From contig NZ_PKDG01000008.1 in assembly GCF_002863005.1 (NCBI RefSeq), positions 1 to 64,000 on the forward strand: a stretch of 64,000 nt of DNA, read 5' to 3'. Numbering within the stretch: position 1 is the stretch's first letter; each line of letters opens with the position of its first letter. The stretch comes from Pseudoxanthomonas sp. GTDB lineage: Bacteria > Pseudomonadota > Gammaproteobacteria > Xanthomonadales > Xanthomonadaceae. The translations under genes and the position numbers were made by a program. Positions 1 through 64,000 of the stretch are shown in pieces. Below the pieces are notes generated by a model that did not search any database, was not told the DNA's origin, and worked only from the letters and a program-made list of their open reading frames with translations.

Positions 1-1
1 C

Positions 2-397
2 GACAATGCGATCCGCTACGACCGCAGCCGCGGCGGCGTGGACCCCGTGCGCACGGATCTCTCCGCCACGCTCTTCCTGAGTGCACCGGAAGACTACGAC
101 GGCGGCGAACTGATCATCGAGGACACCTTCGGCACCCAAAGCGTGAAGCTTCCGGCCGGACACATGGTGCTCTACCCCGGCACCAGCCTGCACCGGGTGA
201 CGCCGGTGACGCGCGGCGCGCGCGTGGCTTCGTTCTTCTGGCTGCAGAGCATGGTGCGCGACGATGGCCACCGCAGGCTGATGTTCGAGCTGGATGTCTC
301 CATCCGTCGCCTGACCGCCGACGTGCCCGAGCACCCTGCGCTGGTGCAGCTGACGGGCGTGTACCACAACCTGCTGCGGCAATGGGCGGAGGCCTGA
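2..397 (+). CDS. piuC: PKHD-type Fe(II)/2-oxoglutarate hydroxylase, PiuC/YbiX family (5' truncated)
   Basis: This is the C-terminal 131 residues of a PiuC/YbiX dioxygenase cut by the window edge. The first full codons read DNAIRYD, so the opening Asp is probably the Asp of the HxD iron motif, with its His just outside the window. The motif [12 protein letters not shown] supplies the distal iron His and the Arg that contacts 2-oxoglutarate, and [12 protein letters not shown] is a typical C-terminal signature. Family members sit next to TonB-dependent receptors and are iron regulated. That fits the Fur-like site and receptor downstream. The substrate is not established for the family, and a role in siderophore or receptor handling is inference. 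Confidence 0.93.
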
Positions 398-427
398 CCG
401 ATCCAAACAAGATCCATCCTTGTTTGC

Positions 428-452
428 ATTTGATAAGTATTCTCATTTAAGA
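428..452. promoter_or_regulatory. Putative Fur box upstream of the small ORF and TonB receptor
   Basis: The stretch TTGATAAGTATTCTCATTTA is AT-rich within GC-rich surroundings. Its reverse strand reads as AATGAGAAT plus an imperfect half-repeat ACTTATCA, which resembles overlapping Fur heptamers. It lies just after the piuC stop and before the iron-uptake genes. Assignment rests on motif resemblance and context. Confidence 0.6.
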
Positions 453-475
453 TTCGCCGTGTCCGGTGGGCCGCC

Positions 476-955
476 ATGGCTCGCCGCCGGGGAAGTCAGG
501 TGTTCCAAGCATTCGCCTCCATCGTCGGACAGAGCCGCGCGCCACAGGCCCGCGCGGGACTGTACTGCCGTCTGCTGGGCCTGCTGGCGATCGTGCTCTT
601 CCATGCCGCGATCAGCCTTTCGCTGGGAAGTGGCCATGTCAAAGCCTTGGACGCCGCCGGGTCCGGCACGCGGATAACACTCGCAATCGCTGCGGAGGAC
701 GGTGATCCGCCACCGGTGATGCCGTATCGCGGACCGCACCTGAAGAAGCCTCGTGTCAGCGCGCTGAAGGTCTGGACTGGGTCCGCCTCCCGCGCTGCCG
801 CGCCGGCGCCGGCATTCCTGGCCGGCCACGCTCTCAGCGTTTCGTCCGAAGGAACGCGAGCGTCGAGCGCACCTCTGTCGAACACCACGCCGATGCTTCG
901 GTCCGACGCCACACGGCGCCTGCATCCCGGCCAGGCGCCACCGCGCGTCGCCTGA
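476..955 (+). CDS. Hypothetical protein with one hydrophobic segment, upstream of TonB receptor
   Basis: This 159-residue reading frame fills the 650 bp between piuC and the receptor, about 25 bp after a Fur-like site. A hydrophobic stretch near residues 29-50 (CRLLGLLAIVLFHAAISL) could be a membrane segment or uncleaved signal, followed by a Ser/Ala/Pro-rich tail without recognisable domains. The start is an ATG without a convincing ribosome binding site. I do not recognise a family. It may be a small iron-regulated membrane protein or a chance frame in GC-rich DNA, because long antisense frames also cover this stretch. Confidence 0.4.
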   Translation: MARRRGSQVFQAFASIVGQSRAPQARAGLYCRLLGLLAIVLFHAAISLSLGSGHVKALDAAGSGTRITLAIAAEDGDPPPVMPYRGPHLKKPRVSALKVWTGSASRAAAPAPAFLAGHALSVSSEGTRASSAPLSNTTPMLRSDATRRLHPGQAPPRVA

Positions 956-1047
956 TCTTCGCCGGCCGTGCGAGGCACGGCGGCCCGGTCCGCGTCGCGC
1001 CATTGCCCGCGTGATGCGCCTCCTTCTTCATCCCTGCGAAACCCGTC

Positions 1048-3429
1048 ATGAACCTCTCTTGCAGCTCCCTGCAGGCGCCGCCGCGCCACACCCGCCTTGC
1101 ACTCGCCCTTGTCGTCCTGGTGTGCGCGCCCGCGCTGGCCCAGCCCGTGCCTGAGGGCGCGGCGGAGGCCACCGAACTCGACGCCGTGGTCGTCACCGCA
1201 TCCGGTTTCGAGCAGAAGATCACCGATGCGCCCGCGAGCATCAGCGTGATCACCGCCGAAGAACTGCGGCAGCGCCCCTACATCACGCTGATCGACGCCG
1301 TGCGCGACCTGGAAGGCGTGGACGTCGGCGAAACCTCGGACAAGACCGGGCAGAAGACGATCAGCATCCGCGGCATGGGGCCGGACTACACGCTGATCCT
1401 CATCGACGGCAAGCGCCAGAACAATCATGGCGACATCTACCCGAACTCGTTCGGCGGCAACCAGTTCAACCACATTCCGCCGCTGGACATGATCCAGCGC
1501 ATCGAAGTCATCCGCGGTCCCGCCTCGACGCTGTACGGCGCCGATGCGCTGGGCGGCGTGATCAACATCATCACCCGCAAGGTCTCGGATCGCTGGCGCG
1601 GCTCGGCCACGCTCGGCCACGGCATCCAGGAGAACAGCGATTTCGGCAGCGACACCACGCTCGACTTCGCGCTGATGGGACCCCTGCTGCAGGATCGCCT
1701 GGGCGTTGGCGTACGCGGCTCCTGGTATGAGCGCAATGCGTCGACGCCGGAGTACGAAACGATCACCGCGCCGGATGGCACGGTGTTCGAACGCGCGCTG
1801 GGCTTCGGAGGTGGCGGCAAGACCGTGGACAACACCAACAAGAGCGCGGGGATCACGCTGAGCTGGACGCCGACGGATCTCCAGAGCGTCACCTTCGACT
1901 ACGACACCTCCGAACAGGTCTACGACAACACGCCCTACATCAACAACCTGGGCACGGAAACATATCCGCTGGGTACCGTGGATGGCCTGGCAGGCATCTG
2001 GCGTGCGGCGCCGCAGGTAGGCTACGCGGCCGACCAGGAGTTCACGCGCGACCAGTGGTCGGTCACGCACAACGGCCAGTGGGCCTTCGGCACCAGCTTC
2101 GTGTCGCTGGCGCACATCGACACCGGCAATCATGGACGCACCCTCCCCTTCACGGTGGCCGAGCGCCTGCTGCACCGTGACATCTACTGCAACAACGCGG
2201 CCACCTGCGCCACCGGCCCTTACGCCGGGCAGACGCGCGCGCAACGCCAGCAGTTGGCCCTCGCGACGTTCCTGCCTCGTCCGAAACGCACCATGGAGAG
2301 CAGCCAGTACACGCTGGACGCAAAGCTGGATTTCGCTGTCGGTGACGCACATCGATTCATCGTCGGAAGCCAGGTCATCGACGGTGAACTGCAGGACGGC
2401 GTCTTCGGCATGGAAGGGGGCGGCGATGGCGCCGGTACCGTACAGGAACACAAGATGTGGTCGCTGTTTGCGGAGGACAACTGGACGCCGATCGAGAGGC
2501 TCACCATCACACTGGGTCTGCGCCATGACGACCACAACGTGTTCGGCGGCCAGTTGAGTCCCCGTGCCTATGCCGTATGGGATGTCAGCAGCGCATGGAC
2601 CCTGAAGGGCGGCGTCAGCACGGGCTTCAAGACCCCCAAGACGACCGACCTTTACGACGGCGTCACCGGATTCGGGGGCCAGGGCACCACGCCCTTCGTC
2701 GGCAACCCGGACCTGCAGCCCGAAACCAGCGTCAACAGCGAAATCGCATTGTACTGGACCTCGCCGGACGACGCGCACAACTTCAACATCACCATGTTCC
2801 GCAACGACTTCGACGACAAGATCGCGCGCGGCGAGACCAGCCTGAGCTGCGAGCAGACGGGGGGCGTCCGCCCCTGCGCCAACCTGGGGGACTACGCGCT
2901 GCTGGGTTACACCACGTATGCGCAGAACATCAATATCGACGAAGTGCGCATCCAGGGCGTCGAGATCGCAGGCCGTTGGGGCATCAGTGACAGCCTCTCA
3001 CTGCGCGCCAACTACACGTTTACCGACAGCGAGCAGCTGAGTGGAGCGCAGAAGGGCCTGCCCCTCACCAACACCGCGCGCCACATGGCCAATGCCAGCC
3101 TGAACTGGCAGGCGACCGACGCGTTCAGCATGCAGTTGCTGGCGGAGGCCCGCTCGAGGCGCTACCGCGACACCCTCAACGGCGTGCGCCGCGACTACCA
3201 GGACTACACCGTGCTGCACCTGGGGGCGCAGTACCGCTTCAACGAACACGTGTCGCTGTCCGGCCGCATCAACAATCTGCTCGACGAGGACTTCACCACG
3301 TTCCAGACCGTCTTCACCGACCTCGATAACGACGGCATCTACACCTCCAACGAAGTGTCCTACCTCGACGATTACAACAACAAGGACAAGTCACGGAACC
3401 TGTGGCTGAGCCTCAACGTCAGCTTCTGA
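1048..3429 (+). CDS. TonB-dependent siderophore receptor (FepA/CirA-like)
   Basis: This outer-membrane receptor of 793 residues is predicted to import a ferric siderophore using TonB energy. A signal peptide ends near residue 31 (APALA-Q). It is followed by a TonB-box-like DAVVVTAS, a plug domain (residues about 55-165) with the signatures SIRGMG, LILIDGKRQ and GPASTLYGADALGGVINI, and a large beta barrel. Barrel repeats include TGFKTPKTTDLYDG and NNLLDEDF, and the protein ends in a terminal Phe (SLNVSF). Plug sequence and length resemble the FepA/CirA/IrgA group. The receptor is flanked by Fur-like sites and precedes a predicted reductase cluster, pointing to iron. The exact ligand cannot be read from sequence. 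Confidence 0.95.
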   Translation: MNLSCSSLQAPPRHTRLALALVVLVCAPALAQPVPEGAAEATELDAVVVTASGFEQKITDAPASISVITAEELRQRPYITLIDAVRDLEGVDVGETSDKTGQKTISIRGMGPDYTLILIDGKRQNNHGDIYPNSFGGNQFNHIPPLDMIQRIEVIRGPASTLYGADALGGVINIITRKVSDRWRGSATLGHGIQENSDFGSDTTLDFALMGPLLQDRLGVGVRGSWYERNASTPEYETITAPDGTVFERALGFGGGGKTVDNTNKSAGITLSWTPTDLQSVTFDYDTSEQVYDNTPYINNLGTETYPLGTVDGLAGIWRAAPQVGYAADQEFTRDQWSVTHNGQWAFGTSFVSLAHIDTGNHGRTLPFTVAERLLHRDIYCNNAATCATGPYAGQTRAQRQQLALATFLPRPKRTMESSQYTLDAKLDFAVGDAHRFIVGSQVIDGELQDGVFGMEGGGDGAGTVQEHKMWSLFAEDNWTPIERLTITLGLRHDDHNVFGGQLSPRAYAVWDVSSAWTLKGGVSTGFKTPKTTDLYDGVTGFGGQGTTPFVGNPDLQPETSVNSEIALYWTSPDDAHNFNITMFRNDFDDKIARGETSLSCEQTGGVRPCANLGDYALLGYTTYAQNINIDEVRIQGVEIAGRWGISDSLSLRANYTFTDSEQLSGAQKGLPLTNTARHMANASLNWQATDAFSMQLLAEARSRRYRDTLNGVRRDYQDYTVLHLGAQYRFNEHVSLSGRINNLLDEDFTTFQTVFTDLDNDGIYTSNEVSYLDDYNNKDKSRNLWLSLNVSF

Positions 3430-3472
3430 CGTGCGAGCGCGTGCGCGGTCGTGTCCGCCGCGAACGCCAGTC

Positions 3473-3492
3473 AATTGAGAGCGATTCTCATC
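3473..3492. promoter_or_regulatory. Putative Fur box before the PepSY/DUF2271/ApbE cluster
   Basis: The core TGAGAGCGATTCTCA (3476-3490) is a near-palindrome with TGAGA and TCTCA arms, the classic shape of a 7-1-7 Fur heptamer pair. It lies about 45 bp before the TTG start of the PepSY gene, a good position for an operator over that promoter. Confidence 0.7.
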
Positions 3493-3535
3493 TGTGATGT
3501 AATGGTCGCCCGCTTCATCTGCGCCGAGAAAGCCG

Positions 3536-4171
3536 TTGTCCCCTTCCGCCTCCCCTGCCCTCCCGCAACAGCGCCGCGGCTTCTGGCTGCGCACGTTGCA
3601 CCAATGGCACTGGATCAGCTCGGCCGTCTGCCTGATCGGCATGCTGCTGTTCGCGATCACCGGGATCACGCTGAACCACGCATCGAAGATCGAAGCCACA
3701 CCCGACGTCGAGAACATCACGACGACCGTGCCCGCCCCGATCCTTGCGGCACTTGGCGACCGTCAGGAGGGGAATGCGCCCCTGCCAGCCACCGTCGCGA
3801 GGTGGCTGGAAAAGGAGCTGTCGGTCGCCATCGGCACGCGACCGGCTGAATGGTCGGACGTGGAGCTCTACCTCTCCATGCCCGGCCCCGGCAGCGATGC
3901 CTGGTTGAGCATCGACAGCGAAACCGGCGCCGTGGAATACGAGCGGACCGACCGCGGCTGGATTTCCTATTTCAACGATCTCCACAAGGGCCGCAACGCC
4001 GGGCCGGCATGGGGATGGTTCCTGGACATCTTCGCCGTGGCCTGCCTGGTGTTCTGCATCACCGGGCTGTTCCTGCTGTACCTCCATGGCAGGCAGCGCA
4101 GCATGACCTGGCCGATGGTCGGGCTCGGCCTGCTGGTGCCCCTGCTCATTGCGCTGCTCTTCATCCACTGA
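3536..4171 (+). CDS. PepSY-associated TM domain protein (putative transmembrane electron carrier)
   Basis: This 211-residue inner-membrane protein has a TTG start preceded by GAGAAA. It has three predicted membrane helices, at residues about 26-47, 161-183 and 191-210. Between helices 1 and 2 lies a roughly 110-residue periplasmic PepSY-like region with the motif [11 protein letters not shown]. Histidines H22, H25 and H48 at helix 1, H150 in DLHKGRNAG, and H184 at the end of helix 2 are placed like heme ligands in PepSY_TM reductases. It is the first gene after a Fur-like site and is followed closely by DUF2271, DUF4198, apbE and a flavodoxin reductase. Moving electrons across the membrane for ferric-siderophore reduction is inferred. 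Confidence 0.85.
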
Positions 4172-4194
4172 CCCTCTTCCTTCCGGAAACCCGC

Positions 4195-4725
4195 ATGTCG
4201 AAGATCGCCGTCCACACCACCCTGACCATCGCGCTCAGCGGCCTGCTGGCCACGCCGGCCTACGCCGCCGCGCTTGACGTCACTGTCGAGATCCCCAAGC
4301 TCAATGTGGCCGAATACCACCGGCCTTATGTCGCCGTGTGGATCGAAGGCGCGGACCAGAAGGTCGCCGCCAACCTGTCGGTCTGGTACCAGCAGACGAG
4401 CAATTCGGAAGGCCATGGCACCAAATGGCTGCCCGACATGCGCCAGTGGTGGCGCAAGTCCGGGCGCTCTTTGCAGGTGCCGGTGGATGGCGTGACCGGA
4501 CCCACCAAGCCGGTCGGCAAGCACGCATTGAGCTTCAGCGACAAACAGCACCTGGCCAAGCTGGCGCCCGGCCAGTACACCCTGGTCGTCGAGGCCGCGC
4601 GCGAAGTCGGTGGCCGTGAACTGCTGAAGATTCCCTTCACCTGGCCCGCCAAGGGCGCAGCGCAGTCGGGCAAGGCGCAGGGCGCCACCGAACTGGGCGC
4701 CGTCACGCTGACGGTCAAGCCCTGA
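4195..4725 (+). CDS. DUF2271 domain periplasmic protein, candidate ApbE-flavinylated
   Basis: This 176-residue exported protein has a signal peptide ending near AYA-A (residue 24). The DUF2271 body carries the signature YVAVWIEG, then a Trp-rich stretch ([12 protein letters not shown], residues 77-88), and the sequence DGVTGPT at residues 98-104. That sequence resembles the D-G-x-T/S-G-A-T motif whose last Thr receives FMN from ApbE; Pro replaces Ala here. The apbE gene lies two genes downstream in the same cluster. A periplasmic flavin carrier receiving electrons from the PepSY protein is inferred from motif and neighbours. The ATG chosen begins the signal peptide 23 bp after the previous stop. 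Confidence 0.88.
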
Positions 4726-4754
4726 TCCTTTCCCTCTATCCGCTGGAGATTCCG

Positions 4755-5567
4755 ATGAAGCGTTCCCTCGCCGTAGCCATCGTCCTGGCCTCCGCCATTC
4801 CCGCCAGTGCGCTGGCGCACAAGGCGTGGCTGCAACCCTCGCAGACTGTCATCGCCGGTACCAACCCATGGATCACGGTCGATGCCGCGGTGTCCAATGA
4901 CCTCTTCTACTTCAACCACGTACCGCTGCGCACCGAAGGCCTGGTCATCACCGCGCCGGATGGGTCTACTGTCGAGGCGCAGAACCTGGCGACGGGCAAG
5001 TACCGCACCGTGTTCGACGTCGAGCTGAAACAGCAAGGCACTTATCGCATCGCGACCGTCAACAGGAACCTGATGGTTCGCTGGGAAGGCGCCGACGGCA
5101 AGCCGGGCGGCCTGCGCGGCGCGAAGCCGGAAGACCTGGCCACCAAGGTGCCGAAGGATGCGAAGAACCTGCAGGTGTCGGAATCGATCGGCCGCATCGA
5201 GACGTTCGTGACCAACGGTTCGCCGAACGACACCGCGCTGAAGGCCACGGGCACGGGCATCGAACTGGTGCCGGTCACGCATCCCAACGACCTGTTCGCC
5301 GGTGAGGCCGCCACGTTCAGGATGCTGGTGGACGGCAAGCCCGCCGCGGGGCTGGAGTTCGAGATCACCCGCGGCGGAACGCGCTACCGGAACGCGCAGG
5401 AGGAGATCAAGGTCACCACCAACGGCGACGGCGAGTTCAGCGTGACCTGGCCGGAAGCCGGCATGTACTGGCTGGAAACCGGCACCCAGGACGACAAGAC
5501 CACGGTGCCGCAGGCCAAGCAGCGCCGCCTGAGCTATGTCGCCACGCTGGAAGTGCTGCCGCAATAA
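4755..5567 (+). CDS. DUF4198 domain periplasmic protein
   Basis: This 270-residue exported protein has a signal peptide cleaved after ALA (residue 21). The mature protein would begin HKAWLQPS, as in many DUF4198 members where an N-terminal His could bind metal. The rest is predicted beta-rich, with an Ig-like C-terminal part ([19 protein letters not shown]). DUF4198 proteins are related to periplasmic parts of metal uptake systems and recur beside DUF2271, PepSY_TM and TonB receptors. The start has a GGAGATTCCG ribosome site. A periplasmic metal or siderophore binding role within the iron cluster is inferred. Confidence 0.87.
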
Positions 5568-5612
5568 GCCGACCCCACGTTGCCGGACGCTCGTCCGACG
5601 TCGTGCATCGAC

Positions 5613-6605
5613 ATGAACATCCCCCTCTCTTCGCCTCCCGTTTCCCCGGCGCCCGTGCACGCATTGCGTGGGCATACCATGGGCACGACGTGGTCGGTCC
5701 AGTACGGCAGCGCGGTGCGTACCGATCCGCATGCGCTGCATGATGCGGTACAGGCGGAACTCGACCGCGTCGTGGCCCAGATGAGCACGTGGGAGGAAGA
5801 CGCGGACATCATGCGTTTCAACCGCTGTGCGCCCGGCCAATGGTTTGACCTGCAGGACGACCTGCTACGCGTGCTCGCTGCGGCATTCGATGTCGCAGCA
5901 CGCAGTGGAGGGGCATTCGATCCGACCGTATCGCCGCTCGTGGCGGTATGGGGCTTCGGCGCGCACGCCGGCCACCGCCGTCGTCCGGCGGACGTGGACC
6001 TGGTCGAGGCGCGCGCGAGGGTCGGCTGGCAACATCTGCGGCTCGACGCCGAGCAGCGCCGACTTCGCCAACCCGGTGGCGTGATGCTGGATCTGTCGGC
6101 CATCGCCAAGGGGTATGGCGTGGACCTGGTCGCCGGCCTGCTGCGGCGCCGCGGCATCGACGCCGCACTTGTCGAGGTCGGCGGCGAGCTGTACGGCTAC
6201 GGCCGGAAGCCGGATGGGCAGTCGTGGCGGGTACTGGTGGAATCGTCGCCCGACGAAGAAGCCGACAGCGAAGGCATGGCGCCGCGCGTGCTGAGGCTTG
6301 AGGGCGTTGCGGTCGCCACGTCCGGGGACCGTTGGCATGCCTATGCACAGGATGGTCGTCGTTACTCCCACACGATCGATCCGCGCAGTGGCGAACCGGT
6401 GACGGATGCCGCCGCTGCGGTGACCGTGGTCGCTGCCGATGCCATGCATGCCGACGCCTGGGCGACCGCGCTGACGGTGATGGGTCCCCATGAAGGCCAC
6501 GCGTTCGCGCTTCGGCATGGCCTGGCCGCGCGCTTCCTGCATCGCACTGCTGACGGTCTGCGGGAATCGTTGACGCCCGCCTTCGAACAGCATCTCGCGG
6601 CATGA
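5613..6605 (+). CDS. apbE: FAD:protein FMN transferase (ApbE)
   Basis: ApbE attaches FMN from FAD to a Thr of target proteins, usually in the periplasm. The sequence shows HTMGTTWSV near the N terminus, WGFGAHAG, the core LDLSAIAKGYGVD, EVGGELYGYG, YSHTIDPRSG and the metal-site region ADAWATALTVMG. An in-frame TTG at 5580 would add 11 residues; the ATG at 5613 is preferred. No clear signal peptide or lipobox is visible, unusual for a periplasmic ApbE, so it may act before export of its target. Its stop overlaps the next start by 4 bp. The likely substrate is the DUF2271 protein of the same cluster (inference). Confidence 0.93.
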   Translation: MNIPLSSPPVSPAPVHALRGHTMGTTWSVQYGSAVRTDPHALHDAVQAELDRVVAQMSTWEEDADIMRFNRCAPGQWFDLQDDLLRVLAAAFDVAARSGGAFDPTVSPLVAVWGFGAHAGHRRRPADVDLVEARARVGWQHLRLDAEQRRLRQPGGVMLDLSAIAKGYGVDLVAGLLRRRGIDAALVEVGGELYGYGRKPDGQSWRVLVESSPDEEADSEGMAPRVLRLEGVAVATSGDRWHAYAQDGRRYSHTIDPRSGEPVTDAAAAVTVVAADAMHADAWATALTVMGPHEGHAFALRHGLAARFLHRTADGLRESLTPAFEQHLAA

Positions 6606-8248
6606 GTGCGCCATCCGCCAGTGCGCGACGCAGCATCGCCCCCTTGGTCGGGAATGCATGTGCGATGGCGCTGCTGGTCGCATGCGCCTGGTGGCTCGGG
6701 GGCCTGCACGACGCCGAAGGGTGGCAGGCCATGCCGTCGACGATCCGGCGCCAAGCCGCCGTCGCGGCGGTGCTGGCGTATGCCGGCCTTGTTGCCGCGT
6801 GCCTGTACCGGGCGCGCGCCCGCGACCGCTCGGCGCGCCCTGCCCCGCGCGTTCCGCAGGATGCCATCTGGGTGGTGCATGCCAGCCAGACCGGCTTTGC
6901 GATGGAGCTGGCGGACCTGACGGCAGCGGCGCTTCGCAAGGGCGGCGTGAGCGTGCAGCGCGCCGCACTGGAACGCCTGGATGAAACGCGACTGGCCGGC
7001 ATCACGCGGGCCCTCTTCGTGGTCAGCACCACCGGGGAGGGGGATCCGCCCGACCCTGCACTCGGTTTCGTGCGACGGGTGATGCCACTGTCGCTGTCGC
7101 TGGACAACCTGCAGTACGCGGTGCTGGCGCTGGGCGACCGCGAGTACGACCACTTCTGTGCCTTCGGCCATCAGCTGGATGACTGGTTGCGGAAGCACCA
7201 TGCAAAACCGTTGTTCGATCTTATCGAAGTGGACAACGCCGACGACAGCGCATTGCGCCATTGGCAGCACCACATCGGCCAGCTCGGCAACGGGAACGAA
7301 GCGCCGGACTGGGCGCCGCCCCGCTACGGCTCGTGGCAGCTGCGGCACCGCGTCAACCTGAATCCGGGCAGCATGGGCGGGCCTGCTTTTCACCTCGTGC
7401 TGGAGCCAGCGGAGGGCGCCTTGCCGTCCTGGACGGCGGGAGACATCGCCGAGATCGGGCCGCGCCGCGCCGCGGGGGATGTCGAAGAGGTACTGCGCCG
7501 CATCGACAAGCCGGGCAATGCGAAGGTGCGCTGGCAGGACGAAGTGCAGCCGCTGGCATCCGTCCTGGCGCGCACCCGCTGGCCCGATCTTGCGACGATG
7601 TCCACCGCAACGGACGCACAGGCGCTGGCGGATGCCTGCACGCCGCTCCCGCACCGCGAGTACTCAATCGCCTCCCTTCCCGCAGATGGCGGCGTGCACC
7701 TGCTGGTACGCATGATGCAGCGCGCCGATGGCGTGCCTGGCCTGGGCAGCGGCTGGCTGTGCAGGTACGCACAGCCAGGGGATGCGATCGCCCTTCGCAT
7801 CCGGCGCAATCCGAACTTCCACCCACCCTCGCCTCACGTGCCGATGATCCTGATCGGCAACGGCACCGGCCTCGCCGGCCTGCGCGCCCACCTGCGGGCA
7901 CGCGTGCAAGCGGGTGCTGCGCGCAACTGGCTGCTGTTCGGTGAGCGCCAGCGCGCGCACGACTTCTTCCACGGAGATGAATTGCTGGCCTGGCAGGCGA
8001 ACGGAATGCTCGAGCATCTCGACCTGGCGTTTTCGCGCGATGGCAGTGAGCATCGCTATGTCCAGCATGCGTTGCTGGCACGCGCTGACCGGTTGCGGCA
8101 GTGGATTGCGGAAGGTGCCGTGGTTTACGTCTGCGGCAGCCTGGCCGGCATGGCCCCCGAGGTGGAGGCTGTGCTGTGCAGCCTTCTGGGCGAGGATCAT
8201 GTCGACATACTGCGCGCCGAGGGACGCTATCGCCGCGACGTGTACTGA
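6602..8248 (+). CDS. Membrane-anchored flavodoxin/ferredoxin-NADP reductase (sulfite reductase flavoprotein-like)
   Basis: This 548-residue diflavin reductase starts inside the apbE stop (ATGA overlap). Two N-terminal hydrophobic segments (about residues 15-34 and 48-66) anchor it in the inner membrane. A flavodoxin domain follows (residues 85-225: HASQTGFAMELA, STTGEGDPPD, LGDREYDHF). Next is a FAD domain with the REYSIASLP signature and an NADPH domain with LIGNGTGLAGLRAHL and VYVCGSLAGMAPEVE, ending in the aromatic Tyr typical of CysJ-like reductases. It should pass electrons from NADPH through FAD and FMN to a membrane partner, here most likely the PepSY protein. It is not a cysJ, because no cysI or cysH is nearby. 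Confidence 0.92.
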   Translation: MSAPSASARRSIAPLVGNACAMALLVACAWWLGGLHDAEGWQAMPSTIRRQAAVAAVLAYAGLVAACLYRARARDRSARPAPRVPQDAIWVVHASQTGFAMELADLTAAALRKGGVSVQRAALERLDETRLAGITRALFVVSTTGEGDPPDPALGFVRRVMPLSLSLDNLQYAVLALGDREYDHFCAFGHQLDDWLRKHHAKPLFDLIEVDNADDSALRHWQHHIGQLGNGNEAPDWAPPRYGSWQLRHRVNLNPGSMGGPAFHLVLEPAEGALPSWTAGDIAEIGPRRAAGDVEEVLRRIDKPGNAKVRWQDEVQPLASVLARTRWPDLATMSTATDAQALADACTPLPHREYSIASLPADGGVHLLVRMMQRADGVPGLGSGWLCRYAQPGDAIALRIRRNPNFHPPSPHVPMILIGNGTGLAGLRAHLRARVQAGAARNWLLFGERQRAHDFFHGDELLAWQANGMLEHLDLAFSRDGSEHRYVQHALLARADRLRQWIAEGAVVYVCGSLAGMAPEVEAVLCSLLGEDHVDILRAEGRYRRDVY

Positions 8249-8257
8249 CCCGTGGCC

Positions 8258-8848
8258 TCAGCCGGCGCCATCCTCGATGCGGATAGCCAGCAACTCCCCT
8301 CCCCCCTGGAGCGCGTAGCGCTCGCGGCCTTCGCCAGGCACCAGGATGGCCGTATCGCCGCTCCACAGCGGGCCCAGGCCACTGGCGTCATCGAAGGTCG
8401 CCTGGCCGGCGATCAGGTGGATGACCCAGTGCACGCCCGGCCGTGTGAAGAACAACATCGGCCCCACCAGCGGACGATGCAGCAGTTCGGCCCGCACGCG
8501 ACCGCGCCGCCACATCAGGTTGAAATCGTGCGTCACGCCATCGATCAGTTCGCCGGTGACGCTGTCTTCGCCGGCGAACCGCACGCGATCGTGCGGCGGC
8601 ATCACGTCGACCACCCGTCCATCGCCGAACCGCAGGCGCAGTCCGTTGCCGCGGAGCAGCACCAGTTCGCGTTCGATGCCGGGAAATGAAGAGAACGCCG
8701 CGTCATGCTCGATCTCAGCGATCGACAATCGCCAGTCCCACGCATCGCTGTCGGGAACCCGCAGGATCTCGCGCGTCCATCCGAGACCGTTCTTCCAGCG
8801 ATCACGACGGTACTCGTTCGCAGGAATGAGGCATGACGATGCCGGCAT
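8258..8848 (-). CDS. HutD/Ves family cupin-like protein
   Basis: This 196-residue protein of the HutD (DUF886) family converges on the reductase gene with only 9 bp between stops. Family signatures are NEYRRDRWKNGLGWTREI near the N terminus, WRLSIAEIEHDAAFSSFPGI, GLRLRFGDGR and the C-terminal GDTAILVPGEG. HutD proteins are bicupin-fold and linked to histidine use or its regulation, but no hut genes are in view. The E. coli homologue Ves is cold-induced with unclear activity. The family call is firm; the function is not. Confidence 0.9.
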   Translation of the reverse strand: MPASSCLIPANEYRRDRWKNGLGWTREILRVPDSDAWDWRLSIAEIEHDAAFSSFPGIERELVLLRGNGLRLRFGDGRVVDVMPPHDRVRFAGEDSVTGELIDGVTHDFNLMWRRGRVRAELLHRPLVGPMLFFTRPGVHWVIHLIAGQATFDDASGLGPLWSGDTAILVPGEGRERYALQGGGELLAIRIEDGAG

Positions 8849-8922
8849 GGTGTTTCCGTGTGAGGGCGCGGCGCGATTCTAGCCGGTCCCTCTGCCGGCT
8901 ACGCGAAGCGCGACCCGGAAAC

Positions 8923-8963
8923 GACATCGCCCGGGCGCGCATCCTGCGCTCCCGGGCGATGTC
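8923..8963. other. Strong stem-loop (13-bp perfect arms) between hutD and comEA
   Basis: The arms GACATCGCCCGGG (8923-8935) and CCCGGGCGATGTC (8951-8963) are exact inverted complements around a 15-nt loop. It lies in the 284-bp gap between the 5' end of hutD and the 3' end of comEA, both on the minus strand. No T-run follows on either side. The rest of the gap (8849-9132) holds repeated TCCTGC/TTCCTGCC motifs and no credible gene. Confidence 0.6.
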
Positions 8964-9085
8964 CACGTCCGTGTCGGCATCCTGCCGGTATCAGGCTCCT
9001 GCCCGCTCCTGACCCTTGCGCATCCTGCGCGGTGTAGGTACGTCCTTGTCGGCTTCCTGCCTGTTTCCCTTGGCCTCCTGCCCCT

Positions 9086-9123
9086 GCGCCTGGCGCCGCA
9101 CGTCCTGTGAGGACGCCAGGCGC
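9086..9123 (-). terminator. Hairpin just downstream of comEA, possible terminator
   Basis: Arms GCGCCTGGC (9086-9094) and GCCAGGCGC (9115-9123) are perfect complements, with an inner hairpin GTCCT-GTG-AGGAC. It begins about 10 bp after the comEA stop on the minus strand. There is no U-tract, so a classical intrinsic terminator is not assured. Confidence 0.4.
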
Positions 9124-9132
9124 GGGATTCGA

Positions 9133-9471
9133 TCAGCGTCGCGCAACCGGTTTGGCGGGCTTCGCAGCGGCGGCCGCCGGCTTGCTTGCCGGGGTCGCGC
9201 CGGTCCGCAGTTCGATCCGTTCGCGGTTCTGCTCGATCGTGCTCAAGCCGATTCCCTTCACCATCGCCAGTTCCTCGGCGCTCTTGAACGGGCCATTCGT
9301 CTTGCGGTACTCGACGATCGCAGCCGCCTTGGCCGGCCCCACGCCGACCAGCACACGATCGAGCGCGGCTGCGTCGGCCGTATTGATGTTGACTCTCTCC
9401 GTGGCCATCGCCTGCATGGCGAACAGCAGCGACAGCGCGGTGGCGAACACGATCTGGATGAACGACTTCAT
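9133..9471 (-). CDS. comEA: ComEA-like helix-hairpin-helix DNA-binding protein
   Basis: This 112-residue exported protein has a signal peptide of about 23 residues (AMQAMA-T). It is followed by the tandem helix-hairpin-helix ComEA domain (VNINTADAAALDRVLVGVG, AAIVEYRKTNGPF, AMVKGIGLSTIEQNRERI) and a short Lys/Pro/Ala-rich tail. ComEA binds incoming double-stranded DNA in the periplasm and acts as a ratchet for type IV pilus-dependent uptake; pilT and pilU lie elsewhere in the window. The start at 9471 is preferred over longer frames because it opens the signal peptide and follows AAGGAGAGTCGTC. A motif shared with the secreted DNA ligase lies 90 bp upstream. Confidence 0.92.
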   Translation of the reverse strand: MKSFIQIVFATALSLLFAMQAMATERVNINTADAAALDRVLVGVGPAKAAAIVEYRKTNGPFKSAEELAMVKGIGLSTIEQNRERIELRTGATPASKPAAAAAKPAKPVARR

Positions 9472-9561
9472 GACGACTCTCCTTGTGGCATTGGACTCTC
9501 CATGCATGCGGGATGCGTCACGGCATCCGGCATGTTTCCGCCGGCGGCGCATGGCCTGCGG

Positions 9562-9578
9562 CGGTAGGGAAAGTGTCC
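9562..9578 (-). promoter_or_regulatory. Upstream element GGACACTTTCCCTACCG of comEA
   Basis: On the comEA strand this reads GGACACTTTCCCTACCG, ending 90 bp before the comEA ATG. A copy differing by one C (GGACACTTTCCTACCG) lies 80 bp before the secreted DNA ligase gene at 38384 in the same orientation. A conserved operator or activator site is inferred from this recurrence. Confidence 0.45.
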
Positions 9579-9645
9579 AATCCCGACAGCTGCCACGGTA
9601 TCGCCCATGCACGGGCGAATCTGCCCGTAAACGCCGCAGCCGGCT

Positions 9646-9681
9646 GTAGGAAAAGTCCTACCCCGGGCCAGGGCGTAGAAT
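9646..9681 (+). promoter_or_regulatory. Palindrome and -10-like hexamer before the dipeptidase gene
   Basis: GTAGGAAAAGTCCTAC (9646-9661) is a perfect 6-4-6 inverted repeat. It is followed at 9676-9681 by TAGAAT, a good -10 hexamer, 32 bp before the dipeptidase ATG. The palindrome covers the -35 position, where no TTGACA-like box is seen, so it may be a regulator site. Its ACTTTTCCTAC strand also resembles the comEA and ligase element. Confidence 0.45.
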
Positions 9682-9712
9682 GGCGACCTGCCTTTCAGTG
9701 CCCGGAGTTGCC

Positions 9713-11203
9713 ATGGATACCGCCAAAGTCGACCGTTACGTTGCCGAGAAATGGGATGACGACATCGTCCCGCAGCTGGTCGAGTACATCCGCATCCCGA
9801 ACAAGTCGCCGATGTTCGACAAGGACTGGGTGGCCAACGGCTACATGGAGCAGGCCGTCCAACTGATGGAGCGCTGGGCGAAAGCGCAGCCGGTGCCGGG
9901 CATGCAGGTGGAGGTCATCCGCCTGGAGGGCCGCACGCCGCTGATCTTCATCGAGGTTCCCGCCAGCGGGCCGGAGACGGGGGCCGACACCGTGCTCCTG
10001 TACGGCCACCTCGACAAGCAGCCGGAAATGACCGGCTGGGACGACGACCTTGGCCCGTGGGTGCCGGTCATCAAGGGCGACAAGCTCTACGGCCGAGGTG
10101 GTGCGGATGACGGCTACGCGATCTTCGGGTCGCTGGCGGCGCTCCAGGCGTTGCAGCAACAGGGCGTGCCGCATGCGCGCTGCGTGGTGTTGATCGAAGC
10201 CTGCGAAGAGTCGGGCAGCTACGACCTGCCCGCTTACGTGGATCATCTGGCCGACCGCATCGGCAAGCCCTCGCTCGTCGTCTGCCTGGATTCGGGGTGC
10301 GGCAACTATGAGCAGCTCTGGTGCACCACGTCGCTGCGCGGCCTGGCCGGCGGCAACTTCACCGTGAAGGTGCTGGAGGAAGGCGTGCATTCCGGCGACG
10401 CTTCGGGTGTGGTGCCGTCGAGCTTCCGCCTGCTGCGCCAGCTGCTGTCGCGCCTGGAGGACGAGCAGACCGGCCGCATCCTGCCGGACGGCCTGCAGGC
10501 GGAGATTCCCGCCGCCCGCGTCTCACAGGCGCAGGAAGCCGCGCGTGTGCTGGACACGGCGGTATTCGACAAGTTCCCGTTCCTGCCCGGCATGACGCCG
10601 ATGGCCGAAGACCTGGCCGAACTGGTACTCAACCGCACGTGGCGCCCCGCATTGTCGGTCACCGGCGTGGACGGCATGCCGCCACTGTCATCGGCGGGCA
10701 ACGTCCTGCGCCCCTACACGTCGGTGAAACTGTCGCTGCGCCTGCCGCCCACGCTGGAGGGCAAGCAGGCAGGCCAGTTGCTGAAGGACCTGCTGGAAAA
10801 GGATTCGCCGAACGGCGCGCAGGTCAGCCTCGACCTGGAGAAGGCCAGCACCGGCTGGAACGCGCCGGCGATGTCGCCGTGGCTGGAGAACGCCATCGAT
10901 GCGTCCAGCCGGGAGTTCTTCGGCAAACCGGCGATGTACATGGGCGAAGGCGGCACCATTCCCTTCATGGGCATGCTGGGCGAGAAGTTTCCAGGCGCGC
11001 AGTTCATGATCACCGGCGTGCTGGGCCCGCATTCCAATGCGCACGGCCCGAACGAGTTCCTGCACATCCCCATGGGCAAGAAAGTCACCGCCTGCGTCGC
11101 ACGCGTAATTGCCGAACACCACGCTGCGAGCGTGCGTGGCGAGACCACGGGCGTGGCTGCGGTGGCGGGCGGCGAACAGCACGGTGATCACGGCTGCTGC
11201 TGA
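9713..11203 (+). CDS. M20 family metallopeptidase (dipeptidase, ArgE/DapE-like)
   Basis: This 496-residue di-zinc peptidase of clan MH is predicted to be cytosolic. Metal-site motifs are visible in order: YGHLDKQPE (His and catalytic Asp), GRGGADDGYA (bridging Asp), EACEESGS (catalytic Glu pair), CLDSGCGN and, near the end, PHSNAHGPNEFLHI (last His ligand). The insert GVHSGDASGVVPSSFRLL is the lid/dimer domain. It likely cleaves dipeptides. The ATG at 9713 is preferred over an upstream in-frame ATG because homologues start near MDTAKVDRYV. The C terminus EQHGDHGCC is His/Cys-rich and unusual. A hairpin follows the gene. Confidence 0.92.
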   Translation: MDTAKVDRYVAEKWDDDIVPQLVEYIRIPNKSPMFDKDWVANGYMEQAVQLMERWAKAQPVPGMQVEVIRLEGRTPLIFIEVPASGPETGADTVLLYGHLDKQPEMTGWDDDLGPWVPVIKGDKLYGRGGADDGYAIFGSLAALQALQQQGVPHARCVVLIEACEESGSYDLPAYVDHLADRIGKPSLVVCLDSGCGNYEQLWCTTSLRGLAGGNFTVKVLEEGVHSGDASGVVPSSFRLLRQLLSRLEDEQTGRILPDGLQAEIPAARVSQAQEAARVLDTAVFDKFPFLPGMTPMAEDLAELVLNRTWRPALSVTGVDGMPPLSSAGNVLRPYTSVKLSLRLPPTLEGKQAGQLLKDLLEKDSPNGAQVSLDLEKASTGWNAPAMSPWLENAIDASSREFFGKPAMYMGEGGTIPFMGMLGEKFPGAQFMITGVLGPHSNAHGPNEFLHIPMGKKVTACVARVIAEHHAASVRGETTGVAAVAGGEQHGDHGCC

Positions 11204-11228
11204 TTCGCACGGGCGTCGTCATGCGCAG

Positions 11229-11250
11229 AAGGCCGGGGCAGCCCGGCCTT
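11229..11250 (+). terminator. Hairpin terminator after the dipeptidase gene
   Basis: AAGGCCGGG and CCCGGCCTT form a perfect 9-bp stem with a GCAG loop, 26 bp after the dipeptidase stop. The following CGTCGTTTCC is only weakly T-rich. The remaining 200 bp before the next gene show nothing else clear. Confidence 0.65.
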
Positions 11251-11450
11251 CGTCGTTTCCGGACGACATCGAAGACGACGTGCGCGTCGCGGCGCGGAGA
11301 GTGCGGCGCGACTCACGTCGCCTCTACATGACGCTGCGGATGCTTCACATCGACCGCCTGCGGCTCCACTTCGCCTCCTCTGCCAGCAACCGCTTGGACG
11401 ATGGCTGGGTTACGCTGCGCAGGCCCCCATTTCCCAACCGGAGTGTTTCG

Positions 11451-11717
11451 ATGGAACAGATCTTTGGCGGTGGCATCCTCTGGACCTTGCTGATCGGCTT
11501 CCTCGCCGGCCTGCTCGCACGGGCGCTCAAGCCGGGCAACGACAAGCTCGGCTTCTTCATGACCATCGTGCTGGGCATCCTGGGTGCATTGCTGGCGCGC
11601 TTCGTCGGCATGCAACTGGGCTGGTACGGTCCCGGTGAACCGGCGGGCTTCATCGCCGCCGTCGTCGGCGCCATCGTGCTGCTGGTGATCTATGCGATGG
11701 TGAAGAAGAAGCGCTGA
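11451..11717 (+). CDS. GlsB/YeaQ/YmgE family stress-associated membrane protein
   Basis: This 88-residue protein has three predicted helices: GILWTLLIGFLAGLLARAL, FFMTIVLGILGALLARFVG and GFIAAVVGAIVLLVIYAMV. It ends in a basic tail (VKKKR). The glycine-rich helices and short length are those of the transglycosylase-associated (GlsB/YeaQ/YmgE) family, small inner-membrane proteins often induced by general or envelope stress. The start ATG follows ACCGGAGTG. It is a single-gene unit closed by a strong terminator. Molecular function is unknown for the family. Confidence 0.92.
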   Translation: MEQIFGGGILWTLLIGFLAGLLARALKPGNDKLGFFMTIVLGILGALLARFVGMQLGWYGPGEPAGFIAAVVGAIVLLVIYAMVKKKR

Positions 11718-11738
11718 CACTTCATCCCGGCGCAATCG

Positions 11739-11765
11739 AATGCCCCTCCCGGGGCATTCTTTTTT
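11739..11765 (+). terminator. Rho-independent terminator after the GlsB-family gene
   Basis: AATGCCCC-TCCC-GGGGCATT forms a perfect 8-bp stem followed by CTTTTTT. This is the clearest intrinsic terminator on the left side of the window. The 270 bp from here to the manC stop at 12037 show no supported gene. Confidence 0.9.
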
Positions 11766-12036
11766 CCACCCTGCCGAATCGCCATGCGCGCGACCAAGCC
11801 GTCCTGCTGCGGCAATCGTGAAGGGCGAGCCACAGTGTCAGCGGCAAGCCTCACCGCATCGCGCTTCGAGGTCGCGCGGGCCTGCTGTCCGGCAGCATCG
11901 TCGACAGCGATGCACGGGAGGTCAACGTCAGTCTGGACCCGCGGGGCGCCAGAGCATGGACGCGCTGCGGGTAGGGCAAGCGCCAGCGAACGCGAAGCGT
12001 GCCGGCGACTCCGTCGGGACTCGGCAACACGCCTGT

Positions 12037-13443
12037 TTACTGGCTGCGACCGTAGACATCTTCGAAGCGCACGATGTCGTCTTCCCCCAGATAGCTGCCC
12101 GACTGCACTTCGATCAGTTCCAGCGGCACCTTGCCGGGATTCTCCAGCCGGTGCTTCACGCCGAGGGGAATGTAGGTGCTTTCGTTCTCCGAAAGCAGCA
12201 GCGTCTCGTCGCCCCGCGTCACCTTGGCGGTGCCGCTGACCACGATCCAGTGCTCGGCGCGGTGATGGTGCATCTGCAGGCTCAGCGCGGCGCCCGGCTT
12301 CACCTTGATCCGCTTCACCTGGTGGCGACCGCCGTTGTCGACGGAATCGTAGCTGCCCCACGGCCGATGCACTTCACGATGCAGGATGGCCTGGCTGCGC
12401 TGCTCCTTCTTGAGCCGGGCGACGACCTGCTTGACGTCCTGCACCCGATCCTTGCGGGCGACCAGTACCGCATCATCGGTTTCGACGACCACGATGTCGT
12501 CCACGCCCACCAGCGCGACCAACCGTTGCGCGTAGGCATAGCTGTTGCGACTGTCCACGGCGATCACGTCACCGTGATGCGCGTTGCCGTGTTCATCGCG
12601 TTCGGCCACTTCCCACAGCGCCGACCAGCTGCCGACGTCGTTCCAGCCGATATCGACCGGCAGCACCATCGCATGTGCGGTCTTTTCGAAAACCGCGTAG
12701 TCGATGGAGTCGGAAGGACAGGCAGCGAAGGCGTCCCGGTCCAGGCGCACGAAGTCGCCGTCGTTCCGCGCGCCTGCATGGGCCGCACGCACCGCTTCCA
12801 CGATATCCGGGCGGAAGCGTGCGAGCTCCTCGAGATAGCGGCTGGCGCGGAACAGGAACATGCCGCTGTTCCAGTAGTAGCCGCCGGCATCGAGGTAGGA
12901 CCGGGCGGTGGCGGCGTCGGGCTTCTCGACGAAGCGCGACACCTTGCGCAGGCCCTCGCCGGACTCCGCATGGATATAGCCGAAGCCGGTCTCGGGCGCG
13001 TCGGGCACGATGCCGAACGTCACCAGCGCACCGGACTCCGCGGCCGCCGAGGCTTCGCGCACGGCGCGCTGGAAACCTGCCACGTCGCGGACCACATGGT
13101 CGGACGGCAGCACGAGCAGCAGCGGGTCGGCACCGCCCGACATGGCCTGCAGCGCGGCGGCCGCAATCGCAGGCGCGGTGTTGCGGCCAACGGGCTCCAA
13201 CAGGATCGACGGTAGCGGCGCGCCGATCTGCCGCAGCTGTTCTGCGACCAGGAAACGGTGCTCCTCGTTCGCGACGACGATGGGCGCAAGCCCGGCGATG
13301 GCGTCCACGCGGCGCCACGTGGCCTGCAGCATCGTGTCGTCGCCCGCCAGCGGCAGGAACTGCTTGGGATAGGCCTCGCGCGAGAGCGGCCACAGGCGCG
13401 TGCCGGAGCCGCCGGACAGCAGCACGGGTTGGAGAGGGGTCAT
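12037..13443 (-). CDS. manC: Mannose-1-phosphate guanylyltransferase / mannose-6-phosphate isomerase
   Basis: This 468-residue bifunctional enzyme (XanB/AlgA/ManC type) makes GDP-mannose for exopolysaccharide and LPS. The nucleotidyltransferase domain (residues 1-285) starts with [20 protein letters not shown], with later signatures FVEKPD and WNSGMFLF. The C-terminal cupin (about 340-468) has [26 protein letters not shown] and the terminal [12 protein letters not shown], typical of the isomerase half. In xanthomonads XanB feeds the xanthan pathway. It is divergent from amgK, with 71 bp between starts. The symbol xanB is equally apt. Confidence 0.95.
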
Positions 13444-13514
13444 GCAAGCCTCGCAAGTCGGTAGGGCGCCAGTTTACCCTGTAGGCCTCATCGCCTCTGC
13501 GTGGCCGCGACTGC

Positions 13515-14531
13515 ATGAACCCAACGATTCAGGACCCCTCGGGGCGTGGCGCCCAGCGCCTGGACTGGGCGCGCGGCGCGCTCGGCGACCCGTATGCGCA
13601 ACTCGAACGCGCTTCCATGGACGCCGGCTACCGCAGCTACTGGCGCAGCCTGGGCGATGGACCGGGACGGATCGTGATGGATTCCCCGCCCGGCCTGGAG
13701 GACGTGCGGCCCTGGTTGGCGATGCGCGAGCTGCTGGCCTCCGGCGATGTGCGCGTCCCCGAGGTGCTGGCCGTCGACACGGAACTCGGTTTCCTGCTGC
13801 TCGAGGACCTCGGCGGTCCGACGCTGGCGCACGTGATCAGCGACGACAACGCGGATACCTGGTTCGATGCGGCCATCGAACAGCTGCTGCGCCTGCAGGC
13901 CATCACGCCGCCGGAGGGCATGGGCGAGTTCGGTGAAGCGCTGCTGCAGCGCGATGCCGGGTTGTTCGACGAATGGTTCCTGCGTCGCCATCTCGGGCTG
14001 ACGCTGGACTGCGGCGAGATCGACGGGTTGGAGCTGTCCCAGCGCCGGCTGATGGACAACGCGCTGGCGCAGGCACGTGTACTCACCCACCGCGACTTCA
14101 TGCCGCGTAATCTGATGCCCGTGACGCCGGGGCCTGCCGTGATCGACTTCCAGGATTGCGTGCGCGGCCCCGTTGCCTACGACGCCATGAGCCTGTTCAA
14201 GGATGCGTTCCTGAGCTGGCCGATCGAACGCGTGGATGGCTGGCTGGCGCGCTACCACGCCCGCGCCACGCGCGCCGGATTGCCGGTGCCGGAACTCAAG
14301 GTGTTCCTGCGCGATGCGGACTGGATGGGCATCCAGCGGCACCTGAAGATCCTCGGCATCTTCTCCCGACTGCACTATCGCGACGGCAAGACCCGCTACC
14401 TGCCCGACGTACCGCGCTTCATCCGCTATCTGGACGAGGTGCTGCCCCGTTATCCGGAACTGGCAGGACTGCAGGCGCTGCTCGACGCGCGCATCAAACC
14501 CGTGCTGCACGCGCGCGGTGAAATCGCATGA
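13515..14531 (+). CDS. amgK: N-acetylmuramate/N-acetylglucosamine anomeric kinase (aminoglycoside phosphotransferase fold)
   Basis: This 338-residue kinase has the aminoglycoside-phosphotransferase fold. Motifs include the nucleotide-site segment LLLEDLGGPTLAHVI, the catalytic loop LTHRDFMPRNLM (HxD and Asn) and metal-binding VIDFQDCVRGP. Its partner, overlapping by ATGA, is a MurU-type nucleotidyltransferase. This gene pair is the AmgK-MurU peptidoglycan recycling route, which turns recovered MurNAc into UDP-MurNAc and bypasses de novo, fosfomycin-sensitive synthesis. The APH fold alone would not fix the substrate; the pairing does. The first ATG is used. Confidence 0.92.
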   Translation: MNPTIQDPSGRGAQRLDWARGALGDPYAQLERASMDAGYRSYWRSLGDGPGRIVMDSPPGLEDVRPWLAMRELLASGDVRVPEVLAVDTELGFLLLEDLGGPTLAHVISDDNADTWFDAAIEQLLRLQAITPPEGMGEFGEALLQRDAGLFDEWFLRRHLGLTLDCGEIDGLELSQRRLMDNALAQARVLTHRDFMPRNLMPVTPGPAVIDFQDCVRGPVAYDAMSLFKDAFLSWPIERVDGWLARYHARATRAGLPVPELKVFLRDADWMGIQRHLKILGIFSRLHYRDGKTRYLPDVPRFIRYLDEVLPRYPELAGLQALLDARIKPVLHARGEIA

Positions 14532-15235
14532 AGGCGCTGGTGTTCGCAGCGGGACTCGGCGAGCGCATGCGTCCGCTGACCGACCACACGCCCAAGCCAT
14601 TGATCGAGGCTGGCGGCAAGCCGCTGATCGTCTGGCATCTGGAGAAGCTAGCGGCGATGGGTGTGGAAGACGTGGTGGTCAACACCAGTTGGCTGGCCGA
14701 TCGCTTTCCCGCGACGCTCGGCGACGGTACGCGCTGGGGGCTGCGGCTCCACTACCTGCACGAAGGCGACACGCCGCTGGAAACGGGCGGCGGCATGCTC
14801 AACGCGCGGCCGTTGCTGGGTGAAGCGCCGTTCCTGCTGGTGAACGGCGATATCTGGACCGACTTCGACTTCGGGAGCCTGCCGAGGGAGCCGACCGGAT
14901 TGGCGCATCTGGTGATGATAGATCCCCCTGGATACGCAACCCATGGGGATTTCGCGCTGGACGAAGCGGGCTGCGTTCGCAGAGATGGCGAACGCCGTCT
15001 GACGTACGCGGGCATCGGCATCTACCGGACGGCCCTGCTTGATGATTGGCGGAATCACGTGGACGATCATGCTGGACTAGCTCCAAATGGAAAGCCCCGC
15101 TTCCGCTTGGCACCTCTACTAAGAGCACACATGGACGTCGGCCGTATTCGCGGCGACCATCACAGTGGCTGCTGGACCGACGTAGGCACGCCGCAGCGCC
15201 TTGCGGAACTGAACGCCGACCTCGCCGCCCACTGA
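14528..15235 (+). CDS. murU: N-acetylmuramate alpha-1-phosphate uridylyltransferase
   Basis: This 235-residue NTP-transferase domain protein starts with the signature MKALVFAAGLGERMRPLTD and PKPLIEAGGKPLI, then has ETGGGMLNA and the metal-site LLVNGDIWTDFDF. It is coupled to amgK by a 4-bp overlap and should convert MurNAc-1-phosphate to UDP-MurNAc. Length and order match Pseudomonas MurU. An oddity is the stretch around 15070-15135, which uses codons rare elsewhere in the window (CTA, AGA, CCA, AAT), a sign of possible local recombination. Confidence 0.92.
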   Translation: MKALVFAAGLGERMRPLTDHTPKPLIEAGGKPLIVWHLEKLAAMGVEDVVVNTSWLADRFPATLGDGTRWGLRLHYLHEGDTPLETGGGMLNARPLLGEAPFLLVNGDIWTDFDFGSLPREPTGLAHLVMIDPPGYATHGDFALDEAGCVRRDGERRLTYAGIGIYRTALLDDWRNHVDDHAGLAPNGKPRFRLAPLLRAHMDVGRIRGDHHSGCWTDVGTPQRLAELNADLAAH

Positions 15236-15276
15236 CCGCGCCGCGACGGTTTCAAGTCCGCGCACGTATCCCCCGC

Positions 15277-15825
15277 ATGGACTCAGCCGTCGCTCCGGAA
15301 GACGAACCAGCACTGGTCAGGAAGGCACGCCGGGGGGATTCGTCCGCCTTCGCGACGCTGTACCACCGGCATGCGAGCGCGGTGCATACGCTGGCCTACC
15401 GCGTGACGGGCAACACCGCGACCGCAGAGGACATCACGCAGGACACTTTTCTCCGCATGGTGCAGTTCCTCGGAGGCTTCCGCGACGGGGAGCCCTTACG
15501 GCCCTGGCTCAAGCGCGTCGCCGCGAACGCAGCCATCGATCACCTGCGACGCACCGGACGGCTGGTACAGGACGACGGCGTCGAGACCCGGCTCCACGCG
15601 GCTGGCCACCCGTCCGATCTCGCGGAAGCCGACGGCCTGCTGCGACGCCTCAGCGCTACCGAACGTACTGTCGTGTGGCTGCATGAAATGGAAGGCTGGT
15701 CGCACGAGGACCTGGGCCGCCGCTTCGGGCATACCACCAGTTGGTCCAAGTCGCTGCTCTCTCGCGCACTCGCGCGACTGCGTGCCGACCTGGAAAAGGA
15801 AGAGGCATCTACCCATGAAAGTTGA
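15277..15825 (+). CDS. ECF-type RNA polymerase sigma factor
   Basis: This 182-residue ECF sigma factor has region 2 at residues about 15-85 (FATLYHRHASAVHTLAYRV, ATAEDITQDTFLRMVQFL, PWLKRVAANAAIDHLRR). Region 4 lies at about 115-175 (LSATERTVVWLHEMEGWSHE, LGRRFGHTTSWSKSLLSRAL). The ATG is chosen 42 bp after murU because upstream in-frame codons lie in murU. The next gene overlaps its end by 11 bp and has one membrane helix, as expected for a cognate anti-sigma factor. The target regulon is unknown; the linked PDZ protein suggests an envelope role. Confidence 0.92.
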   Translation: MDSAVAPEDEPALVRKARRGDSSAFATLYHRHASAVHTLAYRVTGNTATAEDITQDTFLRMVQFLGGFRDGEPLRPWLKRVAANAAIDHLRRTGRLVQDDGVETRLHAAGHPSDLAEADGLLRRLSATERTVVWLHEMEGWSHEDLGRRFGHTTSWSKSLLSRALARLRADLEKEEASTHES

Positions 15826-16198
15826 ATTACTGCGCACCCACTTCGCCGAGTTGCCTGAGCCTGCCCTGCCGCCTGAGTTATGGCCAAGAATCGAGCGGGC
15901 ACGCGTGCGCCAGCGTACGCGGCGCAGGCAGCTGCTCGCGACCTCGGTGATGGCGGCGGCGATGGCCGTCATCTCCCTGCCTCTTCTCCACGACCGCATT
16001 GCAACCGCCCCGGACATCATGGCCGGCGCGCCGCGCGCGCCGTTGCGCGAACACCCCTTGCGTACCCTAGACCGCGAGTTGCAGCACGCGTACGAGCGCG
16101 GCGCCAGTGACCAGGAGCTGAAAAGGCTGTGGCAGCAGCGCGAAGCACTGGCACGCCAGGGTGCCGACACCGACATTCCCCGACCCGTCGAAATATGA
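15815..16198 (+). CDS. Putative anti-sigma factor, single-pass membrane protein
   Basis: This 127-residue protein overlaps the sigma gene by 11 bp. An N-terminal cytosolic segment (KVELLRTHFAELPEPALPPE) is followed by a basic stretch and one membrane helix near residues 35-52 (LLATSVMAAAMAVISLPL). The C-terminal part, predicted periplasmic, is charged and helical (LDRELQHAYERGASDQELKR). No zinc-type HxxxCxxC is present. Position and topology are those of an ECF anti-sigma factor, but no family signature is certain. Confidence 0.75.
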   Translation: MKVELLRTHFAELPEPALPPELWPRIERARVRQRTRRRQLLATSVMAAAMAVISLPLLHDRIATAPDIMAGAPRAPLREHPLRTLDRELQHAYERGASDQELKRLWQQREALARQGADTDIPRPVEI

Positions 16199-16208
16199 GG
16201 CCATCGTT

Positions 16209-17084
16209 ATGGACGCCCTTCGTAAATCCCTTCGCGCTGTGCTTGCCGTCGCCGTGACCGTCTGCGCCGCGGCGGACAGCCAAGCGCAATCGACCCGTGA
16301 ACTGGATGCCGCCCTGCTCCAGATGTCGGAGCGCGGCGAGCTCAAGGACGCTGGCCGTCCCCAGGTCATCCAGAAGCCTGCGCAGGTCCGGTACGAGTTG
16401 GGCGCGGTCGTCGACGTGCGGTCGTCGCGAGGCGCTGGATTGCCCATCCTGGCCGTGACGCCGGAAGGCGCTGCGACCCGTATCGGCATGAAGGTGGGAG
16501 ACCGGCTGGTCGCTTTGAACGGCGTGCGGCTCGATGGGACGGCAGCGCCAGCGCCGCTGTTGGAGCAGGCGATGCAAAGCGGCCAGGGTCGCATCACCGC
16601 AGCGGTGATGCGTGGCACCGCGACACAGACGCTGCAGGGCGCTGCAGACGTCGTTGCGGTGCCGGCCTACCGGCTGGAAATCGGTCCCGATGCCAAGGGT
16701 GCGTGCGGATTCGTCACCGTACGGGCCGGAACCGTCCCAAAGACACGCAATATCTTCCGCGCCGAAATCACCACCATCGACGGGCGCAGTACGCCTCTGC
16801 AGTCGACCAACCGCCATCAGCTGGCGGCGGGGCGCCATGTCCTGGTCGTGCAGGAGTTGATAGACACGAATCGCCTGAGCCCTTCGCAGTTGGTGCAGAT
16901 CGCCAAGACGAAGCGTTTCGCCATGGCCAGGGCGTACAAGCCACTGGTCATCGACATCAAGCCGAATACCAGCTACCGCATCGGCGCACGCCTCCTGCGC
17001 GACAAACTGGATGTCCAGAGCCTGCGCGACAATGCCTACTGGGAGCCGGTGGTGTGGGAGGAAGTCGCGGAACGCTGCCCGTGA
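16209..17084 (+). CDS. Exported PDZ-domain protein of the sigma/anti-sigma module
   Basis: This 291-residue protein has a signal peptide cut near SQA-Q (residue 27). A PDZ domain spans roughly residues 75-150 (AGLPILAVTPEGAATRIGMKVGDRLVALNGVRL). No protease domain is joined to it. The C-terminal half is beta-rich without a recognised family. It starts 10 bp after the putative anti-sigma gene, so the three genes look like one unit. It could present envelope signals to the anti-sigma factor or bind unfolded proteins; both are inferences. The ATG at 16209 begins the signal peptide. Confidence 0.85.
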   Translation: MDALRKSLRAVLAVAVTVCAAADSQAQSTRELDAALLQMSERGELKDAGRPQVIQKPAQVRYELGAVVDVRSSRGAGLPILAVTPEGAATRIGMKVGDRLVALNGVRLDGTAAPAPLLEQAMQSGQGRITAAVMRGTATQTLQGAADVVAVPAYRLEIGPDAKGACGFVTVRAGTVPKTRNIFRAEITTIDGRSTPLQSTNRHQLAAGRHVLVVQELIDTNRLSPSQLVQIAKTKRFAMARAYKPLVIDIKPNTSYRIGARLLRDKLDVQSLRDNAYWEPVVWEEVAERCP

Positions 17085-17085
17085 C

Positions 17086-17820
17086 TCAAGGAGCCTCCGT
17101 GTGACCGTGACCCAGCGCCTGCCGGAGGAAAGGCACGGTGACCCGTCGCTGCGCGGCGAGGGATGCGCGGTCCAGGCGGTCCAGCAGGGCGACGAGCGCA
17201 CCCAGGTCGCGGTCGGTATGGGTGAGCAGCCAGTCCAGCGCGGCATCCTCCACGACCAGCCCGCGCCGTTGCGCACGATCGCGCAGTACGTCGCGACGGC
17301 CGTCATCGTCGAGCGGGTGCAGCGCGACGCGCAGGCACTGCTGCAGGCGGGAGCGCAGGTCCGGCAGGACCAGGCCGATCTCGTCCGGAATGCCGCGCGC
17401 GGTGTACAGCACGTTGAGGCCGGACGTCCGGGCGCGGTTGTGGAAGTCGAACAGCGCCACTTCGTCCTCCCGCGTACCCGCGATCGCATCCACGCCATCC
17501 AGCGCGACCACGTCATGCCCTTCCAGCGCGTCCAGCGCATCGCGCAGGCGACCTGCGGCGGCCGCCATCGGCAGGTAGGCGGCACGCCGGTGTTGCTGCT
17601 CCGCCGCGGCACAGGCCGCAAGCGCGAGGTGGGTCTTTCCCGTCCTCGTCGCGCCGCACAGGTAGACCCAGTCGGCATCCGGTTCGGCCGCCAGCGCCTG
17701 CAGTGCCGACACCGCGCCCTCGGGCGGAGCGATGAAACTCTCGAAGCGCTGGTCGGGCGGATAACGCAGTGCCAGCGGCAACTGCGGGCCGAGGCCGGTC
17801 GCCTGCGTTCCGCTGCTCAC
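17086..17820 (-). CDS. hda: DnaA regulatory inactivator Hda (DnaA-homologous AAA+ protein)
   Basis: This 244-residue AAA+ protein corresponds to DnaA domain III without the DNA-binding domain IV. Motifs include the P-loop CGATRTGKTHLALA, Walker B VVALDGVDAIAG, DEVALFDFHNRAR and the sensor region LPDLRSRLQQCLRVALHPLD. In enterobacteria Hda with the DNA clamp promotes ATP hydrolysis on DnaA and limits re-initiation. The P-loop has Arg-Thr where many Hda proteins have Gly-Ser. The GTG start overlaps the AI-2E transporter stop (GTGA), and the order DUF2066, AI-2E, hda divergent from purM is the usual one. Confidence 0.92.
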   Translation of the reverse strand: MSSGTQATGLGPQLPLALRYPPDQRFESFIAPPEGAVSALQALAAEPDADWVYLCGATRTGKTHLALAACAAAEQQHRRAAYLPMAAAAGRLRDALDALEGHDVVALDGVDAIAGTREDEVALFDFHNRARTSGLNVLYTARGIPDEIGLVLPDLRSRLQQCLRVALHPLDDDGRRDVLRDRAQRRGLVVEDAALDWLLTHTDRDLGALVALLDRLDRASLAAQRRVTVPFLRQALGHGHTEAP

Positions 17821-18980
17821 GGCAGCTCGATGTCGCGCACCGGCGCCTGTTCCACGCTGCCCTTGTCGATATACGAATCGAGCACGATGGAAGGGCGATC
17901 GCCCGCATACAGGCGACTCTGCGTGTAGCGCTCGTGCGCGAAGCGCAGCAGGACGTTCGCGATCGCCGCGACCGGCAAGGCAAGCAGCATGCCGAGGAAA
18001 CCGAACAGCTGGCCGCCTGCCATGATGGCGAAGATGACCGCCACCGGATGCAGGCCGATCCGGTCGCCGACGATGCGCGGCGTCAGTACGTAGCCTTCCA
18101 GCATCTGGCCGACCACGAACACGCCCATCACCATCGCCACCAGCGACCAGTCGCCGCCGGACTGAACCAGCGCGGCGATCACGCCCAGCACGATGCCCGT
18201 GGCCGTTCCCAAGTAGGGCACGAAGCTGATCAGTCCGGCGATGATGCCGACCAGCAGGCCCACCTTCAGGCCGACCACCGACAGCCCGATCGCATAGATC
18301 GCACCCAGCGCCAGCATCACCAGGAACTGGCCGCGCAGGAACGCGCCCAGTACCTCGTTGGATTCCAGCGCCAGGCGCGTCACCGTCGCGATGTGGTCGC
18401 GTGGCACCAGCGCGGCGATGCGCTCGACCAGCAGGTCCCAGTCGCGCAGGAAGTAGAACGTCAGGATAGGCAGCAGTACCAGGTTGGCGATCCACGCCAT
18501 CACCGCGAAACCGGAGCGCGAGAAGTACCCGAACATCGTCGCTGCGACGCCGCCCGCCTGCTGCCAGTGGCTGCGGACCCAGTCCGTCAGCCGGTCCGGG
18601 TCGAGCCAGGCGACCAGTTCCAGCCCTGTACGACGCTCGACCCACGGCAATGCGGTCTGCACGAACCAGTCCCGGTACGCCGGCATCGATTCGATGACGG
18701 TCACCACCTGCCGCTCGATCATCGGTACCAGGATCACCAGCGCCAGCACCAGCAGCAGCGTCATCAGGGTGAACACCAGCACCACCGCCGTGGTGCGCGA
18801 ACGTCCCGAGCGCTCCAGCCGGTCCACCCACGGATCGCCCAGCCAGCCAAGCAGCGCGGCGCACACGAAGGGCGTGAGCACCGGTGCCAGCAGCCAGATC
18901 AGCCAACCCACGATCAGCGCGATCAGCAACCATTGCCAGCGACGGGCCAGCGTGCCGGCAGGCGTTGAAGAAAGGTCCAT
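17817..18980 (-). CDS. AI-2E family transporter (PerM-like inner-membrane protein)
   Basis: This 387-residue polytopic protein has an N-terminal helix pair (WLLIALIVGWLIWLLAPVL, PFVCAALLGWLGDPWVDRLE). A long amphipathic periplasmic stretch of about 90 residues follows, then a helix-rich half with the signature GLISFVPYLGTATGIVLGVI and the final helices GQLFGFLGMLLALPVAAIAN. This is the AI-2E/PerM (UPF0118) family. Members are proposed exporters of small molecules, and the AI-2 link is not general. It overlaps hda by 4 bp and lies 14 bp downstream of the DUF2066 gene. Confidence 0.93.
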   Translation of the reverse strand: MDLSSTPAGTLARRWQWLLIALIVGWLIWLLAPVLTPFVCAALLGWLGDPWVDRLERSGRSRTTAVVLVFTLMTLLLVLALVILVPMIERQVVTVIESMPAYRDWFVQTALPWVERRTGLELVAWLDPDRLTDWVRSHWQQAGGVAATMFGYFSRSGFAVMAWIANLVLLPILTFYFLRDWDLLVERIAALVPRDHIATVTRLALESNEVLGAFLRGQFLVMLALGAIYAIGLSVVGLKVGLLVGIIAGLISFVPYLGTATGIVLGVIAALVQSGGDWSLVAMVMGVFVVGQMLEGYVLTPRIVGDRIGLHPVAVIFAIMAGGQLFGFLGMLLALPVAAIANVLLRFAHERYTQSRLYAGDRPSIVLDSYIDKGSVEQAPVRDIELP

Positions 18981-18994
18981 GCAGCGTCCTTGTG

Positions 18995-20080
18995 TCAGCG
19001 CATCTGGTAGGCCGGCGGCTCGCCTTCGCCACCGGTGAACGGAGCGTCGTCGCCCATGGTGCGTCGGAAGCCGGCCAGGCCGGAGACCAACTCCAGGTCG
19101 AACTCCAGCACGTCGCCACTGGCGCGCACGGGCGTGATTCGGCGGACCACGGCCATCTTCTGCAGGTGACCGGTCAGGCGCAGGTAGTCATCGGTGTTGC
19201 GGATGCCGGTGAACAGCACGCGGTAGGTACCGGCCGGACCCGCACTGCCACGCTTGCCATAGCGCTTGACCAGCGCGTCGGCCGTACCGTCGGCACCGGA
19301 GGCCATCGCGCGGCGCGCATCGGCATCGGTCACCGACCACTTCGCCAGCACCTTGCCGGCGTCGACGAACACCCAGTCCGCCGTCCAGCCGCCCTTGGCG
19401 TTGCGGTAGAGCTTGCCGATCAGCTGCATCGGCGGGCTGTAGCGGGCCGAGGCACGCGCCACGGCCGCGGTGTCCTGGCGCCAGATGGCACCGACCAGCG
19501 CCTGCTCCGCCGCGCCGCCCGCCGGCAGGCCGAGGCCATACCCCCGCTCGATGGCGCGGTTCAGCAGCGGTCGCGCGGCATTGGACTGCGGCAGCCCGAC
19601 CAGGCGCGGCCCGCTGCCATCGTTGATCGCCAGCCACACCACCGGCTTGGGACGGGGCTGCGGCCACACCGGCAGGCCCAGCGCGCCGGCCAGACCGTTG
19701 ACCTGGTCGGCATCGAAACGCACCACCAGCGTCGTGCGGAAGGTGGGCGCACCGGTGGCCGACGTGCCCTGGTCCTGGCGGTAGTCATACCCCTCCACGT
19801 AATCCTTGGCGTTGCGCAGTTCGGCGCCCACGCCCGGGCGCGACATCGCGCCACGGTCGCCCGACAGCTTGCCCAGCACGTTGCCCAGCGCGCGCGCGAA
19901 GCCGCCCTGGCGCTCCGCCTCGCCCTGCCCGTTGACCGGCACCTCCGTCTGGTACAGCCCGCGTGCGGAGACCGCGTCGCCTTCCGTGCGCAGGCCGGAC
20001 TGCGCCTGCACGGGGGGCGTCGTGGTCAGTGCCGCCAGCAGCAATGCCGTGGCGAGTGCGATACCTGGGATCCGGCGCAT
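18995..20080 (-). CDS. DUF2066 domain-containing exported protein
   Basis: This 361-residue protein has a signal peptide (IALATALLLAALTTTPPVQA-Q, cut near residue 28). The DUF2066 body includes LYQTEVPVNGQGEAERQGGF near the mature N terminus and the central PVVWLAINDGSG. Proteins of this family recur just before PurM in gamma-proteobacteria; their function is unknown. The ATG at 20080 is preferred over an upstream in-frame ATG because it begins the signal peptide. It is the first gene of a minus-strand unit with the transporter and hda, divergent from purM. Confidence 0.9.
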   Translation of the reverse strand: MRRIPGIALATALLLAALTTTPPVQAQSGLRTEGDAVSARGLYQTEVPVNGQGEAERQGGFARALGNVLGKLSGDRGAMSRPGVGAELRNAKDYVEGYDYRQDQGTSATGAPTFRTTLVVRFDADQVNGLAGALGLPVWPQPRPKPVVWLAINDGSGPRLVGLPQSNAARPLLNRAIERGYGLGLPAGGAAEQALVGAIWRQDTAAVARASARYSPPMQLIGKLYRNAKGGWTADWVFVDAGKVLAKWSVTDADARRAMASGADGTADALVKRYGKRGSAGPAGTYRVLFTGIRNTDDYLRLTGHLQKMAVVRRITPVRASGDVLEFDLELVSGLAGFRRTMGDDAPFTGGEGEPPAYQMR

Positions 20081-20217
20081 CGAGCGTCCTTGAGCTCTAC
20101 AGACCCGGTGAATTGTTGCCCGAATGACCCTGTACCGCCAACGGCACCCGTTCAGGACGGCCGCTCGACGCACCGATTCCTTTAAAATCACGCCTCTTGC
20201 CCCACCGACGACGACCC

Positions 20218-21267
20218 GTGACCCAGCCGACGCCTTCCAGCCCCACCCCGATGACCTATCGCGACGCGGGTGTCGACATCGACGCCGGCAACGAGCTGGT
20301 CGAGCGCATCAAGCCGCTGGTGAAGCGCAGCTTCCGGCCGGAGGTGATGGGCGGCCTGGGCGGCTTCGGCGCGCTGTTTGACCTGTCGGGCAAGTATCGC
20401 GAGCCGGTGCTGGTCTCGGGCACCGACGGCGTGGGCACCAAGCTGAAGCTGGCCCAGCAACTGGGTCGCCACGACACCATCGGCATCGACCTGGTCGCGA
20501 TGTGCGTGAACGACGTACTGGTGCAGGGCGCCGAGCCGCTGTTCTTCCTCGACTACTTCGCCACCGGCAAGCTGGATGTCGACACCACGGTGGCCGTGGT
20601 CGGCGGTATCGCCCGCGGCTGCGAACTGTCCGGTTGCGCACTGATCGGGGGCGAGACCGCCGAAATGCCCGACATGTACGGCCCGGGCGAATACGACCTG
20701 GCCGGCTTCTGCGTGGCGGCGGTGGAGAAATCGCGACTGTTGGATGGCGCCAAGGTGCGTGCCGGCGATGTGCTGGTCGGCATCGCCTCCAGCGGCCCCC
20801 ATTCCAACGGCTACTCGCTGGTCCGGCGCATCTACGACCGCGCGGGCCGCCCGGCCGACATCGACGTCGGCGGCGTGAAACTCGCGGACGCATTGATGGC
20901 GCCCACGACCCTCTATGTGAAGCCGATCCTTGAACTGCTGCAGGCGCACGACCTGCACGGCATGGCGCACATCACGGGCGGCGGCCTGACCGAGAACATC
21001 ATCCGCGTGGTTCCCGAGGGGCTGGGCCTGGAGATCGATGCCAGCGCCTGGGCGCTGCCGCCTGTGTTCGACTGGCTGCAGCGCGAGGGCGGGGTCGAGA
21101 ACAGCGAAATGTGGCGAACGTTCAACTGCGGCATCGGCTTCGTGCTGGTGGTCGCACCGGACCAGCTGTCCGCGGTACAGGCCGACCTCGCCCGCTTGCA
21201 GTTGACCCACTGGCAGATCGGCGAAGTCGTCGCTGCCGGCAGCGGCGAACGCGTCCACATCGGTTGA
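20218..21267 (+). CDS. purM: Phosphoribosylformylglycinamidine cyclo-ligase
   Basis: PurM (AIR synthetase) closes the imidazole ring in step five of purine synthesis using ATP. The N terminus [20 protein letters not shown], the ATP-site [27 protein letters not shown] and the substrate region [20 protein letters not shown] are all clear. A GTG at 20218 gives 349 residues and an ATG at 20251 gives 338; published homologues start near either point. It is followed after 7 bp by a DUF2238 gene and then purN, the standard purM-purN grouping with one inserted gene. Confidence 0.96.
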
Positions 21268-21274
21268 GCGCGGC

Positions 21275-21895
21275 ATGCCGCGTAACAAGGCGATCGCCTT
21301 CGGGCTGACACTGGCGGTGTTCGCCGCCAGTTGGATCGCACCGCGCTGGCCGGTCGAACAGGCGATGCACAGCAGCCTCACCGTGCTCGGCCTGGCGTGG
21401 CTGTGGCGGCATGACCGGCGCTGGCCGCTGCGGCCTTCGCACTTCGCGCTGATCTGCGCCTTCATCGTCGCCCACTGCATCGGCGCGCGCTGGCTGTATT
21501 CGTACGTGCCCTACGACGCCTGGATGCAGTCCGCGCTCGGCTGGTCGCCCGCGGACGCCTTCGGCTGGCAACGCAACCACTTCGACCGCTTCATCCACCT
21601 GACTTACGGCGTCTGCTTCACCCCGGCCGCATCGCACTGGCTGCGCCAGCGGTGGCCGCGGTTGTCGATCGGACAAGCCTTTGGCCTGGCGGTGATGCTG
21701 ATCATGTGCACCAGCCTGGCGTACGAGTGGCTGGAGTGGGGCATCGCGCTGACGATGTCCCCCGAAGCGGCCGAGTCCTACAACGGCCAGCAGGGCGACG
21801 TGTGGGATGCGCACGCAGACATGCTGCTGGCGACGCTCGGCGCCCTGGTCGTCTGGCCGCTGGCCTCCGCGGAACGCAAGGGAGCGCCGGCGTGA
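21275..21895 (+). CDS. DUF2238 (YjdF-like) inner-membrane protein
   Basis: This 206-residue protein has about five or six predicted membrane helices. The DUF2238 signature NHFDRFIHLTYGVCF occurs near residues 101-115, with LAYEWLEWGIAL and GDVWDAHADMLLATLGAL in the C-terminal half. The conserved His and acidic residues in these motifs suggest a metal or catalytic site, but no function is established. It sits between purM (7 bp) and purN (4-bp overlap), so it is cotranscribed with purine genes. Confidence 0.9.
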   Translation: MPRNKAIAFGLTLAVFAASWIAPRWPVEQAMHSSLTVLGLAWLWRHDRRWPLRPSHFALICAFIVAHCIGARWLYSYVPYDAWMQSALGWSPADAFGWQRNHFDRFIHLTYGVCFTPAASHWLRQRWPRLSIGQAFGLAVMLIMCTSLAYEWLEWGIALTMSPEAAESYNGQQGDVWDAHADMLLATLGALVVWPLASAERKGAPA

Positions 21896-22545
21896 CCGCA
21901 CGCATTGCCGTCCTGGCGTCGGGTCGCGGCAGCAACCTGCGCGCGATCGTGCAAGCCATCGATGCCGGCTCCCTGGATGCCGAGGTCGTGGGCGTGTTCT
22001 CAGACAAGCCGAACGCCCCCGCCCTGCGGCAGGTACCCCGCGATCGCCGCTGGAGCGCGCGTCCCGCGTCCTTCCCGCATCGCCCGGCGTATGAAACCGC
22101 CCTGGCGGAGGCCGTCGGCGCGAGCCAGCCGGACTGGGTCGTGTGCGCTGGCTACATGCGCATCCTGGGCGACGCCTTCATCGCCCGCTTCCGTGGGCGC
22201 CTGCTGAACATCCACCCGTCGCTGCTGCCCAAGCACCGGGGCCTGCACACCCATGCCCGCGCGATCGAAGCGGGCGACCCGGAGCACGGTGCCAGCGTCC
22301 ACTTCGTCATTCCTGAACTGGATGCCGGCGCCGTCATCGCCCAGGCGAAGGTACCGATCCTGGCAGGCGATACGCCGGAGACACTGGCAGCGCGCCTGCT
22401 CCCCCGCGAACACGCCCTGCTGGTGGCGGTACTGCGGCTGGCGGCCGCAGGCGCACTGGCTGAACAGGGCGACATCACGCTCTGTCACGGTCAGCCGCTA
22501 TTAAATGCCCTGTCCCTAGATTCAGCCGACCGTTTGCTGCCCTGA
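21892..22545 (+). CDS. purN: Phosphoribosylglycinamide formyltransferase
   Basis: This 217-residue GAR transformylase uses 10-formyl-tetrahydrofolate in step three of purine synthesis. Motifs are the phosphate-binding LASGRGSNLRAI, the catalytic NIHPSLLPKHRGLHTHARAI (Asn and His) and HGASVHFVIPELDAG with the essential Asp. The GTG start overlaps the preceding stop by 4 bp. The DUF3108 genes follow after 14 bp, again a common order in this family. Confidence 0.95.
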   Translation: MTARIAVLASGRGSNLRAIVQAIDAGSLDAEVVGVFSDKPNAPALRQVPRDRRWSARPASFPHRPAYETALAEAVGASQPDWVVCAGYMRILGDAFIARFRGRLLNIHPSLLPKHRGLHTHARAIEAGDPEHGASVHFVIPELDAGAVIAQAKVPILAGDTPETLAARLLPREHALLVAVLRLAAAGALAEQGDITLCHGQPLLNALSLDSADRLLP

Positions 22546-22559
22546 GCCTCGCTCTTCCG

Positions 22560-23276
22560 ATGTTCCGCTCCCTCCGCCCTCTGCTGTTCGGCCTGGCAAT
22601 GGCCGGCGCCACTGCCCCCGCGCTGGCGCTGGAGCCGTTCGTGGCCAGCTACCAGGCCTACAACGAGGGCAAGCTGGCCGGCAGCGCGAGCATGAAGGTG
22701 GTACCCAAGGCGGGTAGCCAGTGGCAGATCGACCTGAACGTGAAAGGGACGCGCGGCTTCGCGCGTCTGGCGGGACTGAACATCGAACAGAGCACCGTCT
22801 TCGATACCGCTGGTGGCCAGTTCCGCCCCCTCAGCCAGGCCACCGTCCGCCATGCGTTGCTCATGGGCAGGAAAATGGTGGGCACCTACGATTGGAACGC
22901 CAGAACCGCGCAGTGGCAGGGTGACATCAAGAAGAGCCGGCGCGCGCCGTTGCCGTTGCAGCCGGGCGACGTGAGCGCGCTGCTGATGAACCTCGCGGTG
23001 ATCCGCGATGCTGCTCCCGGCAGGCAACTCGATTACCGGGTCGTGGACAATGGCCGCATCCGCGACTACCAGTACGTGGTGTCGTCCGAGCCGGAAAACG
23101 TGACCGTCGAAGACCTCAGCTACAGCGCCCTGCGCGTCAGCCGGGCCAACGGCGGCGATGACGAAACGATTTTCTGGGTCGCCGATGGCGTGCCCACCCC
23201 CGTGCGCATCCTGCAGCGGGAAAACGGACAGGACGGCGTGGATCTCCGCCTGGTCGAATACCAAGGAGCACCGTGA
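22560..23276 (+). CDS. DUF3108 domain exported protein, copy 1
   Basis: This 238-residue protein has a signal peptide (FGLAMAGATAPALA-L, cut near residue 23) and a DUF3108 domain over the rest. Signatures include FVASYQAYNEGKLAGSA near the start, STVFDTAGGQFRPL, and the C-terminal PVRILQRENGQDGVDLRLVE. It is predicted periplasmic and beta-rich. It overlaps a second, related DUF3108 gene by 4 bp; the two share the final ILQRENGQD motif and look like an old tandem duplication. The function is unknown. Confidence 0.9.
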   Translation: MFRSLRPLLFGLAMAGATAPALALEPFVASYQAYNEGKLAGSASMKVVPKAGSQWQIDLNVKGTRGFARLAGLNIEQSTVFDTAGGQFRPLSQATVRHALLMGRKMVGTYDWNARTAQWQGDIKKSRRAPLPLQPGDVSALLMNLAVIRDAAPGRQLDYRVVDNGRIRDYQYVVSSEPENVTVEDLSYSALRVSRANGGDDETIFWVADGVPTPVRILQRENGQDGVDLRLVEYQGAP

Positions 23277-23804
23277 ACATGACGAAGAATGCACTCCCGT
23301 ATCCGCGCGCCCTGTTGGCCGCCATGCTGCTGGCCGGCGCCAGCGCGCCCGCCTGGGCCGTCGAGGCGTTCACCGCGCAATACAGCGCCAGCGCGCTGGG
23401 CATGGTGGGCGAAGGACAGATGTCGGTGACGCCGCAGCCGGGCAACCGCTGGCAGTACGCGTTGACCGTGCGCAACCAAGCCGTCGACCTGAGCCAGAAG
23501 ACCGTCTTCGACGTGCAGGAGGGCCGCATGCGTCCCCTGAGCAGCAGCGACAGCTCGCGCCTGCTCATCAAGAAGAAGAACGTCAACACGGTCTACGACT
23601 GGGGGAAAGCGCAGGCTACCTGGAACGGTGATGTGAAGCCCGACCGCGCCGGCCCCGTGAAGCTCGTCGCGGGCGACATGGATGCGCTGCTGGTCAACCT
23701 GGCCATCGTGCGCGACGTCGCCGCCGGCAAGCCGTTGACCTACCGCATGGTGGAAAACGGCCGCGCCAAGCCGATGAACTACCAGATCGCCGGCAAGGAG
23801 CGCA

Positions 23805-25681
<1,877 letters not shown>

Positions 25682-25687
25682 TTAGCG

Positions 25688-25927
25688 TCAGCGGGCGGCG
25701 CCAGCCTCATCGGGCGTTACGGTCCTGAGCTGCAAGGCATGGATCGCACCGCCCATCAGGTCGCCGAGGGTGGCGTAGACCATGCGGTGCCGCGCCAGCG
25801 GCAGCTTGCCGCGGAAGGCGTCGGCCACCACGGTCGCCTCGAAATGGACGCCATCGTCGCCCTGTACGTCGGCACGGGCGCCGGGCAGGCCGGATTCGAT
25901 CAGTTTACGGATGGTTTCGGCGTCCAA
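25688..25927 (-). CDS. ibaG: BolA/IbaG family iron-sulfur and acid-stress protein
   Basis: This 79-residue BolA-fold protein has DAETIRKLIESGLPGARADV as the first helix, then VHFEATVVADAFRGKLPLARH and MVYATLGDLMGGAIHALQL with the conserved HxL element. The short length and position just upstream of murA identify the IbaG/YrbA branch. IbaG partners with monothiol glutaredoxin on [2Fe-2S] clusters and is linked to acid stress. It is divergent from kdsD with 53 bp between them. Confidence 0.92.
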   Translation of the reverse strand: MDAETIRKLIESGLPGARADVQGDDGVHFEATVVADAFRGKLPLARHRMVYATLGDLMGGAIHALQLRTVTPDEAGAAR

Positions 25928-25980
25928 CGGGCTTTCCTAATAAAATACCCGGCCATTCTACCCGCCGGCGCCCCGTCCGC

Positions 25981-26985
25981 ATGTCCCAGCCGCTGCCCCA
26001 GACCCCGTCCGTTTCCGCTGCCAGCCTGACGGCGAGCGGGCGTCGCGTGGTCGAGATCGAGGCCAGGGCGCTGGACGCATTGGCGGCCCGCATCGACGGC
26101 GCTTTCTCGTCCGCCTGCCAAGCCATCCTGGCCGGCCATGGCCGGGTGGTGTGCACCGGCATGGGCAAGTCGGGGCACGTGGCCCGCAAGATCGCCGCGA
26201 CCCTGGCATCGACCGGCACGCCGGCGTTCTACGTGCACCCGGGTGAGGCCGGGCATGGCGACCTGGGCATGATCACCGATGCCGACGTGGTGCTGGCACT
26301 GTCGTATTCCGGGGAATCGGACGAAGTGTTGATGCTGCTGCCCGTGCTCAAGCGCCAGGGCAATCTGGTCATCGGCATGACCGGCCGGCCCCAGTCCACG
26401 CTGGCGCGGGAAAGCGATGTCCACCTGGACGTGAGCGTACCGGCCGAGGCCTGCCCGCTCGATCTGGCCCCGACCAGCAGCACCACCGCGTCGCTGGCGA
26501 TGGGTGACGCCTTGGCTGTCGCGCTACTGGATGCGCGTGGCTTTACCGCCGACGATTTCGCCCGCTCCCATCCCGCCGGCAGCCTGGGCCGGCGCCTGCT
26601 GCTGCACATCACCGACGTGATGCATGCGGGCGAGGATGTTCCCCGCGTGGACGTGGCGGCGACGCTGAGCGACGCCTTGATGGAGATGAGCCGCAAGCGC
26701 CTGGGCATGACGGCCGTGGTCGACGCGGACGGTCGCCTGGCCGGACTGTTCACCGACGGCGACCTGCGCCGCACGCTGGACAATCCGGCGCTGGACGTCC
26801 GCAGCGCACGCATCGCCGACCTGATGACGCGCGCGCCCAAGACCATCGGTGCGGACCAGTTGGCGGTGGAGGCGGCACGCCTGATGGAAACCCACAAGAT
26901 CAGCGGTCTCATCGTCGTGGACGAGGCGCTGCGTCCGGTCGGCGCACTCAACATTCACGACCTGTTGCGTGCCCGCGTGGTGTAA
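25981..26985 (+). CDS. kdsD: Arabinose-5-phosphate isomerase
   Basis: This 334-residue enzyme converts ribulose-5-phosphate to arabinose-5-phosphate, the first step of Kdo synthesis for LPS. The SIS domain (residues 40-185) has CTGMGKSGHVARKIAATLAS, HPGEAGHGDLGMI, SYSGESDEV and LAPTSSTTASLAMGDALA. Two CBS domains follow (about 205-334), with IADLMTRAPKTIGADQ and ISGLIVVDEA. It heads the kdsD-kdsC-lptC-lptA-lptB-rpoN series. Confidence 0.96.
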   Translation: MSQPLPQTPSVSAASLTASGRRVVEIEARALDALAARIDGAFSSACQAILAGHGRVVCTGMGKSGHVARKIAATLASTGTPAFYVHPGEAGHGDLGMITDADVVLALSYSGESDEVLMLLPVLKRQGNLVIGMTGRPQSTLARESDVHLDVSVPAEACPLDLAPTSSTTASLAMGDALAVALLDARGFTADDFARSHPAGSLGRRLLLHITDVMHAGEDVPRVDVAATLSDALMEMSRKRLGMTAVVDADGRLAGLFTDGDLRRTLDNPALDVRSARIADLMTRAPKTIGADQLAVEAARLMETHKISGLIVVDEALRPVGALNIHDLLRARVV

Positions 26986-27031
26986 ACCACAAGGTTGCAC
27001 GCTTTCCCTCCCACGATTCCTCCGCCTGCCC

Positions 27032-27577
27032 ATGCCCCTCCGCCACCTCCATGACCTGACCGATGACGTGCTGGCCCGCGCCGCGCGCATCCGCCTGGCG
27101 TGCTTCGATGTGGATGGCACCCTCACCGACGGCCGGCTGTTCCTCGACAGCGAAGGCCGCGAACAGAAGGCCTTCCATGTGCAGGATGGCCAGGGTCTCG
27201 TGCTGCTGAAGCGCGTGGGGATCGAGGTCGCCTTCATCACGGCTCGCGGCGGTACCGTCGCCGTGGCGCGTGGCCGCGAACTGGGTGTGCAGGTGTTCAC
27301 CGGGATCAAGGACAAGCTCGCCACCGTCCGAGAATTGGGCGCCGGCCTCGGCATCGGCCTGGACCAGGTCGCCTTCATGGGCGACGACCTGCCGGATGTG
27401 CCCCCGTTCCGTGCCGTCGGACTGGCCATCGCGCCGGCCGACGCACATCCGTGGACCGCCCAGCATGCGCACTGGCGTACCCGCCGCGGGGGTGGCGAGG
27501 GAGCCGCGCGCGAAGCCTGCGACCTGCTGCTGGGCACGCAGGGCCATGCGCCTTCGTTCGAGGGAGGCACGGCATGA
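27032..27577 (+). CDS. kdsC: 3-deoxy-D-manno-octulosonate 8-phosphate phosphatase
   Basis: This 181-residue HAD-type phosphatase without a cap domain releases Kdo from Kdo-8-phosphate. The nucleophile motif is ACFDVDGTLTDGRLF, followed by FITARGG, KDKLATVRELG and the Mg-binding MGDDLPDVPPFRAVG. The start chosen (MPLRHLHD) follows kdsD by 46 bp; an upstream in-frame ATG would overlap kdsD. Its stop overlaps lptC by 4 bp. Confidence 0.95.
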   Translation: MPLRHLHDLTDDVLARAARIRLACFDVDGTLTDGRLFLDSEGREQKAFHVQDGQGLVLLKRVGIEVAFITARGGTVAVARGRELGVQVFTGIKDKLATVRELGAGLGIGLDQVAFMGDDLPDVPPFRAVGLAIAPADAHPWTAQHAHWRTRRGGGEGAAREACDLLLGTQGHAPSFEGGTA

Positions 27578-28137
27578 GCTGGCGCGTCACGTTGGGCTTG
27601 GTGTTGCTGGTCGCCGCCATCGTGAGCGGCTGGTCCGCCTGGAAGAACCGCGATGTGCCCCCGCCCAACCGTGTGGTCGCGGACCGGTCGGACTACGTGA
27701 TGCGCGACTTCGAGATGATCGCACTCAACGGCGAGGGCAAGGAGGCCGTCGCCGTGCGCGCGCCGGAGATGGCGCGCAACCCGCAGGACCAGACCTACAC
27801 CATCACCACGCCGCTTTTCCTGCTGCCCGAAGAGGACGGTCGCTCGTGGGAGCTGCGGTCGAAGACCGGCTGGCTCAGCGCGAAGGGCGAAGAACTGCGC
27901 CTGAAGGGTGACGTGCACGGTACGTCACCCGAAGGCGGTGCGCGCCCGGCCGAATTCCGTACCGACACGCTCAATGTCTTCCCCGACCGCGACCTGGCCC
28001 AGACCGAGGACGTGGTGACGGTGGTCCAGCCTGGCTCTAGACTGAGCGGGCGCGGTTTTGAGACCAATCTCAAGACCAAGGAATACACATTCAAATCCCA
28101 GGTGAGATCGATCTATGAACCGCGTTCTGCTCGCTAG
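27574..28137 (+). CDS. lptC: LPS export ABC transporter periplasmic protein LptC
   Basis: This 187-residue bitopic protein has an N-terminal membrane helix (VTLGLVLLVAAIVSGWSAW) and a beta-jellyroll periplasmic domain. LptC takes LPS from the LptB2FG transporter and hands it to LptA. Family features are RSDYVMRDFEMIALNGEG, YTITTPLFLLPEEDGRSWEL and the C-terminal [20 protein letters not shown]. It overlaps kdsC by 4 bp and lptA by 23 bp. Confidence 0.94.
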   Translation: MSWRVTLGLVLLVAAIVSGWSAWKNRDVPPPNRVVADRSDYVMRDFEMIALNGEGKEAVAVRAPEMARNPQDQTYTITTPLFLLPEEDGRSWELRSKTGWLSAKGEELRLKGDVHGTSPEGGARPAEFRTDTLNVFPDRDLAQTEDVVTVVQPGSRLSGRGFETNLKTKEYTFKSQVRSIYEPRSAR

Positions 28138-28624
28138 CGCTGCGCTGCTGCTCCTGCTGCCCGCCGCGGGCGCCATGGCCAAGGCCAGCGACCGCAACCA
28201 GGCCATGACCATCGACTCCGGCAGCCAGAGCGGCAACATGGAAGGCAGCGGCAAGACCGTGCTGGGCGGCGGCGTGGTAGTGACCCAAGGCACGCTGGAG
28301 ATCCGCTCGGCCGCTGCCGAGATCTACATGGCCGACGGCGAGGTATCGCGATCGGTCTTCACCGGCAAGCAGGTGAAGATGAAGCAGCAGATGGACGACG
28401 GCACGTGGATGGACGCACAGGCTGATCGCGTCGAGTACGACATGAAGACCGAGACCATCACGTTCATCGGCAACTACACGGTCAAGTCGGAGCGCGGATC
28501 CAACAGCGGCCAGCGCATGGTTTACAACACCAAGAGCGGCAACATGCAGAGCGGCGGCGACGGCACCCGCGTGCGCACCGTAATCCAGCCCAAGTCCGCT
28601 GCGCCGGCGCAGGGCAAGAACTGA
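28115..28624 (+). CDS. lptA: LPS transport periplasmic bridge protein LptA
   Basis: This 169-residue protein has a signal peptide cut near AMA-K (residue 22). The OstA/LptA jellyroll has the conserved segments [38 protein letters not shown] and [15 protein letters not shown]. LptA subunits stack into the periplasmic bridge that carries LPS to LptD. The start lies within the end of lptC, and the stop shares one base with the lptB start (TGATG). Confidence 0.95.
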
Positions 28625-29343
28625 TGCTCACCGCCAAGGGCCTGCGCAAGCGCTACAAGCAGCGCGAAGTCGTCGCCGACTTCGGCCTGACCCTGCAGCC
28701 GGGCGAAGTCGTCGGCCTGCTGGGTCCGAATGGCGCCGGCAAGACCACCTGCTTCTACATGATCGTCGGCCTCGTGGCCGCCGATGCCGGCAGCATCGAG
28801 CTGGACGGCCAGGACATCACCGCCCAGCCCATGTACCAGCGCGCCAAGCTCGGCGTCGGCTACCTGCCGCAGGAACCCTCGGTGTTCCGCAAGCTCAGCG
28901 TGGCCGACAACATCCGACTGGTGCTGGAACTGCGCGAAGACCTCGACGGCGCCGGCATCGAGCGAGAACTGGCCTCGCTGCTCGACGAACTGCAGGTCAC
29001 CCACGTGGCCGACCAGTTGGGCGCGAGCCTCTCCGGCGGCGAGCGCCGTCGCGTGGAAATCGCCCGCGCCCTTGCCGCCCGCCCGCGCCTGATGCTGCTG
29101 GACGAACCCTTCGCCGGCGTCGACCCCATCTCGGTCGGCGAGATCCAGCGCATCGTCAAACACCTGAAGGACCGCGGTATCGGCGTGCTCATCACCGACC
29201 ACAACGTGCGCGAAACCTTGGGAATCTGCGACCGGGCGTATATCCTCAATGCCGGTAGCGTTCTGGCGCAGGGGGCCCCGGACGCATTGCTGGCCAATCC
29301 GGACGTACGCCGGGTCTATCTGGGCGAAACCTTCCGCCTGTGA
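28624..29343 (+). CDS. lptB: LPS export ABC transporter ATP-binding protein LptB
   Basis: This 239-residue ATPase of the LptB2FG transporter extracts LPS from the inner membrane. Walker A is [13 protein letters not shown], the Q-loop region is [16 protein letters not shown], the ABC signature is [15 protein letters not shown], Walker B is [13 protein letters not shown] and the H-loop is [10 protein letters not shown]. The C-terminal VYLGETFRL is typical of LptB. It is followed after 46 bp by rpoN. Confidence 0.97.
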
Positions 29344-29389
29344 TCCCGTCGGCGGCCGTGGGCCGCCTCACGGGTTTCCAAGGTCGGGA

Positions 29390-30826
29390 ATGAAGCCACG
29401 CCTGCAGACATCGCTGGGACAACAGCTGGTCATGACGCCGCAGTTGCGTCAGGCCATCCGGCTGCTGCAGATGTCGACCGCCGAGCTCGAGATCGAACTG
29501 ACCGAAGCGGTCGAGACCAACCCGCTGCTCGACTGGAGCGAGCCGGAAGAAGAACCCGCGCAGCTCCGCGGCAACGACGACGACCAGCCACCCGCCGAAC
29601 CGGCGCCCGAAGCCGCACGCGAGACCGCCGAGGACCGCGACGACTGGTCGCCGGACGAAGGCCCTTGGACGACGTCCGGCAGCGGCGGCTCGTTCGACGA
29701 CGATGAGGACGGCAGCCCGGCCGAACGCGTCGCGGAGGCCGACACGCTGCATGACCACCTGCTGTGGCAGCTGCACCTCTCGCATCTTTCCCTTCGCGAC
29801 CGTCGCATCGGCGCGACCCTGATCGATGCGCTCGAGGACGACGGCTACCTGCGGGAGCCGCTGTCCGGCATCGTGCAGGCGCTGCGCCCCGACATCGAGG
29901 CCGACGAGGACGAGGTCCTGGTGGTGTTGCGACAGATTCAGCGCTTCGATCCCGTCGGCGTCGCCGCGCGCACCCTGGGCGAGTGCCTGCACCTCCAGTT
30001 GGCGGTCCTGAGCGACGACACGCCCGGCAAGGCGTTGGCGCTGCGGATCGCCGATACCGCGCTCGAGCGCCTGCCCCGCAGCGGCGTGGCGGGCATCGCG
30101 CAGGAGCTCAAGCGGCCGGTCGCCGAGGTCGAGGAAGCCGTGCACCTGCTCCGCACCCTAGATCCCAAGCCCGGCGCGCAAGTGGGCGAGCTGTCGCACG
30201 ACACCTACGTGGTTCCCGACTGCGTGGTGTGGCGCCAACGCGGCGTCTGGCGCGCCGCCCTGTCCGGCAACACGCTGCCGCGCATCACCATCCATCGCGG
30301 GTACGAACAGATGATCCGGCAGTGCGGCGACAGCGACGCCGGATACCTCAAGGCCCAGTTGCAGGAAGCGCGCTGGCTGCTCAAGAGCGTCGAGGCCCGC
30401 GGCGACACGCTGCTGAAGGTGATGCGGTGCCTGCTCCACCAGCAGGCCGGCTTCCTCGAATTCGGGGAACAGGCCCTTCGCCCGCTGACCTTGCGCGACG
30501 TGGCCGACGAAGTCGGCCTGCACGAATCCACGGTGTCGCGCGCGATCGCCCGCAAGTATGTCCGCACCCCGCGCGGCACGCTGCCGATGCGCGCCTTCTT
30601 CGCCTCCGGCATCGACACGGACGGCGGCGGCGAAGCGTCGAGCACGGCGATCCAGGCGATGATCAGGCGGCTGGTCGACGCCGAGAATCCGCGCAAGCCG
30701 CTGTCCGACGCGAAGCTCGCCGATCTGCTGAAAGCGTCCGGCATTCCGGTCGCCCGCAGGACGGTGGCCAAGTACCGCGAGGCGCTCAACATCCTGTCCT
30801 CGCACGAACGCGTGCGCATCGCCTGA
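29390..30826 (+). CDS. rpoN: RNA polymerase sigma-54 factor
   Basis: Sigma-54 (478 residues) directs enhancer-dependent transcription at -24/-12 promoters. Region I is MKPRLQTSLGQQLVMTPQL with the QAIRLLQMS repeat. An acidic region II rich in Glu and Asp spans residues 45-115, followed by the core-binding domain and the helix-turn-helix (DEVGLHESTVSRAIARKYV). The C-terminal RpoN box is ARRTVAKYRE. The ATG chosen matches family N termini. In xanthomonads RpoN controls motility and nitrogen-related genes, which is family knowledge. Confidence 0.97.
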   Translation: MKPRLQTSLGQQLVMTPQLRQAIRLLQMSTAELEIELTEAVETNPLLDWSEPEEEPAQLRGNDDDQPPAEPAPEAARETAEDRDDWSPDEGPWTTSGSGGSFDDDEDGSPAERVAEADTLHDHLLWQLHLSHLSLRDRRIGATLIDALEDDGYLREPLSGIVQALRPDIEADEDEVLVVLRQIQRFDPVGVAARTLGECLHLQLAVLSDDTPGKALALRIADTALERLPRSGVAGIAQELKRPVAEVEEAVHLLRTLDPKPGAQVGELSHDTYVVPDCVVWRQRGVWRAALSGNTLPRITIHRGYEQMIRQCGDSDAGYLKAQLQEARWLLKSVEARGDTLLKVMRCLLHQQAGFLEFGEQALRPLTLRDVADEVGLHESTVSRAIARKYVRTPRGTLPMRAFFASGIDTDGGGEASSTAIQAMIRRLVDAENPRKPLSDAKLADLLKASGIPVARRTVAKYREALNILSSHERVRIA

Positions 30827-31071
30827 ACCACGCCGACCCGGCGCCGATTCCGTGATCGCGTTCCACCCGCGCAAAACGGTTTCCTAACACGCCGCACTGG
30901 GACTCGAAAAAGAAACCCGCAACGGTTGATAGTTGCCGCGGACGGGTCCATCTTTGCTATGCAGGCGTCGCCTGCCATCGTCACCGGCACAGGAGCATCC
31001 ACGGAACCCCAGACCCTGCCGCGTTGTCATTCCTGACACGCTCCGCGCCACACGCGCGGTTCTACCGACCT

Positions 31072-31084
31072 GAAGGAGGCATAC
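31072..31084 (+). promoter_or_regulatory. Strong ribosome binding site of hpf
   Basis: GAAGGAGG followed by CATAC and the ATG is close to the ideal Shine-Dalgarno sequence, much stronger than most sites in this window. It suits a protein needed in high amount. The 258-bp gap after rpoN probably also holds the hpf promoter, but no box is clear enough to mark. Confidence 0.7.
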
Positions 31085-31405
31085 ATGCGTATCGAGACTT
31101 ACGGCCATGAAATCGAAGTCACTCCCGCCCTGCGCGAATACGTCGAAACCAAGCTGAGGCGGTTGGAACGCCACTTCGAGCAACCCTGCGAAGTCCGTAC
31201 GCAACTGGGCACCCGTAAACCCGATTACCTGGCCGAAGCCACGGTCAACGTTGCCGGCCGCCGGCTGCACGCCGATGCCGGCGCGCCGGACATGTACGCC
31301 GCCATCGACATCCTCGCCGACAAGCTCGACCGCCTGCTGGTCAAGCACAAGGAAAAGCGCACCGACGTCCAGCGCCACGGCGCGCGCGGCGAACTGATCG
31401 GCTGA
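31085..31405 (+). CDS. hpf: Ribosome hibernation-promoting factor, HPF/YfiA family (short form)
   Basis: This 106-residue protein has the beta-alpha-beta fold of HPF/RaiA. It begins [20 protein letters not shown], has [19 protein letters not shown] in the first helix and ends without the long C-terminal dimerisation domain, so it is the short form. It binds the ribosomal decoding region in stationary phase and promotes inactive ribosome dimers. Position after rpoN is conserved. A GC-rich hairpin without a T-tract (31425-31441) follows. Confidence 0.95.
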
Positions 31406-31610
31406 TCCCGTCCCCGCCGGAGTCGCTCCGCCATGCGGAGCGGTTCCGTCTTGTCCTCCATCCATTCTCGGCGTCGCGGCCTGCGCGGTCGCATGCCCAC
31501 GCTCCGGCGTTTACACTCCCCATGCCACTACCGGAGCAGTCGGTATCGACGCATGTCGCGCTGCCTGCGCGCCGCCGGAACGGCGTTCCCTTCCCGCCGG
31601 CTGCCTCCGC

Positions 31611-32564
31611 ATGATGAATACCAGCATCACCGCCCGTGAACTGTTCGACCAGCAGAAAGACAAGCTGGCGCTGCGCTGGCTCGCGGGGCAGAAGGGCGAA
31701 AAGCGCGTGCTCGAATCCGGCGACACCGTCTCGCGGCGTCCCTCCCTGGCGGGTTATCTCAATGCCGTCTATCCCAACAAGGTCCAGATCCTCGGCACCG
31801 AGGAGCTGACCTGGCTCGATTCGCTCGACTCCCGTCAGCGCTGGGAAACGATCGAGAAGATCGTGCAGGCCAAGCCGCTGGCGCTGGTCATCAGCAAGAG
31901 CCAGTCCTGTCCCGAAGACCTGCGCGAAGCCGCCAACGAGAACGACACGCCGCTGTGGGGCTCGCCCAAGCGCGGACACGAACTGCTCAACCACCTCTCT
32001 TACCACCTCGCGCGCACGCTGGCGCCGCGGGTGACGCTGCATGGCGTCTTCATGGAGATCTACTCGATCGGCGTACTCATCACGGGCGAGGCGGGGTCGG
32101 GCAAGAGCGAACTGGCGCTGGAACTGTTGAGCCGCGGCCACCGCCTGGTCGCCGACGACGCACCCGAGTTCACCCAGATCGCGCCGGACGTGCTCGACGG
32201 CACCTGCCCCGAACTGCTGCAGGACCTGCTGGAAGTACGCGGCCTGGGCGTGCTCAACGTGCGCGAGATGTTCGGCGACACCGCGGTGAAGAAGAACAAG
32301 TACCTGCGCCTGATCGTGCACCTGACACGCCCGATGACCGAGCCCAACCCGCACGGTTACGAGCGGCTGACCGGCGACTCCGGCACCCGCCACGTGCTGG
32401 ACCTCGACGTGCCGCTGATCACCCTGCCCGTGATGCCGGGCCGCAACCTGGCCGTGCTGACCGAAGCCGCCACGCGCCTGCACATCCTGCGCACCAAGGG
32501 CATCGACCCGGCCGCGATGTTCATCGCCCGGCACAGCAACCTGCTCGAGCGCAGCACGCCATGA
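31611..32564 (+). CDS. hprK: HPr kinase/phosphorylase
   Basis: This 317-residue bifunctional enzyme phosphorylates HPr on Ser46 with ATP and removes the phosphate with Pi. The N-terminal domain contains [18 protein letters not shown]. The catalytic domain has the P-loop [19 protein letters not shown], the acidic LVADDAPEF, and the signature [20 protein letters not shown]. HPr in the same cluster has a Ser at position 46. The gene lies where enterobacteria have ptsN. It overlaps rapZ by 4 bp. Confidence 0.96.
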
Positions 32565-33481
32565 CGCAGTTCGAACCGGCCTCCGACCTGCACGACGACA
32601 CCGGCGCCGCGACGCCGGTGGCGCCGACGGTGGTGATCGTCAGCGGGCTGTCCGGCTCGGGCAAGTCGGTCGCGCTGAAGACCTTCGAGGACCTCGACTA
32701 CTACTGCGTCGACAACCTGCCGGTCGATCTGCTGCCGTCGTTCGTGCGCAGCCTGGTGCGCGAGGACGAACTGCCGCCCAAGATCGCCGTGGGCATCGAC
32801 GTTCGCAGCCGGCATAGCGACCTGTCGAAGCTGGCGCAGTGGCGCGCGGCCCTGGCGCAGCTTGGGCTGGAAGGCCGGCTGGTCTTCTTCGACGCCGACG
32901 ACGACGTACTGCTGCGTCGCTACTCCGACACCCGCCGCCGCCATCCCCTCGGCCACGGCGGCCTGTCGCTGCAGGAAGCGATCCGCCAGGAACGCGCCAT
33001 CATCCAGCCGCTGCGCGACGAAGCCGACGTGGTCATCGATACCGGCCAGCTCAACGTTCACCAGTTGCGTCGCCGGATCATCGCCGAGTTCGCCTTCAAC
33101 AAGGGCACGCAGCTCTCGCTGCTGTTCGAATCTTTCGCCTACAAGCGCGGCGTGCCGGCGGACGCGGACTTCGTCTTCGATGCGCGCGTACTGCCGAACC
33201 CGCACTGGAATCCGGAACTGCGCCCCTATGCCGGTCGCGACCCGAAGGTGCGGGCATTCCTGGACGCGCAGCCGGAAGTGGCCGAATACGTCGGCCAGGT
33301 CAGCGGCTTCCTCGACACGTGGCTGCCCCGGCTGCGGGGCGAGACGCGCAGTTACGTGACCATCGCGTTCGGCTGCACGGGGGGCAAGCATCGCTCGGTC
33401 TATCTGGCGGAAACCCTGGCCCGGCACGCCCGCGAGCAGGGCTGGGAAGAAGTCGCGACCTTCCACCGCGAACTGGATTGA
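32561..33481 (+). CDS. rapZ: RNase adapter protein RapZ
   Basis: This 306-residue P-loop protein (YvcJ/RapZ family) has Walker [20 protein letters not shown], the motif [31 protein letters not shown], and the C-terminal signatures [13 protein letters not shown] and [17 protein letters not shown]. In E. coli RapZ guides RNase E to the sRNA GlmZ and so tunes glucosamine-6-phosphate synthase. Binding partners here are unknown. The ATG overlaps the hprK stop. Confidence 0.96.
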
Positions 33482-33492
33482 CCCCGGATTCC

Positions 33493-33570
33493 GTAGCGCC
33501 GAGCTTGCTCGGCTGGCTGACGCTGTCCTGAGCCCCGGACAGAACGGCAGCGGAGCAAGCTCCGCTCTAC
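33493..33570. repeat. Inverted pair of REP-like hairpins (SMAG-like)
   Basis: GTAGCGCCGAGCTTGCTCGG (from 33493) and CGGAGCAAGCTCCGCTCTAC (to 33570) are near-complementary arms, each of which can also fold alone (CGAGC-TT-GCTCG). Two REP units in head-to-head orientation after rapZ resemble the short palindromic families of Stenotrophomonas. They probably form the transcript end here. Confidence 0.75.
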
Positions 33571-33655
33571 GTTGCCGATCCGCGGATAGCTGGGACCCTT
33601 ACCGTTCCATCCGCGCCGCTTCCAGCCTGTCATGCCCGTCTGTTAACGTTCCTGC

Positions 33656-34048
33656 ATGGCCTGTGGCATTCTCCTTGTGACTCATCCTGGCGTGGGCGTG
33701 TCGATCCTGACGGTCGCCACTGCGCTGCTGCGGCAACTGCCCCTGAAGGCAGAGGCCTTCGAGGTGCCGTTCGACGCGGACCTGGAGGCCCTGCTCCCGC
33801 AGGCGTCGGCCGCACTGCGGCGCGTCGACGGCGGCGAGGGTGTGCTGGTGCTGACCGACCTGTACGGGGCCAGCCCCAGCAACCTGGCGGGCAAGCTCGC
33901 CCGTCTGGGCACCCCGGTGCGCCGCGTGTCGGCGCTCAGCCTGCCGATGCTGCTGCGGGTGATGAACTATTCGGAACAGGGATTGGACGAACTGCCGGTC
34001 ACGGCCGCGGCCGGCGCACGCAATGGAGTCATTCACGACGATGCTTGA
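33656..34048 (+). CDS. PTS system EIIA component, mannose family
   Basis: This 130-residue EIIA(Man) domain protein has the phospho-accepting His10 in ILLVTHPGVGVS, and the segments VLVLTDLYGASPSNLAGKLA and VSALSLPMLLRVMNY typical of the family. It receives phosphate from HPr. No EIIB, EIIC or EIID genes are near, so it is likely part of a regulatory rather than transport PTS. It overlaps the HPr gene by 8 bp. Confidence 0.94.
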   Translation: MACGILLVTHPGVGVSILTVATALLRQLPLKAEAFEVPFDADLEALLPQASAALRRVDGGEGVLVLTDLYGASPSNLAGKLARLGTPVRRVSALSLPMLLRVMNYSEQGLDELPVTAAAGARNGVIHDDA

Positions 34049-34310
34049 ACAAGAACTCACCATTTCCAACCGCCTCGGCCTGCATGCGCGCGCGACCGCC
34101 AAGCTGGTGCAGACGCTGTCCGGCTTCCGCTGCAACGCGACGCTGGCGGCCAAGGGCCGGGAGGTGAACGCGAAGAGCATCATGGGCGTCATGCTGCTCG
34201 CCGCCGGCCAGGGCACGCCGGTCACCGTGCGCATCGAGGGCGAGGACGAGGCCGTCGCGATGCGGGAAGTCGTCTCGCTGTTCGAGCGACGATTCGACGA
34301 GGAAGGCTGA
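34041..34310 (+). CDS. ptsH: Phosphocarrier protein HPr
   Basis: This 89-residue HPr has His15 in ISNRLGLHARATAKLVQ, the EI-phosphorylated residue. Ser46 in EVNAKSIMGVMLLAAGQG is the site used by HPr kinase. It overlaps the EIIA gene by 8 bp and lies 4 bp before ptsI. The start at 34041 (MLEQELTI) is preferred over an upstream in-frame ATG because it places His15 and Ser46 at canonical positions. Confidence 0.95.
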   Translation: MLEQELTISNRLGLHARATAKLVQTLSGFRCNATLAAKGREVNAKSIMGVMLLAAGQGTPVTVRIEGEDEAVAMREVVSLFERRFDEEG

Positions 34311-34314
34311 CCCG

Positions 34315-36036
34315 ATGAGGGCGCTGCTGCCGGGCCATGGGGCATCGCGCGGCAGCGCGCTGGGACGTGCGCGGGTCCGCTTGCCGCATGTCCTGGATGT
34401 CGCCGAGCAGCAGATCCGTGCGGACCAGGTCGACGACGAGGTGGCCCGCCTTCATGAGGCCGTCGACGCCACCCGCCGCGAAATGCACAGCCTGCGCACA
34501 CGCCTGCATGGCGCGCTGGCGAAGGAGGTCGGCGAGTTCCTCGACCTGCATGCACTGCTGCTGGACGACCCGGAACTGCTGCATGGCCTGGACGAACTGA
34601 TCCGCACCGGACGCTATTCGGCCGACTATGCGCTCCGCCTGCAGCGCGACCGGCTCGCCGCCGTGTTCGACGGCATGGACGACGCCTATCTCAAGAGCCG
34701 CATGGACGACCTCGACCATGTGATCGGCCGCATCCATGCGCACCTGCACCAGCGCGCGGCCGATGCCCCCGGCGTGGCCGGCGAGATCCTGGTCAGCGAC
34801 AACGTGGCGCCGTCGGAACTGGCGGAGCTGCAGCAGCAGGGCGTCGTCGCCGTCATCACGGCCGCCGGCAGCACGCTGTCGCACAGCGCCATCCTCGCGC
34901 GCAGCCTGCACCTGCCGCTGGTGGTGGGCAACGCGCAGGCCCTGCAGAAGATCAACGACGGCGACGTACTGCTGGTGGACGGCGGCACCGGCGAAGTCGT
35001 GGTCAATCCCGACCCGGGCGACCTGCGCCGTTACCGCGAGCGCCTGCGCGATGCCGCGCGCGAGGCCCGCGAACTGGGACGCCTGCGGTCCAAGCCCAGC
35101 CGCACGCGCGACGGCGCCACCATCGCACTGTGGGCCAACGCCGAGTCGATGCAGGACGTGGCGAGCGCCCACGCCCTGGGCGCGTCGGGCGTCGGCCTGT
35201 ATCGCACCGAGTTCCTGTTCCTGCAGCGCCGCGAACTGCCCAGCGAGGACGAACAGTTCCAGGTCTACCGCGACCTCGTGCTGGGCATGAGCGGTCGCCC
35301 GGTGACCATCCGCACCCTCGACTTGGGTGCAGACAAGGCCGATCGGACCGGACTGGTCGTCGGCGATGAAGAGAATCCCGCCCTCGGCCTGCGCGGCGTG
35401 CGCCTGTCGCTCGCCCATGGCGGCGTCTTCGACACGCAACTGCGCGCCATCCTGCGCGCGTCGGCCTACGGACCCGTGCGCATCCTCGTGCCGATGGTGA
35501 GCAGCCGCGAGGAGATCCTCGACGTCCGCCGCCGCCTGCGCCGCGTGTCCCTTCAGCTGCGCAAGCAGGGGCATGAGATGGCCGGGCAGGTCGAACTCGG
35601 CGCGATGATCGAAGTGCCCGCCGCCGCGATCGCCTTCCATTGTTTCGTAGACGTGGTCGACTTCGTCTCGATCGGTACCAACGACCTGGTGCAGTACCTG
35701 CTGGCGGCCGATCGCAACAACGAGGCCTTGGGCGAACTCTATTCCCCCCTGCACCCCGGCGTGCTGCGCCTGCTCCGGCACGTCATCGGCATCGGTGCCG
35801 AACACAAGGTCCCGGTGGCCATGTGCGGCGAGATTGCCGGCGACGCCGCCCTCGCGCCGATGCTGCTCGCGCTGGGACTGCGGGAGTTCAGCCTGCATCC
35901 GGCGACGTTGCTGGAACTGCGCAAGACGATCCGCGACAGCGACCTGACGGATTTGCAGGCACGCGCGCCCAAGCTGCTGCAGGCGCGGGACCGTGCCGGG
36001 ATCGAGCGCTGGCTCAAGGCTGCCACCGCAACCTGA
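34315..36036 (+). CDS. ptsI: Phosphoenolpyruvate-protein phosphotransferase (EI)
   Basis: EI (573 residues) takes phosphate from PEP to HPr. The N-terminal HPr-binding and phosphohistidine domains include AAGSTLSHSAILARSLHLPL, where the His of TLSHSA is the active residue. The PEP-binding barrel has GLYRTEFLFLQR, TIRTLDLGADK, GAMIEVPAAAI, FVSIGTNDLVQYLLAADRNN and the catalytic Cys in MCGEIAGD. The gene starts 4 bp after ptsH. The lack of a local EIIC points to regulation of HPr, hprK and EIIA targets. Confidence 0.96.
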   Translation: MRALLPGHGASRGSALGRARVRLPHVLDVAEQQIRADQVDDEVARLHEAVDATRREMHSLRTRLHGALAKEVGEFLDLHALLLDDPELLHGLDELIRTGRYSADYALRLQRDRLAAVFDGMDDAYLKSRMDDLDHVIGRIHAHLHQRAADAPGVAGEILVSDNVAPSELAELQQQGVVAVITAAGSTLSHSAILARSLHLPLVVGNAQALQKINDGDVLLVDGGTGEVVVNPDPGDLRRYRERLRDAAREARELGRLRSKPSRTRDGATIALWANAESMQDVASAHALGASGVGLYRTEFLFLQRRELPSEDEQFQVYRDLVLGMSGRPVTIRTLDLGADKADRTGLVVGDEENPALGLRGVRLSLAHGGVFDTQLRAILRASAYGPVRILVPMVSSREEILDVRRRLRRVSLQLRKQGHEMAGQVELGAMIEVPAAAIAFHCFVDVVDFVSIGTNDLVQYLLAADRNNEALGELYSPLHPGVLRLLRHVIGIGAEHKVPVAMCGEIAGDAALAPMLLALGLREFSLHPATLLELRKTIRDSDLTDLQARAPKLLQARDRAGIERWLKAATAT

Positions 36037-36047
36037 TCCTTGCATTG

Positions 36048-36110
36048 TGGGAGCGACGTCAGTCGCGATCGACCACCGCAGGTGCCTCATCGCGACTGAC
36101 GTCGCTCCCA
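36048..36110. repeat. REP-like inverted pair, GGAGCGACGTCAGTCGCGA family
   Basis: TGGGAGCGACGTCAGTCGCGAT (36048-36069) and its exact reverse complement (36089-36110) flank a 19-bp spacer. The same core occurs at 53371, 54336 and 55881. It lies after ptsI and could form a large transcript-end hairpin. Confidence 0.85.
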
Positions 36111-36239
36111 ACCCCACGCTTCGTTTCGGCCCCTCCTGCAGGGTGTCCATAAATCGCAGGCCGGGCGATAATGGCGGAATGAACGCTTGATGCCCCGGTC
36201 GCATCCGCCTGACGGATCGGCCCCATTCCGGAGTACCGA

Positions 36240-37601
36240 ATGGTCGAGACCATCCGCCACGACAAGACCGCACGCCAGTTGCGCCTGCTCTCCGACGCGC
36301 TCGACAGCGGTCGGCTGGGTCCCGTGCGCCGGTTGGTCAACACCTTGTCGCCCGCGGAGATTGGCAACCTGCTGGAATCGCTGCCGCCGGGCAAGCGCGA
36401 AGTCGTCTGGGGCCTGGTCGATCCGGAAGACGACGGCGAGGTGCTGGTGCACGTCGGCGACGAGGTGCGCGAAAGCCTGCTGGCGGACATGGACACCGAC
36501 GAGATCGTCGCCGCGGTCGAGGACCTCGACATCGACGACCTCGCGGACCTGGTCGAGGACCTGCCCGACACCGTCATCGACGAAGTCCTCAAGTCGATGG
36601 ACCGCGAGAACCGCGAGCGCCTGGAGCAGGTGCTGTCGTACGCGGAGGACACCGCCGGCCGCCTGATGAACCCGGACGTGGTCACCGTGCGCGCCGACGT
36701 CAACGTCGACGTGGTGCTGCGCTACCTGCGCCTACGCGGCGAACTGCCCGACCACACCGACCACCTGTACGTGGTCAGCCGTCGCCACCAGTACCTCGGC
36801 CGCGTGCCGTTGGCCGCGCTGGTCACCCACGAGGACACAACGCCCATCAACCGGCTGATCGACGACGAGCAGCCGGCCATCGACGTGGGCGAGAGCGCGC
36901 AGGAAGTGGCGCGCCAGTTCTCCGACCATGACTGGGTGTCGGCGCCGGTCGTGGACGACAACAACATCCTGCTCGGCCGCATCACCATCGATGACGTGGT
37001 CGACATCATCCGCGAGCAGGCCGAGCACCAGGCGCTGGGCGCCGCCGGCCTGGACGAGGACGAGGACCTGTTCTCGCCGGTCACGCGTGCCGTGCGTGGT
37101 CGCGTGGTATGGCTGGGCATCAATCTGTTCACCGCGTTCATGGCGGCGACGGTCATCAAGGAGTTCGATGCCACGCTGGAGAAGATCGTCGCGCTTGCCG
37201 TGTTGATGCCCATCGTCGCCGGCATCGGCGGCAACGCGGCGGTGCAGGTGCTGACGCTGATGGTGCGAGGCCTGGCGCTGGGCCAGGTGGGCGCGAGCAA
37301 CGCGCGGATCCTGTGGTGGAAGGAACTGCGCGTGGCGCTGATCAACGGCGTGCTGATCGGTGGCATCGTCGGTGTGATCGCCTTCCTGTGGTTCCGCAGC
37401 CCGATGCTGTCGCTGGTGATCGCGATGGCGCTGGTGCTGAACTTCTGCGCCGCCGCCACCGCCGGCGTACTGCTGCCGCTATTGCTCAAGCGGATGAACA
37501 TCGACCCCGCCGTCGCCGGCACCGTCGTCGTCACCGCCGTGACCGACGTCATGGGCTTCTTCTGTTTCCTCGGCCTGGCGACGCTGATCCTGCTGCACTG
37601 A
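36240..37601 (+). CDS. mgtE: Magnesium transporter MgtE
   Basis: This 453-residue channel has the N-terminal superhelical Mg-sensing domain (SPAEIGNLLESLPPGKREVV, DIDDLADLVEDLPDTVIDEV), two CBS domains (residues about 140-265, with TPINRLIDDEQPAIDVGES) and five membrane helices. The pore signature is PIVAGIGGNAAVQVLTLMVR. Cytosolic Mg closes the channel in known homologues. It ends the rpoN-PTS block, as is common in beta- and gamma-proteobacteria. Confidence 0.95.
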   Translation: MVETIRHDKTARQLRLLSDALDSGRLGPVRRLVNTLSPAEIGNLLESLPPGKREVVWGLVDPEDDGEVLVHVGDEVRESLLADMDTDEIVAAVEDLDIDDLADLVEDLPDTVIDEVLKSMDRENRERLEQVLSYAEDTAGRLMNPDVVTVRADVNVDVVLRYLRLRGELPDHTDHLYVVSRRHQYLGRVPLAALVTHEDTTPINRLIDDEQPAIDVGESAQEVARQFSDHDWVSAPVVDDNNILLGRITIDDVVDIIREQAEHQALGAAGLDEDEDLFSPVTRAVRGRVVWLGINLFTAFMAATVIKEFDATLEKIVALAVLMPIVAGIGGNAAVQVLTLMVRGLALGQVGASNARILWWKELRVALINGVLIGGIVGVIAFLWFRSPMLSLVIAMALVLNFCAAATAGVLLPLLLKRMNIDPAVAGTVVVTAVTDVMGFFCFLGLATLILLH

Positions 37602-37610
37602 GGCCTGCGC

Positions 37611-38222
37611 ATGGAGCGACTCGGCAAGGTCAGCGAATGGAACGACGACCGCGGCTTCGGTTTCCTCGCCCCGCTCGATGGCGAGCCCGCGCTCGTGTTC
37701 TTCCACGTCCGCGACTACCGGCTCGACGGTCGTCGTCCCGAAGTCGGTGAGCTGGTGAAATTCACCGCGCAGCGCCAGCCCGACGGCAAGTGGCGCGCAC
37801 GGGCGGTACGGCGGACGGTGCCCGTCGCGCGCCATGCCAAGCCCGCCGCACGCGCCGCCGCTGCGCCCCGCCCCGCTTCCCCCCTCGCCGGTGCGACGGC
37901 GGTGGTGCTGTACGCGCTCTTCATCGGTTGGGCGATCCGCGGCAACCGGCTTCCGGTCGAAGCGATATTCGTGGCGCTCGCCGTGTCGGCCATCACCTTC
38001 GTCGTCTACGCGCTCGACAAGCATGCCGCGCAGACTGGCCGGTGGCGCACGCCGGAGTCCACGCTGCACCTGCTCGAACTCGCCGGCGGCTGGCCCGGCG
38101 CATGGATCGCGCAGCAGTGGCTGCGGCACAAGTCGCGCAAGCTCGGGTATCGCGTCGTCTTCTGGACGATGGTGGCGCTGCACGTGTTTGCGCTGGTCGC
38201 GTGGTGCTGGACGCGGGCGTGA
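37611..38222 (+). CDS. Cold-shock domain fused to DUF1294 membrane domain
   Basis: This 203-residue fusion has an N-terminal cold-shock-like OB fold (residues 1-66: GKVSEWNDDRGFGFLAPLDG, VFFHVRDYR) and an Ala/Pro linker. A DUF1294 membrane domain follows (residues 100-200: FVVYALDKHAAQTGRWRTPE, LELAGGWPGAWIAQQWLRHK). The RNP-like motifs suggest nucleic-acid binding at the membrane. The architecture is recurrent in proteobacteria, but its role is unknown. It begins 9 bp after mgtE. Confidence 0.92.
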   Translation: MERLGKVSEWNDDRGFGFLAPLDGEPALVFFHVRDYRLDGRRPEVGELVKFTAQRQPDGKWRARAVRRTVPVARHAKPAARAAAAPRPASPLAGATAVVLYALFIGWAIRGNRLPVEAIFVALAVSAITFVVYALDKHAAQTGRWRTPESTLHLLELAGGWPGAWIAQQWLRHKSRKLGYRVVFWTMVALHVFALVAWCWTRA

Positions 38223-38287
38223 TCCCGATCCGACGGTCTGCCCTGGCGTGGCATCGCTGACCCGGCCATCCGGGCGGAGTTTCCACG

Positions 38288-38303
38288 GGACACTTTCCTA
38301 CCG
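38288..38303 (+). promoter_or_regulatory. Upstream element GGACACTTTCCTACCG of the secreted DNA ligase
   Basis: This element ends 80 bp before the ligase ATG and matches the comEA upstream element apart from one C. The shared orientation and similar distance suggest a common regulator binding site or promoter part. Confidence 0.45.
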
Positions 38304-38383
38304 ACTGATGCGGGTTGCCCCGATGCCCATGCGCGGGCGACGCGCACGATGCTGGCGCATCATCCGTTCCGGTCATCGCCGCC

Positions 38384-39232
38384 ATGCGCCTGCTCCTGAC
38401 CCTCCTGCTTTGCGTACTGGCCTGGCCGGTCCTGTCGGCATCCCCTGAGCCGATGCTGGCGACGGCCTACCGCGATGGCGTGCCGGTCGATGCCTTCCTC
38501 GTCAGCGAGAAACTCGACGGCGTGCGGGCGCGCTGGGACGGACGCGCACTCTGGACGCGGGGCGGCGCGCGCATCGCGGCCCCAGCGGCGTTCACCCGGG
38601 GCTGGCCCGGCGAGCCCATGGACGGGGAACTGTGGATCGCACGTGGCCGCTTCGACGACATCAGCGCCCTCGTCCGCCGCGCGGCCACCAACCCGCAGGC
38701 GTGGCGCGATGTCCGTTTCATGGTATTCGACCTGCCCTCACAGCCGGGACCGTTCGCGGAACGCGTCGTGCGGATGCGCCGCCTGGTGTCGACGGCGCGC
38801 AGTGCGCACCTGGCAATGATCCCGCAGCACCCCATTGCCACCCGCGCCGCACTGGACGCGGAACTGGCCCGCGTTGTCGCGGCCGGCGGGGAAGGACTGA
38901 TGCTGCATCGACGCGACGCGCGCTATCGTGCTGGACGCAGCGACGACCTGCTCAAGTACAAACCCCACGAGGACGCCGAGGCGCAGGTGGTCGCGCACCT
39001 GCCCGGCAAGGGAAAGTACGAGGGCATGATGGGCGCGCTGCAGGTGCGCACGCGGGACGGGCGCCTGTTCCGCCTCGGGACCGGATTCACTGATGCCCAG
39101 CGCGCCAGCCCGCCCCCGCTGGGTGCGTGGCTGACCTATCGGTACACGGGCGTGACATCGACCGGGTTGCCGCGCTTCGCCCGCTTCCTTCGGCTGCGGG
39201 ACGACATGCCGCCGGCGGATCCGACGCGCTGA
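38384..39232 (+). CDS. Secreted minimal ATP-dependent DNA ligase (LigE-type)
   Basis: This 282-residue ligase has a signal peptide (LLLTLLLCVLAWPVLSA, cut near residue 19). Ligase motif I is VSEKLDGVRARWDG with the AMP-accepting Lys, then motif Ia-like WTRGGARI, motif III MDGELWIARG, motif IIIa VRFMVFDLPS, motif IV GEGLMLHRRDA and motif V LLKYKPHED. A short OB domain follows (GALQVRTRDGRLFRLGTGF). Such Lig E enzymes act in the periplasm or outside the cell and are linked to competence and biofilm DNA. The ATG chosen opens the signal peptide. An upstream motif is shared with comEA. Confidence 0.93.
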   Translation: MRLLLTLLLCVLAWPVLSASPEPMLATAYRDGVPVDAFLVSEKLDGVRARWDGRALWTRGGARIAAPAAFTRGWPGEPMDGELWIARGRFDDISALVRRAATNPQAWRDVRFMVFDLPSQPGPFAERVVRMRRLVSTARSAHLAMIPQHPIATRAALDAELARVVAAGGEGLMLHRRDARYRAGRSDDLLKYKPHEDAEAQVVAHLPGKGKYEGMMGALQVRTRDGRLFRLGTGFTDAQRASPPPLGAWLTYRYTGVTSTGLPRFARFLRLRDDMPPADPTR

Positions 39233-39302
39233 CGAAGCGACGCGATCCGACGCCCATTCCCGCGGGTTATGCTGCGACCGTTACCCTTCGATCACGACCG
39301 TC

Positions 39303-40106
39303 ATGCGCCTTTTCGCCACCGCCTGTATGGGCTTGCTGCTGATCCTTATGACCGCCTGTACCACCACGTCCCCGATGAACCAGACGGGCGAGTTCGTCTC
39401 GCGCGAGGTCGCGCTTGCGGGCAAGACCTACCGCTACCAGGTCTTCGTGCCGGCCGCGCGCTTCCGCAAGGCCAAGCCGCCGGTGGTGCTGTTCCTCAAT
39501 GGCTCGGGCGAGCGCGGCAGCGATGGCGTGAAGCAGACCATGGCGGGATTGGGACCGTACGTGCGGCAGCATGCCGATACCTTCCCGGCGCTGGTGGTGT
39601 TCCCGCAGGCACCCGACGACACCGAGTGGACCCAATCCGCCGGCCCCATCGCATTCGCGACCCTCGATGCCGCCATGCGGGAATTCAACGGGGACCCCGA
39701 CCGCGTCTCCCTGACCGGCATGTCGATGGGCGGCTACGGCACGTGGGAACTGGCGCTGCAGCAGCCGACGCGTTTCGCCGCGCTGGTGCCCGTGTGCGGC
39801 GGCATCACCGTCGACTGGGGACGTGACCGTTCCAGCATGAACGTCCACAGCGTGGCGGGCGAGGCGGATCCCTTCGCCGCCGCCGCGCAGCGCCTGAAGG
39901 ACGTGCCCGTGTGGATTTTCCATGGCGGCAAGGACGACGTCGTACCGCCGTCGCAATCGCGCCGCATGGAGGCGGCACTGGACAAGGCCGGCGCGCGCGA
40001 TGCGCGATACACCGAGTTCCCCGATGCCAACCACAACAGCTGGGACGCGACGTACGCCCATGCCCCTTTGTGGGACTGGCTGTTCGCCCAGCGGCGCGGG
40101 CGCTGA
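39303..40106 (+). CDS. Lipoprotein alpha/beta hydrolase (phospholipase/esterase-like)
   Basis: This 267-residue protein has a lipoprotein signal with lipobox MTAC (Cys18 or so). It is an alpha/beta hydrolase of the PhlC/dienelactone-like group: RFRKAKPPVVLFLNGSGERG forms the oxyanion region, the nucleophile Ser is in LTGMSMGGYGTWELAL, the acid is in GGKDDVVPPSQSR and the His in FPDANHNSWDATY. It is probably an envelope esterase or peptidase. The substrate is unknown. It follows the ligase by 70 bp and precedes a Cys-motif protein by 3 bp. Confidence 0.9.
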   Translation: MRLFATACMGLLLILMTACTTTSPMNQTGEFVSREVALAGKTYRYQVFVPAARFRKAKPPVVLFLNGSGERGSDGVKQTMAGLGPYVRQHADTFPALVVFPQAPDDTEWTQSAGPIAFATLDAAMREFNGDPDRVSLTGMSMGGYGTWELALQQPTRFAALVPVCGGITVDWGRDRSSMNVHSVAGEADPFAAAAQRLKDVPVWIFHGGKDDVVPPSQSRRMEAALDKAGARDARYTEFPDANHNSWDATYAHAPLWDWLFAQRRGR

Positions 40107-40109
40107 GCC

Positions 40110-40388
40110 GTGGCCGAACTCGTCCCCGACTACTTCAGTGCCGGCTGGCGCGGACGTTCCCTGGCCTGCCCCTGCGACTGGGCGGGCGACAGTCGCGCCA
40201 TGGCGATGGAGTTGCACGATGCCGTCACCGACTATGCCTGCCCGCAGTGCGGCAACCTGCTGCTGATCGTCTCGCACCCCAGTCTCGAGCAGGTCCGCGC
40301 CGCCGCCGCGGAGGGCAATGAAGAAGCCAGGACCCACCTCGGCATCATTGAAGAAGCCCACGCCCGGCTGTCCCCGGCCAGCAACTGA
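40110..40388 (+). CDS. Small hypothetical protein with two Cys pairs
   Basis: This 92-residue protein starts with GTG 3 bp after the hydrolase stop. Cys residues occur as CPC near residue 20 (LACPCDW) and as CPQC near residue 44 (YACPQCGNLLLIV), an arrangement like a small zinc ribbon. The C-terminal half is helical and charged (EEARTHLGIIEEAHARL). I do not recognise a named family. Zinc binding is inferred from the spacing. Confidence 0.72.
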   Translation: MAELVPDYFSAGWRGRSLACPCDWAGDSRAMAMELHDAVTDYACPQCGNLLLIVSHPSLEQVRAAAAEGNEEARTHLGIIEEAHARLSPASN

Positions 40389-40528
40389 CGCCCGCGCCGG
40401 CGTCACGCTTTCGGCCACCTCCCGTCCGACACGTCCTGCCTGCCCTCAACCTGCGCGCACCGCGGCCGATAACCCGGCATCCCCTGGTGGTCATCGGGCA
40501 TCTGCCCCTGGCCGTGCGAGCGACTTGA

Positions 40529-42088
40529 ATGGCTGACGTGGCCGACGAAAATTCGGGTATCGCGGGCGGTTTCCGCCGGCTCTGGTCGCGTCGCCGCGAG
40601 GCGGGCGCACCCGCCTCGCGCGAGTTGGCCACGACGACAACGGCCAGACCGCGGAACGCCATCAGCAGCGCGCAGCTGCAGGCGCTGTTCGCCCACGCGG
40701 AAGAACCCGGCGCCCTGCTGTCCGCGTTCGCCGACGGTGTCGCCGGCCTGCCGGGTGAACTGCACGGCATGGGCGAACGGCTGCAATCCGCCCAGGCCGA
40801 CAAGGACTGGCCGCGTTATGGCCGCGCGCTGCGCCAACTCATCGACAAGTACATCCGCACGATCCAGGACGAGCCGCTCGCCGGCGAGGCCGAACAGCTG
40901 CGCGACCTGCTGTACCAGCTACTGGTCGGCGGCGTGGAGCAGTTGCTGCGCGACGACGGCGCCCTCTTGCCGCAGGCGCATGCGCTGGCGGACCGCGTGC
41001 GTCAGTGGCAGGCCAACCAGCCGCTGGGCGAACTCGGCGCGGACCTCCGCGACCTCTGCCAGCAGGTGAGCCAGCGGTCGCACGAGGTGGACGACGCGCA
41101 GGAGCTGATGCGCAGCCTGTTCGACCTGCTGCTGGAGAACGTCGGCGAGCTGATCGAAGACGGCAGCTGGCTGCAGGACCAGATCGGTGCGGTACGCCAG
41201 TTGCTCGCGGGCCCGCTCGACCGAACCGCGCTGGAGCAGACGCGCGCCGGGCTGCGCGAGGTGATCTACAAGCAAGGCCTGCTCAAGCAGGGACTGGCCG
41301 AATCGAAGGCGTCGATGAAGGAGATGATGGTCACCTTCGTCGAACGCCTGGACGGCATGGCCAGCAGCACCGGCGAGTACCATGACCGCATCAGCTTCCA
41401 CGCGCAGGCCGTGCGCGAGAGCCGCAGCATCGCCGAACTGGGCAAGCGGATGGAGGACATCCTGGAGGACACCGCGCAGGTGCAGGCGCAGGCCCTGCGC
41501 GCGCGCGACAGCCTGATGGAAGCGCGACGCGAAGTGGAAGACGCCGAGCGGCGCGTGATGGACCTCGAGCAGGAACTGCAGTCCGTGTCCGAACTGGTGC
41601 GCGTCGACCAGCTCACCGATGCGCTGAACCGGCGCGGCTTCGACGAGCTGTTCAAGCGCGAGTCCGTGCGTGCCCTGCGCAGCGGCCAGACGCTGACGCT
41701 GGCGATGCTGGACCTGGACGACTTCCGCCACATCAACGCCGCGCACGGACACCTGGGTGGCGATGCGGCGCTGTGCCATGTCGTGACGCTAGCGCGTGCC
41801 ACACTGCGCGCCACGGATGCCGTCGCCCGCTTCGGCGGCGAGGAATTCGTGCTGCTGCTGCCGGAGACCAGCTTCCTCGAAGCGATGGGAACGCTGGAGC
41901 GCCTGCGCGACCGGCTCGCGCACAAGCCGCTGGTGTACGAAGGCCGCGGCATCCTGGCGACCTTCAGCGCGGGCGTCGCGCGCTGGGTGCCGGGGGAATC
42001 GCAGGACGATCTGCTGGCACGCGCGGACCGCGCCATGTACCAGGCCAAGCAGGCCGGCAAGAACCGGGTGGTCGCGGCGCCGGAGTGA
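40529..42088 (+). CDS. Diguanylate cyclase with long helical N-terminal region
   Basis: This 519-residue soluble protein makes cyclic di-GMP from GTP. The GGDEF domain lies at about residues 360-519, with LTDALNRRGFDELF, ARFGGEEFVLLLPE as the active site, and RATD five residues before it matching an inhibitory I-site. The first 330 residues are helical and coiled-coil rich (LEQTRAGLREVIYKQGLLKQ, EDAERRVMDLEQELQSV) with no membrane segment. No sensory family was recognised in it. The region is separated from the previous gene by 140 bp. Confidence 0.94.
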   Translation: MADVADENSGIAGGFRRLWSRRREAGAPASRELATTTTARPRNAISSAQLQALFAHAEEPGALLSAFADGVAGLPGELHGMGERLQSAQADKDWPRYGRALRQLIDKYIRTIQDEPLAGEAEQLRDLLYQLLVGGVEQLLRDDGALLPQAHALADRVRQWQANQPLGELGADLRDLCQQVSQRSHEVDDAQELMRSLFDLLLENVGELIEDGSWLQDQIGAVRQLLAGPLDRTALEQTRAGLREVIYKQGLLKQGLAESKASMKEMMVTFVERLDGMASSTGEYHDRISFHAQAVRESRSIAELGKRMEDILEDTAQVQAQALRARDSLMEARREVEDAERRVMDLEQELQSVSELVRVDQLTDALNRRGFDELFKRESVRALRSGQTLTLAMLDLDDFRHINAAHGHLGGDAALCHVVTLARATLRATDAVARFGGEEFVLLLPETSFLEAMGTLERLRDRLAHKPLVYEGRGILATFSAGVARWVPGESQDDLLARADRAMYQAKQAGKNRVVAAPE

Positions 42089-42138
42089 GTGCGGCGCGCG
42101 AAGGCCGGCTGGCAAGCATGGATCGACGCCTTGCGCCC

Positions 42139-42174
42139 CCGCCATCGTCATTCCGGCGAACGCAGGGATGGCGG
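42139..42174. repeat. Short palindromic intergenic repeat
   Basis: CCGCCAT at 42139-42145 and ATGGCGG at 42168-42174 enclose TTCCGGCGAACGCAGGG, a sequence type scattered between genes in xanthomonad chromosomes. It lies between the converging diguanylate cyclase and pyrB genes and may serve as a bidirectional transcript end. Confidence 0.5.
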
Positions 42175-42242
42175 CAGCGTCCCGGTTACACGTGCAGAAA
42201 TGCGCGGCCGTATCGCGAATCGCAACGGCAGACCGCTGGAAC

Positions 42243-43187
42243 TCACCCCAGCAGCGTCTCCAGCACCGCCATGCGGATGGCGACACCGTTGCTCACCTGC
42301 CGCAGGACCAGCGACTGCGGCCCATCGGCGACCTCGTCGGTGATCTCGACGCCACGGTTGATCGGGCCGGGATGCAGCACCACCGCATCCCTGGCGGCCA
42401 GCGCCAGCCGCGTCGCGGTCAGGCCGTAATCGCGGTGGTAGTCCTCCAGCGACGACACCAGCCCCTCTTCCATGCGTTCGCGCTGCAGGCGCAGCATCAT
42501 CACCACGTCGACGCCCTCGAGCATCTCGCCGAAATCCTGCCCCACGTCGCACCCCGACAGCGTGCCGTCGTCCGGCAACAGGGACGCCGGGCCGCACACG
42601 CGGATCCGGCCCGCGCCCAGCGTACGCAGCGCATGCAGGTCCGAGCGCGCCACGCGCGAATGCTTCACGTCGCCCACCATCAGCACGTTCAGGCGGGAAA
42701 AATCCGCACCCTTCGCCTGGCGGATCGTCAGCATGTCCAGCAATCCCTGGGTGGGATGGGCGCTGCGGCCATCGCCCGCATTGATGAGCGCGGTGCCCTC
42801 GCCGGCTTCGGCCGCCAAGGCCTCGACCGCACCGTCCTCGGCATGGCGCACGACGAACCCGCGCACGCCCATGGCTTCCAGGTTGCGCAGCGTGTCGCGC
42901 GCCGTCTCGCCCTTCCGGGTCGACGAGGTCGAGGCGTCCACGTTCAGCACGTCCGCGCCCAGCCGCTGCGCGGCGATATGGAACGAACTGCGGGTGCGAG
43001 TGGACGGCTCGAAGAACAGCGTGCAGAGGGTGGTGCCGTCGAGCGCCTGCCGCCGCGGCGTGCGGCCCAGCGCCGCGTCGCGGATCTGGCCCGCGCGGTC
43101 CATCAGGCGGCACAGGGTGTCGCGCGGCAAGCCGTCGAGGGTCAGCAGGTGGCGCAGGCGTCCATCGGAATCGAGTTGTGGGGTCAT
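42243..43187 (-). CDS. pyrB: Aspartate carbamoyltransferase catalytic subunit
   Basis: This 314-residue enzyme joins carbamoyl phosphate and aspartate in pyrimidine synthesis. The carbamoyl phosphate site is LFFEPSTRTRSSFHIAAQRL. Further motifs are STSSTRKGETARDTLRNLEA, INAGDGRSAHPTQGLLDMLT and VLHPGPINRGVEI. No pyrI or pyrC-like gene is adjacent. It ends the algH-ruvX-pyrB unit, 20 bp after ruvX, an order frequent in gamma-proteobacteria. Confidence 0.96.
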   Translation of the reverse strand: MTPQLDSDGRLRHLLTLDGLPRDTLCRLMDRAGQIRDAALGRTPRRQALDGTTLCTLFFEPSTRTRSSFHIAAQRLGADVLNVDASTSSTRKGETARDTLRNLEAMGVRGFVVRHAEDGAVEALAAEAGEGTALINAGDGRSAHPTQGLLDMLTIRQAKGADFSRLNVLMVGDVKHSRVARSDLHALRTLGAGRIRVCGPASLLPDDGTLSGCDVGQDFGEMLEGVDVVMMLRLQRERMEEGLVSSLEDYHRDYGLTATRLALAARDAVVLHPGPINRGVEITDEVADGPQSLVLRQVSNGVAIRMAVLETLLG

Positions 43188-43207
43188 GGTGTGGAGTGGG
43201 CGAAGAG

Positions 43208-43657
43208 TCAGGTCAGTTGGGTCGCGTCATGGGGCGCGGCCAGCCAGCGCTCGATGATGACCGCAGCGGCGACGGCGTCGAGCGCGGCGGCATCGCGGCG
43301 GCGCTTGCGGCCTTCGGCACGATCCAGGGCAAAGCGTTCAGCGGCCTCGACGGAGCTGGTGCGTTCGTCCACCAGCACCACCGGCAGCTGGTAGCGTGCG
43401 CGCAGTTCGCGCGCGAAGGCATGGGCACGCTTGCGGATGGGCTGGTCGCCCCCGTCCAGGGTCATCGGATCGCCGACCACCAGGCCATCGGGCTTCCATT
43501 CTGCGTGCAGCTTGTCGATCGCCGGCCAGTCGGGACCATGGCCATGCACGTCGATTACCGCCAGCGCTCGGGCGCCGGTGCCGAACGCGCTGCCCACGGC
43601 CACGCCGATGCGGCGCGCGCCCACGTCGAATCCCAGTACGGTGCCATCCAGCTTCAT
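43208..43657 (-). CDS. ruvX: Holliday junction resolvase-like protein YqgF/RuvX
   Basis: This 149-residue RNase H-fold protein has TVLGFDVGARRIGVAVGSAF with the first catalytic Asp, DGLVVGDPMTLDGG, VVLVDERTSSVEAAE and a terminal helix with DAVAAAVIIERWL. In E. coli YqgF processes pre-16S rRNA ends. The start at 43657 is used because homologues begin just before the LGFDVG motif. It lies 81 bp after algH. Confidence 0.94.
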   Translation of the reverse strand: MKLDGTVLGFDVGARRIGVAVGSAFGTGARALAVIDVHGHGPDWPAIDKLHAEWKPDGLVVGDPMTLDGGDQPIRKRAHAFARELRARYQLPVVLVDERTSSVEAAERFALDRAEGRKRRRDAAALDAVAAAVIIERWLAAPHDATQLT

Positions 43658-43738
43658 GCCTGCTGCCTCCGTTTGATCACGCGTGAACCATCCTGCGCGG
43701 TGCGTCGTGGACACGACTCTGCGGGCGCAGGCGCCATG

Positions 43739-44305
43739 TCATGCGTGCCCGCTGTAGTCCGTCATGCACGTCATGTCCACGCCGATCCGTTGTCCTGCCG
43801 TTTGCCAGCGCTGCTCCAGCGGCACGCCGAACAGCAGCTCCGCATCGGCGGGCACCGTCAGCCAGCTGTTTTCGCCCAGCTCGTATTCCAGTTGGCCGGC
43901 GCCCCAGCCTGCGCACCCCAGGGCCATCACGGCGTTCGCCGGACCTTCGCCGATCGCCATCGCCTCGAGGATGTCGCGCGACGTGGTCAGGTAGAGGCCG
44001 GTCGCGACCTCCAGCGTCGATTCCCAGGCGTGCGCGCTGTCGTGCAGCACGAAACCCCGCTCCGGGTGCACGGGCCCGCCCGCCAGCACGATCTGGTCGT
44101 CCAGCCGCGAATCGTGGGATGCCAGGTTCATCTGCCGCAAGACGTCACCGAGGGTGTATTCGGAAGCACGATTCACGACCACGCCCATTGCGCCGTCGTC
44201 GTCGTGCTGGCAGATCAGCGTCACGCTGCGGGCGAAATTCGGGTCCGCGAGCGCCGGCAGGGCGATCAGCAACTGGTTGGCCAGGGGCGTGGCGGCGTCT
44301 TGCAT
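43739..44305 (-). CDS. YqgE/AlgH family protein (DUF179)
   Basis: This 188-residue protein has the family features [53 protein letters not shown] and [20 protein letters not shown]. AlgH/YqgE proteins have been tied to alginate control in Pseudomonas, but the biochemical role is unclear. Grouping with ruvX and pyrB is conserved. It is divergent from tag with 100 bp between. Confidence 0.94.
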
Positions 44306-44405
44306 GACGCCATTCTAGCCCGGCCCCGCGCACGACGCGCCGGCGAGGGCGGCCCTTGTCCGCGAGACGCCCTAGAATCCCGACTTCACTTCAGGACCCA
44401 CCCCC

Positions 44406-44951
44406 ATGTCTGGCTACTGCGACATCGCGCCCGGCCATCCCCTGCACGGCCCCTACCACGACCACGAATACGGCTTCCCGCAGCGCGAGGAATCGGTGCT
44501 GTTCGAGCGCCTGCTGCTGGAGATCAACCAGGCCGGCCTGAGCTGGGAGACCATGCTGAAGAAGCGCGAGGGGTTTCGCGCGGCGTACAGCGGCTTCGAG
44601 GTCGAGAAGGTCGCCCGCTACGGCGAGAAGGATCGCGCCCGGCTGCTGGCCGATCCCGGCATCATCCGCAACCGGCTGAAGGTTGAGGCCGCCATCCACA
44701 ACGCCCAGGTGATCCTGGACTTGCGCGCCATGCACGGCGGTTTCGCCGCATGGCTCGATGCGCACCATCCGCTGTCGAAGGCCGAGTGGATCAAGCTGTT
44801 CAAGAAGACGTTCCGCTTCACCGGCGGCGAGATCACCAACGAGTTCCTGATGAGCCTGGGCTACCTGCCCGGCGCGCACCGGGAGGATTGCCCGGCATTC
44901 CGGCGTGCGGCAAAGCGCCGCCCACCGTGGATGGCCGCGGCGGGGCATTGA
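44406..44951 (+). CDS. tag: DNA-3-methyladenine glycosylase I
   Basis: This 181-residue Tag enzyme removes 3-methyladenine from alkylated DNA. The zinc ligands are visible as Cys in MSGYCDIAPG, a His in the following PYHDHEYGFP, and the C-terminal HREDC pair. The helix-hairpin-helix glycosylase core has LFERLLLEINQAGLSWETML, KKREGFRAAYSGF and FRFTGGEITNEFLMSLGYLP. The gene is monocistronic and ends 73 bp before the CoA-transferase. Confidence 0.95.
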   Translation: MSGYCDIAPGHPLHGPYHDHEYGFPQREESVLFERLLLEINQAGLSWETMLKKREGFRAAYSGFEVEKVARYGEKDRARLLADPGIIRNRLKVEAAIHNAQVILDLRAMHGGFAAWLDAHHPLSKAEWIKLFKKTFRFTGGEITNEFLMSLGYLPGAHREDCPAFRRAAKRRPPWMAAAGH

Positions 44952-45024
44952 TCCGGCGCAACCGCCGCGTGACCCGATGGCTTTATCCTGCGGCGCAACG
45001 TCCCAACGATGTCGTCGTGACTCA

Positions 45025-46551
45025 ATGCTTCCATCGATAGACGAAGAACGCATCCGCCACGCCGGGCTGCGCGGGCGCGTGATCAGCGCCGAGCACGCCG
45101 CCCGCCTCATCCAGCCCGGTGAAACCGTTGCGATGAGCGGTTTCACGGGCTCGGGCTATCCCAAGGCCGTGCCGCTGGCGCTGGCGGCGCGCATCGAACG
45201 CGCGCATGCCGCAGGCGTGCCGTTCCAGATCAAGCTGATGACCGGCGCCTCCACCGCGCCGGAACTGGACGGCGCACTCGCGAAGGCCGATGCCATCGCG
45301 CTGCGCATGCCGTTCCAGAGCGACCCGGACGCGCGCAAGCGGATCAACGACGGCACCCTGGACTACATCGACATCCACCTCAGCCACGTCGCCCAGCATG
45401 TGTGGTTCGGCTTCTACGGCCCCATCGATACGGCCGTGGTGGAAGTCTCGGCGATCCGCGAAGACGGCACGCTGGTGCCCTCGACCTCGGTCGGCAACAA
45501 CAAGACCTGGCTGGACCTGGCGAAGAAGGTGATCGTCGAGGTCAACGACTGGCAGCCGGCCGGCCTGGAGGGCATGCACGACATCTACTACGGCACCGCG
45601 CTGCCGCCGCACCGCAGGCCGATCCCGCTGGAACACGTGCAGGACCGCATCGGCGATACCGCGCTGCATTGCGATCCCGACAAGATCGTCGCCGTGGTGC
45701 GCACGCACGGTCCCGACCGCAACAGCCCGTTCAGTCCGATCGACGCCACCAGCGAGCGCATCGCCGCGCACCTGATCGCGTTCCTCAAGCACGAAGTCGC
45801 GCAGGGCCGGTTGCCGGCGGACCTGCTGCCGCTGCAGTCGGGCGTGGGCAACATTCCCAACGCCGTGCTCGCGGGGCTGGCGAAGAGCGGCTTCCGCGGC
45901 CTCACGGCGTTCACCGAGGTCATCCAGGACGGCATGCTCGACCTGCTGCGCGATGGCGTGCTCGATGTCGCCTCGTGCACCGGCTTCGCGCTGAGCCCGG
46001 AGGCGAACGAGGTGTTCAAGCGCGATATCGCCTTCTACCGCGAGCGCATCATCCTGCGCACGCAGGAGATGTCGAACCACCCGGAACTGGTCCGCCGGCT
46101 CGGCTGCATCGGCATGAACGGCATGATCGAGGCCGACCTCTATGGCAACGTCAATTCCACCCACGTGATGGGCAGCCGCATCCAGAACGGCATCGGCGGC
46201 TCGGGCGACTTCGCCCGCAACGGTTTCATGTCGGTGTTCCTCAGCCCCAGCACTGCGAAAGGCGGCAGCATCTCCGCGCTGGTGCCGATGGTCAGCCACG
46301 TGGACCACACCGAACACGACGTCTCGGTGATCGTCACCGAACAGGGCCTGGCCGACCTGCGCGGCCTCACCCCCAAGCAGCGCGCCCGCACGCTGATCGC
46401 GAACTGCGCCCATCCCGACTATCGCGATGCACTGCAGGACTACTTCGACCGCGCCCTGCACCGCAGCTACGGCAAGCACACCCCGCACCTGCTACCCGAG
46501 GCGCTGTCATGGCACCAGCGGTGGTTGGAGACGGGGAGCATGAAGGAATAG
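45025..46551 (+). CDS. Acetyl-CoA hydrolase/succinate CoA-transferase family protein
   Basis: This 508-residue class I CoA-transferase has the N-terminal TVAMSGFTGSGYPKAVPLAL, the Cat1/ACH1-type segment LPLQSGVGNIPNAVLAGLA and the catalytic Glu in LTAFTEVIQDGMLDL. Glycine-rich and C-terminal motifs are IGGSGDFARNGFMSVFLSPS and VIVTEQGLADLRGLTPKQRA. Such enzymes move CoA between acetate and succinate, or hydrolyse acetyl-CoA. The length and ACH1-like pattern favour succinyl-CoA:acetate transferase. The ATG at 45025 is chosen over an upstream frame. Confidence 0.92.
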   Translation: MLPSIDEERIRHAGLRGRVISAEHAARLIQPGETVAMSGFTGSGYPKAVPLALAARIERAHAAGVPFQIKLMTGASTAPELDGALAKADAIALRMPFQSDPDARKRINDGTLDYIDIHLSHVAQHVWFGFYGPIDTAVVEVSAIREDGTLVPSTSVGNNKTWLDLAKKVIVEVNDWQPAGLEGMHDIYYGTALPPHRRPIPLEHVQDRIGDTALHCDPDKIVAVVRTHGPDRNSPFSPIDATSERIAAHLIAFLKHEVAQGRLPADLLPLQSGVGNIPNAVLAGLAKSGFRGLTAFTEVIQDGMLDLLRDGVLDVASCTGFALSPEANEVFKRDIAFYRERIILRTQEMSNHPELVRRLGCIGMNGMIEADLYGNVNSTHVMGSRIQNGIGGSGDFARNGFMSVFLSPSTAKGGSISALVPMVSHVDHTEHDVSVIVTEQGLADLRGLTPKQRARTLIANCAHPDYRDALQDYFDRALHRSYGKHTPHLLPEALSWHQRWLETGSMKE

Positions 46552-46580
46552 GCGCCTTCACGCGTTCGCCACTCGGCAAG

Positions 46581-46654
46581 GTCGGGGTGAACGAAATCGT
46601 CCCAACGTACGTCATCCGCGGCGGCTATGTCGGGGTTCGCAAGATCACCCCAAC
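46581..46654. repeat. Imperfect direct repeat of 26 bp with hairpin potential
   Basis: Two copies starting GTCGGGGT and ending CCCAAC (46581-46606 and 46629-46654) match at 19 of 26 positions, and each can fold on itself. They lie between the converging CoA-transferase gene and the following unknown gene. A dispersed intergenic repeat or bidirectional terminator is likely. Confidence 0.5.
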
Positions 46655-46673
46655 CGATAGCCCTGCCGCTTCG

Positions 46674-47090
46674 TCAGGCCTCGCCCGCAGCGGCATCCGA
46701 AATCTCAAGAAACCATCGACGCCTTTCACTCGGCTGATCCAGCCTGTCGTAGTCCTGCGTGAAAGCATCCAGCAGCGCCGATGTAGGCGACTCATACTTC
46801 CAAAGCTTCTTCGCAAGCAGATGTTGAAGGACCTCCAGTTGGGACAGCACCTCGTCATCCCCTTCGGTTGCCAGAGCGGCGTCGGCAAAACGGCGATACA
46901 AGTCCGCCAGCAGGTCGCTGCCCTCGCGGGAAGAAAGCGCTTCATAGAGGTAGCGCTGGTCCACCACAGGATCGACCGATCCCGCATGTACGCCATGCTC
47001 CGAGAGGAAGCCTTCCATCAGTTCCGACCGGCACGCGATCTCGGCCGCCAGAAGCCTGTAAACCCCGGTGAACGCTTCGACCGCTGTCAT
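46674..47090 (-). CDS. Hypothetical helical protein
   Basis: This 138-residue protein is predicted mostly helical (VYRLLAAEIACRSELMEGFL, LLADLYRRFADAALATEG, LSQLEVLQHLLAKKLWKYE), without signal peptide or membrane segment. The ATG at 47090 follows GAGAAAGGATCACCC, a good ribosome site, and is preferred over an in-frame ATG at 47159. A run of eight G residues (coding sense) lies 72 bp upstream. No family was recognised. Confidence 0.7.
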   Translation of the reverse strand: MTAVEAFTGVYRLLAAEIACRSELMEGFLSEHGVHAGSVDPVVDQRYLYEALSSREGSDLLADLYRRFADAALATEGDDEVLSQLEVLQHLLAKKLWKYESPTSALLDAFTQDYDRLDQPSERRRWFLEISDAAAGEA

Positions 47091-47188
47091 GGGTGATCCT
47101 TTCTCCTGCACGTTGACCTCTGTGTCCACGACGAGTGGGGGGCTGGATCGAGCCGTCATCGTCCCCCCCCCATCCTACCCGTTCGCCG

Positions 47189-47698
47189 TCAGGCGTTCTG
47201 CTCCACCAAGCGCGGCGATTTCATCACCCCCAGCACCCGCAGCGCGCGTGCCATGAACAGGCCGCTGAAGAGGCCGTAGGTGCCGGCCACCACCACGACG
47301 GCCGTCGTCGTCTCGAGGAGGCCCGGCGTCATGGCATGGACCACCGCCACGGCGTACTTGAAGAAGAAGATGCCCATCATCAGCGCGAGCGGTAGCCAGC
47401 TGCCGGGGACGGTGAACTGCTTCGTCGATGCGTCGTAGGCCACGCGGCGCGACGGTGCGCGTAGCATCGCGATGGCCACCACGGCGACCCATGCGCAGGC
47501 CCAGGCGGTCAGCGCGGTAAGGTGGGCGTCGAACGTCGACCAGACCGAGTACAGCGACCACGCCAGCATGGCGACCGGCAGCACGATCAGGCGGCCGCGC
47601 GAGACCTGGCGCGTCCTGCTCTGCAGGCAACCCAGGTAGACCAGGCCGAAGAACAGGCCGAAGACCCAGAGGGGGGTGTGGGTGAGGATCTGCATCAT
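47189..47698 (-). CDS. DUF6622-like inner-membrane protein
   Basis: This roughly 169-residue protein starts MMQILTHTPLWVFGLFFGLV and has about five hydrophobic segments (VLPVAMLAWSLYSVW, ALTAWACAWVAVVAIAML, LPLALMMGIFFFKYAVAVV, TTTAVVVVAGTYGLFSGLFM). The opening HTPLWVFGLF and the following LQSRTRQVSRGR are typical of small DUF6622-type proteins of unknown function. An ATG at 47743 would add 15 residues; the MMQ start is favoured. It lies just left of the dyad repeat array. Confidence 0.8.
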   Translation of the reverse strand: MMQILTHTPLWVFGLFFGLVYLGCLQSRTRQVSRGRLIVLPVAMLAWSLYSVWSTFDAHLTALTAWACAWVAVVAIAMLRAPSRRVAYDASTKQFTVPGSWLPLALMMGIFFFKYAVAVVHAMTPGLLETTTAVVVVAGTYGLFSGLFMARALRVLGVMKSPRLVEQNA

Positions 47699-47870
47699 GG
47701 GGCGAGGGTCCGGGAGGGGCCGACACCGCGTCGGCTCATGCACATCCTCGGACCCGCCCGCCTTGCCGTGAGGTGCCGGAAGTCAACACTTTCAGGTGCC
47801 GGAGGTCGTGGGGCCTCCCCGCGCGTCCGGTCGGCTCGGCGATGAGGCTTGCCGTCACCGTCGCAGGGCT

Positions 47871-48203
47871 TTCCTGTGCCATGACGAGGAAAATATCGTC
47901 GATGGCGAACCTATCTGGTGCGTCGCCGTCGTTCTTAAGTGCCATGACAAGGAAAATTTCTTTCGACGTCGAAGCATGGAGGTGCCATGACGATGAAATT
48001 TTCATCGATGGCGAAGTTCTTTTGTGCCATGACGAAGAAAATCGCAACGACGCCGCTGTTCTTTCTTGTGCCATGACAATGAAAATATCTTCGGCATCGA
48101 CGCTCCATGGTGCGATGACCGGGAACATTTCTCCGATGGCGCCCCTCTCTGGTGCGGCATCGAAGAAAAAAGCATCGCCATCGATGAAATTTTCATCGCT
48201 TCC
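47871..48203. repeat. Array of about seven dyad-containing repeats, 42-44 bp period
   Basis: Units begin with TGCCATGAC or a close variant at 47877, 47940, 47983, 48025, 48069, 48111 and 48153, spaced 63, 43, 42, 44, 42 and 42 bp. A typical unit reads CCATGACGATGAAAAT, then a variable TTTC/ATC part, then TCGATGGCGAA. Units 1, 3 and 7 hold strong dyads, for example CGATGAAA-T-TTTCATCG in units 3 and 7. The array is AT-richer than its surroundings. Frames are open on both strands across it, but none looks like a normal gene. It lies between a DUF6622-like gene and a proline-rich membrane protein gene, which end or start at its edges. I recognise no known element. Confidence 0.8.
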
Positions 48204-48227
48204 GGTATTTCCGGCCTCGGCAGCCGA

Positions 48228-48776
48228 TCAGAGTGCACAGCCGCGGCGGCTCATCGAAGCCTGGATCGTGTTCGCGCTGGAGGGGCTGTTGCGCATGGCG
48301 CGGCGAAGTTCTTCACAGGTCACGTTCTTGAGGAACTGCTGGTAACGGCCAACGAACGAGCTGTCGTGGAGGATCACGTTGAGCCGTGACGGTGCCTCGA
48401 ACGCGCGCTTGTCCTGGCGGACGAAGAGATCACGCTCGCCTGCGCGCAGCGGCGCGGCCGGCAGCGAGAGCACCAGCGGCCCCGTGTCCTGCGATGGCAG
48501 CGGCGGCGCGTCGTGCGGTGCCGTCTCAGGAGGCGTCGCCGACATGCGCGGCGCGGGTCGCGGGCGTGCAGGCAGCGACGGCAGGTTCGGGCGCGAAGCC
48601 ACGGTGCGTGGAACGACGGTCGGGCGCGCGATGAAGCGCAGGCGCAGGCGATCGCTGTCCTCCGCCATCCGTCCCTGCCCCGACGGGCGGGAGACCAGCA
48701 GCACAACGCCGACACATGCATGCACCAGCACGACCACGACGACGGCGACGATCCTGTCCCTGCGCATGCGTTCCAT
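48228..48776 (-). CDS. Hypothetical single-pass, proline-rich periplasmic protein
   Basis: This 182-residue protein has one N-terminal membrane helix (IVAVVVVVLVHACVGVVLLV, residues 9-28). A Pro/Arg-rich linker follows (about residues 50-100), and then a small C-terminal domain ending in RYQQFLKNVTCEELRRAMRN with two Cys. The layout recalls TonB-like energy transducers, but the TonB C-terminal YP box is absent. Its stop lies 25 bp from the dyad repeat array. No family was recognised. Confidence 0.7.
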   Translation of the reverse strand: MERMRRDRIVAVVVVVLVHACVGVVLLVSRPSGQGRMAEDSDRLRLRFIARPTVVPRTVASRPNLPSLPARPRPAPRMSATPPETAPHDAPPLPSQDTGPLVLSLPAAPLRAGERDLFVRQDKRAFEAPSRLNVILHDSSFVGRYQQFLKNVTCEELRRAMRNSPSSANTIQASMSRRGCAL

Positions 48777-48901
48777 CCTGGTGGCGAGCGAGTGTGCGAA
48801 TGGCTCGCCACCCTACCTGCACGACCGCCGCGCCACGCATCGCAGCGCGAACACGTTCAGAACGAAGTCAGCCCCATGTAAGGGATGGGTTAAACGCCTA
48901 C

Positions 48902-48927
48902 AAAAAAAGGGGCGGTCGCCCGCCCCT
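48902..48927 (-). terminator. Rho-independent terminator after pilU
   Basis: On the minus strand GAGGGGCGGGCGACCGCCCC folds into a GC-rich hairpin followed directly by seven T residues, 25 bp after the pilU stop. It is the terminator of the pilT-pilU unit. Confidence 0.9.
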
Positions 48928-48952
48928 CTCCGTGCGTCGCGTCGGGCGGAGG

Positions 48953-50083
48953 TCAGCGAACCTCCGCGATCTCCACGCCATCCAGGCCCTGCGCCAGTGT
49001 GCGGGCGTCGCCGCCCTGGGCCAGCTTAATGCGCAGGCGCACCTCGTTCTGCGAGTCGGCGAAGCGCAGCGCATCCTCGTAGCTGATCTCGCCGGCCTGG
49101 TACAGCTCGAACAGGGCCTGGTCGAAGGTCTTCATGCCGAGGTTGGTGGATTCCTTCATCACTTCCTTCAGCTTGTGGACCTCGCCCTCGCGGATGTAGT
49201 CCTGCACCAGCGGCGTGCCGAGCAGGATTTCCATCGCCACGCGGCGCGCCTTGCCGTCCGGCGTGGGGATCAGCTGCTGCGCCACCACGCCCTTCAGGTT
49301 CAGCGAAAGATCCATCAGCAGCTGCTGCCGGCGGTCTTCCGGGAAGAAGTTGATGATGCGGTCCATCGCCTGGTTGGCGTTGTTGGCATGCAGCGTGCAC
49401 AGCACCAGGTGGCCGGTTTCGGCGAAGGCGATGGCGTGGTCCATGCCCTCGCGGGTACGCACCTCGCCGATCATGATCACGTCCGGCGCCTGGCGCAGCG
49501 TGTTCTTCAGCGCGGCTTCCCAGCTGTCCGTATCGATGCCGACCTCGCGCTGGGTGATGATGCAGCCTTCATGCTTGTGCACGAACTCGATCGGATCCTC
49601 GATCGTGATGATGTGGCCGGTCGAATTCTGGTTGCGGTAGCCGATCATCGCCGCCAGCGAGGTCGACTTGCCGGTACCGGTGGCACCGACGAACAGGATG
49701 ATGCCGCGCTTGGTCATCGAGAGCGTCTTGATGACGGGCGGCAGGTTCAGCTCTTCGATGGTCGGGATGCGCGTCTCGATGCGGCGCAACACCATGCCGA
49801 CCTGGTTGCGCTGGTAGAAGCAGCTCACGCGGAAGCGTCCCACGCCCGCCACGCCGATGGCGAAGTTGCACTCGTGGGTCTTCTCGAACTCCTCGCGCTG
49901 CGCCGGCGTCATCACGTTCAGCACCAGGTCGCGCGACTGCTGCGAGGTCAGCGGCGTCTGCGTGATCGGCGAGATCTTGCCGTGCACCTTGATGGACGGC
50001 GGCATGCCGGACGTGATGAACAGGTCCGACGCCTTCTGGTGCGCCATCAGCTTGAGGAACGAGGTGAAATCGATGGTGCTCAT
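48953..50083 (-). CDS. pilU: Type IV pilus retraction ATPase PilU
   Basis: This 376-residue PilT-like hexameric ATPase has FTSFLKLMAHQKASDLFITS at the N terminus, Walker A VGATGTGKSTSLAAMIG, the Asp box IITIEDPIEFVHKH, Walker B PDVIMIGEVRTREGMD and the His box TGHLVLCTLHANNANQAMDR. PilU works with PilT to strengthen pilus retraction in twitching and DNA uptake. The C-terminal LYQAGEISYEDALRFADS is PilU-like. It lies 66 bp after pilT. Confidence 0.96.
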   Translation of the reverse strand: MSTIDFTSFLKLMAHQKASDLFITSGMPPSIKVHGKISPITQTPLTSQQSRDLVLNVMTPAQREEFEKTHECNFAIGVAGVGRFRVSCFYQRNQVGMVLRRIETRIPTIEELNLPPVIKTLSMTKRGIILFVGATGTGKSTSLAAMIGYRNQNSTGHIITIEDPIEFVHKHEGCIITQREVGIDTDSWEAALKNTLRQAPDVIMIGEVRTREGMDHAIAFAETGHLVLCTLHANNANQAMDRIINFFPEDRRQQLLMDLSLNLKGVVAQQLIPTPDGKARRVAMEILLGTPLVQDYIREGEVHKLKEVMKESTNLGMKTFDQALFELYQAGEISYEDALRFADSQNEVRLRIKLAQGGDARTLAQGLDGVEIAEVR

Positions 50084-50149
50084 GGCGATGCTCCGTAAGA
50101 CGGAAGAAGCCGCGGGACGGCGGCCGCCGGTGGCGGCGCCGCGCGGCCG

Positions 50150-51187
50150 TTACTCGAACAACCGCTTTTCCTTGGCGTATTCCTTGGCCTGCTGGCGCGT
50201 GATCAGGCTGCGCTTCACCAGATCCTGCAGGTGCTGATCGAGCGTCATCATTCCGTAGTTCTGGCCGGTCTGGATGGCCGAGTACATTTGCGCCACCTTG
50301 TCCTCGCGGATCAGGTTGCGGATGGCCGGGGTGCCGACCATGATTTCCCAGGCCGCCGTGCGGCCACCGCCGATCTTCTTAAGCAGCGCCTGCGAAATGA
50401 CCGCGCGCAGCGACTCGGACAGCATCGAGCGTACCATTGGCTTCTCGCCGGCGGGGAACACGTCGATGATGCGGTCGATGGTCTTGGCCGCCGAGCTGGT
50501 GTGCAGGGTGGCGAACACCAGGTGGCCGGTTTCCGCGGCGGTCAGCGCCAGGCGGATGGTTTCCAGGTCGCGCAACTCGCCGACCAGGATGTAGTCGGGG
50601 TCTTCACGCAGCGCCGAACGCAGCGCCTCGTTGAAGCCGTGCGTGTCGCGGTGCACTTCGCGCTGGTTGATCAGGCACTTCTGCGAGGTGTGCACGAACT
50701 CGATCGGGTCCTCGACGCTGAGGATGTGCCCGTACTCGTTCTTGTTGATGTGGTCGATCATCGCCGCCAGCGTGGTCGACTTGCCCGAACCGGTCGGGCC
50801 GGTGACCAGGATCAGGCCCTGCGGCTGCTGGATCAGTTCGCGGAACAGCGGCGGGCAGCCCAGGTCTTCCAGGGTCAGGACTTCCGACGGAATCGTGCGG
50901 AAGACGGCGCCGGCGCCACGGTTCTGGTTGAAGGCATTGACGCGGAAGCGCGCCAGCGACGGAATCTCGAACGAGAAGTCGACCTCGAGAAATTCTTCGA
51001 AGTCGCGCCGCTGCTTGTCCGACATGATGTCGTAGACCAGCGCGTGCACCTGCTTGTGGTCCAGCGCCGGGATGTTGATGCGGCGTACGTCGCCATCCAC
51101 GCGGATCATCGGCGGCAGGCCGGCCGACAGGTGGAGGTCGGATGCTTTGTTCTTTACCGAGAACGCCAACAGTTCGGCGATATCCAT
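50150..51187 (-). CDS. pilT: Type IV pilus retraction ATPase PilT
   Basis: This 345-residue cytoplasmic ATPase drives pilus retraction. Motifs include DIAELLAFSVKNKASDLHLS, Walker A VTGPTGSGKSTTLAAMI, the Asp box LSVEDPIEFVHTS, Walker B DPDYILVGELRDLETI, the His box TGHLVFATLHTSSAAKTIDR and the PilT-specific AIRNLIRE. The start at 51187 matches family N termini; an upstream ATG in frame is ignored. It is divergent from yggS, a conserved layout. Confidence 0.97.
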   Translation of the reverse strand: MDIAELLAFSVKNKASDLHLSAGLPPMIRVDGDVRRINIPALDHKQVHALVYDIMSDKQRRDFEEFLEVDFSFEIPSLARFRVNAFNQNRGAGAVFRTIPSEVLTLEDLGCPPLFRELIQQPQGLILVTGPTGSGKSTTLAAMIDHINKNEYGHILSVEDPIEFVHTSQKCLINQREVHRDTHGFNEALRSALREDPDYILVGELRDLETIRLALTAAETGHLVFATLHTSSAAKTIDRIIDVFPAGEKPMVRSMLSESLRAVISQALLKKIGGGRTAAWEIMVGTPAIRNLIREDKVAQMYSAIQTGQNYGMMTLDQHLQDLVKRSLITRQQAKEYAKEKRLFE

Positions 51188-51274
51188 GACGCTGCTTCCC
51201 CAAGTTGCTGCGAACTGGAACCTTGATTCCCCGGAGGGCAGTATAGCGCCCTCGCCGTTCCCGCCAATGGTTGG

Positions 51275-51964
51275 ATGAACATGCTCGCCGACACCCTCAG
51301 CGAGACCCTGCAACACCTTGAAAACGCAGCGAAAGCCACGCATCGGCCAACCCCTGCATTGCTGGCCGTGTCCAAGCTGCAGCCGGCGTCGGCCGTCGCC
51401 GAACTGGCCCGCGCGGGCCAGCGCGCGTTCGGCGAGAACTACGTGCAGGAAGCCCAGGCAAAGATCGGGGAACTGGCAGGCATGGGCCTGGAATGGCACC
51501 TCATCGGCCACTTGCAATCGAACAAGGCCGAACTCGCGGCGCAGCTGTTCGACTGGGTGCAGACGGTAGACCGTCACAAATTGGTTGGCGCTCTGTCACG
51601 CTATCGCCCTTCCGATCGTGCGCCGCTCAACGTGCTGGTGCAGGTGAACATCGACGATGAAGCCAGCAAGCATGGCTGCCAACCCGACGAGGTCGCCGCC
51701 CTCGCCGCTGCCATCGCCGCCGAACCGCGCCTGCGCCTGCGCGGGCTGATGGCGATTCCCGCGCCCCACCCCGACACCGCCCGGCGCATCGACGCCTTCC
51801 GGCGCATGCAGGCACTGCAGGACCAGCTTGCGGCGAAGCATCCCGGCGTGGATACCCTGTCGATGGGCATGAGCGAGGACTACGCACTCGCCGTCGCGCA
51901 CGGGGCCACGATGGTCCGCATCGGCACCGCCCTGTTCGGCGCGCGCCCGTCGCGACCCGCCTGA
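51275..51964 (+). CDS. YggS family pyridoxal phosphate homeostasis protein
   Basis: This 229-residue single-domain PLP-binding barrel (PLPBP/PROSC) has the PLP Lys in ALLAVSKLQPASAVAELA, RAFGENYVQEAQAKIGELAG, WHLIGHLQSNKAEL and the C-terminal TLSMGMSEDYALAVAHGATM with RIGTALFG. It keeps free PLP levels balanced and affects amino-acid metabolism. Starts at 51275 and 51281 are both possible. It is followed after 30 bp by proC. Confidence 0.95.
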   Translation: MNMLADTLSETLQHLENAAKATHRPTPALLAVSKLQPASAVAELARAGQRAFGENYVQEAQAKIGELAGMGLEWHLIGHLQSNKAELAAQLFDWVQTVDRHKLVGALSRYRPSDRAPLNVLVQVNIDDEASKHGCQPDEVAALAAAIAAEPRLRLRGLMAIPAPHPDTARRIDAFRRMQALQDQLAAKHPGVDTLSMGMSEDYALAVAHGATMVRIGTALFGARPSRPA

Positions 51965-51994
51965 CTCCTTTCGACTTTCCCGAGGCCTGACGCC

Positions 51995-52837
51995 ATGACT
52001 CCTTCCACGTCGCGCTTGCTGACGCATCCCCTGGCCTTCATCGGCGGCGGCAACATGGCGCGCAGCCTGATCGGCGGCCTGCTCAAGCGTGGTGCGGACC
52101 CCTCGCGCATCCGCGTGGCCGAGCCCAACGAACCGCTGCGCGCGGCGCTGGCGGCCGACTTCGGCGTGCAGGTGTTCACCGAGGCCGGGGAAGCGGCCTA
52201 TGGCGCGGACACCTGGCTGTTCGCGGTGAAGCCGCAGGTCATGCGAGCGGTGTGCGAATCCCTCGCCCCGATGGCGCAGGCGCAGCGACCGCTGGCCGTC
52301 TCCATCGCCGCCGGCATCACCGTCGCGCAGATGCAGCGCTGGCTGGGCGGTGGGGTGCCGGTGGTGCGCAGCATGCCCAACACGCCCGCCCTGCTCGGCG
52401 CCGGCGTCACCGGCCTGCATGCGAGCGGCGAAGTCGACGCGACGGGTCGCGAGCGCGCGGAACTGCTGCTCTCCGCCGCGGGCCCGACCGTCTGGATCGA
52501 TGCCGAAGCGAAGATGGATGCCGTCACCGGCGTGTCCGGCAGCGGCCCGGCCTACGTCTTCCTGCTGGCCGAGGCGATGGAATCGGCTGCCGTGGCCGAA
52601 GGCCTGTCGGCCGACGCCGCACGCACCCTGGTGCTGCAGACCGTCCTGGGGGCGGCGCGCATGCTGACCGAAAGCGGCGAGACGCCGGCCGAATTGCGCC
52701 GCCGCGTGACCTCGCCCAACGGCACCACCCAGGCGGCGATCGAGACCTTCCAGGCCGGCGGCTTCGAAGCCCTGGTCGCGCGGGCCGTGCGCGCGGCGAC
52801 CGCACGGGGCGGGGAACTGTCCGCGGCGAACGATTGA
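51995..52837 (+). CDS. proC: Pyrroline-5-carboxylate reductase
   Basis: This 280-residue enzyme makes proline from pyrroline-5-carboxylate with NAD(P)H. The Rossmann motif is LAFIGGGNMARSLIGGLLKR. Others are VKPQVMRAV, PVVRSMPNTPALLGAGVTGL, VTGVSGSGPAYVFLLAEAME and RRRVTSPNGTTQAAIETFQ. Linkage with yggS is widely conserved. Confidence 0.97.
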   Translation: MTPSTSRLLTHPLAFIGGGNMARSLIGGLLKRGADPSRIRVAEPNEPLRAALAADFGVQVFTEAGEAAYGADTWLFAVKPQVMRAVCESLAPMAQAQRPLAVSIAAGITVAQMQRWLGGGVPVVRSMPNTPALLGAGVTGLHASGEVDATGRERAELLLSAAGPTVWIDAEAKMDAVTGVSGSGPAYVFLLAEAMESAAVAEGLSADAARTLVLQTVLGAARMLTESGETPAELRRRVTSPNGTTQAAIETFQAGGFEALVARAVRAATARGGELSAAND

Positions 52838-52898
52838 CTTCGCATCCGGCCCGCTCGGAACCTCGTAACGTACCTACAGCACACAGGCACCCACGCCG

Positions 52899-53354
52899 AT
52901 GAAACGCCTGATCGCCCCGCTGATTCTCGCCCTGTCCCTGGTCGCCTGCTCCGGCGGCGAGACGCCGCGTGCCGCCGAATTCGTTCCACCGGCGCCAGCC
53001 GAAACCGACTTCGGCAGCCTGCGCGTGCGCTACAACGCGCTGCCCACGCTGGCGCTGAGCGCGCCCGTCGCGAAGCAGTACGGCGTGCAGCGTGATGCCG
53101 GTACCGCGCTGGTGCTGGTCGCCCTGCGCGAGGTTAAAGGCGCCGAGGAAATCGATGCGGATGGCGAGGTCAGGGTGACCGCGCACGATCTCTCCGGCAC
53201 GCGCCAGGCGATCGAACTGCGCAAAGTCGAAGCCGGGGGATACACCGACCTGATCGGTACCGCCCGCGTCTCGCCGCGCAATTCCTATCGCTTCGAGATC
53301 GTGGTGCAGGCCGGTGGCCGCACGGAAACGGTGACGTTCCAGCGGAATTTTTGA
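52899..53354 (+). CDS. Hypothetical DUF4426-like lipoprotein
   Basis: This 151-residue protein has a lipoprotein signal with lipobox LVAC (Cys at about residue 18, followed by SGGE). The mature part is beta-rich with FGSLRVRYNALPTLALSAPV near its start and a C-terminal NSYRFEIVVQAGGRTETVTF. Layout and position after proC resemble DUF4426 proteins found beside yggS-proC in other gamma-proteobacteria. That match is from memory of the family and moderate. It is followed by a REP pair. Confidence 0.8.
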   Translation: MKRLIAPLILALSLVACSGGETPRAAEFVPPAPAETDFGSLRVRYNALPTLALSAPVAKQYGVQRDAGTALVLVALREVKGAEEIDADGEVRVTAHDLSGTRQAIELRKVEAGGYTDLIGTARVSPRNSYRFEIVVQAGGRTETVTFQRNF

Positions 53355-53370
53355 GGTCCGCGGGACCCGA

Positions 53371-53509
53371 TGTAGGAGCGACGTAAGTCGCGACCGCACG
53401 CCGTCCCTATCGAACTGTCCATTGCAGAACACAGTGATGATGACGCACCCGCCCTATCGAACGAGCGGATGGCGTCTGGTGCGCGGTCGCGACTTACGTC
53501 GCTCCTACA
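53371..53509. repeat. REP-like inverted pair, GGAGCGACGTAAGTCGCGA type
   Basis: TGTAGGAGCGACGTAAGTCG (from 53371) is matched by its reverse complement ending at 53509 (CGACTTACGTCGCTCCTACA). The spacer of about 85 bp has no gene. It lies between the converging lipoprotein and BtuF-like genes. Confidence 0.85.
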
Positions 53510-53521
53510 GAAGCGTCAACC

Positions 53522-54319
53522 TCAGGACTGGCGAGCCGCCCAAGCCTGCACGATCGCCGCGATGGCTCGCACGCCGTCGGTCAGCGCGGCTGGCCCCGGC
53601 TGCAGGATCAGCGGCGACTTGATCTCGTGCAGCTCACCGTCGCGCACGGCGGGGATCGCGTCCCAGCCCGGACGTGCCGCCACGCGCTCGGGCCGGAACT
53701 TCTTGCCGCACCATGAGCCCAGGATGAGGTCGTGTGCGCGCCGCACCACCTCGCTGCCGTCGGCGAGGATGCGGTGCTTGGCCAGCGACTCGCGCGCCAT
53801 CTCCGGGAACACGTCGTCGCCCCCGGCGATGCCGATCAGTTCGGACACCCAGCGGATGCCGGTGATCTGCGGTTCGTCCCACTCCTCGAAGTAGACCGTC
53901 GGCCGGCGCTGCAGCCGCGCCGCCTGCGAACGGATATCGTCCAGTCCGCTTGCGAGCGTGTCGGCGTACGTGTTGGCGCGCGCCGCGGCACCGACCAGCG
54001 CGCCCAGCCGCCGCACGTAGTCGATGATGCCGTCCACGCTGCGATGGTTGCTGATCCACACCTCCACGCCCCGCCGCACAAGTTCGGCGGCGATGTCGGC
54101 CTGGATGTCGGAAAAACCGATGGCGAGATCCGGCTGCAACGACAGGATGTCGTCGATCTTCGCGCTGGTGAACGCGCTGACCTTCGGCTTTTCCTTGCGG
54201 GCTTGCGGCGGACGCACGGTGAACCCGCTGATGCCGACGATGCGGTCCTGCTCGCCCAGCGCGTACAGCGTCTCGGTCGGCTCTTCGGTCAGGCAGACGA
54301 TGCGCTGTGGGCCGGTCAT
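53522..54319 (-). CDS. BtuF-like cobalamin/siderophore-binding protein without signal peptide
   Basis: This 265-residue protein has the helical-backbone binding fold of BtuF/FhuD-like proteins: RIVCLTEEPTETLYALGEQD, RIVGISGFTVRPPQA, LQPDLAIGFSDIQADIAAEL, VYFEEWDEPQITGIRWVSEL and a C-terminal ALTDGVRAIAAIVQAW. No signal peptide is evident at the chosen start (MTGPQRIV), and no ABC transporter genes adjoin it. It could bind a corrinoid or metal complex in the cytosol, or have a catalytic role. Annotated homologues are called cobalamin-binding proteins. Confidence 0.85.
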   Translation of the reverse strand: MTGPQRIVCLTEEPTETLYALGEQDRIVGISGFTVRPPQARKEKPKVSAFTSAKIDDILSLQPDLAIGFSDIQADIAAELVRRGVEVWISNHRSVDGIIDYVRRLGALVGAAARANTYADTLASGLDDIRSQAARLQRRPTVYFEEWDEPQITGIRWVSELIGIAGGDDVFPEMARESLAKHRILADGSEVVRRAHDLILGSWCGKKFRPERVAARPGWDAIPAVRDGELHEIKSPLILQPGPAALTDGVRAIAAIVQAWAARQS

Positions 54320-54335
54320 CGCAGTATCTGTGCTT

Positions 54336-54400
54336 TGGGAGCGGCGTGAGTCGCGAGCTGCTGGCATGCCGGGACAAGCTCGCGACTCACGTCGCTCCCA
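54336..54400. repeat. REP-like inverted pair, GGAGCGGCGTGAGTCGCGAGC type
   Basis: TGGGAGCGGCGTGAGTCGCG (from 54336) pairs with CGCGACTCACGTCGCTCCCA (to 54400) around a 17-bp spacer. It sits between the BtuF-like gene and pdxH on the same strand and belongs to the same family as the copies at 36048, 53371 and 55881. Confidence 0.85.
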
Positions 54401-54419
54401 CAACGACGTTCAATAGCCA

Positions 54420-55022
54420 TCACGGAAACAGCATCCGCTTGCTCCACGCGCCCGCGGCATCGCATTCGAAGCGCCAGCGCTCGTGCAGCCGGAACTGCGC
54501 GCCGTACCAGAACTCGATGGCGTCCGGCGCCACGCGATAGCCGCTCCAGCCTTCGGGACGCGGCACGTCGCCGCCGGCGAAGCGCGCTTCGACGTCGGCC
54601 ATGCGGTTCTCGAAGGCCTCGCGCGAATCCAGCGTCTCGGACTGGATCGATGCCCAGGCACCGAGCTGGCTCTGGCGTGGACGCGAGGCGAAGTATGCGT
54701 CGGCCTCTGCGTCGTCGACCGGCTTCACCCCGCCCTCCACGCGCACTTGGATGCCGGCCTCACGCAGGCTGCGCCACAGGAACAACAGCGCGGCGCGCGG
54801 ATTGTCGTGCAGTTCGCGGCCCTTCTGGCTGTGCGTGTGTGTGTAGAAGACGAAGCCGCGTTCGTCGAACGCCTTCAGCAACACCGTGCGCGCGGACGGG
54901 CGGCCGTCCGGCGTGGCGGTGGCCACCGTCATTGCATTGGGTTCGACTTCGGTGCCTGCGGTTTTCGCTTCACCGAACAGCGTGGCGAACGTGGACAGGG
55001 CCTCGGCGTACAGATCGGTCAT
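54420..55022 (-). CDS. pdxH: Pyridoxamine/pyridoxine 5'-phosphate oxidase
   Basis: This 200-residue FMN enzyme makes pyridoxal 5'-phosphate. It has [57 protein letters not shown] and the C-terminal signature [20 protein letters not shown]. The start at 55022 (MTDLYAEA) is used because upstream in-frame sequence belongs to the divergent gene's leader. It is divergent from the kinase gene with 50 bp between. Together with yggS it adds a second vitamin B6 gene to this stretch. Confidence 0.95.
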
Positions 55023-55072
55023 GGCATCGCAACGGCAGCGCCCGCATCCCGGGCATGCGCTATTGTCGCGCG

Positions 55073-55885
55073 ATGACGACACCCGTGCATCCCGAGGGTT
55101 TCCCAGCGCTGCTCGTCGACGACGCGCTGCGGACGGCATGCGCATCGCGGGCGAGCCCTCCGGTGTTCGCCATCACCGGTCTGCAGGGCAGCGGCAAGTC
55201 GACGCTGGCGGAGCAGGTCGCGGCCCGGGCGCGCGGCGAAGGCCTGCGCGTGGCGGTGCTGTCGCTGGACGACCTGTACCTGACCCGCGCGCAGCGGCAG
55301 CGGCTCGCGGCCGAGGTGCATCCCTTGTTCGCCACGCGTGGCCCGCCCGGCACCCACGATGTGGCGCTGGGGTGTAGCATGCTGGATGCGTTGCGCCATG
55401 GCGAAGAGGTGATGCTGCCGCGCTTCGACAAGCTGGCCGACGACCGCGCGTCCGACGACGCCTGGATACGGATCGACGGCCGCGTCGACTTGGTGCTGTT
55501 CGAGGGCTGGTGCCTGAAGGCGGTGCCCGAGGACGACGCGGCGCTGGCCACGCCGATCAATGCGCTGGAGCGCGAAGAGGACGCGGGCGGCCGCTGGCGC
55601 CGCCATTGCAACGACGCCTTGCGCAACGATTACCCGGCGCTGTGGTCACGCATCGATGCGCTGTGGTTCCTGCAGCCGCCCGGCTTCGAGATCGTGCGGA
55701 CCTGGCGCTGGGAACAGGAGCAGGCCCTCGTTGCGCGCGACCCGCAGCGGACCGGCATGGACCGCGCGCAACTGGACCGCTTCATCCAGCACTACGAACG
55801 CACCAGCCGGCACCTGCTGGCGACGCTGCCGGCGATCGCCGAACGCACGATCGCGCTGGACGAAAGCCGCTACCCGCTGTTGTAG
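55073..55885 (+). CDS. D-glycerate 3-kinase-like P-loop kinase
   Basis: This 270-residue kinase has Walker [20 protein letters not shown], then [20 protein letters not shown] with an Asp pair, the motif [26 protein letters not shown] and the Walker B-like [13 protein letters not shown]. The lid region includes [20 protein letters not shown]. These are features of the plant-type glycerate kinase (GLYK/YggC) group, which phosphorylates D-glycerate to 3-phosphoglycerate. Substrate assignment follows the family. Confidence 0.87.
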
Positions 55886-56010
55886 GAGCGACGTCAGTCG
55901 CGACCGCAAGGCTTGGCGAACAGAAGAACCCAACGTTGGGCGCGTGCGTAGGCTGCCGATGAACTCCAGAACCCCGCAGGTCAGCGGTCGCGACTGACGT
56001 CGCTCCTACA
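55881..56010. repeat. REP-like inverted pair, GGAGCGACGTCAGTCGCGAC type
   Basis: TGTAGGAGCGACGTCAGTCG (from 55881) is matched by its exact reverse complement (to 56010; 27-bp arms in all). The left arm overlaps the last codons of the kinase gene. The 76-bp spacer contains no gene. It separates the kinase from the converging dodecin gene. Confidence 0.88.
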
Positions 56011-56026
56011 GGAGATCCGCGCCCCC

Positions 56027-56230
56027 TCACTCCACCACAAAGCTGATCCGCAGGTTCACGCGCCACTCGGTGACGTTGCCGCCGTCGTCGGTGACGACCT
56101 TGATCTCGTTCACCCAGGCGCCCTTGATGTTCTTCACGGTCTCGGAGGTCTTCTTCAGCCCTACCTTGACCGCGTCTTCCATGCTGGTCTTCGATGATGC
56201 GTTGACTTCGATGATCTTGGCGACGGACAT
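56027..56230 (-). CDS. Dodecin family flavin-binding protein
   Basis: This 67-residue protein forms dodecamers that store flavin and sometimes CoA. The sequence SVAKIIEVNASSKTSMEDAV leads to the helix and VKNIKGAWVNEIKVVTDDG, where Trp and nearby Gln/Glu positions sandwich pairs of flavin rings, then VTEWRVNLRISFVVE. Length and motifs match bacterial dodecins. It is a single gene with its own upstream space of about 100 bp before aroK. Confidence 0.95.
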   Translation of the reverse strand: MSVAKIIEVNASSKTSMEDAVKVGLKKTSETVKNIKGAWVNEIKVVTDDGGNVTEWRVNLRISFVVE

Positions 56231-56332
56231 GGCTTGCTCCTCGATGGCCGGCACGGTGCCGGAGGGCCACCCTAGTCCCGGCCGTGTTAAGTCCACGCCA
56301 CGTGTGCGGGCGGTGCTAGCATCTGGGGCATC

Positions 56333-56871
56333 ATGAATCCGGCCCCCAACCTGATCCTGGTCGGCCCCACGGGGGCCGGCAAGACGTCCATCGGCAAGCG
56401 CGTCGCCGAGCGCTTCGGGCTGGTGTTCGTGGATGCCGACCAGGCCATCGTCGAACGCACCGGCGCCAGCATCGCGACGCTGTTCGAGCATGTCGGTGAG
56501 GTCGGCTTCCGCGAGCGCGAGAAAGCCACGTTGCATGAACTGCTGGCGGGCCACGGCCAGCTGATCTCCACCGGCGGCGGTGCCGTGCTTGACGCCGACA
56601 ACCGGGCGCTGATGAAACAGCGCGGCTATGTGGTCTACCTGCAGGTCAGCGTGGACGCCCAGCTGAAGCGCCTCGGCCGCTGCGCGAACCGTCCGCTGCT
56701 GCAGCGCCCGGACCGCGAGCAGGTGCTGCAGGAGATGGCCACGCTGCGCGAACCGCTGTACCGCGAGATCGCCGATCTGGCCCTGGACACCGACGGGCTG
56801 ACCCCCCCGGACGCCACCGCCCGCCTGACCCAGCTGCTGGCGCACCGCTGGCAGCCCATCGAAGAGAACGC

Positions 56872-56875
<4 letters not shown>
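56333..56875 (+). CDS. aroK: Shikimate kinase
   Basis: This 180-residue kinase phosphorylates shikimate at the 3-OH. Walker A is [20 protein letters not shown]. The shikimate-binding Asp and Arg lie in [13 protein letters not shown] and [11 protein letters not shown], and the Walker B-like [10 protein letters not shown] is present. The lid region has [16 protein letters not shown]. The stop overlaps aroB by 4 bp, the standard aroK-aroB pair. Confidence 0.96.
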
Positions 56876-57975
<1,100 letters not shown>

Positions 57976-57984
57976 AATGCCGCC

Positions 57985-58239
57985 ATGCGCGTCTTCCTCC
58001 AGCAACGCCCCGACGCGGGCGAAGCGCCCCGCTACGTCCAGCTGACCCTGCAGCCCGATCTTTTCGGGGGATGGGAGCTGTTGCGCGAAACGGGGCAGAT
58101 CGGCGGCCGCGCCACGCTCAAGCGCGAGCAGTACCTGCTGCAGGACGAGGCCAATGCGGCTTTCGAGAAGGCTCGCGACAGCCATCTCAAGCGCGGCTTC
58201 CAGTTGATGTTCGCCCGCGGCGCCGACGCGCCCAAGTAA
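57985..58239 (+). CDS. WGR domain-containing small protein
   Basis: This 84-residue protein is a single WGR-type domain: RVFLQQRPDAGEAPRYVQLT, LQPDLFGGWELLRETGQIGG, RATLKREQYLLQDEANAAF and a helical end. The usual Trp-Gly-Arg is here GWELLRETGQIGGR, with the Gly-Arg pair kept further along. WGR domains occur in poly(ADP-ribose) polymerases and in bacterial DNA-related proteins and may bind nucleic acids. It starts 9 bp after aroB and ends 18 bp before hemE. The function is unknown. Confidence 0.87.
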   Translation: MRVFLQQRPDAGEAPRYVQLTLQPDLFGGWELLRETGQIGGRATLKREQYLLQDEANAAFEKARDSHLKRGFQLMFARGADAPK

Positions 58240-58257
58240 CCCTTCCCCGGAACCACG

Positions 58258-59328
58258 ATGACCGCTTCGAAGAACGATCGCTTCCTGCGCGCGCTGCGCC
58301 GCGAACCCGTGGATTGCACGCCCGTCTGGCTGATGCGCCAGGCCGGCCGCTACCTGCCGGAGTACCGCGCCACGCGCAAGGACGCCGGCAGCTTCCTGGC
58401 GATGGCGAAGAACCCGGAGATCGCCTGCGAGGTGACGCTGCAGCCGCTGCGCCGCTACGACCTGGATGCGGCGATCCTGTTCTCGGACATCCTGACCGTA
58501 CCGGACGCGATGGGACTGGGGCTGTACTTCGTCGAGGGTGAGGGCCCGAAGTTCGAACGCACCGTGCGCAGTGCCGCCGACGCCGCCAAGCTCGGCGTGC
58601 CGGACATGGAAACCGAACTGCGCTACGTGATGGATGCCGTGCGCGTCATCCGCCGCGAGCTGGACGGCAAGGTGCCGCTGATCGGCTTCTCCGGCAGTCC
58701 GTGGACGCTGGCCTGCTACATGGTGGAAGGCGGCGGCAGCAAGGACTTCGCCCGCATCAAGGCGATGGCGCTGAACGAACCGGCCGCGCTGCACCGCCTG
58801 CTGTCGGTCAACACCGATGCCGTGATCGCGTACCTGGCCGCGCAACGCGCTGCCGGCGCGCAGGCGCTGCAGGTGTTCGACACCTGGGGCGGCGTGCTGA
58901 GCCCGGCGATGTACCGCGAGTTCTCCCTGCCCTACCTTCAGCGCATCGCGCATGAACTCGACCGTGGCGAAGGCGCGGAGCGCACCCCGCTGATCCTGTT
59001 CGGCAAGGGCACCGCGGCCTACCTGGAAGACCTGGCCGCCACCGGCGCCGAAGGCGTGGGCGTGGACTGGCTGGTCGAACTCGGCGATGCCGCTCGCCGC
59101 ACCGGCGGTAAGGTCGCGCTGCAGGGCAACCTGGACCCGGCCACGCTGTATGGCTCGCCCGAGGCGATCCGCCACGAGGTCCGCCGCGCGCTGGACAGCT
59201 ACCGCGACGGCAACGGCGGTTCGCGCGACGGTCACGTCTTCAACCTCGGTCACGGCATGTCGCCGGACATGAACCCCGATCACGTCGCTGTGCTGGTGGA
59301 CGAAGTCCACGCCTACAGCGCGCGCTGA
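58258..59328 (+). CDS. hemE: Uroporphyrinogen decarboxylase
   Basis: HemE (356 residues) removes four carboxyl groups from uroporphyrinogen III to give coproporphyrinogen III. Motifs are [38 protein letters not shown] with the catalytic Asp, [31 protein letters not shown] and the C-terminal [18 protein letters not shown]. It is cytosolic and without cofactor. It follows the WGR gene by 18 bp and may share its transcript. Confidence 0.97.
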
Positions 59329-59359
59329 CGCCGTCCTGCCCCACCCGTGGAGTGACGCA

Positions 59360-59998
59360 ATGGAGCGCCGCCCCCTGCTCGCCTTCACCGCCGGCCTGTT
59401 GCTGGCGGTCAGCGCCCACGCCCATACGGACGAAAGCGGCGCGGCGCGCGTCCTGCACGTCGCCGGTGGCGACTTCCCTGCCCTGGTGATGGTGGTGCCG
59501 CCGGACGAACACGCCGCGCGCAGCGTGGCGGACGCCATGCCCGGCTGCGACCGCATCCGCGCCCGCCGCCTCGACGAACTTGCGCCGGGATGGCGGCAGC
59601 GGGTGGCACGGATCGACCTGGACTGCGAAGACACCCTGGCCGACGACGCGCAGGACATGCTGACCGCCGTGGCCGCACGCGCGCTGCTGCATCCCGGACG
59701 CGTGCAACTCGCCGGCCAGCCGGTGGTGGAGGTCCGGCTGATGGATTCGCAGCGTTGGGGCGACCACCAGTATGTGGTCGCGTCGACCTACACCGAGGCC
59801 GCCCCGGTGCTGAAGGCCTTCGTGGAGGACGCCTGTCGTGCGCGTGTGCTCGCGGAGGAATCGGCTCCGGCCACCTGCACCATGCTGCAGGCCGACGACG
59901 GGTACTTCCTGCCTGCCGGCGATGCCGGCGGCATCTGGATCCATGCCGACAGCGACGACGCCACGCGCACGCTGTACGTCGAAGCCTGGGCGGACTGA
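59360..59998 (+). CDS. Hypothetical exported protein
   Basis: This 212-residue protein has a signal peptide cut near SAHA-H (residue 21). The mature part starts HTDESGAARVLHVAGGDFPA and has four Cys (MPGCDRIRAR, DLDCEDTL, EDACRARV, ATCTMLQ), which could form two disulfides in the periplasm. It begins 31 bp after hemE, and the next exported protein gene starts 4 bp after it. No family was recognised. Confidence 0.75.
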   Translation: MERRPLLAFTAGLLLAVSAHAHTDESGAARVLHVAGGDFPALVMVVPPDEHAARSVADAMPGCDRIRARRLDELAPGWRQRVARIDLDCEDTLADDAQDMLTAVAARALLHPGRVQLAGQPVVEVRLMDSQRWGDHQYVVASTYTEAAPVLKAFVEDACRARVLAEESAPATCTMLQADDGYFLPAGDAGGIWIHADSDDATRTLYVEAWAD

Positions 59999-60002
59999 GC
60001 CG

Positions 60003-60485
60003 GTGCGCCGCCTCTTGCTGCTGGCGCTGTCGGCGTGCCCCGCCATCGTGATCGCGGGGGATGCGGATCGCTTTGCCGGTGACTACGGTCATGACGCCAC
60101 CGCCACGGCGGATGAGGTCGTGTGGACGGTGGTCGCGGTCGGCGACCAGTGGCGGATCGTGCGCACGGCCGATGGCGAGGCACAGGCGGCGCACCGCCTG
60201 CAGGCGCGTGGGCGCGCGACGTTCTGGGACCGCATGGGGTGGCCCGCGGACACGGCCACCGACGCGGACTGCCTGAGCTGGGGGGAGAAGCCGGCATCGC
60301 TGGCCGACCTGCTGGCCGACCCGCCCACCTCGGCGACGGCACCCGGCGACGAGGCCGGACTCGGCGTGCTCTGCCACGTGCCGCCCGCGAGCCGGGCGCG
60401 CATCGAATGGCTGGCCAGCCATGCGGGCGACTGGTTCTATTACGACCCTGTCGCGGGGGTCATGGACGTTCGCCGCCTGCGCTGA
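60003..60485 (+). CDS. Hypothetical exported protein
   Basis: This 160-residue protein starts with GTG 4 bp after the preceding stop. It has a short signal peptide (RRLLLLALSACPAIVIAG, cut near residue 19). The mature part is acidic with Trp-rich segments (DEVVWTVVAVGDQWRIVRTA, WDRMGWPADTAT, GDWFYYDPVAGVMDV) and two Cys. An alternative is a lipoprotein with LSAC as lipobox. It appears to be cotranscribed with the preceding exported protein. No family was recognised. Confidence 0.7.
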   Translation: MRRLLLLALSACPAIVIAGDADRFAGDYGHDATATADEVVWTVVAVGDQWRIVRTADGEAQAAHRLQARGRATFWDRMGWPADTATDADCLSWGEKPASLADLLADPPTSATAPGDEAGLGVLCHVPPASRARIEWLASHAGDWFYYDPVAGVMDVRRLR

Positions 60486-60491
60486 ACGCCC

Positions 60492-61454
60492 TCACCCCAG
60501 ACCCGACCGCGGACTCCGCAGGCGCGGCGTGGTGCCGTCGGTACGATCGGCCGGCAGGCGGTATTCGAAGCGGATCTCGCGCATGCCGTCGGGCACGGTG
60601 ATCTCCATCGCGTCGGGCGCCACGCAGCGGCCGCGCAACAGGTCGCGGACCGCTTGTGCTTCCTGCCGCAGCGTCTCCGCCTGGTCCTTCCGCGCGATGA
60701 CGGCCGGACGCAGGTAGACCGCATCGTCGGCGATCCACATCTCGTCCTCGCGCCCCTCATGGGTGCTGGCCAGGACGGTATCGGGCCGGGCGTCGCCATT
60801 CGGCATGCCGCGCACCTGCAGCACCTGTCGGCAGCGCCCCGTATTGAGCACGCGGACGTCCGCCGCGAAGCCGGCGAGGAACGCCTCGGCCTGGCGCTGG
60901 ACCTCGTCGTCCGACGTACTGTCGGCTTCGACGCTGTAGCGCACCTTGATGAAGTAGAGGTCGCGGACGGTCATCGCGAGCGCCGAGCGATAGCGCTTCT
61001 CGCGCATCGGGACTTCCATCGCGAACGAGCGCGCCTTCACCGCCATGGCGCCGAGCATGTCCTGTCCGCCCACCGGCGCGGTTTCGAAGGTACGGCTTTC
61101 GCCGAGCCGCACCTCGCCCGCGTTGCGACCCCGCGCGATCTGCACGATCTCGTCGACCCCCTGCTGGAACGCACGCTCGAACACCGGATCGAACACGACG
61201 CCGGCGGGATACAGGTACAGATCCATCCAGCGGTCCGGCTGGCGCGAGTCCTGGTAGCGCACCGACACGCCCAGTTCCTGCTGCTCGTAACGCTTCTCGC
61301 CGATCGCCTCCCAGCCCTGCACGCGCAGCGGATACAACGCGCGGGTCGCGGTGATGTAGTCGCCCAGCAATGGCGGTTCGGGCATTTCCGCACGCGCCGT
61401 CGCGGCCAGCAGGCCGAACGCGAGCACACCCAGGCAGCGGCTGAACGCCCTCAC
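60492..61454 (-). CDS. Hypothetical exported protein coupled to the hybrid histidine kinase
   Basis: This 320-residue protein has a signal peptide (CLGVLAFGLLAATARA-E, cut near residue 22) and a largely beta-rich body. Notable segments are LYPLRVQGWEAIGEKRYEQQ, DRWMDLYLYPAGVVFDPVFE, TVRDLYFIKVRYSVEADSTS and the C-terminal PDGMREIRFEYRLPADRT. Its ATG overlaps the stop of the histidine kinase by 4 bp, so the two are made together. A role in periplasmic signal input is possible but unproven. No family was recognised. Confidence 0.78.
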   Translation of the reverse strand: MRAFSRCLGVLAFGLLAATARAEMPEPPLLGDYITATRALYPLRVQGWEAIGEKRYEQQELGVSVRYQDSRQPDRWMDLYLYPAGVVFDPVFERAFQQGVDEIVQIARGRNAGEVRLGESRTFETAPVGGQDMLGAMAVKARSFAMEVPMREKRYRSALAMTVRDLYFIKVRYSVEADSTSDDEVQRQAEAFLAGFAADVRVLNTGRCRQVLQVRGMPNGDARPDTVLASTHEGREDEMWIADDAVYLRPAVIARKDQAETLRQEAQAVRDLLRGRCVAPDAMEITVPDGMREIRFEYRLPADRTDGTTPRLRSPRSGLG

Positions 61455-64000
61455 GGCATGTCCTCCTGTACTCCGGATGCCCCGCGCGCGACCTGCGCCG
61501 CGATCACGGCAGCCAGCATGTCGCCGGTGACGGGCTTGCGCACGAAGTCGTCGAACCCGGCCTGTCGCGCCAGCGGCTCGGCTTCCGCATCGGTGCGTGC
61601 GGTCAGGGCGATCAAGGGCGTGGTCATGCCGTGCAGCCGCAACTGGCGGGCCAGCGCCATGCCGTCCAGGCCCGGCAGGTCCAGATCGAGGAAGGCCACG
61701 TCGAATACCGTGGTCACCACCTCCGTCAGCGCGGCCAATCCATGCGGCGCATGCGTCACGCGGTGGCCGCGCGCGCGCAGCAGCCCCGCCACCACCTCGG
61801 ACACGGTCACATCGTCTTCGACCAGCAGGATGTCCAGCGTGCCGACATCGACCGGGGCCGATACCGCTTCGGCCGGCGTCGCGTCCCCGGCCGGGTCGGT
61901 CGCGAGCGGCTGCAGCGCGGGCAGGTCGACCGAGAAGCGCGTGCCCTTGCCCGGAGCGCTGTCCACGTCGATGCGCCCCCCCATGGCGACCGCCAGTTCC
62001 TGGCAGATCGCCAGGCCCAGCCCGCTGCCGCCGTAACGCGCCGTGGTCTGCGCGCCTTCCGCCTGTTCGAACCGACGGAACAGCCGCGCCTGCTGTTCGG
62101 CGTTGATGCCGGGGCCGGTATCGCCCACCGTCAGCCGCACCCCGTGCGGCGACAGCGGCACCGCGTGCAGGGACACATGGCCGGCCTCGGTGAACTTGAT
62201 CGCATTGCCCAGCAGGTTGAGCAGGATCTGCCGCAGCCGCAGCGGATCGCCACGCACCAGCCGCGGCACGCCCGCGGCGACGCCGTCATGGAACGCGAGC
62301 CCGCGCTTGCCCGCCACCGGCCCCATCAGCGCGACCACGTCGGCGAGCAGCGCATGCAGGTCGAACTCCACCTGCTGCAGCTCCAGCTTGCCCGCTTCGA
62401 TCTTCGCCAGGTCCAGCGCATCGTTGACCAGCCGCAGCAGGTGCGTGCCCGCCCGCTGGATTGCATCGGCATAGCCGCGCTGGCGTTCGTCCAGCGGCGT
62501 GGCCTGCAGCAGCTCGGTCATGCCCAGCACGCCCGTCATCGGCGTGCGGATCTCGTGGCCCAGCGTGGCGAGGAAGCGGGTCTTGGCCAGCGAGGCCTGT
62601 TCGGCCAGTTCGCGCTTGTGTTCGGCCAGCTGCCACGCACTGCGGCGACGCACGCGCCGGCGATACGCCGCCGCGGCGAAAAGCAGCAGCAGCACGCCGA
62701 CCACGGCAAACATCGCCATGCCCCACGCACTGCGCCACCACGGTGGCAGTACGTGCAGGGACAGCACCAGTTCGCGCGATGCATTGCCGGCGGCGTCGTA
62801 GGCCTGGACGCGCAGCCGGTAGCGGCCGGGCGTCAGCGCGGAGAACACGCGCTCGCCGCTGGCGCCCTGGTCCATCCAGCCGCTGTCGAAGCCCTCCAGC
62901 AGCGAACGGTAGCGGTTGCCCAGCGGATTCTCGTAGCTCAGCAGTCTCGTGCCGACGAGCAGTTCGTGGTCTTCGGGCTGCAGTTCCAGTGGCTGGTCTA
63001 TCCGCAGGTGGACCACGTCGTCGCCGCGGCTCACCTGCAGGCTGTCCAGCACCAGGTTGGGAGTCACCGGTTTCGGATCCGGCAGCTGCGTGTCCAGCAG
63101 CGCGACCGAACCGTCCGCTGCGGTGGTGGCCAACAGGCCGTCGGCGGTCATCAGCAGGCCGCGGTCGTTGAGCTCCTGGCTCAGCAGCCCTTCGCGCACG
63201 CCGAAGTTGCGCAGCAACGCGCGCGATCCCTGCAGGTTGGGATCGATGCGGAACAGGCCACGCCGGGTGCCCAGCCAGACCCGTCGCTGCGGATCCACGG
63301 CCAGCCCCGTCGACTCGACCGCCGGCAATCCCTGTTCGGCCCCGATCAGCCGTTCGCGTACCCAGCGGCCGCCCTCGCGGCGCCACGCCTCCACGCCCGA
63401 GAGGCGATGCAGCCACAGCCGATCGGCATGCTCGAACGCGAATGCGTACACCCGCTCGCGACCCATCGCGCCCTGCGTCACGAACCGGCCTGCCGCCGCA
63501 TCCCAGACCATCATGCCGGCGGCGCCGCCGAGCCAGACGTGGCCGTCGGGCGCCACCGCGATGCCTTCGATGTCCGGCAACCCGCCGCCGTCCTCCTGCT
63601 TGGCGACCGTGCGAAGCACGCGACCGCTGGCGATGTCGCGCTGCTGCACGCTGCCCATCTGCGAGACCAGCCACAACGTGTCGTCCGGTGCCTCGACCAG
63701 CCAGTCGATGGAGGTATTGTCGGGAACGGCGTCCTCGCCCTCCTGCCCCCACTGCCGCGAGGCGCCGGTGCGGGGATCGATCCGGATCAGGCCGCTGCGA
63801 TGGCCGATCCACAGGTGCCCCCGGCGATCCTGCCGCAACGAGGTGAGCCGCAGTTCCCCCAGTGCCGCGGCATGGTGCGGCAACGGCACGACATGGCCGC
63901 TGCGCGTGTCCAGGCGTTCGACCTTGCCCGTGCTGCTGGCGATCCAGAGGCCGTCGGCGCCCGCCTGCGACAGGCCGCGGTAGAGTCCGCCGCCCAGTCC
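61451..64000 (-). CDS. Propeller-type hybrid sensor histidine kinase/response regulator (5' truncated)
   Basis: The gene runs off the window end; 849 residues are visible. From its N-terminal side come two-component regulator propeller repeats (DRRGHLWIGHRSGLIRIDPR, GIAVAPDGHVWLGGAAGMMV), a Y_Y_Y domain (EGFDSGWMDQGASGERVFSA) and one membrane helix (AWGMAMFAVVGVLLLLFAAA). Next come HisKA with phospho-His in LATLGHEIRTPMTGVLGMTE, an ATPase domain (GDTGPGINAEQQ, YGGSGLGLAICQELA), and a receiver domain with phospho-Asp in VAFLDLDLPGLDGMALA. This is an SMP-type one-protein two-component system, often tied to polymer sensing. No DNA-binding domain is seen at its end. Confidence 0.95.
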   Translation of the reverse strand, partial: GLGGGLYRGLSQAGADGLWIASSTGKVERLDTRSGHVVPLPHHAAALGELRLTSLRQDRRGHLWIGHRSGLIRIDPRTGASRQWGQEGEDAVPDNTSIDWLVEAPDDTLWLVSQMGSVQQRDIASGRVLRTVAKQEDGGGLPDIEGIAVAPDGHVWLGGAAGMMVWDAAAGRFVTQGAMGRERVYAFAFEHADRLWLHRLSGVEAWRREGGRWVRERLIGAEQGLPAVESTGLAVDPQRRVWLGTRRGLFRIDPNLQGSRALLRNFGVREGLLSQELNDRGLLMTADGLLATTAADGSVALLDTQLPDPKPVTPNLVLDSLQVSRGDDVVHLRIDQPLELQPEDHELLVGTRLLSYENPLGNRYRSLLEGFDSGWMDQGASGERVFSALTPGRYRLRVQAYDAAGNASRELVLSLHVLPPWWRSAWGMAMFAVVGVLLLLFAAAAYRRRVRRRSAWQLAEHKRELAEQASLAKTRFLATLGHEIRTPMTGVLGMTELLQATPLDERQRGYADAIQRAGTHLLRLVNDALDLAKIEAGKLELQQVEFDLHALLADVVALMGPVAGKRGLAFHDGVAAGVPRLVRGDPLRLRQILLNLLGNAIKFTEAGHVSLHAVPLSPHGVRLTVGDTGPGINAEQQARLFRRFEQAEGAQTTARYGGSGLGLAICQELAVAMGGRIDVDSAPGKGTRFSVDLPALQPLATDPAGDATPAEAVSAPVDVGTLDILLVEDDVTVSEVVAGLLRARGHRVTHAPHGLAALTEVVTTVFDVAFLDLDLPGLDGMALARQLRLHGMTTPLIALTARTDAEAEPLARQAGFDDFVRKPVTGDMLAAVIAAQVARGASGVQEDMP

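Follow-up and report, generated by a model that had tools for sequence, protein, structure and literature searches.

A DNA array with 21-bp units in Pseudoxanthomonas, its relatives in Xanthomonadaceae and a linked family of small proteins

In ParR/parC, TubR/tubC and iteron/Rep systems, a small gene lies beside a phased direct-repeat array, which its product binds side by side. REPtrons, composed of REP/BIME repeats and a RAYT/TnpA-REP protein, combine a gene with its own adjacent palindromic repeats and with sequence-matched solo copies elsewhere in the genome, the repeats being dispersed REPs of 20–40 bp. Co-evolution of protein and repeat in REPtrons is described in the accessible text of PMC8266576. 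Two further kinds of DNA are of interest for comparison: CGTC-tagged palindromic repeats, according to the available portion of PMC3733652 short palindromes of intergenic regions that in part form clusters, occur for the most part in Alphaproteobacteria and are reported to lack a transposase of their own, and phased A-tract or nucleoid-protein curved DNA, in which A/T tracts stand in helical phase (available portion of PMC3940949).

Here we describe an array located in a 64,000-nt stretch of a Pseudoxanthomonas sp. genome (contig NZ_PKDG01000008.1; hereafter the window). It belongs to a large family of bacterial DNA arrays, apparently not described before, whose units are two helical turns long; many of these arrays adjoin a gene for a small partner protein. 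REPtrons and partition-type gene-plus-repeat pairs have the closest layouts; a Y1 transposase, a GTAG tag and an adjacent NTPase were not found. Unlike the dispersed REPs, the arrays are continuous and phased at 20–22 bp. Neither unit profile contains GTAG, and GACG occurs only within the A-units of one lineage (C3, see below). The partner proteins, of 154–170 aa, have no transposase match, and where REPs reach a high copy number, the matches listed for the own genome include three array loci of the window type. With ParR/parC, TubR/tubC and iteron/Rep the locus type shares a small gene beside a phased array that the gene product would bind, but it differs in its two-turn units, in paralogues with different arrays and in chromosomal solo arrays. 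The GACG/CGTC of the A-unit is a likeness to the CGTC-tagged repeats, for which the available text of PMC3733652 describes no 21-bp phased arrays; neither Pseudoxanthomonas nor Xanthomonas appears in the main text of that paper. In contrast to phased A-tract DNA, the unit is sequence-specific, has fixed G/C positions and comes with a cognate gene. No description of the arrays or of the protein was found among the open-licence PMC papers listed (a term search of PMC2267715 gave no matches), and an earlier description elsewhere is possible.

The array in the window

The original prediction placed a phased array of dyad repeats at 47871..48203, with a period of 42–44 bp. A cyclic 21-state model finds the array with a score of 168 and sets its limits at 47830..48200 (no strand assigned), so that the array itself stands and its start moves to 47830. 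The best score in about 138 kb of Markov-shuffled loci was 17, and no segment in the rest of the window scored above 14. The basic repeat unit is 21 bp; the predicted spacings were read correctly, the 42–44 bp period being that of a pair of units. A-units (GTGCCATGACGARG followed by an A/T tract) alternate with B-units (for example CATCGATGGCGAA followed by a tract), which explains the spacing of 42 bp, and one 22-nt and one 23-nt unit account for the spacings of 43 and 44 bp. These two units put the window copy out of strict phase, by 1 nt and by 2 nt.

Units of the GTGCCATGAC type, or close to it, start at 47876, 47939, 47982, 48024, 48068 and 48110 (spacings 63, 43, 42, 44 and 42), and a seventh, diverged one starts at 48152. 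The cyclic-model parse, with all units on the + strand, reads as follows. An A-type unit, GTGCCATGACGAGGAAAATAT (47876..47896), is followed by a B-type unit, CGTCGATGGCGAACCTATCTG (47897..47917), and by the unit GTGCGTCGCCGTCGTTCTTAA (47918..47938), the third of the 63-bp first gap. The next A-type unit (47939..47959) precedes the 22-nt B-type unit with a phase slip of +1 (47960..47981); the A-type unit GTGCCATGACGATGAAATTTT (47982..48002) then forms a palindrome with the following B-type unit, CATCGATGGCGAAGTTCTTTT (48003..48023). After a further A-type unit (48024..48044) and the 23-nt B-type unit with a phase slip of +2 (48045..48067), four regular units (A, B, A′, B; 48068..48151) lead to the diverged last units (48152..48200), which hold the CGATGAAATTTTCATCG palindrome at 48182–48198. 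Tandem Repeats Finder scores part of the array (47982–48086, period 42, score 126).

The predicted inverted repeats are present: CGATGAAATTTTCATCG occurs at 47991 and 48182 within 44-nt arms (47991–48034 and 48155–48198) that are 82% complementary. The array is AT-richer than its surroundings: its G+C is 0.515, that of the adjoining 500 bp on either side 0.694 and that of the whole window 0.679. Its units are continuous, without spacers, and it is not a CRISPR; as far as tested it matches no known element, since no Rfam match reaches the gathering score within 46500–49800. In the own genome, seven matches to the 19-mer core were found at up to three mismatches, five of them inside the array, and the reversed core, used as a control, gave none at the same setting.

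On one side the array is flanked by a gene for a DUF6622 protein (47189..47743, − strand; PF20327, E 1e-25), whose 5′ end faces the array, and on the other by a − strand ORF (48228..48776) whose 3′ end is 27 bp away and whose DUF5560 match of 20.6 bits lies below the cut-off of 25. Beyond this ORF is a type II/IV secretion ATPase gene (48953..50083, − strand; Pfam match), which we take to be PilU-like. Relatives of the ATPase gene adjoin arrays in L027 and L067 too, and the side of a pilU-type gene is, for some arrays, one of the locations that recur between species.

A coding origin of the period, as a heptad repeat, was considered and rejected: the frames noted as open on both strands are open in this copy, yet none stays free of stops throughout the 39 family arrays tested, and in A-units TGA interrupts two of the three sense frames. 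The best frame is stop-free in 16 of 39 arrays, compared with 4.3 in a unit-profile simulation, and is thus more open than simulated.

Distribution and plan of related arrays

The array is neither single-copy in its own genome nor confined to it. Two further arrays of the window type lie in the own genome (G000, 3.96 Mb), at C3:138.6–138.9 kb and C1:245.7–245.9 kb. When the 38 genomes of the genus (own included) were searched with model R1, 23 gave a match at E 0.01, and in 15 of these the E-value was below 1e-5. The broader model R2, used at E 1e-4 across Xanthomonadaceae, has matches in 46 of 297 genomes (own included), which belong to 18 of the 54 genera; for seven of the 46, every hit lies above 1e-5. 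The E-values of both models are rough. R1 hits outside the genus in L169, L170, L171 and L174 scored only 16–24 with the first unit model, and L170 was later extended to a 263-bp array with a score of 50 (as L210). A scan of named genomes returned 33 stretches, of which six Pseudoxanthomonas records (mexicana, japonensis and strains PXM01-03) match array loci described here; the other 27 we take for chance hits, their number being roughly what such a pattern would be expected to give.

In a class-wide sample, 6 of 274 genomes match the array model: the own genome, one genome of the same family, G512 as a strong case (16 matches) and three with single weak hits, of which those in L222–L224 look like coding or chance repeats. 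G512 is a gammaproteobacterium of another family with several copies of array plus partner gene (L221, L227, L233, L236, L324, L333, L336 and L338–L345). Many of the genes in these copies carry a frameshift or a truncation, at positions that differ between them, and some of the copies have flanks in common, with internal deletions.

By the cyclic model, 42 of 48 loci scanned contain an array, one each, mostly of 250–430 bp (range 78–607) and mostly of 13–20 units. Around 51 core GTGMSATGACRARG anchors in 28 loci, the 21-nt composition pattern is kept for at least 126 nt on either side; four of these loci (L069, L070, L076 and L080), which show no array by HMM, are left out of alignment A1, which uses 45 of 47, two overlapping windows of one array also being dropped, while A5 uses 50 of 86 windows. 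Several sites recur between species, namely the kdpC–kdpD gap (9 loci), an extracellular-nuclease-type gene (7) and a PepP-type gene (6), where, as for all neighbours other than the Pfam matches at the window locus, gene names were read from the sequences. In other genera the letters of the unit differ and the plan is the same, a 14-nt dyad SYYSG NNNN CSRRS followed by a 7-nt spacer with C...G ends.

Two members have a particularly regular appearance. The arrays L209:1404-1780 (G285) and L212:1421-1755 (G274) are long and alternate at 42 bp between CTCGGCACGCCGAGCTCCGAG and CTCGGATGACGGAGCTATTTG; a partner gene was not found in either genome, and a 139-aa ORF beside them presumably recalls the XAC0095 family.

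Constraint on arrays between orthologues

Orthologous arrays differ by many substitutions and few indels, at rates that depend on the position in the unit. In 11 of 15 orthologue pairs, summed by hand, the substitutions in arrays number 499; of the array indels, 7 have a length that is no multiple of 21, one measures 21 nt and one 42 nt. The flanks of the same pairs contain 1000 substitutions and 126 indels, so that indels per substitution are about nine-fold fewer in arrays, a ratio that is only indicative because flanks mix coding and non-coding DNA and badly alignable stretches. The pairs outside the hand sum are window/L027 (block gaps), L031/L066 (distant) and the redundant kdp pairs L119/L124 and L120/L124. 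Over all 15 pairs, substitutions amount to 4–8% at phases 0, 4, 9 and 13 and to 17–25% at phases 15–19, the spacer. Individual pairs vary: substitutions reach 32% in the L117/L115 array, with 104 of them and zero indels, L031/L032 has flanks free of indels but an array with two of 1 nt, L031/L066 has six array indels, one of them of 21 nt, and the window and L027 arrays differ by gaps of 53, 52, 17, 25, 1 and 2 nt.

Bases across the A/T tract covary palindromically, at phases 14/20, 13/21, 12/22, 11/23 and 10/24 (z of 9.4, 8.1, 5.4, 3.1 and 2.2, respectively), and the other dyad centre shows no consistent excess. High z values also occur for some pairs of adjacent bases. The covariation, mismatch and frame tests were made without L128, L129 and L130, and indel-bearing units were omitted from the covariation, mismatch and array-similarity comparisons. 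Taken together, the rare indels, the phase-specific rates and the strand-neutral covariation point to selection on double-stranded DNA in helical phase.

Quasi-palindrome correction can produce palindrome covariation. A neutral minisatellite, with functionless 21-bp arrays that arise and last through template switching and slippage at quasi-palindromes, could give rise to the observed covariation, and the unit-sized indels of 21 and 42, the persistence of arrays without the gene (see below) and the higher divergence of the L117/L115 array than of its flanks (0.32 vs 0.11) would be in line with it. Such an origin sits poorly with the shortage of indels relative to flanks of mixed coding and non-coding DNA, and with the phase-specific rates; nor does it fit an architecture common across genera despite unlike unit sequences, or the linkage to one protein family. 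We consider it quite improbable.

The covariation is base-pair-like, and the same signal was examined for a transcribed chain of hairpins, a candidate of the original prediction, which would be a non-coding RNA or a UTR element of the partner or other genes acting, for example, as a protein sponge. The arrays fold better than the mean of six shuffles in 27 of 27 cases of the upstream class and 25 of 26 of the downstream class, the latter of which could be 3′ UTRs, but the MFE strand preference is not significant (p 0.11 and 0.12). For the nuclease-side arrays (A2, 7 sequences) the consensus fold is fairly good, at −37.6 kcal/mol, and in 9 of its 45 pairs at least one sequence differs on both sides, whereas the RNAalifold covariation term is about 0 in 17 type I arrays. 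Mismatches at junctions with at least four of six pairs show no RNA-strand bias (G.U 57 vs A.C 66), and the strand-biased base-pair conservation of structured ncRNA was not seen in the arrays tested. The lack of an Rfam match at gathering score near the window array and the 21-bp phase, for which A-form RNA offers no evident reason, also speak against hairpins, and we regard this reading as very unlikely.

We note by eye that in the nuclease-side arrays L030, L031, L032, L066, L079 and L127 the terminal units have the opposite orientation and could form a long-range stem, in which L030 shows a paired change (GTGCC...GGCAC vs GTTCC...GGAAC in other nuclease-side arrays).

The partner gene family and a proposed protein-binding platform

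Arrays in different genera often adjoin one recurrent gene family, which encodes the proteins of 154–170 aa and suggests an unrecognised protein–DNA system. A 20–22-bp-periodic array lies within 800 bp of 56 of 76 distinct partner genes (30 upstream, 27 downstream, one both), and the same holds for 31 of 40 partner genes chosen from a protein search regardless of arrays, as opposed to 8 of 500 window chunks in the control. Among the 20 partner genes without an array by the period test, L039, L058 and L064 have a modelled array. The protein tree separates genes with an upstream array from those with a downstream array, with four switches over 60 leaves (genes with a best period of 18–24 and a score of at least 0.42) compared with a mean of 29.8 and a minimum of 17 after shuffling. 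Unit length varies by gene, being 22 bp at L307, L291, L304, L312 and L293 and 20 bp at L278.

The partner gene is under purifying selection (dN/dS of 0.11–0.44 in 13 pairs), and its product is acidic, with a median pI of 5.6 (n = 76). For 11 partner proteins no convincing match was obtained in Pfam, NCBIfam, PHROG and PADLOC (best E 0.006, for one member) or in the PDB (best E 0.37), and an AlphaFold2 model from an alignment of two close sequences was poor (pLDDT 45.6). At E 1e-8, a phylum sample contains the gene in 2 of 398 genomes, both of Xanthomonadaceae, and G512 has twelve mostly partial or broken matches at E 0.001. Unlike in ParR/parC, no third gene such as an NTPase was recognised as recurrent beside the gene–array pair in 40 loci; the four largest ORF clusters (38, 30, 10 and 9 loci) appear by eye to be frame shadows, cast by the partner gene and by arrays, and the next comprise 3 loci each.

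Three copies of the partner gene are found in the own genome. The C3 copy (G000:C3:139104-139583) has its array about 146 bp upstream, the C10 copy has an upstream 21-bp array of its own with another sequence, GCCATCGATCGCTTTCCGAAA, in 7.3 copies, and the C12 copy (L240, G000:C12:34661-35035) lacks its N-terminal part and has no detected array. The window array has a similarity of 0.78 to the array of the C3 gene and of 0.23 to that of the C10 gene, and the C1 array likewise one of 0.79 to the C3 lineage and of 0.30 to C10. In fact, array sequence tracks the protein lineage and not the genome: similarity between arrays is 0.72 at protein identities of at least 0.85, 0.60 at 0.70–0.85 and about 0.32 at 0.35–0.55, and the arrays of paralogues within a genome are unlike each other, at a mean of 0.30 over 32 pairs. 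For protein against array, the Mantel correlation is 0.19 over 52 gene–array pairs, a value reached by 0 of 999 permutations, while below 70% protein identity the correlation of 0.132 does not exceed permutation (maximum 0.150 of 499). These correlations indicate that the array follows the protein lineage over short to moderate distances and is saturated beyond.

Among the readings that the original prediction offered, a multi-site array presenting one helix face to a protein is the best supported, given the 21-bp register, the few indels and the strand-neutral covariation. We think it somewhat probable that the window array is a solo copy of such a platform, to which a cognate protein would bind. 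The 21-bp unit, two helical turns long, combines conserved G/C positions with a palindrome centred on a 5-nt, mostly A/T tract, so that the units, mostly 13–20 per array, present the same helix face over some 250–430 bp. The platform would be half of a two-part module, the other half being the small protein encoded beside its cognate array elsewhere (here C3), with paralogues carrying arrays of different sequence. Most likely the protein, acting by itself or together with a nucleoid protein, would occupy adjacent units as a symmetric multimer and thereby build a filament or bridge distant arrays. Solo arrays such as that of the window could act as trans sites that organise DNA or regulate expression near fixed genes, and together with the gene-side arrays they would make up a single network of sites. 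A simple promoter operator is at odds with the downstream position of the array in roughly half of the cases.

Provided that the pairing is real, many such protein–DNA array pairs exist in parallel in Xanthomonadaceae, with specificities that have diverged and a two-turn geometry that has stayed constant. These would form a natural set of orthogonal array-binding proteins and a new candidate chromosome-organising or regulatory system, and would give a role to a protein family without a model in the four family libraries scanned. More tentatively, the pairs might represent an unrecognised class of DNA-organising module, in which small orphan proteins load on cognate arrays of two-turn palindromic units, whose length is 20, 21 or 22 bp according to lineage. 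A genome would then have several pairs that exclude one another, besides solo arrays at conserved chromosomal sites, and these might work as an orthogonal set of chromosome-tethering or silencing systems.

The layout of the locus also recalls a selfish system of the REPtron kind, whose protein helps its own array to copy or move and whose solo arrays are neutral or weakly constrained relics. As in RAYT/REP pairs, the gene lies beside repeats, solos are of like sequence and paralogues have different repeats. Yet PF01797 (Y1/HUH transposase) or any other transposase gave no match at E 0.1 in 11 partner proteins, and searches of viral, phage and plasmid collections found no relatives of the protein. 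Most of 17 type I arrays, at different loci, have in common the head TGTGAGAAATCGAACCAGAAAGGTGCGC or a close variant of it, which would suit a mobile element, as would the patchy distribution, gene loss and broken copies, among them the several array and broken-gene copies of G512. Few array loci per genome, among the matches listed, and array locations that recur between species with rare indels and phase-specific constraint argue the other way, and we hold a selfish system to be unlikely.

The main difficulties for the platform reading are the acidity of the protein and the arrays that persist where the cognate gene is absent or broken; both fit indirect binding, slow decay or the selfish alternative. 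A decaying repeat family, also suggested at first, may describe some copies, in view of the slipped phase of the window array and of the arrays for which no cognate gene was found. By hand count and uncorrected for kinship, arrays occur in 41 of 94 genomes with the partner gene and in 5 of 203 without it (297 genomes). In these five of the 46 array-bearing genomes no partner gene was found even at E 0.001, two of them (G097 and G305) having single weak array hits (E 2e-5 and 8e-5). The 53 gene-bearing genomes without an array by R2 are to be read with the fact that this model misses divergent arrays: G019 has none by R2, yet an array stands at all five of its genes. C3-type arrays persist in G027, where all three partner genes retrieved fall outside the C3 lineage, and also in G029, where the nearest relative of the C3 gene has 54% identity, contains an in-frame stop and lies beside an array (L111:1913-2341).
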